IMG/VR virus record: IMGVR_UViG_3300003690_003731
Location: 1-36,718 of that record
Direction: 5' to 3' (one strand)
Origin: a virus
DNA: 36,718 bases
How positions within the stretch are numbered: position 1 is the stretch's first letter; the number at the start of each line of letters is the position of its first letter. The notes under the pieces were generated by a model that was not told where the DNA came from, searched no databases, and worked only from the letters and a program-made list of their open reading frames with translations. This document shows positions 1-36,718 of the stretch, one piece after another. The position numbers and the translations under genes were made by a program.

Positions 1-675
1 TTACAACCACCCAGCAGCCCACACGGCGCGCCCTACAATCTCTAGCTCATGCAAACGGTCACGCGGCACTGTCACCTTGTCGTAGGCGCTGTTTGCGCTG
101 ATTACGCTCACACCGTCGAAGTTACGCTGCAGCCGCTTAGCGTATAAATGTCCATCCAGCCGCAATATATAGATACCTTCACCTTCAATCGTCGTCCTGG
201 TGTGATCGATCAGCACCGTGTCGCCGCTGTGAAGCACTGGTTCCATCGAGTCCCCATCAATACGGATCGCTGAAAGGTGCTCCGGCGTTAGCCCCTGCTT
301 GCGCAGCGAGTAGCGCGTGAATGAGATATGCGTCAGCACACGGCAGTTCTCGTTCCAGGCGCCCGCACCCGCGCTGCACTGGGCGTCATACAGCGGCACG
401 AATGCGTAGTCTTCCATACCGACAACTTCATCAGGCTTCTGTTTTGCAGCCTGAGTGCCTGTGCCTGTCTCGCCTTTACCTGTTGCCAGCCAGTCCAATG
501 AAACGCCCGCAGCTTCGGCAATAATGACCGCCTTTTCCAGCCCTGGCGCTGAAGCTCCTGATAAATACTTTCTGATCAAACTCTCCGAGAACCCGCACTT
601 TTTGGCGAATCCGTAGGATGACTCGCCTTTTATGGCGATCTTCAAGCGCTCACTGAATCCGTCAAAGTTCGTCAT
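1..675 (-). CDS. Phage repressor, HTH plus S24 (LexA/CI-like) peptidase
   Basis: This is the probable lysogeny repressor of the phage. Residues ~18-42 form a Cro/CI-type helix-turn-helix (YGFAKKCGFSESLIRKYLSG). Residues ~90-224 are an S24 peptidase: a likely autocleavage stretch SAGAGA at 101-106, the nucleophile Ser143 in GDSMEP, and the general base Lys180 in LYAKRL. I chose the ATG at 675 because it gives the usual start just before the HTH; an in-frame TTG at 717 would add 14 unconserved residues. It is transcribed away from Ner and the early operon, as Mu c is. The Ser-Lys dyad implies RecA-stimulated self-cleavage and hence SOS induction, unlike the Mu c repressor; this is inferred from the family. 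Repressor identity is strong. Its operators are inferred only. Confidence 0.9.
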   Translation of the reverse strand: MTNFDGFSERLKIAIKGESSYGFAKKCGFSESLIRKYLSGASAPGLEKAVIIAEAAGVSLDWLATGKGETGTGTQAAKQKPDEVVGMEDYAFVPLYDAQCSAGAGAWNENCRVLTHISFTRYSLRKQGLTPEHLSAIRIDGDSMEPVLHSGDTVLIDHTRTTIEGEGIYILRLDGHLYAKRLQRNFDGVSVISANSAYDKVTVPRDRLHELEIVGRAVWAAGWL

Positions 676-720
676 ATTAACTTTTGCGCTCTCTCTTAAA
701 TTAAAATCACACCGCAAAAC

Positions 721-885
721 TTCTATAACTCATTGATAAACAAGATATAAAAATCAACAAAAACCTTTTGGCTCACTATCGCAACTTTTGCCGATCAAAT
801 TTGGCTTGAAAGCAAAACTATTTGGCGATATGTTTATGGGGAAAGACAGGTTAGACACCCCAAAAAACGCCACCGAGGTGACGCC
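721..885. promoter_or_regulatory. Divergent repressor/early control region with repeated TTTGGC-type sites
   Basis: This AT-rich region separates the leftward repressor from rightward ner. It holds four similar heptamers in one orientation: TTTTGGC at 766-772, TTTTGCC at 786-792, ATTTGGC at 799-805 and ATTTGGC at 820-826. The first and second start 20 bp apart and the last two 21 bp apart, about two helical turns. TTGAT (733-737) and ATCAA (753-757) form an additional inverted repeat. By analogy with the Mu operator/enhancer region, these are candidate sites for the repressor and/or Ner. No leftward promoter with good -35 and -10 boxes stood out. Confidence 0.5.
806..834 (+). promoter_or_regulatory. 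Probable early promoter (Pe-like)
   Basis: TTGAAA at 806-811 and TATGTT at 829-834 are separated by exactly 17 bp, a good sigma-70 promoter directed at ner and the transposition genes. The TTTGGC-type repeats at 799-805 and 820-826 overlap and flank the -35 box and the spacer, so binding there would block RNA polymerase. This fits repression of the early operon. Confidence 0.6.
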
Positions 886-1224
886 ATGAATAACGAAATT
901 CCTATCAATCCTTCCCAGCGCTGGGAGTGGTTGAAATACCAACTCCGCAGCCAGGGTTGCAGCCTGCGCAAACTAAGCGATGAGCTGGGCGTCACCGGCA
1001 ACGCGGTGCAGTTGGTGAAATACACCCCTTACCCACGCATGGAACGCGCTATCGCCAAAAAGCTTGGGCTAACCCCACAAGTTATTTGGCCAGAGCGCTG
1101 GAACCCAAACGGCACACCATGTCGAGAGCGCCCTAATCGAGCAGAAAAGAGCGCATCAATATCAAGTATGCATGATAGCCGCTCTAACGCTAACGCGCAT
1201 CGTCAAATGGCGCGGGAGGCATAG
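886..1224 (+). CDS. ner: Ner-like winged-helix DNA-binding regulator
   Basis: A 112-aa protein of the Mu Ner / Nlp family, which represses early and repressor promoters during lytic growth. Residues ~25-75 hold the diagnostic fold: SLRKLSDELGVTGNAVQ as the helix-turn-helix, then ERAIAKKLGLTPQVIWPERW, matching the 'LG..P..IWP.R' ending of the family. The C-terminal ~38 residues are longer than in Mu Ner, polar and probably disordered. The ATG at 886 is preceded by GAGGTG. It is the first gene of the rightward early operon, immediately after the divergent promoter region and 2 bp before the next gene. Confidence 0.85.
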   Translation: MNNEIPINPSQRWEWLKYQLRSQGCSLRKLSDELGVTGNAVQLVKYTPYPRMERAIAKKLGLTPQVIWPERWNPNGTPCRERPNRAEKSASISSMHDSRSNANAHRQMAREA

Positions 1225-1226
1225 CC

Positions 1227-1664
1227 ATGAAGCGCGTCAAAGATACCCAAACATTAGACATCTTTGAGGTGCCGGTGCCGGTCGTTCCTGCCCCAGGAAG
1301 CGGCAACTATGCCGCTCAAGTCAGCGAGCTAGTGGGTTTGGTGCTAAAGGATTGCCCCGTTGACCGCTACGAAGTAGCTGCACAAATGAGTCGTTTCTCT
1401 GGCGATGACGTTTCCAAGCACATGCTAGATGCGTGGTCTAGCCCTGCACGGAGCGACCACAACATCCCCTTCTATCGTATTCCGCTTCTTGAGGAAGTGT
1501 GCCAAAGCCACGCCTTAACCGACTGGATCGTTCACTTGCGTGGTGGGCGTGTGGCCTATGGCCGTGAAGCACTTGCCGCCGAGTACGGCAAACGCCAGCA
1601 GATGATGGAAAAGCTCAAAAGCGACATGAAAGAGCTGAAGCGCTTGATGGGGGATGACCAATGA
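1227..1664 (+). CDS. Conserved early-region protein of unknown function (145 aa)
   Basis: Not assigned to a characterised family. It lies between Ner and the transposase and ends in a 4-bp ATGA overlap with the transposase gene, so the two are translationally coupled. The N-terminus is proline/valine-rich (VPVPVVPAPGSG), the middle is predicted helical, and the last ~25 residues (KRQQMMEKLKSDMKELKRLM) are a charged amphipathic helix that could be a short coiled coil. Small proteins occupy this slot in several B3-type transposable phages. A role in transposition or in transcriptional control is possible but not shown by the sequence. Confidence 0.75.
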   Translation: MKRVKDTQTLDIFEVPVPVVPAPGSGNYAAQVSELVGLVLKDCPVDRYEVAAQMSRFSGDDVSKHMLDAWSSPARSDHNIPFYRIPLLEEVCQSHALTDWIVHLRGGRVAYGREALAAEYGKRQQMMEKLKSDMKELKRLMGDDQ

Positions 1665-3709
1665 ACTGGTACACCGCCAAAGACTTAGCGGGCTTGCCTG
1701 GCATGCCCCAATCAATCAGTGGCGTTATCCGCAAGGCCACGACCCAAGGCTGGGAAGCACAGAAGCGCATGGGTCGCGGCGGTGGCTACGAATACGCCTT
1801 TGCCGTTCTACCCACCGAAACTCAAAACGCACTGCTTTTGGCACAGGCGGATAACGCCGCGCCAACGCCCATCAGCACCGTAGCGCCGCAGCCAGAAGAA
1901 CAGCGCCCAGGCCAGCAGCAGTTGACCGATGCCCAGCGCCAGGTGATGACCGCTCGCGTGGCCTTCGTTCGCGAGATCGAACGCATGAGCAAGATGGTTA
2001 GCCAGCTGCGCGCCATCGAAACGTTAGTTGCTCACGCGAAGGAAGACGATCTAACGCCATATCTAAAGCAGCGCGTCGTGCTGGCCAACGACCGCAAGAC
2101 AGCCACGCGCAACCTGAGCGAGCGCACCCTAAAGCGCTGGATCGCTGACTTCCGCAAGCACGGCGAACGCGGCCTAGCCCCCAAGCGCCGCCAAGCGGAC
2201 ATGAGCATGCCGCCCTGGGCTGGTGATTTTCTCAAGCGCTACCAAAAGCCACAGAAGCCCAGCGTTGAAGCTGCCTACCAGCTGCTGGTCGAACAGACTG
2301 AACCGCCGCACCCTTCTATACACCAGGTGCGCCGCTGGCTTGCCAAGCTTTCACCGGAAGCACGGGAACGTGGCCGCATGGGCGCCCATGAGCTGAAAGC
2401 ACTCCAGCCCTTCAAGCGCCGCACCAGTGCTGAGCTATGGCCGAACGATGTGTGGGTCGCTGATGGCCACACCTTTGATGCTGAAGTGATCAACCCGCTC
2501 ACCGGCCAAGCGTTTAGGCCAGAGGTCACGCTGATTATCGACTGGGCAACGCGCCGGATCGTCGGCTTCGCCCTCAACCTTGCCGAGTCCACCGTGGCGA
2601 CGCTGGATGCGCTGCGCGATGCCGTTAGCCGCGTGGGCATGTTCAACCTGTTTTACGTCGATAACGGCAGCGGCTTTGATAACGCCACTGTTTATGAAGT
2701 GGTCGACCGCCTGGGTGGCACCATTACCCACTCGCTGCCTTACAACTCTCAGGCACGCGGCGTCATTGAGCGCGCCCACCAAAGCACCTTGGTAAAGCTG
2801 GCTAAAACCATGGACAGCTATATCGGTGCGGATATGGATAAAGAAGCATCTACCAAAGCTCACAAGCTCAGCCGCCGCGATATTAAAAAGGGCTTAAAGC
2901 CCGCGCTAATACCCACGTTTCAAGAGTTCTTTAATTCCTTAAACGAAGCGTTAAACGTCTATAACCACCGCCCGCATAAAGGGCTTTCTAAAGTGCGCGA
3001 TTTGGAGTCTGGAAGGCTTCGCAATCAAAGCCCTATGGAAGCTTGGAAGAGCGCTGAGGCCGAAGGCTTTGAAGCGCTGACCGCACCTAGCGATGTCGTT
3101 GCTTCCCTCATGCGCCCACAAGAAGTGCGCAAAACCAATCGCGGCGAAGTGCGCATCAACGGCGGCCTTTATTTCCTGGATGCCCTGCGCGACATGCACG
3201 GCGAAGAGATCCGCGTGGCCTGGGACTACCGCGACACCGGCAGCGTTGGCGTTTACACCCTAGATGGTGAGCACCTGGGCGACGCGATATTAGACGGCAA
3301 CGCCACCCCTGCCATGCCACCAACCATGATCCAGCGCGCCGCCGAGAAGCGCGAAAAAGGCCAGCTCAACCGCCTGGCGCAGAAGGCGAAAACCATCACC
3401 GGCAGTGATGTCGAGATCCGCGCCATTACCCCCGCCGCCAGCTATTCAGACGAAAAGCAGGCAGCCGCAGGCCGCGCCTACGCCAAGCAACTGGCGGATC
3501 AAGGCACACGCTTTCAGATACCCCACGACAAGATGGCGCGTTATCGGCTTTGGAAAAAGCTGGATGCCCAACTTCAGCAGGCAGAGGAAGTGCCGGAAGC
3601 AGCACGCGACTGGTACGAGCGTTACCAGCATCACAACGATTTTCGCGCTATCGCGAAAGTAATGGATGCGGACGGGCTGTCACCCGCCCGCAACCGACGG
3701 GCCGTCTAG
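1661..3709 (+). CDS. Mu-type DDE transposase A subunit
   Basis: A 682-aa MuA-family transposase (MuA is 663 aa) that cuts and joins phage ends during integration and replicative transposition. Residues ~2-60 are the Mu-type HTH domain (WYTAKDLAGLPGMP...). The central RNase-H-like core carries the catalytic triad: Asp268 (VWVADGH), Asp334 (FYVDNGSG) and Glu370 (GVIERAHQ). The Asp334-Glu370 spacing of 35 residues is the classical D,D35E arrangement. From ~residue 480 a Mu-transposase C-terminal beta-barrel follows (NRGEVRINGGLYF), then a basic tail likely to contact the MuB-like protein. It overlaps the upstream gene by 4 bp. No frameshift or loss of a catalytic residue is seen, so it looks intact. 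Confidence 0.97.
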   Translation: MNWYTAKDLAGLPGMPQSISGVIRKATTQGWEAQKRMGRGGGYEYAFAVLPTETQNALLLAQADNAAPTPISTVAPQPEEQRPGQQQLTDAQRQVMTARVAFVREIERMSKMVSQLRAIETLVAHAKEDDLTPYLKQRVVLANDRKTATRNLSERTLKRWIADFRKHGERGLAPKRRQADMSMPPWAGDFLKRYQKPQKPSVEAAYQLLVEQTEPPHPSIHQVRRWLAKLSPEARERGRMGAHELKALQPFKRRTSAELWPNDVWVADGHTFDAEVINPLTGQAFRPEVTLIIDWATRRIVGFALNLAESTVATLDALRDAVSRVGMFNLFYVDNGSGFDNATVYEVVDRLGGTITHSLPYNSQARGVIERAHQSTLVKLAKTMDSYIGADMDKEASTKAHKLSRRDIKKGLKPALIPTFQEFFNSLNEALNVYNHRPHKGLSKVRDLESGRLRNQSPMEAWKSAEAEGFEALTAPSDVVASLMRPQEVRKTNRGEVRINGGLYFLDALRDMHGEEIRVAWDYRDTGSVGVYTLDGEHLGDAILDGNATPAMPPTMIQRAAEKREKGQLNRLAQKAKTITGSDVEIRAITPAASYSDEKQAAAGRAYAKQLADQGTRFQIPHDKMARYRLWKKLDAQLQQAEEVPEAARDWYERYQHHNDFRAIAKVMDADGLSPARNRRAV

Positions 3710-3750
3710 ACCACGGCCCATGACACCCCAACCTTCGATAAGGAAGCACT

Positions 3751-4470
3751 ATGAGCGTCAACACTATTGTACCACTCACTAACGTCGGGCTACTCGCCGC
3801 TGCCGTTGAAAGCGCCGCCAACCGCCCGCCAGAACTGCCTGGTTTGGTGGTCATGTACGGCCCCAGCGGCTACGGCAAAAGCCTGGCTGCCGCCTATGCC
3901 GCCAACCTGCACCGCGCCTACTACGTCGAGTGCCGCGAAAGCTGGACAAAGAAAGCGTTCGTTGTCGCCGTGCTGCGTGAGATGGGCATCATCCCCATGA
4001 AAACGCTCAGCGAGATGGTCGACCAGATCGCCGAGCAGCTCTCACGCTCATGCCGCCCGCTGATTGTCGATGACGTCCAGTACGTGATCGACAAAGCCGC
4101 CGCCAACGTCCTCACCGACATCTATAACGCCAGCCAAGGCACCTTGATTCTGATCGGTGAAGAGCGCGTGCCCGCTTCAATGGCGCGGCTAGAGCGCCTG
4201 CATAACCGCGTACTGGAATGGGTGCCCGCTCAGGCCGCCAGCCTGGATGACGTGCGCGCCCTGGCTGACAAGAGCTACCCCGATATTGAGATTGACGACG
4301 ACCTGCTTGAAGCCGTTAACGACCGGGTAAAAGGCTGCCTACGTCGCGTCGCCGTCAACCTCTACCAGATCCACTCAGAAGCTACCGCCAACGGCTGGCA
4401 AATGGTCGGCCTGCGTGAATGGGGCGAGCGTGAGATCCACACCGGCCAACCACCGGCGCGGAGGGGCTAA
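3751..4470 (+). CDS. MuB-like AAA ATPase, transposition target selector
   Basis: A 239-aa AAA+ ATPase of the MuB type, which binds target DNA and stimulates the transposase. The Walker A motif is GPSGYGKS at residues 37-44 and the Walker B is PLIVDDVQ at 103-110. The sensor region GTLILIGEE and the C-terminal helical domain (RVKGCLRRVAVNLYQI) follow. It is shorter than MuB (312 aa) and lacks the N-terminal HTH domain, as in B3/D3112-type phages. Start: ATG at 3751 after AAGGAAG. It is separated from the transposase by 41 bp, an unusually wide gap for this operon. Confidence 0.92.
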   Translation: MSVNTIVPLTNVGLLAAAVESAANRPPELPGLVVMYGPSGYGKSLAAAYAANLHRAYYVECRESWTKKAFVVAVLREMGIIPMKTLSEMVDQIAEQLSRSCRPLIVDDVQYVIDKAAANVLTDIYNASQGTLILIGEERVPASMARLERLHNRVLEWVPAQAASLDDVRALADKSYPDIEIDDDLLEAVNDRVKGCLRRVAVNLYQIHSEATANGWQMVGLREWGEREIHTGQPPARRG

Positions 4471-4472
4471 GC

Positions 4473-5108
4473 ATGTCGAAGCGCAAACAAACGCTATCCA
4501 CCCTTGCAGGTGATGCCACGCCCCGCCAACGCATTTGGGATGCCATCCGTCACCAGCATGCAGAGGATGGCTTGATCACCATGCAGGGCATCCGCATCGC
4601 GCTAAAGAAACAGCGTGACCTGTCGGAGAGCCGTATCAGCGACTACCTACGGGCGCTGATTGCAGGCGGATTCCTGGTGCGCAGCAATCCCGATGCGCTG
4701 CCCGCCACCACGGCTATTTATGTGCTCAAGCGTGACGTTGGCGTGGAAGCGCCCCGCGTGCGTCGAGACGGCACACAGCCAGCTCCCCCAGGGCGTGAGC
4801 AGCTATGGCGCACGCTAAAGATCATCGGCACTTGCACCGGCCAAGAGTTGGCCGATGCGGCTAGCACGTCGGTTACACCGGTTTCCCGCGCTGCCGCCGA
4901 TGAGTACCTGACCATGCTAAGCCGCGCCGAGTACGTGAAAACCGTCCGAGAAGGCAAGCCAGGCTTACCGGCACGCTTCCAGCTGGTGCCCAGCCGCTGG
5001 ACGGGGCCAATGGCACCGCAGATCCGCCGCACCAAGCAGCTCTATGACCCCAATACCGGCGCGGTGGTGTACAGCCGCGTCACCAAAACCGAAGGGGGTG
5101 AGCCATGA
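4473..5108 (+). CDS. Tandem winged-helix-like early protein (211 aa)
   Basis: Family not named with certainty. Two winged-helix-like segments are visible: residues ~18-80 (QRIWDAIRHQ...GLITMQGIRIAL...SDYLRALIAGGFLV) and ~108-175 (EQLWRTLKIIGTCTGQELADAA...EYLTMLSRAEYVKTV). Each resembles a 'helix, recognition helix, wing' unit used to contact DNA. They are joined by a basic proline-rich linker. Proteins of this layout commonly follow the MuB gene in B3-like phages. It starts 2 bp after the ATPase gene, with GGAGGGG upstream, and overlaps the next gene by 4 bp. A role in transposition/replication or transcriptional control is inferred from position. Confidence 0.75.
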   Translation: MSKRKQTLSTLAGDATPRQRIWDAIRHQHAEDGLITMQGIRIALKKQRDLSESRISDYLRALIAGGFLVRSNPDALPATTAIYVLKRDVGVEAPRVRRDGTQPAPPGREQLWRTLKIIGTCTGQELADAASTSVTPVSRAAADEYLTMLSRAEYVKTVREGKPGLPARFQLVPSRWTGPMAPQIRRTKQLYDPNTGAVVYSRVTKTEGGEP

Positions 5109-5506
5109 GCACGCCTGTCTCAAACGGCATCATTCGTCGTACACGTACCGTCGATATCTCCAATTGGGGCGAAGAACCGCCTCGCTGGATCGCGCTGCTC
5201 GCCGATGAAGTGCGCGCCACCAATCGAAAAATGGCGGGTGAGCGTATTGGGGTCTCGCGCACAGCGGTCTCTTTGGCACTGGCCAACCGCTACCCCAGCC
5301 CCTCAACCGAGAGCATCGAAAAGAAGGTGCTGCTGGCTCTGGACGGTCTCCAATGCCCCGCGCAGCAGCTCACCATCAGCGTTGAGCAGTGCCGCGACTA
5401 CCGCGCTCGCCCAGCGCCCACTCACAACCCCATGGCCATGCGCATGTGGCGGCACTGCCAGTCATGCCCGCATAACCCCGACCGTCAGCAGGGAGACGAC
5501 CAATGA
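5105..5506 (+). CDS. HTH protein with C-terminal Cys cluster (133 aa)
   Basis: A small DNA-binding-type protein. Residues ~40-62 form a helix-turn-helix (NRKMAGERIGVSRTAVSLAL) followed by an alpha-helical stretch. The C-terminal third has four cysteines (C84, C96, C118, C121) with the last pair as CQSC plus nearby histidines, suggesting a bound metal. It overlaps both neighbours by 4 bp, so it belongs to the same polycistronic message. It is probably a phage regulator; its target is unknown. Confidence 0.75.
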   Translation: MSTPVSNGIIRRTRTVDISNWGEEPPRWIALLADEVRATNRKMAGERIGVSRTAVSLALANRYPSPSTESIEKKVLLALDGLQCPAQQLTISVEQCRDYRARPAPTHNPMAMRMWRHCQSCPHNPDRQQGDDQ

Positions 5507-6141
5507 CCCTTAAAGCCACCTGCCCCGAGTGCGGCATGACCGGCGACATGGCCGCCTTCGTTACCCAGGGTGAGCACAACCAAGCCGTAGCCGCTGCGCT
5601 GGAAATGCCCGCGCAGCTCAGCTCACGCATCGTGCGTTATCTCGGCATGTTCCGGCCTGCCAGCCGTGCCCTGGCCAGCGCCAAAAGCGCCCGCCTGCTC
5701 ACCGAGCTGAAAGAGACTATTAACAGCCGTGTGATTGACCGCAAAGGCGTCACGCGGGAAGCACCGCTGAATGTGTGGGTTATGGCGCTGGATCAACTGC
5801 TGGAGCACCCACCCAGCAACCTACCGCTCAGCGGCCACGGCTATCTATATGAGGTGGTGGCCAACTGCGCCGATCGCCACGCCGGTGAAGTGGAAAAGCA
5901 GCGCGAAGAGCAGGCACGCAGCGGTGCCAAACAGCCCGCAAACCGAGCCCCAGCAGTACTGCGTGAGCGCTCTACCGATGACGTGCTAGCCGAGCATGCC
6001 CGCATGGCCAGCCGTAAACCCACGGTGACGACCTTCGCAAAAGACCAGCGGCTAACCGCTAAAGCGGCTGAGCAAGCCAACGCACCCAAGCGCCTCAGTG
6101 ACCTGCTTAAAGGCGCGGCCAACGCGGGAGACAAGCAATGA
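5503..6141 (+). CDS. Early protein with N-terminal CxxC, unknown function (212 aa)
   Basis: Residues 7-10 are CPEC at the very N-terminus, a half zinc-ribbon or rubredoxin-like knuckle; no second CxxC pair is visible, so metal binding would need partners or a dimer. Residues ~35-115 are helical (SRIVRYLGMFRPASRALASAKSARLL), a motif set seen in replication-region proteins of transposable Pseudomonas-type phages. The C-terminal half is basic, Ala/Lys-rich and probably disordered. It overlaps both neighbours by 4 bp. No catalytic motif was recognised. Confidence 0.72.
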   Translation: MTLKATCPECGMTGDMAAFVTQGEHNQAVAAALEMPAQLSSRIVRYLGMFRPASRALASAKSARLLTELKETINSRVIDRKGVTREAPLNVWVMALDQLLEHPPSNLPLSGHGYLYEVVANCADRHAGEVEKQREEQARSGAKQPANRAPAVLRERSTDDVLAEHARMASRKPTVTTFAKDQRLTAKAAEQANAPKRLSDLLKGAANAGDKQ

Positions 6142-6587
6142 GAACTTACAGCGACGCCCACCTTGAGCACTACGCCGATCGCTTCATCGCCCTGCGCATG
6201 GCGCGACATGGCGTGAACCTGGCGCAGTACTTGATCAACCCGGCTCAGTTCGAACGCCTGGCGCTGGAACCTGAGCCACTCCTACCCGCGCAAGAAGCCG
6301 CCGTGCTGCGCATCTGGCAGCGCTGGGATACCGGATTGGCTGAATTGAACGAACAGGCCGAACAGCCCAGCGAAGACAACGACATCGAAGCCCAAACCGA
6401 TGGGTGGAACTGGCGCGACCTGATCCAGCAGTGGCGTGAGGAAGTGGCTCAGTCCGAGCGTGAAGTTTGCCAATTGAGCCAGCGCAACGGCGCCGCCTTT
6501 GAACCGATGCGCCATCACCGTCACAACCGTGGAATGAATCGCGGCACATCCAATTTTGTACGCAAGCAAGCCCGTAAAGGAGCCTGA
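6138..6587 (+). CDS. Hypothetical early protein (149 aa)
   Basis: Not recognised. The N-terminal ~65 residues are helical (YADRFIALRMARHGVNLAQYLINPAQFE), the middle is acidic (EQPSEDNDIEAQTD), and the C-terminus is strongly basic with His/Arg/Asn (MRHHRHNRGMNRG), which could bind nucleic acid. The start overlaps the upstream stop by 4 bp and the stop lies 2 bp before the DUF3164 gene, so it is surely part of the operon. Confidence 0.7.
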   Translation: MRTYSDAHLEHYADRFIALRMARHGVNLAQYLINPAQFERLALEPEPLLPAQEAAVLRIWQRWDTGLAELNEQAEQPSEDNDIEAQTDGWNWRDLIQQWREEVAQSEREVCQLSQRNGAAFEPMRHHRHNRGMNRGTSNFVRKQARKGA

Positions 6588-6589
6588 CC

Positions 6590-7222
6590 ATGAATACCCA
6601 AGCAACCACATCACAAGTCATTCCAGAGGGCTATCGGGTAGACGCTAAAGGTCGCCTGATTCCCGAAGAAAGCATCAAACCCATCGATCAAGCCCGCGAT
6701 GAGCTGGCTATTGAGCTGGTCACCAAGGCCATTGAGCTGAACCGCCAACTGCAACAGTTCAAAGCGGAAGCCTTTGGCGATATCGAAAGCTTTGTGCAGC
6801 TCTCCGCCGAAGAGTACGGCGTCCACGTTGGCGGTAAAAAAGGCAACGTTAGCCTGCTCAGCTTCGATGGCCGCTACAAAATTCAACGCCAGATCGCCGA
6901 CAACATCACCTTTGATGAGCGGTTGGAAGCGGCCAAGGCGCTGATTGATGACTGCCTCAAGGACTGGACAGACGGCGCTCGCTCCGAAGTGAAGGTGATC
7001 GTGCAAGACGCCTTCCGCACCGACAAGCAAGGCAATCTACGCACCGGCGCTGTACTCGCCCTGCGCCGCCACCAGTTCGACGATCCCCGTTGGCTAAAAG
7101 CGATGGACGCCATCGCCGACGCGGTACAGGTCACTGGCTCCAAGAGTTACGTGCGGATCTACGAGCGCATCGGCGAAACCGAGCGATACCAGCCCATCAG
7201 TTTAAATATTGCGGAGGTGTGA
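6590..7222 (+). CDS. DUF3164 family protein
   Basis: A 210-aa member of the DUF3164 family, common in the early region of Mu-like phages. Recognisable features are the N-terminal 'IPEGYRVDAKGRLIPEESIKP', a long helical segment (QARDELAIELVTKAIELN) and the conserved core YGVHVGGKKGNVSLLSFDGR...QIADNITFDERL. The family function is unknown; it has been suspected to act in replication because of its place. Mu normally has gam (end protection) in the neighbouring early region; I see no Gam-family gene here. Start ATG at 6590 with AAAGGAG upstream. Confidence 0.85.
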   Translation: MNTQATTSQVIPEGYRVDAKGRLIPEESIKPIDQARDELAIELVTKAIELNRQLQQFKAEAFGDIESFVQLSAEEYGVHVGGKKGNVSLLSFDGRYKIQRQIADNITFDERLEAAKALIDDCLKDWTDGARSEVKVIVQDAFRTDKQGNLRTGAVLALRRHQFDDPRWLKAMDAIADAVQVTGSKSYVRIYERIGETERYQPISLNIAEV

Positions 7223-7223
7223 G

Positions 7224-7466
7224 ATGACCACCGTTACCAATGCTTCATCAATCAGCGTCAGCCCAGCGATCGGCAGCTTTGTCGCTACCCTGCGCGGCAA
7301 GCGTGCCACGGGCACCACCCACCGCGACGCCGCCCTAAACGTAGCGCGCAAGGTGTACGGCCCAAAGGTCAACGTCGTCAACGATTACCTACGCGACTCC
7401 GATATAGCAGCGGGCATCCAGTACCGCTACCACATCACCTATCGCGCTAACCGAGGTGCTGCATGA
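7224..7466 (+). CDS. Small hypothetical protein (80 aa)
   Basis: Unrecognised. I start at ATG 7224 because GGAGGTG sits directly upstream at 7213-7219; an in-frame start at 7209 would overlap the DUF3164 gene and lacks such a site. Residues 20-65 are basic (SFVATLRGKRATGTTHRDAA) with a helix and a Tyr-rich strand (GIQYRYHITYRAN), the look of a small nucleic-acid-associated protein. It overlaps the next gene by 4 bp. Confidence 0.65.
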   Translation: MTTVTNASSISVSPAIGSFVATLRGKRATGTTHRDAALNVARKVYGPKVNVVNDYLRDSDIAAGIQYRYHITYRANRGAA

Positions 7467-7702
7467 ATACAAACGCAAAGAAGGCTACCGCACCCGATCC
7501 TCACGGCACTGCTTGCACCATCACCATCGAGCCGACAGAACACGGCGTGATGGTAAAGACCTCGATTGACCGGCAGCAAATCGCGGAGAACGGAATGACA
7601 ACCTGCCAAGCGCTCGCACAGATTGGTATGCGAGCAATACAGCGGGTGCTCTATGAATACGAAAAGGAAAAACAGAAACAGAAGCGCCGAACGCTTCACT
7701 AA
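7463..7702 (+). CDS. Small hypothetical protein (79 aa)
   Basis: Unrecognised. The protein has a short beta-rich middle (ACTITIEPTEHGVMVKTSI), a helix (TTCQALAQIGMRAIQRVLYEYE) and a very basic C-terminus (KEKQKQKRRTLH). It is coupled to the upstream gene by a 4-bp ATGA overlap. It is the last gene before the first real gap in the early operon, which contains two adjacent hairpins. Confidence 0.62.
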   Translation: MNTNAKKATAPDPHGTACTITIEPTEHGVMVKTSIDRQQIAENGMTTCQALAQIGMRAIQRVLYEYEKEKQKQKRRTLH

Positions 7703-7707
7703 GCGAA

Positions 7708-7749
7708 ACGCCCCCACCAGGGGCGTCTGCTGGGCGTGGTGGCCCAGCA
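7708..7749 (+). other. Two adjacent perfect hairpins in the early operon
   Basis: Hairpin 1 pairs ACGCCCC (7708-7714) with GGGGCGT (7720-7726) around a 5-nt loop. Hairpin 2 pairs TGCTGGGC (7728-7735) with GCCCAGCA (7742-7749) around a 6-nt loop. One base separates them. There is no U-tract after either, so they are not convincing intrinsic terminators. They may be an attenuator, an RNA-stability element or a processing site that sets different expression of genes before and after. Confidence 0.6.
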
Positions 7750-7774
7750 CTGATGAGCAGCCACCGGAGGGAAT

Positions 7775-8476
7775 ATGAACCCCAAAATTTTAAGCAAAAT
7801 CAAGAAGTGTCTCGCCCTGGCCAAGTCGTCTAACAGCAACGAAGCGGCATCGGCCATGCGACAGGCACAAAAGCTGATGGAGATCCATGGCGTTACTACC
7901 GACGACGTGGCGATCAGTGACGTTGAGAGCCATACCACCAAAGCGGGCGCGGGAAAGACGCCCCCCAACCATGTCGCCTTACTGGCCAACATGGTCGCCG
8001 GGGCATTTGGTGCTGAAGTCGTTTACTGCCCGCTGTTTGATGGTGAGCGCTGGACGGGTCGCGTCGAGTTTTATGGCGTGGGTGGAGCTGCCGAGGTGGC
8101 TGGATACGCCTTTGAGGTGCTGGGTCGACAGCTCAAGCGCGACCGAGCAGCCTTCTTGGCCACCCTCAATAAGCGCCTAAAGCGAGCCACAAAAGTGCGT
8201 CGAGGCGACCTGTACGCAAGCGCATGGGTTGATGAGGTTTCCCGCCAAGTGTTGCCACACAAGCGCAGCGAGGCCGAAGAAAACACCATTGAAGCCTACA
8301 AGACGAAACGTTGGGAAGAGCCATTGGAGACTGTTCAGGCTCGCGATAACACCAAAGGCATGCGCAGCCATGACCACGGTGCCATTCACCAGGGCTACCA
8401 GGACGGCAAGAAAGTCAGCTTCCACCAAGGTGTGAACGGCAGCCGTTACGCCCAGATCGGTGAGGTGGCGTCATGA
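7775..8476 (+). CDS. DUF2786 domain protein
   Basis: A 233-aa protein with an N-terminal DUF2786 domain (residues ~4-45: KILSKIKKCLALAKSSNSNE-AASAMRQAQKLM) and a longer C-terminal domain containing VEFYGVGGAAEVAGYAFEVL and a basic RRGDLYASAWVDEV stretch. This domain pair is frequent in the early region of Mu-like and other temperate phages; its biochemical role is unknown. Start ATG 7775 follows CCGGAGGG. It overlaps the next gene by 4 bp. Confidence 0.85.
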   Translation: MNPKILSKIKKCLALAKSSNSNEAASAMRQAQKLMEIHGVTTDDVAISDVESHTTKAGAGKTPPNHVALLANMVAGAFGAEVVYCPLFDGERWTGRVEFYGVGGAAEVAGYAFEVLGRQLKRDRAAFLATLNKRLKRATKVRRGDLYASAWVDEVSRQVLPHKRSEAEENTIEAYKTKRWEEPLETVQARDNTKGMRSHDHGAIHQGYQDGKKVSFHQGVNGSRYAQIGEVAS

Positions 8477-8883
8477 ACAAATGGCAGCAACTAGAAGAGC
8501 AGCTCTCTGGCATCTTCGGCACCGCCAAGATCCTCGCTGACGGCTATGAAGTGGTCTTTTACAAGCGTCTTAGCAAGGGTGAGCGCCTGGTGATTGAGAT
8601 CTATGTGAACGGCCAAATCAAAGGGGAGTGGTTCATGCGCGGCGAGAACGGCACAACTAAATACCCCGAATCCCGTTTCTTTCGTCCGCGTAAGAGTCGT
8701 GCATATCCCGTTAAGCAGTATGGAAAGCTCAAGCGGATATTCGGCAAGAAACAAGCCGACAACATGGTGGAGCTGAAAACCGTCATGTTTGACCCAACAT
8801 GGAACAGCTCCAAAACGCTGATCAGCCACCTGAAAAAGCACTTCCCAGACCTGGAGCTGAAAGCCGATGAGGTGACGTCATGA
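8473..8883 (+). CDS. Hypothetical early/middle protein (136 aa)
   Basis: Not recognised. The fold looks mixed alpha/beta, with strands YEVVFYKRL and RLVIEIYVNGQIKGEWF, a basic middle (RFFRPRKSRAYPVKQYGKLKR) and a C-terminal helix (LISHLKKHFPDLEL). It has 4-bp ATGA overlaps with both the DUF2786 gene and gemA, so it is translated with them. Confidence 0.68.
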   Translation: MNKWQQLEEQLSGIFGTAKILADGYEVVFYKRLSKGERLVIEIYVNGQIKGEWFMRGENGTTKYPESRFFRPRKSRAYPVKQYGKLKRIFGKKQADNMVELKTVMFDPTWNSSKTLISHLKKHFPDLELKADEVTS

Positions 8884-9302
8884 TCAGCAAAGGCAAGCTG
8901 GCCCAGATCCACATCGCTAAAGCCCAACTGGGCCTAAGCGACGAAGACTACCGCGCCATCCTGGCGCGCACAGCGGGCGTGAACAGTGCCAAAGAACTCA
9001 CAAATCGCACTGTTGGCGGTGTGATGCACGAGTTCCGCCGCCTGGGGTTTGAGCCTAAGCCAGCCAAAAAGGCAGGCCGGAAAGCACCTAACCCACCGGC
9101 GACACGCCAAGCGGAAATGAAAAAGGTCGAAGCATTGCTGGCGGAAGCGGGCCGCGCCTGGGCCTACGCGGATGGAATGGCCAAGCACATGTTCAGAGTC
9201 GACCGCGTGGACTTTCTCGATGATAACCAACTGCACAAGCTGCTCCAGGCGTTGATCATCGACGCCAAGCGGCAAGGACGGTACCCCGATGACCTCGCCT
9301 GA
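8880..9302 (+). CDS. gemA: GemA-like regulatory protein (gp16 family, DUF1018)
   Basis: A 140-aa member of the Mu gp16/GemA family. The N-terminal signature is clear: KGKLAQIHIAKAQLGLSDEDYRAIL followed by 'GVNSAKELTNRTVGGVMHEFRRLGF', then a basic linker and a C-terminal helical domain ending LIIDAKRQGRYP. Mu GemA is reported to alter host gene expression and DNA topology; the exact role here is inferred. It lies directly before the Mor-like activator, exactly as in Mu, and overlaps it by 14 bp. Confidence 0.9.
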   Translation: MISKGKLAQIHIAKAQLGLSDEDYRAILARTAGVNSAKELTNRTVGGVMHEFRRLGFEPKPAKKAGRKAPNPPATRQAEMKKVEALLAEAGRAWAYADGMAKHMFRVDRVDFLDDNQLHKLLQALIIDAKRQGRYPDDLA

Positions 9303-9702
9303 CGATAACTTCAATTTAGGGTTTGATGAGATCCCCGCCGATGCACTGGAGCGTCTACCCGACCCTGAACTGGCACGCCACTGGCCTCAGTCACTGGTCG
9401 ATATGCTTCAGGTCATCGAAGCCGAATACGTCGACGTGGGCATCGCGCCGCGCATCGCACAACGCCTGGCGTTTTCCACCCTAAGAATTCTGGCGTATTA
9501 CCACGGCGGGCAGGTATTCTATTTAGCCAAAGGGGATCAGCTCGACCGCGCACTGCGCGACCACCAGATATGGTGCGAGTTCGATGGCAGCAACCATGCC
9601 GAACTGGCACGGCGCTACGATAAGGGTGTGATGCAGATCTACAAGATCCTGGCCGAGCAGCGGTCACTACACCGCAACCGCGTGCAGCCAGGACTGTTTT
9701 GA
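9289..9702 (+). CDS. mor: Mor/C-family transcription activator
   Basis: A 137-aa Mor-family activator. The N-terminal dimerisation part (LPDPELARHWPQSLVDMLQVIEAEY) is followed by GIAPRIAQRLAFSTLRILAYYHGGQVFYLAKG, the family core, and a C-terminal helix-turn-helix (NHAELARRYDKGVMQIYKIL). In Mu, Mor turns on gene C and C turns on late promoters. Only one such gene is visible here, so this protein probably acts directly on late genes. Candidate targets are the dyads at 10751-10764 and 19931-19944. Start ATG 9289 follows AAGGACGG. Confidence 0.92.
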   Translation: MTSPDDNFNLGFDEIPADALERLPDPELARHWPQSLVDMLQVIEAEYVDVGIAPRIAQRLAFSTLRILAYYHGGQVFYLAKGDQLDRALRDHQIWCEFDGSNHAELARRYDKGVMQIYKILAEQRSLHRNRVQPGLF

Positions 9703-9741
9703 CTGTCTGATAAGAAAGCAAGCAGATAAAAGGGGAACAAT

Positions 9742-10329
9742 ATGAAAATGCTAGCAGGGGTAATGGCGTTACTAGCGGTTGGCACTGCCCACGCTTCCGA
9801 GGATTGCGCTGATATATCAAATGACCAGCGTCGCTTGGCTTGTTATGACGCAGAGTATCGTCCTGCAACTGAGCGGCAAATCGTCTCAGAGTGGAACGTT
9901 AACGAAAAAACGTCACCCATTGACGATAGCAAGACAGTTGTACTCCGCACAGAATCGATTGAGCCTGTTATTGGCCGCTTTGGAAGAGACAGCAGGCCAA
10001 ACCTGATTCTGCGTTGCCACGAAAATACGACGGTTATGTACATGAGTTTTGATGAGCACCATATGGCGGATATTCAGGGCTATGGCCGTGTAACGATGAG
10101 GGTAGATCAGCAGGACGCTGTGACGCGTGATATGTTGGCTTCTACTGACCACAAGGCGCTAGGGTTATGGAATGGCGGCAGATCTATTCCCGCAATACGA
10201 AGTCTGTTTGATGCTGATGTTCTTACTGTTCGTGTCACCCCTTACAGCGAATCACCTATTACTGTTCAGTTTCCGATTGGCGGGCTGGAAGAGGCTATTT
10301 CGCCGCTGCGTGAAGCGTGCAATTGGTAA
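9742..10329 (+). CDS. Secreted protein resembling TagO/VasI (T6SS-associated) family
   Basis: A 195-aa exported protein. Residues 1-18 form a signal peptide (MKMLAGVMALLAVGTAHA, cleavage after AHA). The mature N-terminus has Cys22 and the RLACYD motif (Cys34), a pattern typical of the VasI/TagO family of type VI secretion-associated periplasmic proteins. The rest alternates strands (LILRCHENTTVMYMSF, YGRVTMRVDQ, LTVRVTPYSESPITVQF), consistent with a beta-rich domain. It lies between mor and the lysis cassette, a common cargo site. Likely a moron affecting the host envelope, for example superinfection exclusion; this is inference. The SD-like AGGGGAAC precedes the ATG. Confidence 0.6.
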   Translation: MKMLAGVMALLAVGTAHASEDCADISNDQRRLACYDAEYRPATERQIVSEWNVNEKTSPIDDSKTVVLRTESIEPVIGRFGRDSRPNLILRCHENTTVMYMSFDEHHMADIQGYGRVTMRVDQQDAVTRDMLASTDHKALGLWNGGRSIPAIRSLFDADVLTVRVTPYSESPITVQFPIGGLEEAISPLREACNW

Positions 10330-10366
10330 CGACCTCACCAGCTACCAATAGTAGAAGGGGAACATC

Positions 10367-10684
10367 ATGAAAGCATTCGCAGGGATTACGATTATCATCG
10401 CAGCGCTACTGGCCGGTTGCGAATCCGGGGACGTAAAAATAGCTAAAGAAGCCGTTGCCAACCAGCTTCGCGATCCTGAATCAGCGCAGTTCCGCAATAT
10501 CAGCGAGACGGCTAATAATTTGGGTATGGCGACTGTATGCGGTGAGGTAAATGGTAAAAACTCTTACGGAGGTTATGTGGGTTATCAGCGTTTCGTGAGC
10601 CAAGCAGATGGGGATAATGTCTACCTCGAAAATGCCTGGAACACATTCGATAGTGTTTGGTCACGACACTGCAGCAAAGCCTAA
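10367..10684 (+). CDS. Small lipoprotein, probable cargo gene
   Basis: A 105-aa lipoprotein: signal peptide followed by the lipobox LLAGC with the modified Cys at residue 18, then ESGD. The mature part contains VANQLRDPESAQFRN and VCGEVNGKNSYGGYVGYQRF, a motif pair seen in many small bacterial envelope proteins of unknown role. Its leader (AAGGGGAACATC-ATG) closely resembles that of the preceding secreted protein, suggesting joint acquisition. A terminator closes this two-gene unit. Function unknown; a superinfection or envelope role is possible. Confidence 0.72.
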   Translation: MKAFAGITIIIAALLAGCESGDVKIAKEAVANQLRDPESAQFRNISETANNLGMATVCGEVNGKNSYGGYVGYQRFVSQADGDNVYLENAWNTFDSVWSRHCSKA

Positions 10685-10708
10685 ACTAAATCTCACTGTC
10701 CCCCAACA

Positions 10709-10735
10709 AACCCGCTTCGGCGGGTTGTTTGCTTT
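10709..10735 (+). terminator. Rho-independent terminator with UUCG tetraloop
   Basis: AACCCGC (10709-10715) pairs with GCGGGTT (10720-10726) around a UUCG loop, followed by the T-rich stretch GTTTGCTTT. An outer CCCC (10701-10704) and GGGG (10738-10741) could extend the structure. It separates the early/middle and cargo transcript from the late lysis operon. Confidence 0.85.
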
Positions 10736-10748
10736 CTGGGGCATTTTT

Positions 10749-10800
10749 CTTTAATCCCCGCTAATCCCGGCGCCTCGCTCTACCCCCCTATCCTGAACCT
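10749..10800 (+). promoter_or_regulatory. Putative late promoter (Plys-like) with Mor/C-type dyad
   Basis: The block 10749-10795 matches 19929-19975 at 35 of 47 positions without a gap. It contains CTTTAATCC-C-CGCTAA with a TTA-N8-TAA dyad centred at 10757.5, and a -10-like TATCCT at 10789-10794; no good -35 box is present, as expected for an activator-dependent promoter. With a start near 10801 the dyad would be centred at about -43.5, the position used by Mor/C-type activators. The first gene downstream is the holin. Confidence 0.62.
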
Positions 10801-10846
10801 CACTGCACTGTGCTTTTGCTCACCCCGCACGCAATGAGGCTACCTC

Positions 10847-11182
10847 GTGAACCTACCATCACTTTTCCAGAAGCTGCTCAATAAACTCCACATTGGCCCC
10901 AAACTACTCGACAAACTTCGCATTGGCCCCTGGCTGATCCTTGCTCTCATTACCACTGTTGGCGTGGGCTTCTTATACCCGCACCAGTTGGGCGTACTGC
11001 TCTGGTCGCTGACAAAGCTCTGCTGGGGTGCCTACCTCGGCTATTGGATCGACCGCTCCATCTTCCCCTACGCCCGCCCCGGCAATCTCCTCGGGCCGCC
11101 AGCGAGTTCCCTTGGTCTCTTCATGCTCCGCCGCGCCATCATCATTGCAGCCGCGCTCTTAGCCCTTGGCCTAGGAGTCTGA
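10847..11182 (+). CDS. Putative holin / lysis membrane protein
   Basis: A 111-aa membrane protein opening the lysis cassette. Three hydrophobic segments are visible: ~28-46 (PWLILALITTVGVGFLY), ~50-66 (LGVLLWSLTKLCWGAYLGYW) and ~90-110 (FMLRRAIIIAAALLALGLGV). The segment KLRIGPWLI and the GYWIDRSIFPYARP signature resemble putative holins of B3/D3112-type phages. The N-terminus has a near-duplicated KLHIGPKLLDKLRIGPWL. Start is GTG at 10847 with GAGG upstream; the nearby ATG at 10834 is out of frame. The holin role is inferred from topology and from the adjacent transglycosylase and spanins. Confidence 0.7.
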   Translation: MNLPSLFQKLLNKLHIGPKLLDKLRIGPWLILALITTVGVGFLYPHQLGVLLWSLTKLCWGAYLGYWIDRSIFPYARPGNLLGPPASSLGLFMLRRAIIIAAALLALGLGV

Positions 11183-11183
11183 C

Positions 11184-11342
11184 ATGGGCGCCGATACCGC
11201 CGCTGAGCTACTAGCAGAGGGCAAGCGCCTGGTTGCCGAGATAGACGCCCTGGGCGCTGGCCCTAAGCGTTTGGCCGCCTACCTGCGCCTGCAAGATGTG
11301 GTCGAGCGTGCGGAATCGGCGCTCCAGGAGGAACGGTCATGA
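11184..11342 (+). CDS. Small lysis-cassette protein (52 aa)
   Basis: A short ORF starting ATG at 11184, one base after the holin stop, with AGGAG at a good distance (CTAGGAGTCTGAC-ATG). It ends TGA at 11342, overlapping the transglycosylase start (ATGATG). The product is helical and soluble (GADTAAELLAEGKRLVAEID, then AAYLRLQDVVERAESALQEE). Tight coupling on both sides supports it being real. Function unknown; it could be a lysis regulator. Confidence 0.65.
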   Translation: MGADTAAELLAEGKRLVAEIDALGAGPKRLAAYLRLQDVVERAESALQEERS

Positions 11343-12004
11343 TGAACGATCTAAAAGCCTACCTGCGCGCCAACGGGATATGGATCGCCATGAGCCTGGT
11401 GCTAGCAGCACTGCTAGTACTGGAATCCTGCCAGCCCGCACACGCCCAGATCCCCAGCGCCGCGCAAGGCTACCAGCGGGAGCTAACGCGAGTGGTACAG
11501 CAGGAATGGGGCATGAATGGCCGCGTAGCCGTGCATGCCGCGCAGATCCACCAGGAGAGCGGCTGGCGGCCTAACGTCAACAGCCCGGTGGGTGCGCAGG
11601 GGCTCAGCCAGTTTATGCCCAGCACCAGTAAGTGGATCGCGGAGATCTACCCCGACCTGGGGCGCGCCGCCCCGTATTCCCCTGGCTGGGCCATGCGCGC
11701 CCAAGCGCGCTACAACAAATGGCACTGGCAGCGGCTAGCCACAGCGGCTGACGAATGCCAACGGTGGGCCTTCGCGCTTTCCGCATACAACGGCGGCCTG
11801 GGCTGGGTGAACCGAGATAGACGCTTAGCGACCGCCGCCGGGGATAACCCCGGCGTTTGGTTTGGCAGCGTTGAGAAGTACACCGCCCGCGCAGGGTGGG
11901 CCCTGCGAGAAAATCGCCACTATGTGCGTCATATCCTTTTGGAGCTTACGCCCCGCTATGAGCGGGCTGGATGGCAAGGGGGTGCGCCATGTTCGAGCGT
12001 ATAA
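11339..12004 (+). CDS. Lytic transglycosylase (SLT) endolysin
   Basis: A 221-aa peptidoglycan-cleaving lysis enzyme. Residues ~13-30 are a hydrophobic N-terminal segment (GIWIAMSLVLAALLVL) followed by AHAQ, either a cleavable signal or a signal-anchor-release type. The SLT domain begins at ~residue 52, with the catalytic glutamate Glu73 in IHQESGW, followed by GAQGLSQFMPST and the conserved ALSAYNGGLG. Mu-like phages often use such an enzyme in place of a lysozyme. ATGs occur at 11339 and 11342; either is possible. The 3' end overlaps the spanin gene by 16 bp. Confidence 0.9.
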   Translation: MMNDLKAYLRANGIWIAMSLVLAALLVLESCQPAHAQIPSAAQGYQRELTRVVQQEWGMNGRVAVHAAQIHQESGWRPNVNSPVGAQGLSQFMPSTSKWIAEIYPDLGRAAPYSPGWAMRAQARYNKWHWQRLATAADECQRWAFALSAYNGGLGWVNRDRRLATAAGDNPGVWFGSVEKYTARAGWALRENRHYVRHILLELTPRYERAGWQGGAPCSSV

Positions 12005-12342
12005 TCGCCATTTTTTTTGTTCTGGCGTCCACCGGCTTCGCGTGGAAGTCATGGGAAGTAAACGACCTGGTCAACGAACTAGCGCTTGAGCGCTCAGCGT
12101 TGCAGCAGATGACCGAAAAGCGCGATGAATGGCAGCAGGAAGCCAGCGAGGTAACCGATCAGCTCGACAAAGCCGAGCGCCAACGCCGTGCTGCTGAAGC
12201 CGATATTGAAGCGCTTCAAGAAGAGTTGGCCGAGCAAGCCGACGACTACGACGCCCTTCGTCAGCGTATCCAGCGCTCGCCCACCAGCGACGATGGCCCT
12301 GTGGCTCCAGTGCTGCGCTCAACGTTGGAGGCGCTGCCATGA
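11989..12342 (+). CDS. Rz-like inner-membrane spanin
   Basis: A 117-aa protein with one N-terminal transmembrane helix (RIIAIFFVLASTGFAW, residues 4-19) and a long periplasmic coiled coil from ~25 to ~100 (ELALERSALQQMTEKRDEWQ, LDKAERQRRAAEADIEALQE). This is the i-spanin layout. I use ATG 11989; the in-frame upstream start at 11971 would put MARGCA ahead of the membrane helix. It overlaps the transglycosylase by 16 bp and the lipoprotein gene by 4 bp (ATGA). Confidence 0.82.
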   Translation: MFERIIAIFFVLASTGFAWKSWEVNDLVNELALERSALQQMTEKRDEWQQEASEVTDQLDKAERQRRAAEADIEALQEELAEQADDYDALRQRIQRSPTSDDGPVAPVLRSTLEALP

Positions 12343-12632
12343 AAACGGTATTGATCGTGGCTGCTGCCGCAGCCTTGGCCGCCTGTAGAAGTACGCCGCC
12401 AGAGTTGCCCACACCGCCTGCTATCAACGTCTACGAATGCGCCGCACCGGCAGGCATGACAGCACCCGAACGCCAGCCGCTTCGCCCTATAGGTGACTAC
12501 ACCCAAGACGACGTAGCGCTCTACATCACCGATCTACACCACTGGGCAACGCGGGGCTGGCTCAAGCTGGCACGCGTTCGCGAACACGCCGATAAGTGCG
12601 TGGCCGGTACCGAAGAAGAAGACGAAGACTGA
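12339..12632 (+). CDS. Rz1-like outer-membrane spanin lipoprotein
   Basis: A 97-aa lipoprotein: signal MKTVLIVAAAAALAAC with lipidated Cys16, followed by a proline-rich STPPELPTPP stretch typical of Rz1. The C-terminal part (RPIGDYTQDDVALYITDLHHW) resembles the 'T..DL..Y...L' ending of many o-spanins. It directly follows the Rz-like gene with an ATGA overlap, a separate rather than embedded Rz/Rz1 arrangement. Together the two would fuse inner and outer membranes at lysis. Confidence 0.78.
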   Translation: MKTVLIVAAAAALAACRSTPPELPTPPAINVYECAAPAGMTAPERQPLRPIGDYTQDDVALYITDLHHWATRGWLKLARVREHADKCVAGTEEEDED

Positions 12633-12639
12633 GGGGAAC

Positions 12640-12981
12640 ATGGAAATTACAAACTTATGGGATGCCCGCTTTCTTTTCGAGCTGCTAAAGAACGGCTTCC
12701 TGCTCGCTGGGGGGATTTACGTGTGGTGGACAACACGCAATCGCGCCACAAGCACCGCCATCCGCGATGTGCATATCCGCTTAGATGAGGTAGATCGCCA
12801 CGTGTCACGCCTGGAACAAACACTGGAAAATCGCCCAGGGTTCAGCGAGATCGACAAGCTTCGCGGAGAAATGGCGGGCATGAACCGTTCAGTGGGTGAA
12901 CTGGCAATGCAGGTGCAGGCCAGTAATGCACTACTCAACCGCTTGCATGAATACCTGTTGACGGAAAAAGGGAACCGATAA
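12640..12981 (+). CDS. DUF2730 family protein (Mu gp25-like)
   Basis: A 113-aa protein with an N-terminal membrane segment (~15-30: LLKNGFLLAGGIYVWWTTR) and a coiled-coil remainder (VHIRLDEVDRHVSRLEQTLE). This fits the DUF2730 family, the first gene of the Mu gp25-gp26-gp27 set before the terminase. Start ATG 12640 follows GAGGGGAAC. One base overlaps the following gene. Molecular function unknown. Confidence 0.8.
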   Translation: MEITNLWDARFLFELLKNGFLLAGGIYVWWTTRNRATSTAIRDVHIRLDEVDRHVSRLEQTLENRPGFSEIDKLRGEMAGMNRSVGELAMQVQASNALLNRLHEYLLTEKGNR

Positions 12982-13280
12982 TGAGCTTTCACGACTTTGA
13001 AACTGAGGGCCGTCGCTTGGGCATCCTGCGGATTCTGTCGCGTCGCAGCCAGTTCACGACAAACGAATACAGCCTGAACGATGAGCTAAAAGGCGCATAC
13101 GCCCACCACATCAGCCGCGACAAGCTACACGGCGATATTGCCTGGCTGGAAGAACAAGGCCTGGTGATTGCCCAGCAGCCCCGCGCAGGCTGGATCGTCA
13201 CCCTCACGTCACGCGGTGCCGACTGTGCCGAAGGCCTCGCCAATGTCCCTGGCGTAGCCAAGCCACGCCCAGGAGCATGA
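12981..13280 (+). CDS. Winged-helix phage protein (Mu gp26-like)
   Basis: A 99-aa protein with a winged-helix look: GRRLGILRILSRRSQFTTNEYSLNDEL...ISRDKLHGDIAWLEEQGLV...GWIVTLTSRG. The C-terminal 'A.GLANVPGVAKPRPG' is characteristic of Mu gp26-like phage proteins lying between DUF2730 and DUF3486 genes. Probably a DNA-binding component of the packaging region; not experimentally defined to my knowledge. Confidence 0.8.
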   Translation: MSFHDFETEGRRLGILRILSRRSQFTTNEYSLNDELKGAYAHHISRDKLHGDIAWLEEQGLVIAQQPRAGWIVTLTSRGADCAEGLANVPGVAKPRPGA

Positions 13281-13283
13281 GTC

Positions 13284-13832
13284 ATGCCACCTCGCAATAA
13301 GGTATTCGACCTACCCCCAGAGGTACGCGAACAGCTAAACGAGAAGCTGGTGAGCAGTGGCTTTCAGGGCTACGAGGCGTTAGCGGGTTGGCTCAAAGAG
13401 CGCGGCTATAACGTTTCCAAAAGCTCAGTGCATCGCTATGGCCAGGACTTGGAGGAAGAGTTCGAAGAGGCGATGGGCGACGTGCGTAAGACCACTGAGC
13501 TAGCCCGCGCCATGGCGAGCGAAGGCGAAGACGAAAGCGGTCATTTGATCGACGCCACCGCCAGGATCGTGCAAGACCAGCTGCTGCGTATCTCCATCGC
13601 CATGCGGAAAGCCGAGCACGAACCGGACGTGGCAGCAAAGCACCTTTCCAGCGTCACCAAAGCCCTGGCCGATATTGGCCGCGTTTCGCTTAGCCAGAAG
13701 AAGTGGGCCAAAGAGCTGCGGGTGGAAGTGGCTAAAGAAGCCGCTGAGAAGGCGGAAAGCAGCATGGCCACCCAAGGCATGAGCCGCGAAGCCATCGACT
13801 CAATCAAGCGCGACATATTGGGGATTGCATAG
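13284..13832 (+). CDS. DUF3486 protein (Mu gp27-like, probable small terminase)
   Basis: A 182-aa DUF3486 family member. Residues ~1-60 contain the typical 'P..VFDLPPEVREQLNEKLVS...YEALAGWLKERGYNVSKSSVHRYGQDLEEE' segment, an HTH-like DNA-recognition part, followed by a long helical/coiled-coil region. It immediately precedes the large terminase, so it is the likely small terminase subunit. Start ATG 13284, two bases after the upstream stop. Confidence 0.85.
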   Translation: MPPRNKVFDLPPEVREQLNEKLVSSGFQGYEALAGWLKERGYNVSKSSVHRYGQDLEEEFEEAMGDVRKTTELARAMASEGEDESGHLIDATARIVQDQLLRISIAMRKAEHEPDVAAKHLSSVTKALADIGRVSLSQKKWAKELRVEVAKEAAEKAESSMATQGMSREAIDSIKRDILGIA

Positions 13833-13933
13833 TGGATGAACTCACCATTGCACAGGCCATTGTTAAGGCCGCCGATAGCATCGGGTGGGCCATTGTGGTG
13901 GCTGCACTTATTCGAGGGTGCTTAAACAAATGA
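13832..13933 (+). CDS. 33-aa single-span membrane peptide
   Basis: A GTG-initiated ORF whose start shares its first G with the preceding stop (TAGTG at 13830-13834) and whose stop overlaps the terminase start (ATGA at 13930-13933). The peptide MDELTIAQAIVKAADSIGWA continues into a hydrophobic stretch (IVVAALI) ending RGCLNK, so it resembles a single transmembrane helix. The overlaps at both ends support translation by coupling. Similar tiny membrane proteins occur before the terminase in other Mu-like phages. Function unknown. Confidence 0.55.
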   Translation: MDELTIAQAIVKAADSIGWAIVVAALIRGCLNK

Positions 13934-15456
13934 CAGTCGCAACCTCAGCAGCGCTACCTGAATCGGTTCTTTTGCCGTACCAAAAGGCATGGATCGAAGA
14001 CACTTCCGATCTCAAGATCGCTGAGAAAAGCCGCCGTACCGGCCTGACTTGGGGCGAAGCAGCAGACGGCGTGCTAACAGCCTCCACCGCCAAGGCTGCC
14101 GGTGGTACCAACCACTTCTATGTGGGCTCCAACAAAGACATGGCCATCGAGTTTATCGATGCCTGCGCCATGTGGGCCAAGGCGTTCAACCGCGCCGCCT
14201 CGCACATCCAGGAAGAGCTGTACCAAGATGAGGATAAAGACATCCTCACCTTCAATATCCACTTTGCCAGCGGCTTCAAGATCCAAGCGCTTAGCTCGCG
14301 CCCCAGCAACATGCGTGGCCGCCAGGGTAACGTCACCATTGACGAAGCCGCCTTCCACGACCAGCTCGCCGAAGTACTCAAAGCCGCGCTAGCACTCACC
14401 ATGTGGGGCGCAAAGGTGCGCTTGATCAGCACGCATAACGGCGTTGAAAACGTTTTCAATGAACTGATCCAGAACAGCCGTGCAGGCAAGCAACGCTACA
14501 GCGTCCACCGCATCACGCTAGATGATGCCTGCGAGCAAGGCCTCTACCAACGCATTTGCCAAGTGCGCGGCAAGATCTGGACGCCAGAGGCAGAGGAAGA
14601 GTGGAAGGCCAATTTGCTCAAGGACACCGCCACTCGGGAAGACGCGCTAGAAGAGTACTACTGCGTACCCAAAGCTGGCGGCGGTGCCTACCTCTCCCGC
14701 GCCATGATCGAAGCGCGCATGGTCGATGCGCCGGTGATTCGCTTTGAAGGCAGCGCAGAATTCAACGCGGTACCGGAGCAATACCGAGCCCTAGAGATCA
14801 ACGCCTGGTGTATTGAACACCTGCTGCCACTACTGGAAAAACTCGACCCTAAGCTGGCTCACTGCTTTGGCGAAGACTTTGGCCGTAGCGGCGATTTAAC
14901 CGTGATTGCCCCCATGGCCATCACCCAGCAGCTAGTGCGCCAGGTGCCGTTCCTGGTCGAGCTGCGCAACGTACCGTTCAAGCAGCAAGAGCAAGTGCTG
15001 TTCTTTATTGCCGATCGCTTACCGCGCCTACAGGGTGGCGCGCTGGACGGTCGCGGCAACGGTCAATACCTGGCAGAGCAAGCCGCAGAACGTTACGGCA
15101 GCATTGTCGAGGTCGTGATGCTTTCGCAGAGCTGGTACCTGAACAACATGCCGCCCTTCAAAGCCGCGTTTGAAGACGAGCTGATAAGCCTTCCTCGCGA
15201 CAGCAACGTTGTCGACGACTTGCGCGCACTCCAGGTCATTAAGGGCGTGCCCAAGCTACCCGATGCCAAAACCGGCGACAGCAAAGACCGCCACGGCGAT
15301 GCCGCGATCGCGCTGGTCCTGGCGTACTACGCCAGCCTGATGGACGTGGTACCCATAGAATTCACCCCCGCGCCCCTGCCTGGTGTTCCCAACCAGGACA
15401 ACGACAGCGACGACATTGAAACCACCAGCTTTGGAATAGGAGGCGGCGCATGGTAA
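13930..15456 (+). CDS. Terminase large subunit (Mu gp28-like)
   Basis: A 508-aa terminase that packages DNA into proheads. The ATPase half shows the degenerate Walker A region KSRRTGLTW (33-41), Walker B VTIDEAAF (135-142) and the coupling motif LISTHNG (~165-171). The nuclease half has GEDFGRSGDLTV (314-325) and the late acidic motif DRHGDAAIAL. I start at ATG 13930, which overlaps the small upstream gene by 4 bp; the further-upstream in-frame start at 13885 would add 15 unlikely residues. The stop lies just inside the portal gene, with AGGAGG before the portal ATG. Confidence 0.93.
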   Translation: MTVATSAALPESVLLPYQKAWIEDTSDLKIAEKSRRTGLTWGEAADGVLTASTAKAAGGTNHFYVGSNKDMAIEFIDACAMWAKAFNRAASHIQEELYQDEDKDILTFNIHFASGFKIQALSSRPSNMRGRQGNVTIDEAAFHDQLAEVLKAALALTMWGAKVRLISTHNGVENVFNELIQNSRAGKQRYSVHRITLDDACEQGLYQRICQVRGKIWTPEAEEEWKANLLKDTATREDALEEYYCVPKAGGGAYLSRAMIEARMVDAPVIRFEGSAEFNAVPEQYRALEINAWCIEHLLPLLEKLDPKLAHCFGEDFGRSGDLTVIAPMAITQQLVRQVPFLVELRNVPFKQQEQVLFFIADRLPRLQGGALDGRGNGQYLAEQAAERYGSIVEVVMLSQSWYLNNMPPFKAAFEDELISLPRDSNVVDDLRALQVIKGVPKLPDAKTGDSKDRHGDAAIALVLAYYASLMDVVPIEFTPAPLPGVPNQDNDSDDIETTSFGIGGGAW

Positions 15457-17057
15457 GCCCCACTGCGAAGTATCGGCGCAACCTGGTCAAGGCCAGTGCG
15501 CCGGCCCTGAAAGAACAGCAAACCAACGACGCCCGTATCGGGCAGCTTAAGCGCGAGTTTGCCGAGCACCCCACCAAAGGGCTCACGCCTGCTCGCCTGT
15601 ATCAGATCCTAGAGGCTGCCGAGCAAGGCGACCTCAAGGCGCAAAGCGAGCTCTTCGATGATATGGAAGAGAAGGATGCCCAGATCGGTGCCGACCTGGG
15701 CAAGCGTCGCCAATTAGCCGCCGAGCTGGAGTGGCAGATCGTGCCGCCGGACGGTGCTAACGCCCAGGAAAAGAAAGCCGCCGAGCAAGCGGCGGAAGTG
15801 TTCTCGGGCATTGAGGTTGAGGATCTTATTCTGGACTTGGGTACCGGCATCGGCCACGGCTGGGCCAACCTGGAGCTGCCGTGGCAGCGGGACGGCGCAA
15901 TGCGCTATATCGAGCAGCCAACTCTACGTCCCCACTCCTGGTTCCGCTTGCACCCAGATGACCAGAACTGCATCACGCTGCGCGACATGAGCGCCACCGG
16001 TGCTGAGCTGTGGCCATTGGGTTGGGTGCAACATCGCCATCGGGCCAAGAGTGGCTACGTAGCGCGTATGGGCTTACACCGCATGTTGGCGTGGCCCTAT
16101 CTGTTCCAGAACTATGCATTAGGTGACTTGGCGCAGCTGCTGGAGATCTACGGCCTACCGGCCCGCATCGGTACGTACCCCCGAAACGCCACCGAAAAAG
16201 AGAAAGCCACGCTGCTGCGCGCTGTGGTCACCCTCGGCCAAAACGCGGCTGGCATTATCCCCGAAGGGATGGGCCTTGAGTTCAAAGAAGCCGCTGGCAG
16301 GGGAGCGTCTGCGGATCTCTACAAAACGATGATGGACTGGTGCGAGCGCGCCAAAGCCAAGGCCATCTTGGGCGGCACACTCACCAGCGGTACCGGCGAA
16401 GGCACGAACACCAACGCGTTGGGCAATGTTCACGAGCGCGGGCAAACCAGCCTGATCCGCTCCGATGTGCGCCAGTACGCGGGCAGTATCGGCAAACAAA
16501 TTCTGTGGCCTATGGCCGCGCTCAACTACGGCATTGATAAGCCCAGCCGCGCCCCGCGCTTCTACCTCGACTGTGGCGAAACCGAGGATCTCGAACGCCT
16601 CTCAAAGAGCCTGCCCACCATTGTGGACATGGGCGTGAAAGTGCCCATGTGGTGGTTCCATGAGAAAAGCGGCATCCCAAAAGCAGCCAAAGACGAAGAG
16701 GTGCTCATGCCAAAGGCAGCGCCAAGCCCGTTTGGGGCCCTACGCCTGCCAGCATCAAAACCACCGCTAGCCGCATTGCGCCAGGCACCCGCGCAGCCAG
16801 GCCAGCCAAGCTACTACCGTGACGCCACCCTCGACCAGCTCGACGACCAGGCGCAGCCGATCGTTGATAGCTGGGTGGCGCAGGTGCAGCAGCTCGCCGA
16901 GCAAGCGGAAAGCCTAGAGCAACTGCAAGAGCTGATAACCAACGCCTTTGATGACCTTGACGAATCGGAGCTTGCAAGCGTGATGACCACCGCGTTTGAA
17001 GCGGCCACATTAGCAGGCAGAGCAACGGTCGATGAGGAAACCGGCAATGCCGATTAG
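15450..17057 (+). CDS. Portal protein, DUF935 family (Mu gp29-like)
   Basis: A 535-aa DUF935 portal protein, the dodecameric ring at the head vertex through which DNA passes. Typical pieces are the N-terminal LTPARLYQILEAAEQGDLKA, EKDAQIGADLGKRRQLAAEL, HSWFRLHPDDQN, the core YALGDLAQLLEIYGLPARIG and ILGGTLTSGTGEGTNT. The C-terminus is a helical acidic tail. Start ATG 15450 follows AGGAGG; it overlaps the terminase by 7 bp and the MuF gene by 11 bp. Confidence 0.93.
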   Translation: MVSPTAKYRRNLVKASAPALKEQQTNDARIGQLKREFAEHPTKGLTPARLYQILEAAEQGDLKAQSELFDDMEEKDAQIGADLGKRRQLAAELEWQIVPPDGANAQEKKAAEQAAEVFSGIEVEDLILDLGTGIGHGWANLELPWQRDGAMRYIEQPTLRPHSWFRLHPDDQNCITLRDMSATGAELWPLGWVQHRHRAKSGYVARMGLHRMLAWPYLFQNYALGDLAQLLEIYGLPARIGTYPRNATEKEKATLLRAVVTLGQNAAGIIPEGMGLEFKEAAGRGASADLYKTMMDWCERAKAKAILGGTLTSGTGEGTNTNALGNVHERGQTSLIRSDVRQYAGSIGKQILWPMAALNYGIDKPSRAPRFYLDCGETEDLERLSKSLPTIVDMGVKVPMWWFHEKSGIPKAAKDEEVLMPKAAPSPFGALRLPASKPPLAALRQAPAQPGQPSYYRDATLDQLDDQAQPIVDSWVAQVQQLAEQAESLEQLQELITNAFDDLDESELASVMTTAFEAATLAGRATVDEETGNAD

Positions 17058-18201
17058 CGCCCAGTTCAACCGCCCGTTCCCAGAGCAGGTCACGTTCTTC
17101 CGTAACAAGTTGAACCTACCCACGCGCCGCTCTGGCGATATCACCCGTGACCAGAACGACGCAGCATTTGTGGTGGCCGGTGCCACTAAGGCGGATCTGC
17201 TCGCGGATCTTCGCGGCGCAGTAGACGACGCGATCAGCAACGGCCAGAGCCTTGGCGAGTTCCGCAAGCAGTTTGAAGAGATCGTTGCCCGGCGTGGTTG
17301 GACTGGCTGGACAGGGGAAGACACCAAAGCGGGCCGCGCCTGGCGCACTCGGTTGATCTACAAAACCAACCTGGATACAAGCTACGCCGCTGGCCGCTGG
17401 GCCCAGATGACCGACCCCGATGTGGTACGGCTGCGCCCTTACTGGCGCTACGTACACAACACGGTCGAGAACCCACGCCAGCAGCACAAACGCTGGCACA
17501 ACCTGGTGCTGCGTCACGATCACCCGTGGTGGCAAACCCATTTCGCGCCCAACGGCTTCGGCTGTAACTGCGGTGTGGAAACCCTCAACGAACGCGGCTT
17601 AAAGCGCCTGGGCAAAGACGGCCCAGATGCAGCTCCGAATGATGGCACTTATGAGCACGTCGATAGCACCACCGGCGAAGTGGTCACAGTGCCCAACGGC
17701 GTGCAACCAGGATGGGACTATGCGCCTGGGCAGATGGCTACCGAGCGTGCGATCGCAGCGCGCTTGAACCGGCTGGATAGCGTCGAGGCCACCATTGCCC
17801 GAGAAAACGTTGCACAGTTAGTCGAAGCGCCGGTATTCAATCGCTTTTTTAATGGTGAGATGCGAGGCGAGTATCCGGTAGCCGTTGTGCCGCCGGTCGA
17901 GCGTGAAGTGCTGGGGGCAGAAAGCCCTGTGGTGCTGTTATCTCAGCAGAGCCTAAGTACGCACCGTGAGCGTCACCCAGAGATCGGTATCAACGACTAC
18001 CGCCGCGTGCAGCAGCTACTGGACGATGGCGAGGTGTACCGAGTGCCCAACGACCCAGGCCGTTTGATCTACCTAATCATTGAAGGCGTCACCTATCGCG
18101 CCGCGCTCAAGCGCACCGAAGACGGTAAGAAGAACTACTTTCTGACGCTGTTTAAAAGCCGCACAGACCAGCCGCCGCCAGGAGCGGAGCGGTTGAGATA
18201 A
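17047..18201 (+). CDS. MuF-like minor head protein with C-terminal toxin-like domain
   Basis: A 384-aa phage Mu F/gp30-type head morphogenesis protein. Residues ~10-130 are the N-terminal gp30 domain (FFRNKLNLPTRRSGDITRDQ...). The Phage_Mu_F core lies at ~131-185, with HNTVENPRQQHKRWHNLVL, HDHPWWQTHFAPNGFGCNC. From ~residue 281 a separate ~100-aa domain follows: LSTHRERHPEIGINDYRRVQ, VYRVPNDPGRLIYLI, YRAALKR and YFLTLFKSR, which resembles the barnase/EndoU/ColicinE5/RelE-like nuclease domains often fused to MuF proteins. ATG 17047 has GAGG 9 bp upstream; ATG 17032 is an alternative. Head role is strong; nuclease assignment is tentative. Confidence 0.9.
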   Translation: MPISAQFNRPFPEQVTFFRNKLNLPTRRSGDITRDQNDAAFVVAGATKADLLADLRGAVDDAISNGQSLGEFRKQFEEIVARRGWTGWTGEDTKAGRAWRTRLIYKTNLDTSYAAGRWAQMTDPDVVRLRPYWRYVHNTVENPRQQHKRWHNLVLRHDHPWWQTHFAPNGFGCNCGVETLNERGLKRLGKDGPDAAPNDGTYEHVDSTTGEVVTVPNGVQPGWDYAPGQMATERAIAARLNRLDSVEATIARENVAQLVEAPVFNRFFNGEMRGEYPVAVVPPVEREVLGAESPVVLLSQQSLSTHRERHPEIGINDYRRVQQLLDDGEVYRVPNDPGRLIYLIIEGVTYRAALKRTEDGKKNYFLTLFKSRTDQPPPGAERLR

Positions 18202-18225
18202 ACCAGGGGGGAATAAGAAAGGATT

Positions 18226-18326
18226 TGTAGCCTGCCGCATGGGAGGCACCCATGCTAGCCCTCATCAACGCCCCGTCAGTGAGAAGAGAGGCGAAGGGGT
18301 CGGTAGCCATACCGAGGACAGGCACA
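18226..18326 (+). ncRNA. Candidate structured RNA/leader between F and G genes
   Basis: The 144-bp gap between the MuF and G genes folds on paper into a closed junction. Outer helix: GCCTG (18230-18234) pairs with CAGGC (18319-18323), continuing past a bulged A with TGT (18226-18228) to ACA (18324-18326). Inside are GCATGGG/CCCATGC (18237-18243/18249-18255, 5-nt loop), a middle part with CCCC (18271-18274) opposite GGGG (18296-18299), and TCGGTA/TACCGA (18300-18305/18310-18315, GCCA loop). The SD AGGAG for gene G begins 9 nt after it. No coding sequence convinces here. It could be a cis-regulatory leader or a phage ncRNA. Confidence 0.5.
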
Positions 18327-18345
18327 CACAGTATAGGAGAGTTTT

Positions 18346-18786
18346 ATGGGTACCATCAACGTCAACACAGAGGCCGTCGATCGAGCCATTACCGAGCTGC
18401 TTAACAAAGGCGAAGACCTCACCGCACCGTGGAAGTCGATTGGCGAAGAGATGGTCAACCGCACTCAGCAGCGGTTCCGCGATAAAGAAGCACCAGACGG
18501 CACACCCTGGGCCGCTAACTCGCCGGTCACTGAACAGCGCAAAGGCCACGGGCGCGTGCTGGAAGGTGAAAGTAATGAGCTGGCCAAACAGTTCAGCTAT
18601 TCAGCCAATAGCGACAGCGTCGAATGGGGCAGCCTGATGGTCTACGCCGCCATGCAGAACTTTGGCGGTACCAAAGCCGAGTTCCCCCACCTGTGGGGTG
18701 ATATCCCAGGGCGGGAATTTATCGGGCTATCAGATGACGATGAAGATGAAGTGTTAGCCATCCTCGCCGACCACCTAAGTCTCTAA
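18346..18786 (+). CDS. Virion morphogenesis protein, Mu G-like
   Basis: A 146-aa member of the phage virion morphogenesis family (Mu gpG, P2 gpS relatives), a tail/head completion protein. Typical elements are APWKSIGEEMVNRTQQRFRD, EAPDGTPWAANSP, GRVLEGESNELAKQFSYSAN, VEWGSLMVYAAMQNFGGT and IPGREFIGLSDDDE. Start ATG 18346 with AGGAG upstream (TATAGGAGAGTTTT-ATG). It is set off from the MuF gene by a 144-bp structured leader and from the next gene by ~190 bp. Confidence 0.9.
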   Translation: MGTINVNTEAVDRAITELLNKGEDLTAPWKSIGEEMVNRTQQRFRDKEAPDGTPWAANSPVTEQRKGHGRVLEGESNELAKQFSYSANSDSVEWGSLMVYAAMQNFGGTKAEFPHLWGDIPGREFIGLSDDDEDEVLAILADHLSL

Positions 18787-18863
18787 TTGCCATCCCGCAA
18801 CGTGGCGCTGTAAGCGCCGCTAAGGCGTTACCCGCTACGCTGGCCCGACTTTTGCGCCCAAGG

Positions 18864-18928
18864 CGCGTTAGACCCGCGTTAGATTTTGTTTAAGCGCGCT
18901 TAACGCCAGGGTGTTAGAAGGATATAGT
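18864..18928 (+). promoter_or_regulatory. Independent promoter and operator-like sites before cargo gene
   Basis: TTAACG (18900-18905) and TATAGT (18923-18928) are 17 bp apart, a reasonable sigma-70 promoter. The perfect 14-bp palindrome TTAAGCGCGCTTAA (18890-18903) overlaps the -35 box, and two copies of CGCGTTAGA (18864-18872 and 18875-18883) lie 11 bp apart just upstream. GGCGCT/AGCGCC near 18800-18815 is a further small hairpin. This layout suggests a separately controlled gene with its own repressor or autoregulator. Confidence 0.55.
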
Positions 18929-18977
18929 GCCCCCATTGAGAAAAATAAACGCCAATGGGAAATGTAACGGGGAACAT

Positions 18978-19907
18978 GTGACCAATACTGATGATAACCA
19001 AGAAGCTTATTTTGTCGAGATTCCGTTAAATCTCTATTTTAAAACTGACGAGCCAGTCGCCATCAAAGATGTTGCCAAGTCATTGCTAGCTATTGAGACG
19101 ATGGCCAAGCGTTTTCCTGGCATGCTGACAGACCTGACTGGCATTGATATAGACCACTACGAACTTAGCGTATCGAAGATAGAAACCGGCAGCCTAATTG
19201 AGGCGCTTGGTTTAATGGTGTTTCTCAGTAGTCCTGAGCAGCGCCAGGCACTCTTCGATTTTCTGGAGAACAGCCCGATGGGTAAGCCTTTAAAATACTC
19301 GCTAATGGGCCTGCTTGCGCTGTTGCTCGTGAGCGAGTCTTATAATTTGCTGACCCAGTTTACTAAGAGCGACGCTCCTACTATCCAAGGTAATCACAAT
19401 ACCCTAATCCAAATCACTGCAGAACAGATCGGCACGACCCCCGATGAAGTCCGCTTGGCATTGAATAACGCCACTCAAGGTAAGCGCAAAGAGCTTGTAA
19501 AAGCAGGGCTTGATGTCGCGGCCCCCATTGAGAACCATGAAAATGCGTCTTTACATGCGGGTGAATCAGCGACATCGGTGTCAATTCCCGTGGAAGCAAT
19601 TCAGGAAGTACCTTTCGATGTCGACTTTGGTACTTACGAGCACTCCATCGGTTATATAGAGACACTGCTACAGATACGAGTTTTAGATCGAGATAGTGTC
19701 GATGCTGGGTGGAAAGGACTGCTGCCAAACGTTTTAGGTGAAGCCCGTTTAAGAATTCTATTTGATACTGATGTGGATATGGAGTTAGTGACTACGCAGC
19801 CGGAAGTGACGGTTGATGCAACTGTCACCTACAGAAACGATATAAATAAAGGTACTTTGGTTCCTAAATATATAACAGTTACTAAGGTTTACCCTCCACA
19901 GAGATAG
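18978..19907 (+). CDS. Unknown cargo (moron) protein with one membrane segment
   Basis: Not recognised; inserted between the G-like and protease genes where Mu has none. Codon use is more AT-rich than its neighbours. I start at GTG 18978, preceded by CGGGGA; an in-frame GTG at 18927 would lie inside the predicted -10 box (it would give 326 aa, this start 309). In the longer numbering, residues ~45-115 are helical, ~124-142 are a transmembrane segment (YSLMGLLALLLVSESYNLL), then GNHNTLIQI, a helical part, and a beta-rich C-terminal domain (IETLLQIRVLDRDSVDAGWK, VTVDATVTYRND, YITVTKVYP). One span plus a soluble domain fits a membrane-associated sensor or effector. A superinfection or defence role is a guess. 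Confidence 0.8.
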   Translation: MTNTDDNQEAYFVEIPLNLYFKTDEPVAIKDVAKSLLAIETMAKRFPGMLTDLTGIDIDHYELSVSKIETGSLIEALGLMVFLSSPEQRQALFDFLENSPMGKPLKYSLMGLLALLLVSESYNLLTQFTKSDAPTIQGNHNTLIQITAEQIGTTPDEVRLALNNATQGKRKELVKAGLDVAAPIENHENASLHAGESATSVSIPVEAIQEVPFDVDFGTYEHSIGYIETLLQIRVLDRDSVDAGWKGLLPNVLGEARLRILFDTDVDMELVTTQPEVTVDATVTYRNDINKGTLVPKYITVTKVYPPQR

Positions 19908-19928
19908 CCACCAAAAAACTCCTAAAAC

Positions 19929-19980
19929 CTTTAATCCACGCTAAACGCCGCCCGCCACCCTAGCCCCCGATCATGGGGGC
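19929..19980 (+). promoter_or_regulatory. Putative late promoter (PI-like) with hairpin abutting the start codon
   Basis: 19929-19975 is the second copy of the 47-bp late-promoter block (35/47 identical to 10749-10795). The dyad TTA-ATCCACGC-TAA is centred at 19937.5 and a -10-like GATCAT lies at 19969-19974. The predicted start is about 19981, again placing the dyad at -43.5, which is the A of the protease ATG. GCCCCC (19963-19968) and GGGGGC (19975-19980) form a perfect hairpin around GATCAT that touches the ATG. In transcripts reading in from upstream it would hide the start region. The loop holds a GATC, a Dam-type site. Confidence 0.6.
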
Positions 19981-21099
19981 ATGACTACACACAGCCTTCA
20001 AACAAAGCCCCGCGCAATTCACGTCGCCGCCTGCGCTCTCCGAGTGCAGATCACCGACGACAAAACGCGCCTGATGCCTGCTGGCACCTTCCACGCACCG
20101 CGTGGGGCCGCTGAAGGCACTGGCCCGTGGCATCTCTCTGCCGAAGCCGCTCAAGCGATTATCCAATTGGCAGCTGCGCGCAGTACCGACATCGCCATCG
20201 ACTACGAACACCAGATCCTTTACTCAGAAAAGAACGGCAAACCCGCGCCAGCGTCTGGCTGGGTTGACCCGCGATCGCTTGAGTATCGGGAAGATGGCCT
20301 CTACGGCTCGATTGCCTGGACGGCCCAAGCCCGAGCAGCGATCACGCCTGGGCCAAACGGCGAGCCGCCTGAATATCTCTACCTCTCCCCCGTATTCCCC
20401 TACGACGCCAACGGTGTGCCGCTCGATCTGCTGCACCTGGCGTTAACCAACACCCCAGCCATCGACGAAGGTGCAGCGCAGCTTGCGGCTGCGCGTATGT
20501 CGGTAACGAACGACACCCCCGAGGAGACTGACACCGTGGATCGTGAACAACTAATTGCCGCTTTAGGCTTGGCCAAAGAGGCCACCGACGAACAAATCAA
20601 CACCGCAATCGCTGCGCTGAAAGCCGCCAAGGCCGATGCCGACGCCTTCCGCACAGCATTGGGAGCCAAAGACGACGCGAAGCCCGAAGACGCCGTGGCC
20701 GCTCTCAAATCCTCCAGTGCTAGCGCTCCCGTAGACATGAGCCAGTACGTACCCAAGGCCGCGCATGAAGAAGCCCTAGCGGTGCTGCGCTCTGGCGTCG
20801 TCGCCAATGAGGCGGCGGAGATTGAGCGACTGATTAAGGAAGGCTTAGACGACGGAAAGATTTTTGGCCCTGCGTATGCCGATCATTTGCGCGCTCAAGG
20901 CCTCGCAGCGCTAAAAGCCCACCTGGATGGCGCGCCCAGCATCGCTGCGCTGAAAACCACCCAGACCCAAGGCAAGCCACCTGAAGGTAGCGAGGTGAAA
21001 GGCGACGACAAGCTGACCGAAACAGAGCTGGCGGTGTGCAAAGGCATGGGCATCTCGCCGGAAGCGTACCGCAAGGCGAACCCCGTACCCGCTGCATAA
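19981..21099 (+). CDS. Phage protease, Mu I-like
   Basis: A 372-aa Mu gpI-type prohead protease that cleaves scaffold and itself during head maturation. Residues ~10-165 are the protease domain: ALRVQITDDKTRLMPAGTF, DIAIDYEHQILYSEKNGKPA, ASGWVDPRSLEYREDGLYG, YLYLSPVFPYD and LALTNTPAIDEG. The remainder is a helical Ala/Lys/Asp-rich scaffold-like part. There is no SD outside the hairpin ending at 19980, so it may be read from a leaderless mRNA. It lies between the cargo gene and the decoration protein. Identity as protease I is strong. Confidence 0.88.
   Translation: MTTHSLQTKPRAIHVAACALRVQITDDKTRLMPAGTFHAPRGAAEGTGPWHLSAEAAQAIIQLAAARSTDIAIDYEHQILYSEKNGKPAPASGWVDPRSLEYREDGLYGSIAWTAQARAAITPGPNGEPPEYLYLSPVFPYDANGVPLDLLHLALTNTPAIDEGAAQLAAARMSVTNDTPEETDTVDREQLIAALGLAKEATDEQINTAIAALKAAKADADAFRTALGAKDDAKPEDAVAALKSSSASAPVDMSQYVPKAAHEEALAVLRSGVVANEAAEIERLIKEGLDDGKIFGPAYADHLRAQGLAALKAHLDGAPSIAALKTTQTQGKPPEGSEVKGDDKLTETELAVCKGMGISPEAYRKANPVPAA
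20536..21099 (+). CDS. Nested in-frame scaffold protein (Mu Z-like)
   Basis: Inside the protease gene, GAGGAG (20521-20526) lies 9 nt before an in-frame GTG at 20536, which would yield a 187-aa product beginning MDREQLIAALGLAKEATDEQ. This covers the helical scaffold half of protease I. Mu makes its scaffold Z the same way, from an internal start in I. An in-frame ATG at 20497 is a weaker alternative. The product would help head assembly and then be degraded. Confidence 0.55.
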   Translation: MDREQLIAALGLAKEATDEQINTAIAALKAAKADADAFRTALGAKDDAKPEDAVAALKSSSASAPVDMSQYVPKAAHEEALAVLRSGVVANEAAEIERLIKEGLDDGKIFGPAYADHLRAQGLAALKAHLDGAPSIAALKTTQTQGKPPEGSEVKGDDKLTETELAVCKGMGISPEAYRKANPVPAA

Positions 21100-21136
21100 G
21101 CAGGCGCACTAACCCAACAGGCAAGAGGATCACCCC

Positions 21137-21574
21137 GTGACCGCTGCAACCAAAAACCGAAACACACCGCATCGCCTGGGCTTGTCTTACGGCCTATCAG
21201 TCGCTGCGGCTACCGAGTGCTTCGCGGGCACCATCGCCGTCATCAATGCGACCGGCTTTGTCGAGCCAGGCACTACCGCCACCGGGCTCACCGCTGCCGG
21301 TGTGTTTGATTACTACCAAGACAACAAGGAAGGCGCTGACGGCGACCAGGTCGTGGAAGTGAAGCGCGGCAATTTCCACTTCGCGAACTCCGCAGGTGCC
21401 GATGAGATCACCGCCGCCGACATCGGCCAAGTCTGTTTCATCGTCGATAACCAGACGGTGGCTAAAACCGATGGCACCACTACCCGCTCCCCCGCTGGCA
21501 TTGTCGACGACGTCGACGATAACGGCGTGTGGGTCAACATTGATCCCACTAACGGCGTTGCCGCTAGCGCCTGA
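21137..21574 (+). CDS. Probable head decoration / capsid cement protein
   Basis: A 145-aa, Gly/Thr/Asp-rich, mostly beta protein lying between the protease/scaffold and major head genes, the usual site of a decoration protein. Recognisable stretches are ECFAGTIAVINATGFVEPGT, FHFANSAGADEITAADIGQV and a C-terminal GIVDDVDDNGVWVNIDPTNG, resembling capsid cement proteins (DUF2190-type). Start is GTG 21137 with AGAGGA upstream. Assignment rests on position and general appearance. Confidence 0.6.
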   Translation: MTAATKNRNTPHRLGLSYGLSVAAATECFAGTIAVINATGFVEPGTTATGLTAAGVFDYYQDNKEGADGDQVVEVKRGNFHFANSAGADEITAADIGQVCFIVDNQTVAKTDGTTTRSPAGIVDDVDDNGVWVNIDPTNGVAASA

Positions 21575-21588
21575 TAAGGACTGACTTC

Positions 21589-22491
21589 ATGAATCTTACT
21601 TCCGCCAATTTGAAGGTGCTGTTCCAGGCCTACAACACCAGTTTCCAGCAGGGCTTTAGCTCCATGGGCGAACAGGGCGCGCTCTATGAGGTGTTCTGTA
21701 CCACCGTGCCGTCGACCACTGCCGTTGAAGTGTATCCGTTCCTCAAGAACCTGCCGCGCATGCGTGAATGGCTGGGTGATCGGGTTATTCACTCACTCGA
21801 AGGCGCCGGGTTCAGCATCAAGAACCGCAAGTTCGAGCTAACCGAAGGCGTCTCACGTGATGCCATTGATGACGACACCTATGGCCTATGGTCGCCTGTA
21901 TTCGAGGAGTTTGGCCGCTCAAGCCGTGAGCATCCCAACGAACTCGCTGTGGAAGTGCTCGAAGCCAACCCGGAATGCTACGACGGCCAGCCGCTGTTCG
22001 ATGCCGACCACCCCGTGCTCGATGAAAAGGGCAATGAAGTCTCAGTGACCAACGACATGGGCGGCAGTGGCGACGCCTGGTACGTGATGGATAACACCCG
22101 TGTGATCAAGCCGGTCGTGTTCCAGAAGCGTCGCGATTACAACTTCCGCGCCATTACCGATCTCAACGACACGCAAGTGTTCATGACTGACAAGTTCCTG
22201 TTCGGTGTCGATGCCCGAGTGGAAGCTGGTGCAGGCCTTTGGCAGCTCGCAGTGCGCTCTCGTCAGCCGTTTACTCCCGAGAACTACGAAGCTGCGCGCC
22301 AGGCCTTGACGAAGATGAAAGGCGACTATGGCCGCCCACTGGCGCTACGTCACTCGCACACCATGGTGCCCAACTCCATGGAAGGCGCTGCCCGTGCCGT
22401 GCTGCAAAGCCAGCTCGCCGCCGGTGGTGAAACCAACAAATGGGCCAACACCTCGACACTGGTGTTGAACCCCTGGTTAACCAGCGCTTAA
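21589..22491 (+). CDS. Major head protein, Mu gpT-like
   Basis: A 300-aa Mu gpT-family major capsid subunit. Signature stretches are LKVLFQAYNTSFQQGFSSMG, TAVEVYPFLKNLPRMREWLG, RVIHSLEGAGFSIKNRKFEL, SREHPNELAVEVLEANPECY, GQPLFDADHPV and PVVFQKRRDYNFRA. Start ATG 21589 is 14 bp after the decoration gene. A strong hairpin follows 20 bp downstream, which may terminate or modulate the transcript. Confidence 0.95.
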   Translation: MNLTSANLKVLFQAYNTSFQQGFSSMGEQGALYEVFCTTVPSTTAVEVYPFLKNLPRMREWLGDRVIHSLEGAGFSIKNRKFELTEGVSRDAIDDDTYGLWSPVFEEFGRSSREHPNELAVEVLEANPECYDGQPLFDADHPVLDEKGNEVSVTNDMGGSGDAWYVMDNTRVIKPVVFQKRRDYNFRAITDLNDTQVFMTDKFLFGVDARVEAGAGLWQLAVRSRQPFTPENYEAARQALTKMKGDYGRPLALRHSHTMVPNSMEGAARAVLQSQLAAGGETNKWANTSTLVLNPWLTSA

Positions 22492-22511
22492 CGGCACGTT
22501 AAACCGCAATA

Positions 22512-22539
22512 CGCAGTGCCTGCTTAGGCGGGCACTGCG
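22512..22539 (+). other. Strong hairpin downstream of gpT
   Basis: CGCAGTGCC (22512-22520) pairs perfectly with GGCACTGCG (22531-22539) around a 10-nt loop. A second inverted repeat, TTAACG-GCA-CGTTAA (22488-22502), spans the gpT stop codon just upstream. No U-tract follows. A conserved RNA motif called Mu-gpT-DE has been described downstream of Mu-like gpT genes; I could not compare the sequence to its consensus. An attenuator or mRNA-stability element favouring high gpT levels is another reading. Confidence 0.6.
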
Positions 22540-22556
22540 CAACGGAGAGCACCACC

Positions 22557-23066
22557 ATGGCAACACGTAAAACCACCGCTGCCAAGGCAAAGCAGGAAGC
22601 CCAGGCGAAGGCAGAAGCGACTGAGCCGAAAGCCGAACCTGTACCGGAAACGCCAGCCGATGCTGTAGCGCCCAACGCTGAGCAGGAAGCCCAGGCGGAC
22701 GCAAAGGCGACCGAGCCAACGCCTGAGAAGGTGACGGAAACACCCACACCCGCCGATGCCGTAGCACCGGACGCTGAGCAGATCTCGACCGATAGCAAGC
22801 CTACCGAGATCCAGGGCGAAACCATCACGGGCGACGGCACCGGCAACGCGCTGCCGCCGCTGGAGGAAACGCCAGGCGTTTTCGTGCGCACAAAGCGCCG
22901 GATCAAAAGCCGCCGCCGGGCAGGCTTCCGCTTCAATCGCGAAGGTACAGGCATTGCCCTAGAGCTGCTGAGCGAAGAGCAGCTGACGCAACTGCGCGAT
23001 GACCCAGCATTGGAGGTAGAAGACTGCACCTTCCCGATTGACCAGGTGATCGAGCAGGAGTCCTAA
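22557..23066 (+). CDS. Mu gp35-like head-region protein with duplicated N-terminus
   Basis: A 169-aa protein. The C-terminal ~60 residues (VFVRTKRRIKSRRRAGFRFN, LLSEEQLTQLRDDPALEVED) match the FluMu/HI1506-type domain found just after Mu-like gpT. The N-terminal ~75 residues are Ala/Glu/Pro/Thr-rich and duplicated: residues ~12-43 (KQEAQAKAEATEPKAEPVPE...) and ~43-76 (QEAQADAKATEPTPEKVTET...) repeat a ~32-residue unit, probably disordered. SD: CGGAGAG before ATG 22557. Confidence 0.75.
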   Translation: MATRKTTAAKAKQEAQAKAEATEPKAEPVPETPADAVAPNAEQEAQADAKATEPTPEKVTETPTPADAVAPDAEQISTDSKPTEIQGETITGDGTGNALPPLEETPGVFVRTKRRIKSRRRAGFRFNREGTGIALELLSEEQLTQLRDDPALEVEDCTFPIDQVIEQES

Positions 23067-23069
23067 CCC

Positions 23070-23480
23070 ATGCCCTACTGCACCCAGGCCGACCTGGTCG
23101 AGCGCTTCGGCGAAAACGAGCTGCTCGCACTCGCCCGCGATGAAACCGGCACGGCTATTGATACCACTGTTGTCGAGCGCGCCTGCGACGACGCTGGCGG
23201 TGAGATCGACGGCTACGTAAGCGCAGCGGGTTACACCGTACCGCTCGCAAACGTAACGCGCATCATCACCGCCTATGCGTGCGATATCACACGCTACCGG
23301 CTCTACGACGAACACGCGTCCGACCAGGTGCAAAGGCGCTACGACGATGCGGTGAAGTTCCTGGTTCGCGTTGCCAACGGCACCGTCAAGCTTGGGATCT
23401 CGACAGGCCCGGCATCAAGCAGCGCGGGCGATGTGCAGATGAACTCAAGTCGTCGAGTGTTTTCCGGCGGCGGTTTTTAA
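23070..23480 (+). CDS. DUF1320 protein (Mu gp36-like)
   Basis: A 136-aa DUF1320 family member, a head-tail connector-type protein following gp35 in Mu. Typical segments: MPYCTQADLVERFGENELLA, ERACDDAGGEIDGYVSAAGY and ITAYACDITRYRLYDEHASD, followed by YDDAVKFLVRVANGTVKLGI. It starts 3 bp after the previous stop. Confidence 0.88.
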   Translation: MPYCTQADLVERFGENELLALARDETGTAIDTTVVERACDDAGGEIDGYVSAAGYTVPLANVTRIITAYACDITRYRLYDEHASDQVQRRYDDAVKFLVRVANGTVKLGISTGPASSSAGDVQMNSSRRVFSGGGF

Positions 23481-23543
23481 CCCGTCGCGCTAACGTCCTG
23501 GCGCGCCGGGATACCGTTCATCGCTGAACATAAGGAGATGGCC

Positions 23544-23840
23544 ATGAGTGCCAAACAGACCACTAAAGCAGCGACGGCTGATAAGAGCGCTGAAAAGAAA
23601 GCCCCGCCGGAACCCCGCAAAGATGTACAGGTGCGGGTGAAAACCAAAGCCACCGGTGCCAAGCGCAGTGTATGCGGGGCGATTTTCACCAACGAATGGA
23701 AGTACCTGACGTTGGATGACAAGGGCAGTGCCTACAAGGCGATCAACGCCGATCCCGCCCTGGTAATGGAGCATGCGGCTCCGCCTGCCAAGGTGGTGGC
23801 CACTGAAGCTGAAGCGCCAACAGGCAAAGAGGCCAAGTAA
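23544..23840 (+). CDS. Hypothetical head-tail region protein (98 aa)
   Basis: Unrecognised. I start at ATG 23544, 6 bp after AAGGAG (23532-23537); the ATG at 23538 abuts the SD and is unlikely. The N-terminal 30 residues are Lys/Ala/Pro-rich; the core (VQVRVKTKATGAKRSVCGAI, NEWKYLTLDDKGSAYKAI) resembles the basic domain of the gp35-like protein upstream, so it may be a diverged copy. It overlaps the gp37-like gene by one base. Confidence 0.6.
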   Translation: MSAKQTTKAATADKSAEKKAPPEPRKDVQVRVKTKATGAKRSVCGAIFTNEWKYLTLDDKGSAYKAINADPALVMEHAAPPAKVVATEAEAPTGKEAK

Positions 23841-24241
23841 TGCTGTCGCTCACGCCGTGGCTGGAACGCTTAAACGCCCTGGGCGGCCCGGTGGTGCAGC
23901 TAGCCGCCGATGTGGACGCTGCCCAAAGCGCCAAGGAATGGCCAAGCCGCATGCTAGTGCTAGGGCGTGACACCGTCACACATCACGACATGAGCAACGG
24001 AGCAACCCATCTCGTTAAGCCCGAGGTGTTACTCGTCACCGGTATTCAACGGATCAATTTGCCGCTGGGTAATACCGACGATGAGCTGACGCTACTGCGC
24101 AAGCCGATGCTGGACGGATTGATCAACTGGGTACCAGAAGGCTGCGATAGCGCCATCAAGTGGCAGCGCGGCCAAATCTTAGCCCTCAAACCACACGCAC
24201 TTTTCTGGGTCGACGTATTTACCACTGAATATCGGTGGTAG
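23840..24241 (+). CDS. Gp37-like protein, probable tail terminator
   Basis: A 133-aa Mu gp37-type protein (Gp37 family), expected at the head-tail interface as a tail terminator or completion protein. Visible are LTPWLERLNALGGPVVQLAA, SRMLVLGRDTVTHHDMSNGA, VLLVTGIQRINLPLG and a C-terminal LALKPHALFWVDVFTTEYRW. In Mu this is followed by a sheath gene; here a siphovirus tail-tube gene follows instead, marking the module boundary. Confidence 0.75.
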   Translation: MLSLTPWLERLNALGGPVVQLAADVDAAQSAKEWPSRMLVLGRDTVTHHDMSNGATHLVKPEVLLVTGIQRINLPLGNTDDELTLLRKPMLDGLINWVPEGCDSAIKWQRGQILALKPHALFWVDVFTTEYRW

Positions 24242-24255
24242 AAGGAGAACGAACC

Positions 24256-25212
24256 GTGAGCATGAAAGAAAACCGCCGGGCGCTCATCGTCGCCCTGGAA
24301 TCTGAATACAACGATGGCACCACCACGCCTGAAGCCGCTAGTGATGCGGTACTGGCGCGTGAAATCACCACCACCCCCCTGGCCGGGAACAACATTGATC
24401 GCAACTTTGTGCGCCCCTACTACGGCAACGCCAAGCAGGCGCCTGGCGAAAAGCATATTCAGGTGGTGGTTGAAGTTGAGGCGAACACTAGCGGCGAGCT
24501 GGGCACACCGCCACCGTGGGGCAAGATGCTGCGCGCATGCGGCTGGAGTGAAGTCATTGAAGTGGGCGAGCGCGTCATCTACAGCCCTGTCTCCGATGAC
24601 GAAGACTCGTGTGTGTTTTTCGCCCACATGGACGGCAACCTGCACAAGGGGCGCGGCGCGCACGGCACCCCGGAGTTCACATTTAACGGTAACGCCACTC
24701 CTGTGATTCGCTTCACGCTGTACGGCCTAATTAGCCCTGTCACAGCAGTGGAGCTGCCCAACGTCACGCTGTCTCAGTGGCGGGATGCATTGACGGTCAA
24801 CAGTACGAATTCCGAGAACCTGAGCCTCCTGGGTGTCAGCGCCCCGTTCAGTCAGTTCTCTCTCAACATGAGCACTCAGGTTGAGCACATGTCCGAGGTG
24901 GTCGGTGGTGCGGATGTCGAAATCACCGGGCGCGGCCCCTCCGGTTCAATCCAGATCGAAGATCCCGGCGTCGGCGTGAAGGACTACTTCGCGGTTCACC
25001 AGAATGCTGAAACTGGCCCACTCAAGCTCACGCACGGCAAAACGCCCGCCGAGATGATCACGTTCTACATGCCCAGCATCGGTATTGAGTCGCCGACCTA
25101 TAGCGCTGTGAAGCGCAAGCAAATGTTGACGATCAACTATATGCCTCAGCCGGTAGAAGGTAACGACGAAGTGAAAATCGTTGTTGGTACGCCGTTAGTC
25201 GAAAGCCCTTAG
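24256..25212 (+). CDS. Tail tube (major tail) protein, siphovirus type
   Basis: A 318-aa major tail protein. Segments RNFVRPYYGNAKQAPGEKHI, QVVVEVEANTSGELGTPPPWG and LLRACGW-like GKMLRACGWSEVI are typical of tail tube proteins of B3/D3112-type siphoviruses, as is the later GNATPVIRFTLYGLISPVT. No sheath gene is present, so the tail is non-contractile. Start is GTG 24256, 8 bp after AAGGAG (24242-24247); the ORF could extend in frame to 24235 but lacks an SD there. Confidence 0.82.
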   Translation: MSMKENRRALIVALESEYNDGTTTPEAASDAVLAREITTTPLAGNNIDRNFVRPYYGNAKQAPGEKHIQVVVEVEANTSGELGTPPPWGKMLRACGWSEVIEVGERVIYSPVSDDEDSCVFFAHMDGNLHKGRGAHGTPEFTFNGNATPVIRFTLYGLISPVTAVELPNVTLSQWRDALTVNSTNSENLSLLGVSAPFSQFSLNMSTQVEHMSEVVGGADVEITGRGPSGSIQIEDPGVGVKDYFAVHQNAETGPLKLTHGKTPAEMITFYMPSIGIESPTYSAVKRKQMLTINYMPQPVEGNDEVKIVVGTPLVESP

Positions 25213-25273
25213 CCATCAAGTAACCAGCCATTAAACAGCCTTTAACGATCAGATATCACCAGGAGAACTACCC

Positions 25274-25597
25274 GTGTTCAAACTCAATACCAACCGCACC
25301 TTCAAGCAGCCCGTCAACCTCACGATTGTTGATGAAAACGGTAAAGATCAGAAAGGCTCCTTTACGGCCACCTTCAAAATTTTGCCGCACAGTGAATCCG
25401 CCGACTTGCCGGATGACATCAAGCTGCTAGATCGCGTGCTAATGGGCGTCGAAGGCATCGAAGTGCCGGGTGAAGATGGCCAGCCGCTAACCGGTGATGA
25501 GCTGATGACCGCGCTGAAAAATGACCCGTCTGCCTCGGTTGCGATGGCGAGCGCTTATCAGAGGAGCATCGTAAAAAAGAACCTTCCTCGGAACTGA
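25274..25597 (+). CDS. Tail assembly chaperone, short (G-like) form
   Basis: A 107-aa protein located between tail tube and tape measure, the universal slot of siphovirus tail assembly chaperones. Segments FKQPVNLTIVDENGKDQKGS, FTATFKILPHSE and LLDRVLMGVEGIEVPGEDGQ fit this family. It starts at GTG 25274 with AGGAG (25261-25265) 8 bp upstream. Near its end lies A_AAA_AAG, so most ribosomes would make this form and a minority the longer fusion. A short dyad, TTAAA-CAGCC-TTTAA (25231-25245), precedes the gene. Confidence 0.85.
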   Translation: MFKLNTNRTFKQPVNLTIVDENGKDQKGSFTATFKILPHSESADLPDDIKLLDRVLMGVEGIEVPGEDGQPLTGDELMTALKNDPSASVAMASAYQRSIVKKNLPRN

Positions 25598-25962
25598 TAC
25601 AGGCAGGCATCCACTGGGCTGAGGCCAGCACGGCTCAGCCCAACCTGGTCAAGGAAGACGTCTCCGCCTTGGGTATCACCCTCGGCGGAGAGCTGGCAGA
25701 AGAAGCAGAGGCAGCAGAAGCCGAGCCCGATCATTTTGATGTACTGCCCGAAAACTGGGACGCCGTTCAGATCTTCCTGCGCTGCTGCCGTCAGTGGATA
25801 TTTAGAGGAATGGAAGGCCACCGCGAGGCGCTAGATGTGCAAGCGGTGGTCAGCTTAATAAGCCTGTTTGCTCTTCGGCCAGAACAACAACTTGAGCGGC
25901 TGGATCAAGTGCAACTCATAGAGCGCGGCGCGCTTAGCGTCATGAACCAATCCCGCAATTAA
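25274..25962 (+). CDS. Tail assembly chaperone, frameshifted long (GT-like) form
   Basis: Predicted 229-aa fusion made by -1 frameshifting at A_AAA_AAG. The zero-frame part is 25274-25579 (102 codons); reading resumes at 25579 and runs to 25962. The T part reads EPSSELIQAGIHWAEASTAQ, then LGITLGGELAEEAEAAEAEP, DAVQIFLRCCRQWIFRGMEG and ALDVQAVVSLISLFAL, resembling the DUF1799-type tail proteins. No ATG with an SD starts the T part on its own; only a TTG at 25669 exists. The ratio of short to long form usually matters for tail assembly. Confidence 0.8.
25560..25579 (+). promoter_or_regulatory. Programmed -1 ribosomal frameshift site (A_AAA_AAG)
   Basis: In the G frame the codons are GTA AAA AAG, so the heptamer A AAA AAG occupies 25573-25579, the same slippery type as dnaX. 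An SD-like AGGAG at 25562-25566 lies 6 nt upstream and may stimulate slippage. The -1 frame is open through to 25962, and the zero frame stops at 25597, 18 nt after the site. Confidence 0.85.
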
Positions 25963-25979
25963 CGTTAGAAGGAAAACCA

Positions 25980-28900
25980 GTGGCTCAAGATCTAACGCTA
26001 GGCGTCAAGCTAACGGGCGATGGAAGCCAGCTTTCGGGCACCCTAAAGGATGTCCGAAATGACGTGCGGGAGTTTGGTACCACTACCGAGCGAGAGGGTG
26101 ATCGTTCAGAACGATCGCTCAGCGATTTCGGGAGTACAGCACAAAAAGAAGGCAGTAAGGCAGCGCGCGCACTTCGATCCACAGGGACAGAAGTGTCGTC
26201 GGTATCTAACCACTTGGGCAGTATGCAGCGCATAGCCACCGCTGCGCTGACTACCCTGGTGGGCTTTGTCGGCATCCGAGGCATCAGCAATGAGTGGTCG
26301 GAGATTCGACGTGAATCCGAGCTGTTGGAGCGTAACCTGTTTCGCCAGCAGCAGTTGATCGAGACGACCGGCAGAACCGCTGAGCGATCGGCACAACAGA
26401 TGCTAGAGCAATCGAGAGCGCTAGCGTTGGGTACCCTTCAAAGCACAGAAGGGGTCATGCAAGCCCAGCAAACCCTGATGACCTTTAGGAATATTCGAGG
26501 AGAAGTGTTTGACCAAGCCATTGAGGGCGCCCTTGATCTAGCGTCCGCTATGGGCACTGATTTGAACAGCACCATTCTGCAGGTGGCCAAAGCGCTGGAA
26601 GATCCTGTCACGGGGATGACGGCCCTCACCCGATCGGGCACGGTGTTCACTGCTGCACAGCGCGATATGGTGCGCGGCATGGTGGAAACCAATCGTACCG
26701 CAGACGCACAGGCATTCATCCTGAGCGAACTGGCCGCCCAGTACGGCGGTGTTGCGAAAGCCGAAGCAGCGGGCCTGGCAGGTGCTCAAGACACGATAGG
26801 CCAGGCGATGCAGGAAGCACGGCTGGAGATTGGTGAATATCTACAAGTCGGAAAACGCCTATCTGCTTTTTATAACAACACTGCAACGACCATTTTCCAG
26901 TTCAACGATGCACTGGGGTCTGGTGACTTAGACGGTCATATCCGCCTGATGACAACTACCGCCGCTGCTGTGGGTGCTGCTGCTGGTGCCTATGCAACCT
27001 ATCGAGCCATTCTGGTCTCAGCAACGGTGGCTCAGTGGGCATTTAACACGGCGGTTCGCGCCAATCCTCTCGGCATCGCTATTACCCTGCTGGGCGCTGC
27101 TGCGGGCGCTATGTTTGCCTATCGCGAGGAAGTAACCCTAGCTGGAAGTGAGTCGTTTCAAACCTCTATTGATGTTGATGGGCTTACCAGCTCTTTTCAC
27201 CTTCTCACCGAAGCCCAACAGGAAAACAAGCGCGCCTCACTCACTGCCGATTTAATCGAAATGCGTGTGGAAGCTGGCCGCTTGGGCAGCGAGTTGGTAG
27301 AGGTTTCGCGCAAGGTACGTAACTCTGGCCAGCTCACCCCGCAAGGCGGTGCACTGCCTGTTGCCACGCCTGAAGACATTCAGAAAGGCCGTGAACTACG
27401 CCAAGAATTAGGCATGCTGTTATCTGATATTGATAACGGCTCCCAGCTACTAAGTGAATACGACCAAGCAATGGCATCGCTTGGTGAGACCACCCGCGAT
27501 ACCGACACACGCACAAGAACGCTGGCTGAAACAAATGCCGCCGCATCCAAAGCAGCTGATGAACTAGCCAAATCCACCCAGGGCCAAGCCGACGCCCTAG
27601 AAGACCTCTACGATCGCTTAATCCCAGGCCGCCGCGAAACCGTCCAGCTAGCGCGAGATATCCAGACGCTGAACCTGGCCATCGCCATGGGCACCGGCAA
27701 CATCGGGCAGAACATTCAGGCGATGGGGCTGCTACAACAGCAGTTCATCGAAGCCCAGAACGACACCGACGACCTCGCTAAAAAGACGGTAGACGCCGCC
27801 TTCACGATGGAAGGCGCCTGGGACGAAGTGCGCCTGAATGGTTTGCGCCGCTTAGATGACGGCTTTACCGATCTCTGGGAAGGCGCGATCGACGGCAGCC
27901 TGAACGCTGGCGAAATCATGAAGCGGGGGTTAAATCAAACGCTGGCTGAGATGGGCCAAATGGCCTTTACGCGGCCAATCACTGTGCAGTTTGCGACCAG
28001 CATGGGGTTTGGTGGTACCGGCGCTGGTGGCCAGCAGGCTGGCGGTGGCGCTCAATCCTTCGGCGGTATGCCTTCGTTTAGCGGCATGATGGATGGTAGC
28101 GGCGCGATCGCTAACGCCTACCGAGCTTTCCAAGGCACTGGCTCCACCTACGCGGGCACCTTCGGCAGTGAGTTAGCCGTTCAAACCCAAGGCGGCTTAA
28201 AAGCCGGTTTTGAATCCTTTGCTGCCAGTGGCGTAGGTAATGCCACGTTAGGTCTTGGTGGCGGTTTCGTTGGCAGTAAGCTTGGCGGTTCGGTATTCGG
28301 CGAAAGCAAAGAGCAGCAGATTGGCGCCACGGTGGGTGGTATAGCTGGGCAGGTATTAATCCCTATCCCTGGCGTTGGCGCTGGCATTGGATCGTTCCTG
28401 GGCAGCGGCCTCGGTTCGCTGTTCGGCAGCGCACCCACAAAATTTAGCGGTCGCTTTGGCACTACCGCATCACTCGACCGTAGCGAGGGTGCGGGCAAAG
28501 ACGGCGTGTTTGAACACCAGGCCGATGGCCGCTTCTACCGCGAAACCGCGCTGGGTTATGCGGGCTTCCGCGACCAGGGCACGGAACGCCTACAGCGTGC
28601 AGGCGTCGGGGAAGACAAGCAGTGGGCGGAGGATCTCGTCAACGCTACCGCCGCCATGGACGCCTTAACGGTCAGCGTAGCCCGCTCTGATGAGCAGGTT
28701 TCGACGATGCGCGACACCGTGCAAGGGCTGGAGGCGTCAGGCCGAAACGCCGGTGAGATCATTGAGTTTGCGCTCAAAGGCCGCGCCCTGGCCGCCCTGG
28801 AGTCGATCGGGTACACATTCAGCGACGCTGTTAGCTCACTGCCTGCCGATGAGTTCACGGCTCGCTTAGAGATCATGGCAGGCGGCATGGGCGTGCTCAT

Positions 28901-31499
28901 GCAAAGCACCGACCGCCTAAACCTTAATTTCGACGCCACCGCCGCAGGCGCTCTGGAGGCCGCCGGTAATCTCGCCCAGATCGCCGGTGGCGTTGATAAC
29001 CTCGCCGCGATCAATCAGGGCTACTACCAGGCCACCTACAGCGAAACCGAACGCCTAAGCCGCTCACAAGCGGATCTTCGCGCCTCACTGGCGGGCGTTA
29101 CCGATCAGGTGCCTACCACGGTTGCAGAACTACGCAACATGGTCGAAGCCCAGAACCTGAATGATGCAGCCGCAGGCGAACTGGCCGTGCGGCTAATGGA
29201 GCTAGCCCCGGCACTCAAGCAAACCAACGACGCAGTGCGCCAGGCCATCGAAGAGCAGTACCAGGAAAGCCTAGGCCGCGCCCCAGATGCGTCGGGCATG
29301 GACTACTGGTTTAACCAGGTAGCGACTGGCGGTGCAACGTTAGAGCGTGCCCTCTCAGCGATCGCCGCCAGCTCAGAAGCCGCCGCATTCGCGGCTGAAG
29401 ATGCAGCGGGCAGCGTCGATACCATGGCTGATGCGCTGCGCGAGCGTGAGCAGCTTGAACGCCAACTACTGACCCTGGAAGGCAACACAGCCGAGCTACG
29501 CCGCCGTGATCTTGAAGCGACAGACGAAAGCAACCGAGCGCTTCAGCAGCGAATTTGGGCCGTGCAAGATGAGCAAGAACGCCTGCGCAACTTAGAACGA
29601 CAGCAGCAAGAACGTGTGCGCACGATCCAGCAAGAAGCATCCGCCATGGCCCGCGCCCGAGAGCAGCTAGCCAGCTTTGGCGTCAGCATCACCAGCTACG
29701 TAGATAACCTGCGCAGCACCGACGCCGGTTTGGGCTCACCTGCCGACCAGCTAGCTGCCAGTTCTCAAGCGTTTTACGAACAATACGACAAGGCGGCATC
29801 GGGCGACCGTGATGCGATGAACAGCATCACGCAATATGCAGACCGATTTATTGAAGCCCAGCAAGGCTGGAGCGCGAGCGGTAGCCAGACGACGGCGACG
29901 ATCGACAAAGTCGTAGGCATGCTGGAATCGCTGCCCGAACAGCTTAGCCCTGAGCAATTTTTGGCGGATGAGTTCAGGGGGATCATCACTGATCAGACAG
30001 AAACACTAGGTGATGTATTTGGCAGCGGCTTTAGCAATGCCATCACTTCGCTCTCTCAGAACTTTGACCAGCTCGATACGAATTTGAATGGTCTGCTGAC
30101 TTACGATGAGATTAAAAGAGCGTTAGGTGACAAGGCAACAGACGCCCAGGTTGCAGTATTAATCGCTGCCGTAGATACAAACGGCGACGGCATGATCAGT
30201 CGCCAAGAGCTGACCAATGCCCGGTTGGGAGGGCTAGCAAAAGGCGTTGCATCATCGCTAGAGGGGTCATTTGACCTCTTAGACACCAGCTTAGACGGAT
30301 TGCTGACCTATTCTGAGCTGAGGCAAGGCCTGGGCGGGCTCGCAACTGACGCCCAAGTAAAAGCCATGATGCGCAGTATGGATCTCAACGCCGATGGCGT
30401 CATCAGTCAGTTAGAGAGTGTCGTTATCGCAAGCATGCCCACAGATGCGGTACTCGGTACCGTACTTCGCAACAAAATGACCGAAGTGGGCAGCCGTCAA
30501 TTGACCCACAGTCAGGTTCGCAATGCACTCTCCCCGATTGCAACCGACGCTGAAATTAGCCGATTGATACGCGAAGTCGATGTTAACGGCGACGGCATGA
30601 TCAGTCAGCAAGAACTGACTAATTCGCGCCTTGGCGGGTTGTCCCACGGGATCGCTAACGCTGTTGCCGGTGAATTCGACCGTATCGACCTTAGCGCTGA
30701 CGGACTGATCGACTACAACGAGTTTCGTAAGACGTTTGCCGGAATGGCGACCGACAGCCAGCTGCGCCGAATTTTTAACCAGCTGGATGCGACGCGCACG
30801 GGCACGATCTCACGTCTAGATGCGCAAACTAATGAGCTCGTAACAGCCGCTAAGTCTATCGACCTGTCCGAACAAGAACAGTCCATTGTCCGCGCCTTAA
30901 ATGCGCAGCAAAACTCGGACACAGTTCGTTGGTGGGGTTGGAATTTTGCTAATGAGTTCCAGCGTAAGTTTAAACCGTCGGTTGGTGAGGGCATTGGTGT
31001 CTCGCTTGCACCGGCGCAAAACGGCGATGGCGCACGTTCGATTGCAAAAGCGTTCAAGCAAATTCTTGGTGCCAATACAAACGGCTCTCACGCAACCGGA
31101 CTGGGTTATGTCCCGTTTGATGGCTATATCGCAGAACTGCACAAAGGCGAGATGGTCGCGACCGCGGAAGATGCAAAAGTGCTCCGAGAATTGGCGGGTG
31201 GTGCTGCGATGTCAGCTCCGCCGATGCCAGCCCCGCGCGGGCTACCCATGCCCACGTTGCCCGCGTTCCCACTACTCGACCAAAGCGATCAGACGCAGCT
31301 AATGCGCGACGTATTAAATGAAAACAAGCAGCTACGCGCTGACATTAAAAAGCTGATGAGTGAAAGCAACAAACACCTGGCAGCGGCCAATAACCAACGC
31401 GGTGCGGCGGCGAAGGGGCAGATCGGCGCCATCGAGCGCGGCAACAAGATGCTTAAGCGCATGGACGATGACAAGCGGCTGGAGGCGGCGAAACGATGA
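25980..31499 (+). CDS. Tape measure protein with DUF4214-like and EF-hand repeats
   Basis: A 1839-aa tail tape measure protein. Start GTG 25980 with AAGGA upstream. The N-terminal ~90-300 region (STEGVMQAQQTLMTFRNIRG, LTRSGTVFTAAQRDMVRGMV) is TMP_2-like; hydrophobic segments lie at ~325-385. A Gly-rich stretch covers ~670-820. A DUF4214-like segment is at ~1091-1137 (QYQESLGRAPDASGMDYWFN). Seven EF-hand-like loops begin at residues 1366, 1399, 1435, 1468, 1534, 1570 and 1603; an eighth, near 1503, is degenerate. The end carries YVPFDGYIAELHKGEMV, usual in tape measures. Calcium-binding repeats in this place are unusual. The 3' end overlaps the next gene by 4 bp. Confidence 0.93.
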   Translation: MAQDLTLGVKLTGDGSQLSGTLKDVRNDVREFGTTTEREGDRSERSLSDFGSTAQKEGSKAARALRSTGTEVSSVSNHLGSMQRIATAALTTLVGFVGIRGISNEWSEIRRESELLERNLFRQQQLIETTGRTAERSAQQMLEQSRALALGTLQSTEGVMQAQQTLMTFRNIRGEVFDQAIEGALDLASAMGTDLNSTILQVAKALEDPVTGMTALTRSGTVFTAAQRDMVRGMVETNRTADAQAFILSELAAQYGGVAKAEAAGLAGAQDTIGQAMQEARLEIGEYLQVGKRLSAFYNNTATTIFQFNDALGSGDLDGHIRLMTTTAAAVGAAAGAYATYRAILVSATVAQWAFNTAVRANPLGIAITLLGAAAGAMFAYREEVTLAGSESFQTSIDVDGLTSSFHLLTEAQQENKRASLTADLIEMRVEAGRLGSELVEVSRKVRNSGQLTPQGGALPVATPEDIQKGRELRQELGMLLSDIDNGSQLLSEYDQAMASLGETTRDTDTRTRTLAETNAAASKAADELAKSTQGQADALEDLYDRLIPGRRETVQLARDIQTLNLAIAMGTGNIGQNIQAMGLLQQQFIEAQNDTDDLAKKTVDAAFTMEGAWDEVRLNGLRRLDDGFTDLWEGAIDGSLNAGEIMKRGLNQTLAEMGQMAFTRPITVQFATSMGFGGTGAGGQQAGGGAQSFGGMPSFSGMMDGSGAIANAYRAFQGTGSTYAGTFGSELAVQTQGGLKAGFESFAASGVGNATLGLGGGFVGSKLGGSVFGESKEQQIGATVGGIAGQVLIPIPGVGAGIGSFLGSGLGSLFGSAPTKFSGRFGTTASLDRSEGAGKDGVFEHQADGRFYRETALGYAGFRDQGTERLQRAGVGEDKQWAEDLVNATAAMDALTVSVARSDEQVSTMRDTVQGLEASGRNAGEIIEFALKGRALAALESIGYTFSDAVSSLPADEFTARLEIMAGGMGVLMQSTDRLNLNFDATAAGALEAAGNLAQIAGGVDNLAAINQGYYQATYSETERLSRSQADLRASLAGVTDQVPTTVAELRNMVEAQNLNDAAAGELAVRLMELAPALKQTNDAVRQAIEEQYQESLGRAPDASGMDYWFNQVATGGATLERALSAIAASSEAAAFAAEDAAGSVDTMADALREREQLERQLLTLEGNTAELRRRDLEATDESNRALQQRIWAVQDEQERLRNLERQQQERVRTIQQEASAMARAREQLASFGVSITSYVDNLRSTDAGLGSPADQLAASSQAFYEQYDKAASGDRDAMNSITQYADRFIEAQQGWSASGSQTTATIDKVVGMLESLPEQLSPEQFLADEFRGIITDQTETLGDVFGSGFSNAITSLSQNFDQLDTNLNGLLTYDEIKRALGDKATDAQVAVLIAAVDTNGDGMISRQELTNARLGGLAKGVASSLEGSFDLLDTSLDGLLTYSELRQGLGGLATDAQVKAMMRSMDLNADGVISQLESVVIASMPTDAVLGTVLRNKMTEVGSRQLTHSQVRNALSPIATDAEISRLIREVDVNGDGMISQQELTNSRLGGLSHGIANAVAGEFDRIDLSADGLIDYNEFRKTFAGMATDSQLRRIFNQLDATRTGTISRLDAQTNELVTAAKSIDLSEQEQSIVRALNAQQNSDTVRWWGWNFANEFQRKFKPSVGEGIGVSLAPAQNGDGARSIAKAFKQILGANTNGSHATGLGYVPFDGYIAELHKGEMVATAEDAKVLRELAGGAAMSAPPMPAPRGLPMPTLPAFPLLDQSDQTQLMRDVLNENKQLRADIKKLMSESNKHLAAANNQRGAAAKGQIGAIERGNKMLKRMDDDKRLEAAKR

Positions 31500-32932
31500 C
31501 CTGGACGCTGATTATTCGTGACGCCCGTGATGAAGAGAACCAGCCGCAAACGTTGCGGTTTAGCCTGGGTATTTATTTGGATGATGAAGACAATTTCTAC
31601 GATCCACGCATCTTGCAGCCCGGCTTGTACGAAGCGGGCCTATACGCTGGCCAACTTCTGCAACAGAGCCGCAGCGGCTACGGCGAAACAACGTTAGTCA
31701 ATTCAGACGGCGGGCTGGATTATCTTGCCGACTACGCGGTTGATGGGCGAGAGATGGAGCTTGCGTTTGAAGGCGTTCCGCAAGTTATAGGCACCGTCGC
31801 ACGCCTGGCGTTTTCCGAGACGGAAGTGTCCGTGGTGTTGCGTGACCCGCTTGAACCGCTGCGATCACCTCATCCCATGCAGACCTATGCAGGCACCAAC
31901 GTACTACCGGATGGGCTGGAAGGCACCCAGGATGACATCGCGGGCGAATCGAAGCCTATGGTGTTCGGCGAAGTGCGCAACGCCCAGCCCGTGCAGGTCA
32001 ATACCGCCAAGTTGATCTACCAGGTGTCTTCGCTTTCAGACTGCAATGTCACAGCTGTTTATGACCGAGGCTACGCGCTCGATAACGGCGGCGACTACAC
32101 CAGCTTGGCGCAGCTACAGAGCACCGAGCCCGCGCCTGACGAGTTCCGCAGCTACCAGGGTTACATCCGCCTAGGTAGCACAGCTACAGGCACCATCACC
32201 GTCGACGCTGAACAGAGCGACCCACGGGCAGGCACCGTTGCGCAGGCGCTGGCCGTTGCACGTGGCTACACACTGCATTCTAGCGACGTGGCCACGCTCA
32301 ACGAATATGGCGCTGTACGCTTCTACCTCACAGGCGAAACCAACACGCTGGAGCTGCTCGATCGCATCGCTGAAAGCATTGGCGGGTGGCTCGCGGTACA
32401 ACCTGACCAAGTACTGCGCCTGGGGGATTGGGAAGAACCTGAGCCAACCGATGATGCAGTCCGCGACTACTCAATTGAGACATTAAGCCGAAGCGCCACT
32501 GGAGCTGGTGAAGGTGGCCTGCCGGTGTGGCGCGTCACACTGGAATGCGACCGCATCGAGACCGTTCAAAACGACCTATCCGGCGATGTGAGCAACGCCC
32601 GCCGCGCGCGTATGGCTAAGCAAACCCGCCGCGTGGTGGCCACGGATCAATCCGTTCGCGATCGACACCCATTGGCCAGTGAAATAACGATTAACAGCGT
32701 CCTGGCCAGCTATTCAAAAAGCCAAGAAGTCGCCCAGCGGGTACTCGCATTGTTGAGTGTTCGGCGTGACACCGTAAAGGTTGAGGCTATCGAAGCACCA
32801 CTACCCACGGTGGGCGGAAATCTCACGCTCATCACTCCCAGGCAGGGCTACGGGGATGGCCGCGCAATGCGCGTTACAGGCTACCGACTCAACGCAGAAA
32901 CCGATGAACTCACTTTGAATCTTTGGGGCTGA
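31496..32932 (+). CDS. Distal tail / baseplate-hub-type protein (478 aa)
   Basis: Follows the tape measure with an ATGA overlap, the position of distal tail proteins in B3-like siphoviruses. Not assigned to a named family with certainty. Long beta-rich stretches are seen (FSLGIYLDDEDNFYDPRILQ, GYIRLGSTATGTITVDAEQS) and the C-terminal half has RIAESIGGWLAVQPDQVLRL and ITLITPRQGYG-like NLTLITPRQGYGDGRAMRVT, which resembles hub-like tail proteins. A structural role at the tail tip is likely. Confidence 0.7.
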   Translation: MTWTLIIRDARDEENQPQTLRFSLGIYLDDEDNFYDPRILQPGLYEAGLYAGQLLQQSRSGYGETTLVNSDGGLDYLADYAVDGREMELAFEGVPQVIGTVARLAFSETEVSVVLRDPLEPLRSPHPMQTYAGTNVLPDGLEGTQDDIAGESKPMVFGEVRNAQPVQVNTAKLIYQVSSLSDCNVTAVYDRGYALDNGGDYTSLAQLQSTEPAPDEFRSYQGYIRLGSTATGTITVDAEQSDPRAGTVAQALAVARGYTLHSSDVATLNEYGAVRFYLTGETNTLELLDRIAESIGGWLAVQPDQVLRLGDWEEPEPTDDAVRDYSIETLSRSATGAGEGGLPVWRVTLECDRIETVQNDLSGDVSNARRARMAKQTRRVVATDQSVRDRHPLASEITINSVLASYSKSQEVAQRVLALLSVRRDTVKVEAIEAPLPTVGGNLTLITPRQGYGDGRAMRVTGYRLNAETDELTLNLWG

Positions 32933-32933
32933 T

Positions 32934-33809
32934 ATGGCACTTGATCCGAATAAGATAGCCCTTTGCTGGCCTAACTATATAGATACCGCCGTTGTGAGTG
33001 GCGGTGCTTGGGTGCCCACGCTACCCCTTGAGCACGTGAAAGACGCTCGTTTTTCGGTCGTCGCTAAAACAGCATCGTTAGACCCTATTGATACCCAGTT
33101 TTCAATCACATTACCTAAGCGGCAGCGACTACATGCACTCGCGATCCCCGCCCACAACATGAGTTCAACCGCGACGTTGCGCGCCCGTGTCTATCGCGAT
33201 GCTGGGCAAACAGACCTAATCCTAAATACAGGCTGGCAAGACGTATGGCCAGTCTTGTACGGCTTAGATGACGTGGTTTGGGGCAACGACAATTTTTGGA
33301 ACCGTCGATTGGCTGAAGATGATCGACAGAACTACACACCGCTGGCGATCGTGTTCTTTGAAGAACGGTTACTAGGCAGCAGTATGCATGTGGAGCTGCG
33401 TGATACCGCCAACACTGACGGTGCCATTGTCATGGGCCGAGTGATGGTGACCGACGTGTGGCAGCCGCGTAAAAACCTGGATCACGGCGTTCAGCATGGT
33501 TACGACACCGGCACACAGATCACGTGGGCGGGCGATCCGTCACGCACAGGCTATGCACGTCGAGTGACGCCCAAGCGCACAGTCACGTTCGACTTAAATA
33601 ACCTCAACGAAGATGAAGCCTTTCTGCGCATCCATCGCTTGCAGCGCACTCAGGACATCGTCGGTGAGATCCTCTACCTCTGGTCGCCGGTACCGTCCCC
33701 TATCAACTTTGCACGCGCCATGATCGCACAGCAAACCGAGCTGAACGGCATTACCTACCCCTATTACGCGAATTATGAACACGCGATGTCACTACTGGAG
33801 ATCCTATAA
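32934..33809 (+). CDS. Tail tip protein of unknown family (291 aa)
   Basis: A soluble beta-rich protein in the tail module, directly before the fibre gene (stop 33809, next start 33810). Features include IALCWPNYIDTAVVSGGAWV, QFSITLPKRQRLHALAIPAH, ELRDTANTDGAIVMGRVMVT and QTELNGITYPYYANYEHAMS. I know similar proteins only as 'phage tail protein' in transposable siphoviruses. The start ATG 32934 has only GGGG as a weak SD, so translation may be coupled to the upstream stop. Confidence 0.68.
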   Translation: MALDPNKIALCWPNYIDTAVVSGGAWVPTLPLEHVKDARFSVVAKTASLDPIDTQFSITLPKRQRLHALAIPAHNMSSTATLRARVYRDAGQTDLILNTGWQDVWPVLYGLDDVVWGNDNFWNRRLAEDDRQNYTPLAIVFFEERLLGSSMHVELRDTANTDGAIVMGRVMVTDVWQPRKNLDHGVQHGYDTGTQITWAGDPSRTGYARRVTPKRTVTFDLNNLNEDEAFLRIHRLQRTQDIVGEILYLWSPVPSPINFARAMIAQQTELNGITYPYYANYEHAMSLLEIL

Positions 33810-35363
33810 ATGGCGAGCGTAACGTTTCCCGAAGAACTAGGTGGCAATGGCCAGACCTACACCGACGACGCAGACCCGGACACAGGCCTGGACGGCCTAG
33901 GTTACACCGTCCGGTTTATACCGTGCTTAAAGCAAGCAGTAGCGATGTCTGCCTTCGCCAAGGCAAGGGCGGTGGACGTCGATCAGTTTGTAGCATTGTG
34001 CCAAGATCTAAGCGAGCAAGTGGCTACCGATAAACAAGCTGTTGCCGACGACCGCCTCCACATCGATCAACAAAAAGGCCTGGTAGACGATGCCGCTCAG
34101 CAAGTGGCTACCGATAAACAAGCTGTTGCCGATGACCGACTCCATATCGATCAGCAAAAAGGCTTGGTAGACGATGCCGCTCAGCAAGTGGCTACCGATA
34201 AACAAGACGTTGCCGATGACCGCCTCCATATCGATCAACAAAAAGGCTTGGTAGACGAAGCCGCTCAGCAAGTGGCTACCGATAAACAAGACGTTGCCGA
34301 TGACCGCCTCCACATCGATCAACAAAAAGGCCTGGTAGACGATACCGCTGAGCAAGTGGCTACCGATAAACAAGCTGTTGCCGATGACCGCCTCCACATC
34401 GATCAACAAAAAGGCCTGGTAGACGACGCCGCTGAGCAAGTGGGTATCGATAAACAAGCTGTTGCCGATGACCGCCTCCACATCGATCAACAAAAAGGCC
34501 TGGTAGACGACGCCGCTCAGCAAGTGGCTACCGATAAACAAGCTGTTGCCGATGACCGCCTCCATATCGATCAACAAAAAGGCCTGATAGACGATGCCGC
34601 TCAACAGGTTGCTACCGATAAACAAGCTGTTGCCGACCTAGCGTTCGCTGCCGGTCAGTCAGCGAACGCTGCTGAAACAGCGAAAACGGACGCCGAGGAT
34701 CTATACGGTGACCTCGCTGCAGTAGAGGCGGCGCGTAACGACGCATCCAACTCGGCAACCGAAGCGGCGGACTCTGCGTTGGCTGCCCAAGCCGCCGCGA
34801 ATCAGCTGAGCGGTGTAGCAGTAGGCGAGGTACGGATGTTCACGTCTGCGCTACTACCACCAAATTGGCGTATTTGTGACGGTCATTATTTGGAGGAAGG
34901 CGTAGCCGACCCCCTACGCACACAGCTTTTAGACGCTGAATCCCCGTTCGGGAGTTTTTTTGGCGACCCGAAAGTACCGGATTTGCGGGGCCGTTCCCCG
35001 GTAGCGGCCACACTCGCCCCTACCGCTGGGGCGCCACTAACCCAATTTGATGTGGAGCTAGGCGAGACTCGCGGCCAAGAGACAACTACCCTAACGGCCG
35101 ACAACCTGCCGACTCACTCCCACGAGTTCACTGTGACAGCGGCCACTGACAGCGCCGGGCAGAGCACGCCCGCTACAGGAGACTACCTAGCCAGCGGGAG
35201 AGTTAATCTCAATGACCCTGTTCGTAATTACTTCCGTGGCACCCCTACCGAGACAGTCGAGCTAGCAAACGATCAGACAGCCGATGCGGGTAACGGTCAG
35301 AGCTTCACAAATTTACCGCCCCAACTGGGGCTCGTGTTCGCTATTTATGCGGGCGTTAACTGA
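33810..35363 (+). CDS. Tail fibre with 28-residue repeats and C-terminal collar domain
   Basis: A 517-aa fibre protein. After an N-terminal attachment part (~1-68), seven near-identical 28-residue units follow (QVATDKQAVADDRLHIDQQK + GLVDDAAQ), plus a partial eighth. 28 residues is four heptads, so a long rod-like coiled coil (probably trimeric) is expected. A further Ala-rich helical segment leads into a tail-collar domain from ~345 (GEVRMFTSALLPPNWRICDG, FFGDPKVPDLRGRSPV, LGETRGQETTTLTADNLPTH with THSH, ending PPQLGLVFAIYAGVN). The C-terminal domain is the likely receptor-binding tip. No invertible segment or Gin-type invertase is seen, unlike Mu. Confidence 0.9.
   Translation: MASVTFPEELGGNGQTYTDDADPDTGLDGLGYTVRFIPCLKQAVAMSAFAKARAVDVDQFVALCQDLSEQVATDKQAVADDRLHIDQQKGLVDDAAQQVATDKQAVADDRLHIDQQKGLVDDAAQQVATDKQDVADDRLHIDQQKGLVDEAAQQVATDKQDVADDRLHIDQQKGLVDDTAEQVATDKQAVADDRLHIDQQKGLVDDAAEQVGIDKQAVADDRLHIDQQKGLVDDAAQQVATDKQAVADDRLHIDQQKGLIDDAAQQVATDKQAVADLAFAAGQSANAAETAKTDAEDLYGDLAAVEAARNDASNSATEAADSALAAQAAANQLSGVAVGEVRMFTSALLPPNWRICDGHYLEEGVADPLRTQLLDAESPFGSFFGDPKVPDLRGRSPVAATLAPTAGAPLTQFDVELGETRGQETTTLTADNLPTHSHEFTVTAATDSAGQSTPATGDYLASGRVNLNDPVRNYFRGTPTETVELANDQTADAGNGQSFTNLPPQLGLVFAIYAGVN
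34017..34637 (+). repeat. Tandem 84-bp repeat in the tail fibre gene (7.4 copies)
   Basis: Units start at 34017, 34101, 34185, 34269, 34353, 34437 and 34521, with a partial eighth at 34605-34637. The period of 84 bp keeps the reading frame. Units differ by a few bases, some silent (GACGACCGCCTC versus GATGACCGACTC) and some changing a residue (GCT to GAC, GCTACC to GGTATC). High identity suggests recent expansion or conversion, and copy number could change by recombination. Confidence 0.97.
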
Positions 35364-35381
35364 TCACACTGGAGTTCAATC

Positions 35382-35636
35382 GTGAAAATTTTCATCTTAA
35401 AACTCATCCAACCGTTCAACGCTGGACATGATGTCACGCAAGGAATGTTGATACGTGCAGAGTCAGAAGGCGACGCACGGGCTATGGCTGATCAAAAAAC
35501 GCGGGTCGAGTACGAGGATAACGGCGATTGGCGTCCCAGACATCGCCCGTGGATCGATACGAGATTAACGTCGTGTGCAGAGATGACTAGCGAGGGCGCG
35601 GCAGAGATTGTGATGATGGATTATCAGGCGGGATGA
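35382..35636 (+). CDS. Small hypothetical protein after tail fibre (84 aa)
   Basis: Unrecognised. Begins at GTG 35382 with GGAG 7 nt upstream. MKIFILKLIQPFNAGHDVTQ forms a strand-helix start; the middle is charged (RAESEGDARAMADQKTRVEY) and the end is helical and acidic. It could be a fibre assembly chaperone, which often follows fibre genes, but nothing in the sequence proves it. Confidence 0.6.
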   Translation: MKIFILKLIQPFNAGHDVTQGMLIRAESEGDARAMADQKTRVEYEDNGDWRPRHRPWIDTRLTSCAEMTSEGAAEIVMMDYQAG

Positions 35637-35778
35637 GAAGAGGAGTGACCACCTAAGGTGCTGGAACACCTGAGATGGCCACCAACAAGCAGAACACCCT
35701 GCAAGTCGGCCAAGACTCCCCTGCCTAGCTAGGCGTTAGAGAGTCTAAGCCAAACGTTAGAACGTTATAAGGCTTGAC
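35637..35778 (+). promoter_or_regulatory. Control region before com-methylase operon
   Basis: This 142-bp gap is dense in inverted repeats: CACCT-A-AGGTG (35650-35660), GCCTAGCTAGGC (35723-35734, perfect palindrome), TTAGA-GAG-TCTAA (35736-35748) and AACGTT-AG-AACGTT (35753-35766). The TTAGA dyad (TTA-N7-TAA) is similar to, but not the same as, the TTA-N8-TAA dyads of the two late promoters; TATAAG at 35766-35771 could be a -10 box. By analogy with Mu Pmom it may be an activator-dependent promoter. A 17-codon ORF here is not convincing. Confidence 0.45.
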
Positions 35779-35976
35779 ATGGTGTTAATCGAAATCCGTT
35801 GTACGCGGTGCAACCGCAAGCTGGCCAACGTCAGCGATTACCAGTTCATTGAAATAAAGTGCCCGCGTTGCAGGCACTTAAACCAGCAGAGAGCCGCGAG
35901 CTCCAAGCCCGTAAAGGAGATGTCTCGTGGCTACCCCAATCATTCCATGGATGGGCGGCAAGCGCCGCCTAGCTGA
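35779..35976 (+). CDS. com: Com-like zinc-finger translational activator
   Basis: A 65-aa protein of the Mu Com family. Two CxxC knuckles are visible, Cys8/Cys11 (CTRC) and Cys28/Cys31 (CPRC), in IRCTRCNRKLANVSDYQF-IEIKCPRCRHL. Mu Com binds the mom mRNA and opens a hairpin that hides the mom start codon. Here the gene overlaps the methylase gene by 50 bp in another frame, so Com is likely the translational activator of that methylase. The start ATG 35779 has TAAGG upstream. Confidence 0.85.
   Translation: MVLIEIRCTRCNRKLANVSDYQFIEIKCPRCRHLNQQRAASSKPVKEMSRGYPNHSMDGRQAPPS
35893..35931 (+). promoter_or_regulatory. Start-codon hairpin at the com-methylase junction
   Basis: GCCGCGAG (35893-35900) can pair with CTCGTGGC (35924-35931) over 8 bp including one G.U. 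The methylase GTG start (35927-35929) lies within the 3' arm. The SD AAAGGAG (35913-35919) lies in the 23-nt loop. The whole element is inside the com reading frame, as in Mu com-mom. It is a candidate Com-controlled translation switch. Confidence 0.65.
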
Positions 35977-36718
35977 CCGTATCTTTCCACTGATGCCGCC
36001 GCACCAGTGCTACGTAGAGCCCTTCGCAGGAGGGGCCGCGCTGTTCTTTCTGCGGCCATCGCCTGCCGAAGTAGAGGTGCTGAATGACGTTAACGGCGAC
36101 CTGGTGAACCTCTACCGTGTTGTGCAGAACCACTTGGAAGAGTTCGTCAGGCAGTTCAAATGGGCACTCTCCAGCCGCCAGGTGTTTGAGTGGCTCAAGA
36201 TGACTCGGCCTGAAACACTCACTGACATACAGCGTGCGGCTCGCTTCTATTACCTACAGCAGAATGCTTTCGGTGCCCGCATCGAAGGCCAGACGTTTGG
36301 CACTGCCACTACCACACCACCAGGCTTGAACCTGCTGCGCCTAGAGGAGACGCTCTCAGCGGCTCACTTGCGCCTATCAAGCACCTTTATAGAGCACCTA
36401 AGCTGGCAGGACTGCATTGAACGCTATGACCGCCCGCACACACTCTTCTATATGGATCCGCCCTACTGGCAGACAGAGGGGTATGGTGTACCCTTTGGCA
36501 TAGAGCAGTACGAGGAAATGGCGAGCATGTTGGCAAAGCTCAAGGGCAAGGCCATCATCAGCCTCAACGACCACCCAGACATCCGCAGGATCTTCGCGGA
36601 CTACCACATCGAAACCACCGACATCCGCTATACCGTCGGCGGCGGCAAAGGCTCAGACGCCAAAGAGGTGCTGATCTTTAGTTGGGATGTGGACGCAGAA
36701 CCGGCGGGATTGTTTTGA
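35927..36718 (+). CDS. DNA adenine-N6 methyltransferase, D12 class (Dam-like)
   Basis: A 263-aa D12-class methyltransferase that transfers methyl from SAM to adenine N6. Motif X is PWMGGKRRL near residue 7-15, the SAM motif I is VEPFAGGAALFF (30-41), and the catalytic motif IV is DPPY (177-180). Length is typical of Dam-like enzymes (Dam is 278 aa). Start is GTG 35927 with AAAGGAG upstream; the start is hidden in a hairpin. It takes the place of Mu mom. Likely role: protection of phage DNA from host restriction, or methylation of phage promoters. The recognised sequence cannot be read off the protein. Confidence 0.92.
   Translation: MATPIIPWMGGKRRLADRIFPLMPPHQCYVEPFAGGAALFFLRPSPAEVEVLNDVNGDLVNLYRVVQNHLEEFVRQFKWALSSRQVFEWLKMTRPETLTDIQRAARFYYLQQNAFGARIEGQTFGTATTTPPGLNLLRLEETLSAAHLRLSSTFIEHLSWQDCIERYDRPHTLFYMDPPYWQTEGYGVPFGIEQYEEMASMLAKLKGKAIISLNDHPDIRRIFADYHIETTDIRYTVGGGKGSDAKEVLIFSWDVDAEPAGLF

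Follow-up and report, generated by a model that had tools for sequence, protein, structure and literature searches.

Two 47-bp blocks in the genome of a Mu-like phage, one preceding the holin gene and the other the head protease gene, are very probably its activator-dependent late promoters, and the similarity of their dyads between phages follows that of a single Mor/C-family activator. The window (the whole stretch of DNA analysed, a 36,718-base IMG/VR record) encodes homologues of Mu transposase, the AAA protein, GemA, Mu gp27, gpI and gpT. Close relatives are present in Halomonas llamarensis and Vreelandella hamiltonii, and in the V. hamiltonii genome exact matches to CTTTAAYYCNCGCTAA occur only twice, both inside the prophage; a megablast search of the block region against named phages gave no match. 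Promoters of this kind are known from Mu, where they are called Plys and PI. A sequence-only reading had already proposed the two blocks as late promoters, which our comparisons support through Mu geometry, an outgroup matrix, conservation at both gene borders and covariation of dyad and activator; it had missed the layout at block 2, where the protease message is predicted to be leaderless and its start codon is abutted by a hairpin. The coordinates are collected in Table 1.

Table 1. Features of the window that bear on the two late promoters and their activator
Feature	Position	Strand	Remarks
gemA (Mu gp16-like)	8880..9302	+	Pfam GemA 1e-25; served as linked control for covariation
Sole Mor/C-family activator gene, 137 aa, overlapping gemA	9289..9702	+	Pfam Mor 3.8e-26, phrog_532
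Terminator-like stem-loop just 5' of block 1	10709..10726	+	
Block 1, lysis-side late promoter (Plys-like)	10749..10795	+	
Block 1 dyad TTA-N8-TAA	10751..10764	+	Centre 10757.5, about -43.5
Block 1 -10 hexamer TATCCT (as in Mu PP)	10789..10794	+	Predicted +1 about 10801
Holin gene, first after block 1	10847..11182	+	GTG start at 10847; Holin_2-3 1.3e-15, phrog_1528
Block 2, late promoter 5' of the head protease gene (PI-like)	19929..19975	+	
Block 2 dyad TTA-N8-TAA	19931..19944	+	Centre 19937.5
GC hairpin GCCCCC-GATCAT-GGGGGC	19963..19980	+	Ends 1 base 5' of the ATG; covaries in relatives
Block 2 -10 hexamer GATCAT, which is the hairpin loop	19969..19974	+	Predicted +1 = 19981, A of the start codon
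Mu gpI-like head protease/scaffold gene, predicted leaderless	19981..21099	+	Mu-like_Pro 8.4e-79; no Shine-Dalgarno sequence

The blocks align without gaps and are identical at 35 of 47 positions, as first described, while the next-best 47-mer in the window, with both strands considered, reaches 26/47. Both contain the core CTTTAATCC-N-CGCTAA that had been pointed out, and a search of the whole 36,718-base record allowing up to two mismatches returns these two sites alone (reversed control, 0). Within each block, the dyad consists of the expected TTA (10751-10753 and 19931-19933) and TAA (10762-10764 and 19942-19944), and the -10-like hexamers lie, as claimed, 31.5 bp past the dyad centres, so that the dyads would be at -43.5. 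Neither block contains a sigma-70 consensus promoter, as expected if the promoters are activator-dependent. For block 2, an alternative -10 (CTAGCC/TAAGCC) was dropped, since close relatives do not conserve it. A third promoter resembling PP or Pmom was also sought, and no other 47-mer in the window resembles the blocks. The right end of the genome (35927-36718) carries a D12-class adenine methyltransferase gene, in the position that the mom modification gene has in Mu, and no block-like promoter was found 5' of it.

This arrangement reproduces the geometry of Mu. The oligonucleotides used for Mu Plys, PI, PP and Pmom (the last as the tin7 variant) all have xTAA followed by 24 nt and the -10 (PMC4461284), and exactly 24 nt separate xTAA from the -10 in both blocks; in Mu Pm, the Mor dyad is centred at -43.5 (PMC4287176). 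Each block has a dyad at about -43.5 with a TAA right half and a -10 without a recognisable -35, and the sites stand 5' of a lysis gene and of protease gene I. The genes downstream were correctly assigned to the holin and Mu-like protease families, and Mu does have Plys at the C-lys border and PI at the G-I border. Using a matrix built from 13 late promoters of Mu and other Mu-like phages, none of them from the window's clade, we scored about 73,000 window positions; block 1 ranks first and block 2, which has a weak -10, ranks sixth, with four other positions scoring between them. In the close relatives L004, L006 and L008 the two blocks take ranks 1 and 2.

Relatives whose activators are 89-95% identical to that of the window have both blocks at the same borders wherever the borders could be read. 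Block 2 is kept from CTTTAA to the start codon amid flanking DNA that is unalignable on both sides. The terminator-like stem 5' of block 1 keeps its position and differs in stem sequence; it would separate upstream transcription from the block 1 promoter. An exact 16-mer search of IMG/VR also returned 16 contigs (L010-L025), which we set aside as chance matches: they have no second block, and their 47-mer scores are at most 20.5 versus 36 to 54 in true relatives. No clear common late block was found in Vibrio martha or Shewanella MuM16-2. Between the activator gene and block 1 (9703-10748) lie two cargo-like genes, one (9742-10329) for a secreted protein of the VasI family (Pfam 1.4e-17), the other small and lipoprotein-like (10367-10684); in relatives, block 1 lies anywhere from about 0.1 to about 1.9 kb beyond the activator, which marks this interval as a slot for variable cargo. 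Between a morphogenesis gene and block 2 sits another gene, with no assigned function (18927-19907, phrog_4506); because the DNA of most relatives differs at this place, the gene looks like a further swapped cargo gene. Further downstream, the 1839-aa tape measure-like protein (25980-31499) contains several pairs of EF-hand calcium-binding motifs (EF-hand_7 2.2e-30), unexpected in a tail protein.

We examined all six-frame open reading frames of the window with a profile and found one Mor/C-family protein (E 6.5e-70; next reading frame 1.8), in agreement with the sequence-only reading. Among characterised proteins Mu C is nearest to it (41% identity, compared with 30% for Mu Mor). The protein has a Mor domain with a C-terminal helix-turn-helix, and matches the Mu C structure 9l0x at 5.6e-30 (also 9vw8) and Mor 1rr7 at 2.4e-16. 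The entries 9l0x, 9vw8 and 9l0y were taken as database entries, as no paper on them was found among the open-licence literature searched. The activator gene is directly 3' of gemA, like Mor in Mu. The three steps of the Mu cascade (Mor, C, late) are not seen in the window, which has one Mor/C protein and in which no other site of the block type was found, and a single homologue in the early-operon position after gemA suggests a cascade that would pass from early to late in one step. Specifically, a dimer of this protein would bind the TTA-N8-TAA dyad at about -43.5 and bring host RNA polymerase to a weak -10 that lacks a recognisable -35, so that block 1 would switch on the lysis and packaging operon and block 2 the head and tail operon. 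With the activator gene closing the early operon that contains gemA, and with no second Mor/C protein present, the step would be single. Such a single-activator layout is not unusual, as other Mu-like phages have the same.

Natural variation in the activator allowed its relation to the dyads to be followed in about 48 Halomonas-type phages, with correlations calculated over 35 non-redundant genomes. Many of these phages carry activators of a second class (class II) that are only 45-56% identical to that of the window; in the same genomes gemA, terminase, portal, holin or protease, varying by genome, can be 90-100% identical to the window's. Class II promoters were located by their -10 or start codon, never by the dyad. 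At both borders their dyad has ACTCCTAAANC or a similar sequence as the left half and GCTTGATTCCC or GCTTTAAATCC as the right half, and the centre and the 24-nt spacing are unchanged relative to the window's. Dyad class equals activator class at every classifiable promoter (45/45 on the lysis side, 29/29 on the protease side), and the classes on the two sides agree in 26/26 genomes; a few sites, in L164, L194, L195 and L199, fit neither class, and these either go with more divergent activators or were not located confidently. Lysis-dyad similarity correlates with activator identity at r=0.89 versus r=0.04 with gemA identity (partial correlation with the activator 0.92, permutation p=0.0002), and the rest of the promoter tracks the activator far less closely (0.45). 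On the activator tree, dyad class undergoes a single change, versus four on that of gemA and three each on those of portal and terminase small subunit; supported gemA branches force at least three. The class exchange is backed by only about three independent contrasts, on well-supported gemA branches, and with so few contrasts tree-based significance is out of reach. In the simplest reading, the activator would bind the dyads and recombinants with mismatched sites would be lost. This covariation appears to be new relative to the open-licence literature searched.

These comparisons bear on several other explanations of the blocks. Both stretches are GC-rich, intergenic and C-rich, which raises background matching, yet chance likeness is already refuted by the comparative data: the next best window match is 26/47, and the blocks recur at both borders in the close relatives that are readable at both. 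A short repeat spread by recombination, marking module boundaries with no promoter function, would fit the position of block 2 exactly at a mosaic junction, conserved amid unalignable DNA. Such a repeat is very improbable, as the blocks reproduce Mu promoter geometry, an independently trained matrix recognises the block, and the dyad half varies with the activator far more than the -10 half. It is also conceivable that the activator binds the blocks but needs an additional, unrelated phage or host factor, in which case the cascade would not truly be one-step. Having no second Mor/C homologue would be compatible with an unrelated regulator, and further small DNA-binding proteins and early genes of unknown role are encoded in the window; against this, block-like sites are these two only and the activator tracks their variation, and we regard an extra factor as improbable.

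The two promoters are predicted to differ in the messages they make. From the +1 of block 1, an ordinary leader would run to the holin gene, which has a Shine-Dalgarno-like sequence 5' of its GTG. Bacterial transcription usually starts about 7 nt past the -10, which would place the +1 of block 2 on the A of the protease ATG. In each of 17 non-redundant protease promoters, exactly 6 nt separate the hexamer from the ATG, and no Shine-Dalgarno sequence was found 5' of the ATG in any of them; most other window genes have one. The procedure that picked start codons favoured ATGs with A and T at two key -10 positions, but this pattern has a background of 3.3%, so the preference cannot account for 17/17. 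We therefore regard the protease mRNA as probably leaderless, starting on the A of the ATG. Kasugamycin resistance is a property of leaderless mRNAs (PMC5230787).

In these promoters, the 6 nt after the hexamer pair with the bases 5' of it (GCCCCC/GGGGGC, GGGCGC/GCGCCC, GCCCGC/GCGGGC), forming a hairpin. Over 11 distinct rows, 97% of cells are paired and covariation is 0.415, compared with 0.088 in shuffled controls and 0.085-0.136 in versions of the hairpin slid along the alignment. With the loop size relaxed, a 6-bp stem ending 0-1 nt 5' of the ATG is found in 16/17 and a 5-bp stem in 17/17; a 6-bp stem with a loop of 3-8 is found at 13 of the 17 protease promoters versus 3.8% of window ATGs. 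The window hairpin taken alone is modestly unusual (z -2.0). As a possible translational coupler we considered a short reading frame that opens at an ATG within the loop of the hairpin, and dropped it because L154 lacks the loop ATG. If transcription starts at the ATG, the hairpin is carried by read-through RNA only. Read-through transcripts would then contain a hairpin that would hinder protease translation, and such gating is a possibility that we put forward tentatively.

The same layout occurs in phages of Pseudomonas. Phage Bise and L072, L074 and L083, all of Pseudomonas type, have a leaderless-type layout 3' of the activator gene, and Bise, L067, L078 and L083 have it 5' of the protease gene as well; in two Bise-type relatives the stem is weakened. 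JBD25 has CAA, 24 nt, CAGAGT, GGCGCC and the ATG, with a hairpin. Of 18,644 ATGs, those preceded at the right spacing by a perfect TAAA-N4-TTTA lie in three places only, namely 3' of the activator gene, 5' of the protease gene and, in Bise, at a third gene start. The latter is on the minus strand of Bise (L028), with an ATG at 138 preceded by TAAAGACCTTTA, 24 nt, CAAAGT and 6 nt; the gene is annotated merely as hypothetical and the genome is rearranged. Taken together, it is conceivable, at somewhat less than even confidence, that Mu-like phages of halomonads and pseudomonads share hairpin-gated leaderless late promoters and exchange activator alleles together with both distant sites. As part of the same joint reading, and with the same reserve, the gated genes might be translated from their own activator-driven transcript only and be silent in read-through. 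The hairpin-flanked leaderless start appears new against the open-licence literature searched, where nothing relevant turned up for either the late promoters of Mu-like phages or their leaderless messages.

The late promoters might be real and the protease mRNA nevertheless have a leader, with transcription starting elsewhere and the 6-nt spacing incidental; the hairpin would then serve mRNA processing, stability or polycistronic translation. A covarying hairpin that lies outside its own transcript needs a reason, and read-through from block 1 would carry it, both of which suit such a role. The 6-nt distance from -10 to ATG in 17/17, its recurrence, with differing sequences, in Bise, L072, L074, L083 and JBD25, and the failure to find a Shine-Dalgarno sequence where most other window genes have one speak for the leaderless start, and we consider a leadered message rather unlikely.

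The promoters share with Mu Plys and PI their gene borders, a dyad whose right half is TAA, a spacing of exactly 24 nt before a weak -10, the lack of a good -35 and a Mor/C-family activator. Mu has Mor, then C, and four late promoters, whereas two sites and a single activator are found in the window. By its annotation Mu PI is not a leaderless promoter, since its -10 ends at 18023 and I begins at 18056, and no hairpin abutting the ATG was seen there. Mu Pm and Mor resemble the window in the position of the activator gene directly 3' of gemA in the early operon and in the dyad at -43.5. Mor, however, drives the middle promoter that makes C, whereas the window protein, in the position of Mor, is closer to C and would act on the late promoters directly. 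Enterobacterial-type prophages (L031, L038, L029) and the Pseudomonas phages Bise and JBD25 likewise have one Mor/C protein in the stretches read and paired late promoters with fixed spacing, but their dyad sequences differ from the window's; the Bise type also has the predicted leaderless, hairpin-flanked layout at the gene 3' of the activator, a layout absent from L031, L038 and L029. In Pasteurella phage Pmp9 (L027), these two borders (after 2956 and before 11482) have a different common block, GAAACTTCACAAACTCAC, whose dyad is GTTTG-N8-CAAAC; the stretch read contains one C-type activator, and the pair may represent a further class of activator and site.

For hairpin gating, the closest precedent by analogy is T4 gene e, whose long early transcripts fold into an inhibitory structure that is absent from late transcripts (PMC3014915). 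In T4 e (lysozyme), soc, 49 and I-TevI a hairpin lies at the translation start and a late promoter in its 5' part, so that the structure forms in read-through RNA only (PMC3014915). The T4 helix sequesters the Shine-Dalgarno sequence and/or the AUG of a leadered message, whereas in the window there is no Shine-Dalgarno sequence, base -1 is the last base of the hairpin, and the AUG itself is the predicted 5' end of the late transcript; an inhibitory effect of the hairpin here would be an extension from T4.

These results describe a form of the Mu late switch with a single activator. In dozens of genomes the allelic activator classes come naturally paired with the sites that match them, making the DNA specificity of Mor/C proteins readable and testable by simple swaps. 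If the leaderless start and its gating are true, they would provide a compact way to tie the translation of a gene to one promoter, and the hairpin-gated layout would also be present in laboratory-tractable Pseudomonas phages. The exchange of activator alleles with both distant sites, if true, would be a natural re-wiring of a phage regulon.

Follow-up and report, generated by a model that had tools for sequence, protein, structure and literature searches.

An array of calmodulin-like EF-hands in a variable C-terminal slot of siphophage tape measure proteins

Many phages need calcium for infection, and the site at which the ion acts is often obscure; how the tape measure protein (TMP) leaves the tail and aids the passage of DNA across the cell envelope is also an open question. 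Both matters are raised by a complete virus record (36,718 bases; hereafter the window), in whose TMP gene an initial annotation had pointed out a series of EF-hand-like motifs. Are these motifs genuine EF-hands, are they maintained for calcium binding, and what might they do for the phage? The analyses described below indicate that they almost certainly form a calmodulin-like EF-hand accessory module, which occupies a variable slot near the C-terminus (i.e., the tail-tip end) of a siphophage TMP. Conserved, countable Ca2+ sites at that end of the TMP, together with sister phages in which their number is zero, two or thirteen, make both questions testable.

The gene set of the window is that of a Mu-like transposable phage. 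PHROG matches included a CI-like repressor, a MuA-type transposase (1661-3709) and a MuB-type protein (3751-4470), and on the head side a terminase, a portal, a MuF-like minor head protein, a head protease and a major head protein; tail genes follow, and the PHROG search of the record found no sheath match among them. Judged from this gene content, the tail is probably siphovirus-like. The layout is also Mu-like (1-717 on the minus strand, 1227-4470 and 35927-36718): the repressor, a Mor-type regulator and the MuA/MuB-type proteins lie at the left, and the right end has a D12-class adenine methyltransferase. A DNA-level search of a reference phage collection returned no similar phage. The nearest relative is a prophage of Halomonas campaniensis, whose orthologous TMP is 75-78% identical, and the host is therefore probably Halomonas or close kin. 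The order of genes around the TMP gene is typical of TMPs (tail tube at 24235, TAC-like at 25274, DUF1799 at 25669, TMP at 25980, then tip and collar genes), and the protein has, in addition to its PHROG match (Table 1), a TMP_2 match at 7.3e-6, which is under the Pfam cutoff.

Table 1. Features of the tape measure protein gene of the window.
Feature	Position	Strand	Remarks
TMP gene	25980-31499	+	1839 aa, GTG start; phrog_27166 1.6e-23
DUF4214 domain	29247-29384	+	residues 1090-1135; PF13946 2.7e-7, above cutoff
Conserved TMP domain (SITQYAD region)	29622-30014	+	residues ~1215-1345; alignments A3/A4
EF-hand array	30045-30830	+	residues ~1356-1617; eight hands, four pairs; PF13499 2.2e-30; six-frame search (four matched stretches); AF2 model
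EF1 loop DTNLNGLLTYDE	30075-30110	+	loop start residue 1366
EF2 loop DTNGDGMISRQE	30174-30209	+	loop start residue 1399; PS00018 match
EF3 loop DTSLDGLLTYSE	30282-30317	+	loop start residue 1435
EF4 loop DLNADGVISQLE	30381-30416	+	loop start residue 1468; PS00018 match
EF5, degenerate	30492-30515	+	loop shortened to ~SRQLTHSQ, residues ~1505-1512; helices retained in AF2 model
EF6 loop DVNGDGMISQQE	30579-30614	+	loop start residue 1534; PS00018 match
EF7 loop DLSADGLIDYNE	30687-30722	+	loop start residue 1570; PS00018 match
EF8 loop DATRTGTISRLD	30786-30821	+	loop start residue 1603; weak
C-terminal TMP motif GSHATGLGYVPFDGYIAELHKGEMV (GEMV-type)	31068-31199, approximate	+	common to EF-less TMPs

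All seven loop starts given in the initial annotation were exact, but the literal motif to which it had assigned them, D-x-[D/N]-x-[D/N/S]-G, fits only those at residues 1366, 1399, 1468 and 1534. In the loops at 1435 (DTSLDG) and 1570 (DLSADG), position 3 is Ser, which is an accepted ligand, and the loop at 1603 is weak because it has Thr at positions 3 and 5 and Asp at position 12. The spacing of loop starts (33/36/33/66/36/33 over 30075-30821) bears out the alternation of 33 and 36 described earlier, and the degenerate hand suspected near residue 1503 is real; in relatives that have the 66-residue spacing, the hand at this place is degenerate as well. The loops are those of the EF-hand superfamily (i.e., 12 residues with ligands at positions 1, 3, 5, 9 and 12 and Gly at position 6), and six of the eight hands have all side-chain Ca2+ ligands, with Asp/Asn/Ser at positions 1, 3 and 5, Ser/Thr/Asp at position 9 and Glu at position 12. 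The strict motif was matched four times, compared to 0.19 expected from shuffles of the whole TMP, and the PROSITE-type pattern PS00018 also four times, compared to 0.04; a six-frame search of the window found no PS00018-type motif outside the array. The Pfam families EF-hand_7 (PF13499), EF-hand_1 and EF-hand_5 matched at 2.2e-30, 6.2e-23 and 2.1e-20, respectively, all above their gathering cutoffs. Shuffles and profile scores together rule out chance motifs. More specific labels were set aside: Dockerin type I (PF00404) scored 18.9 bits against a cutoff of 22.9, the NCBIfam model of XopAW-type EF-hand effectors 58.7 against 120 bits, which reflects generic EF-hand similarity, and the SPARC label was likewise generic or sub-cutoff. 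Among all EF-bearing TMPs, loop position 4 is hydrophobic in 53 of 73 odd-type hands vs. 1 of 136 even-type hands, which hints at two affinity classes; the affinity of odd hands is uncertain, as a hydrophobic residue at position 4 is outside the PROSITE consensus.

Residues 1330-1650 were modelled with AF2, using only the window and six relatives, at a mean pLDDT of 72.6 (mostly 77-91 over the last 190 residues). The model contained the four EF-hand pairs that had been proposed from the spacing, each a helix-loop-helix pair with loop strands joined in a short beta-bridge, with the best confidence in the second half and moderate confidence in the first, so that the paired hands of the EF-hand superfamily are predicted here too. 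The best Foldseek matches of the array model in the PDB were, apart from one axonemal protein, calmodulins (E ~1e-4, probability 1.00); among viral models Foldseek found no match at E<=0.001. As the model of the last 799 TMP residues was poor (pLDDT 51, pTM 0.23), we make no claim on how the array packs against the rest of the protein.

The array is not peculiar to this phage. By protein search, TMP kin were found in 49 of 275 Halomonas-family genomes, and an HMM made from the loops counted 0 to 13 hands per full TMP, spaced by 33/36, or by 66 around a degenerate hand. Further relatives came from viral contigs scanned by DNA pattern and by alignment, among them lineages with 12 hands at 36/41 (L175) and with a 77-residue unit (L187). 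After removal of truncated TMPs the set held 57 full-length proteins (45 clusters at 70% identity), each with 2-13 hands, and in all of them the hands lie in the C-terminal part: the first hand is at 0.56-0.87 of the length and the last is 191-436 residues before the end. Of 63 TMPs, 59 had TM-like segments upstream of the array and none had them downstream; in the window TMP, no segment exceeded the hydrophobicity threshold applied. In 21 diverse EF-bearing ORFs, tape measure families made up most of the 25 commonest PHROG matches (phrog_24 in 11 ORFs, phrog_25966 in 8), and TMP_2 matched 10 of the 21. Clustering by N-terminus placed nearly all TMPs in one group and was uninformative.

What stays constant around the array is its flanks. 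The SITQYAD-region domain lies directly 5' of the EF arrays in TMPs that are otherwise diverse (alignments A3 and A4), and the GEMV-type C-terminal motif closes the slot on the other side. The EF-less TMPs L007, L069, L072 and L073 retain both flanks and have other modules in between, so Ca2+ binding would be dispensable for this tail type in general. The slot of L072 contains a second DUF4214; in L073 and L074, it is filled, in the C-terminal third of the TMP, by long arrays of ~30-residue helical repeats (SNRYLTTVNIVLGSNINSADRRLAL type) in the place of the EF-hands of close relatives, Pfam giving no match at all on L073 and only a sub-cutoff DUF533 on L074; and in L076-L079 the slot, again within that third, carries FDEAAYLANK-type repeats (FDEAAYLANKTAQVNA...HYxxxGRxEG), a module with no Pfam match of its own. 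These comparisons reveal a hypervariable module slot in the TMP, which is clearest in halophile prophages.

Occupancy of the slot changes readily. On a tree of the flanking domain, EF presence changed 8 times, with at least 6 of the changes on well-supported branches, and sister TMPs differ in hand count (11 in L049 vs. 3 in L063; 2 in L054 vs. 4 in L056). The arrays grow by DNA duplications, either of 405 bp, equal to four hands, or of 210 bp; what is left of this process in the window is one pair of 63-nt segments, 405 bp apart and 78% identical. In L050 and L051, a 70-residue unit (DKNADGIIDAAE type) stands beside 135-residue units, i.e., two duplication modes in one array.

Such a patchy distribution (EF presence changing 6-8 times on the tree) and the occurrence of EF-less sisters are what would be seen if a repeat-rich slot simply tolerated inserts and the array persisted as a functionless passenger, but the calcium ligands make this most improbable. 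The H. campaniensis prophage shares every one of the 35 ligand residues with the window (dN 0, dS 1.33 at ligand codons), which is retention despite saturating synonymous change, while the array helices have a dN of 0.054 and a dS of 0.79, and the dN/dS of the array is ~0.07. Over 12 TMP pairs, which were partly non-independent and in which some regression is expected because in each pair a profile had picked the hands in just one of the two TMPs, identity was 95% at ligands (300 sites), 79% at other loop positions and 74% in array helices, with 73% in the 350 residues upstream and 64% downstream of the array. The near-invariance of ligands in alignment A4 was left out of the evidence, since its loci had been fetched with EF-loop patterns. 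These results support purifying selection on the side-chain Ca2+ ligands and already weaken the idea of a passenger, against which also stand the identical position of the array in distant TMPs and the independent arrays with other spacings (36/41 in L175, 77 in L187).

A different origin was suggested in the initial annotation, which had considered the array to be possibly host-derived. A fragment of a host calcium-binding protein, recently fused to the TMP, would fit the abundance of EF-hands among cellular proteins and the match of the XopAW-type NCBIfam model at 7e-16, even if below cutoff. For the likely host this origin is unsupported: in five Halomonas-family genomes (G001, G234, G053, G247 and G257) every EF-hand_7 match was in a prophage TMP, with no other host protein matching PF13499 at E<=0.01. 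The composition of the array is also close to that of the rest of the gene (GC 0.536 vs. 0.579; GC3 0.58 vs. 0.60), and widely diverged TMPs have the array in common. On the five-genome result and the GC, recent host capture was rejected as very unlikely. With the A3 profile, EF-bearing TMPs were found in 19 of 275 Halomonas-family genomes and in none of ~765 others from the class and phylum (18/274 vs. 0/765 with the centre genome G001 removed from both sides; Fisher p 2e-11), a contrast that is only indicative because the profile includes Halomonas sequences and has its highest sensitivity among them, and because the class and phylum samples may include a few family members.

Free Ca2+ in bacteria is micromolar or less inside the cytoplasm; sea water and, probably, the periplasm contain millimolar concentrations. 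While the hands, their pairing and fixed position, the selection on ligands, and the gain, loss and growth by duplication can be read from sequence, the working of the array has to be proposed. That it binds Ca2+ physiologically is likely, and in the virion it would be located at the tail-tip end (compare PMC10276861 and PMC7296036). Calcium probably acts in DNA delivery by these phages, given that eight hands are near the tail-tip end and that related rulers have 2 to 13 at the same place. The best explanation overall, which we hold tentatively, is that an accessory module at the tail-tip end binds Ca2+, being soft in the cytoplasm and folding outside. The cytoplasm, where the TMP is made and the tail assembled, is low in Ca2+, and there the array would be apo and compliant and could therefore occupy the narrow tail lumen or tip chamber; in the millimolar Ca2+ of the medium or periplasm, the pairs would fold and stiffen and might anchor the TMP C-terminus at the tip. 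Alternatively, during ejection, the stiffened pairs could make exit of the TMP to the periplasm one-way and steady the DNA conduit. We put forward this soft-then-stiff mechanism, as tip hold or one-way exit, with somewhat more reserve than the overall reading. The calcium-dependent release or membrane passage envisaged in the initial annotation is putative and fits the array position, C-terminal to the hydrophobic segments. Rather doubtful is a stronger version, in which the Ca2+ gradient acts as a ratchet: the array would keep the TMP soft in the cytoplasm, then fold in the Ca2+-rich periplasm and pull the TMP from the tail or lock it outside, and array length would be adjusted to the host envelope or ionic habitat.

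The range of 2-13 hands, the 405-bp and 210-bp duplications and the fast turnover of copy number between close relatives are also consistent with a Ca2+-stabilised spacer, a rod-like extender whose copy number sets the reach of the TMP C-terminus, be it within the tip or across the periplasm, or lengthens the tail, with Ca2+ as a constant structural ion and not a signal. Filling of the same slot with ~30-aa helical repeats in L073/L074 points the same way, and there is precedent in TP901-1, where the residue number of the tape measure sets tail length (PMC5099701). The strict retention of ligands over helix surface is not needed by a plain spacer, though a Ca2+-dependent rod would need it. A Ca2+-stiffened spacer, itself a guarded suggestion, is nearly as likely as the folding or one-way-exit mechanism. 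It is possible, if less probable, that the Ca2+-loaded pairs dock calmodulin-style on a partner peptide of a tail-tip, host periplasmic or inner-membrane protein and that the slot sets host specificity; the swapping of slot content among related phages and the calmodulin-like fold found by Foldseek would suit such docking, but array helix surfaces are less conserved than ligands and the partner is hypothetical.

EF-hands are well known, as are tape measures; their combination is new in the literature searched: no paper described EF-hands within a TMP, and papers containing both terms treat them separately, apart from one on a pneumococcal choline-binding protein (PMC5137146) that was set aside as off the subject by its title and abstract. 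The view that the array is unusual in phage TMPs holds in this respect, but not as to occurrence, since dozens of TMPs have arrays of 2-13 hands, always at the same position. Calmodulin pairs are spaced by ~36 residues. The array resembles the EF-hand pair family (PF13499, calmodulin superfamily) in its loops (D1, N/D/S3, D/N5, G6, I/L8, E12), paired helix-loop-helix hands and calmodulin-like fold, and differs in its pair spacing of 33, in the frequent collapse of every fourth hand, in having up to 13 hands and in being inside a phage TMP. In length, hydrophobic segments, GEMV-type motif and gene place after the major tail protein and assembly chaperones, the protein that carries the array is like other siphophage TMPs (phrog_27166, phrog_24, TMP_2, lambda gpH type), from which the EF-hand array in the C-terminal slot sets it apart; TMP profile matches fall outside the array. 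Among reference phages, only EBPR siphovirus 2 has an EF pair in its TMP: gp77, a partial TMP annotated only as 'similar to tail protein', carries the pair after the same SITQYAD-region domain, but has two hands only, one of them degenerate. The phage lysin LysGH15 has an EF-hand-like calcium site (PMC4022735), but this is a single site in a CHAP domain and not a TMP array, and the structural proteins of TP-84 were screened for EF-hands with none found (PMC5889276). For the proposed working, RTX repeats of type I secretion substrates may serve as an analogy only; these repeats bind Ca2+, vary in number, lie near the C-terminus, and stay unfolded in the cytosol until they encounter Ca2+ outside, upon which they fold (PMC8486122; PMC6891781). 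Unlike the EF-hands of a phage tail, they are nonapeptide beta-rolls secreted by ABC transporters, and no RTX family (GGxGxDxUx-type repeats) was among the Pfam matches of the window.

The window contains a second repeat, outside the TMP gene. In the collar/fibre-type protein at 33810-35363, an 84-bp tandem repeat (34015-34636; 7.4 copies, 94% match) encodes the 28-aa unit QVATDKQAVADDRLHIDQQKGLVDDAA, and the near uniformity of its copies suggests that it expanded recently.
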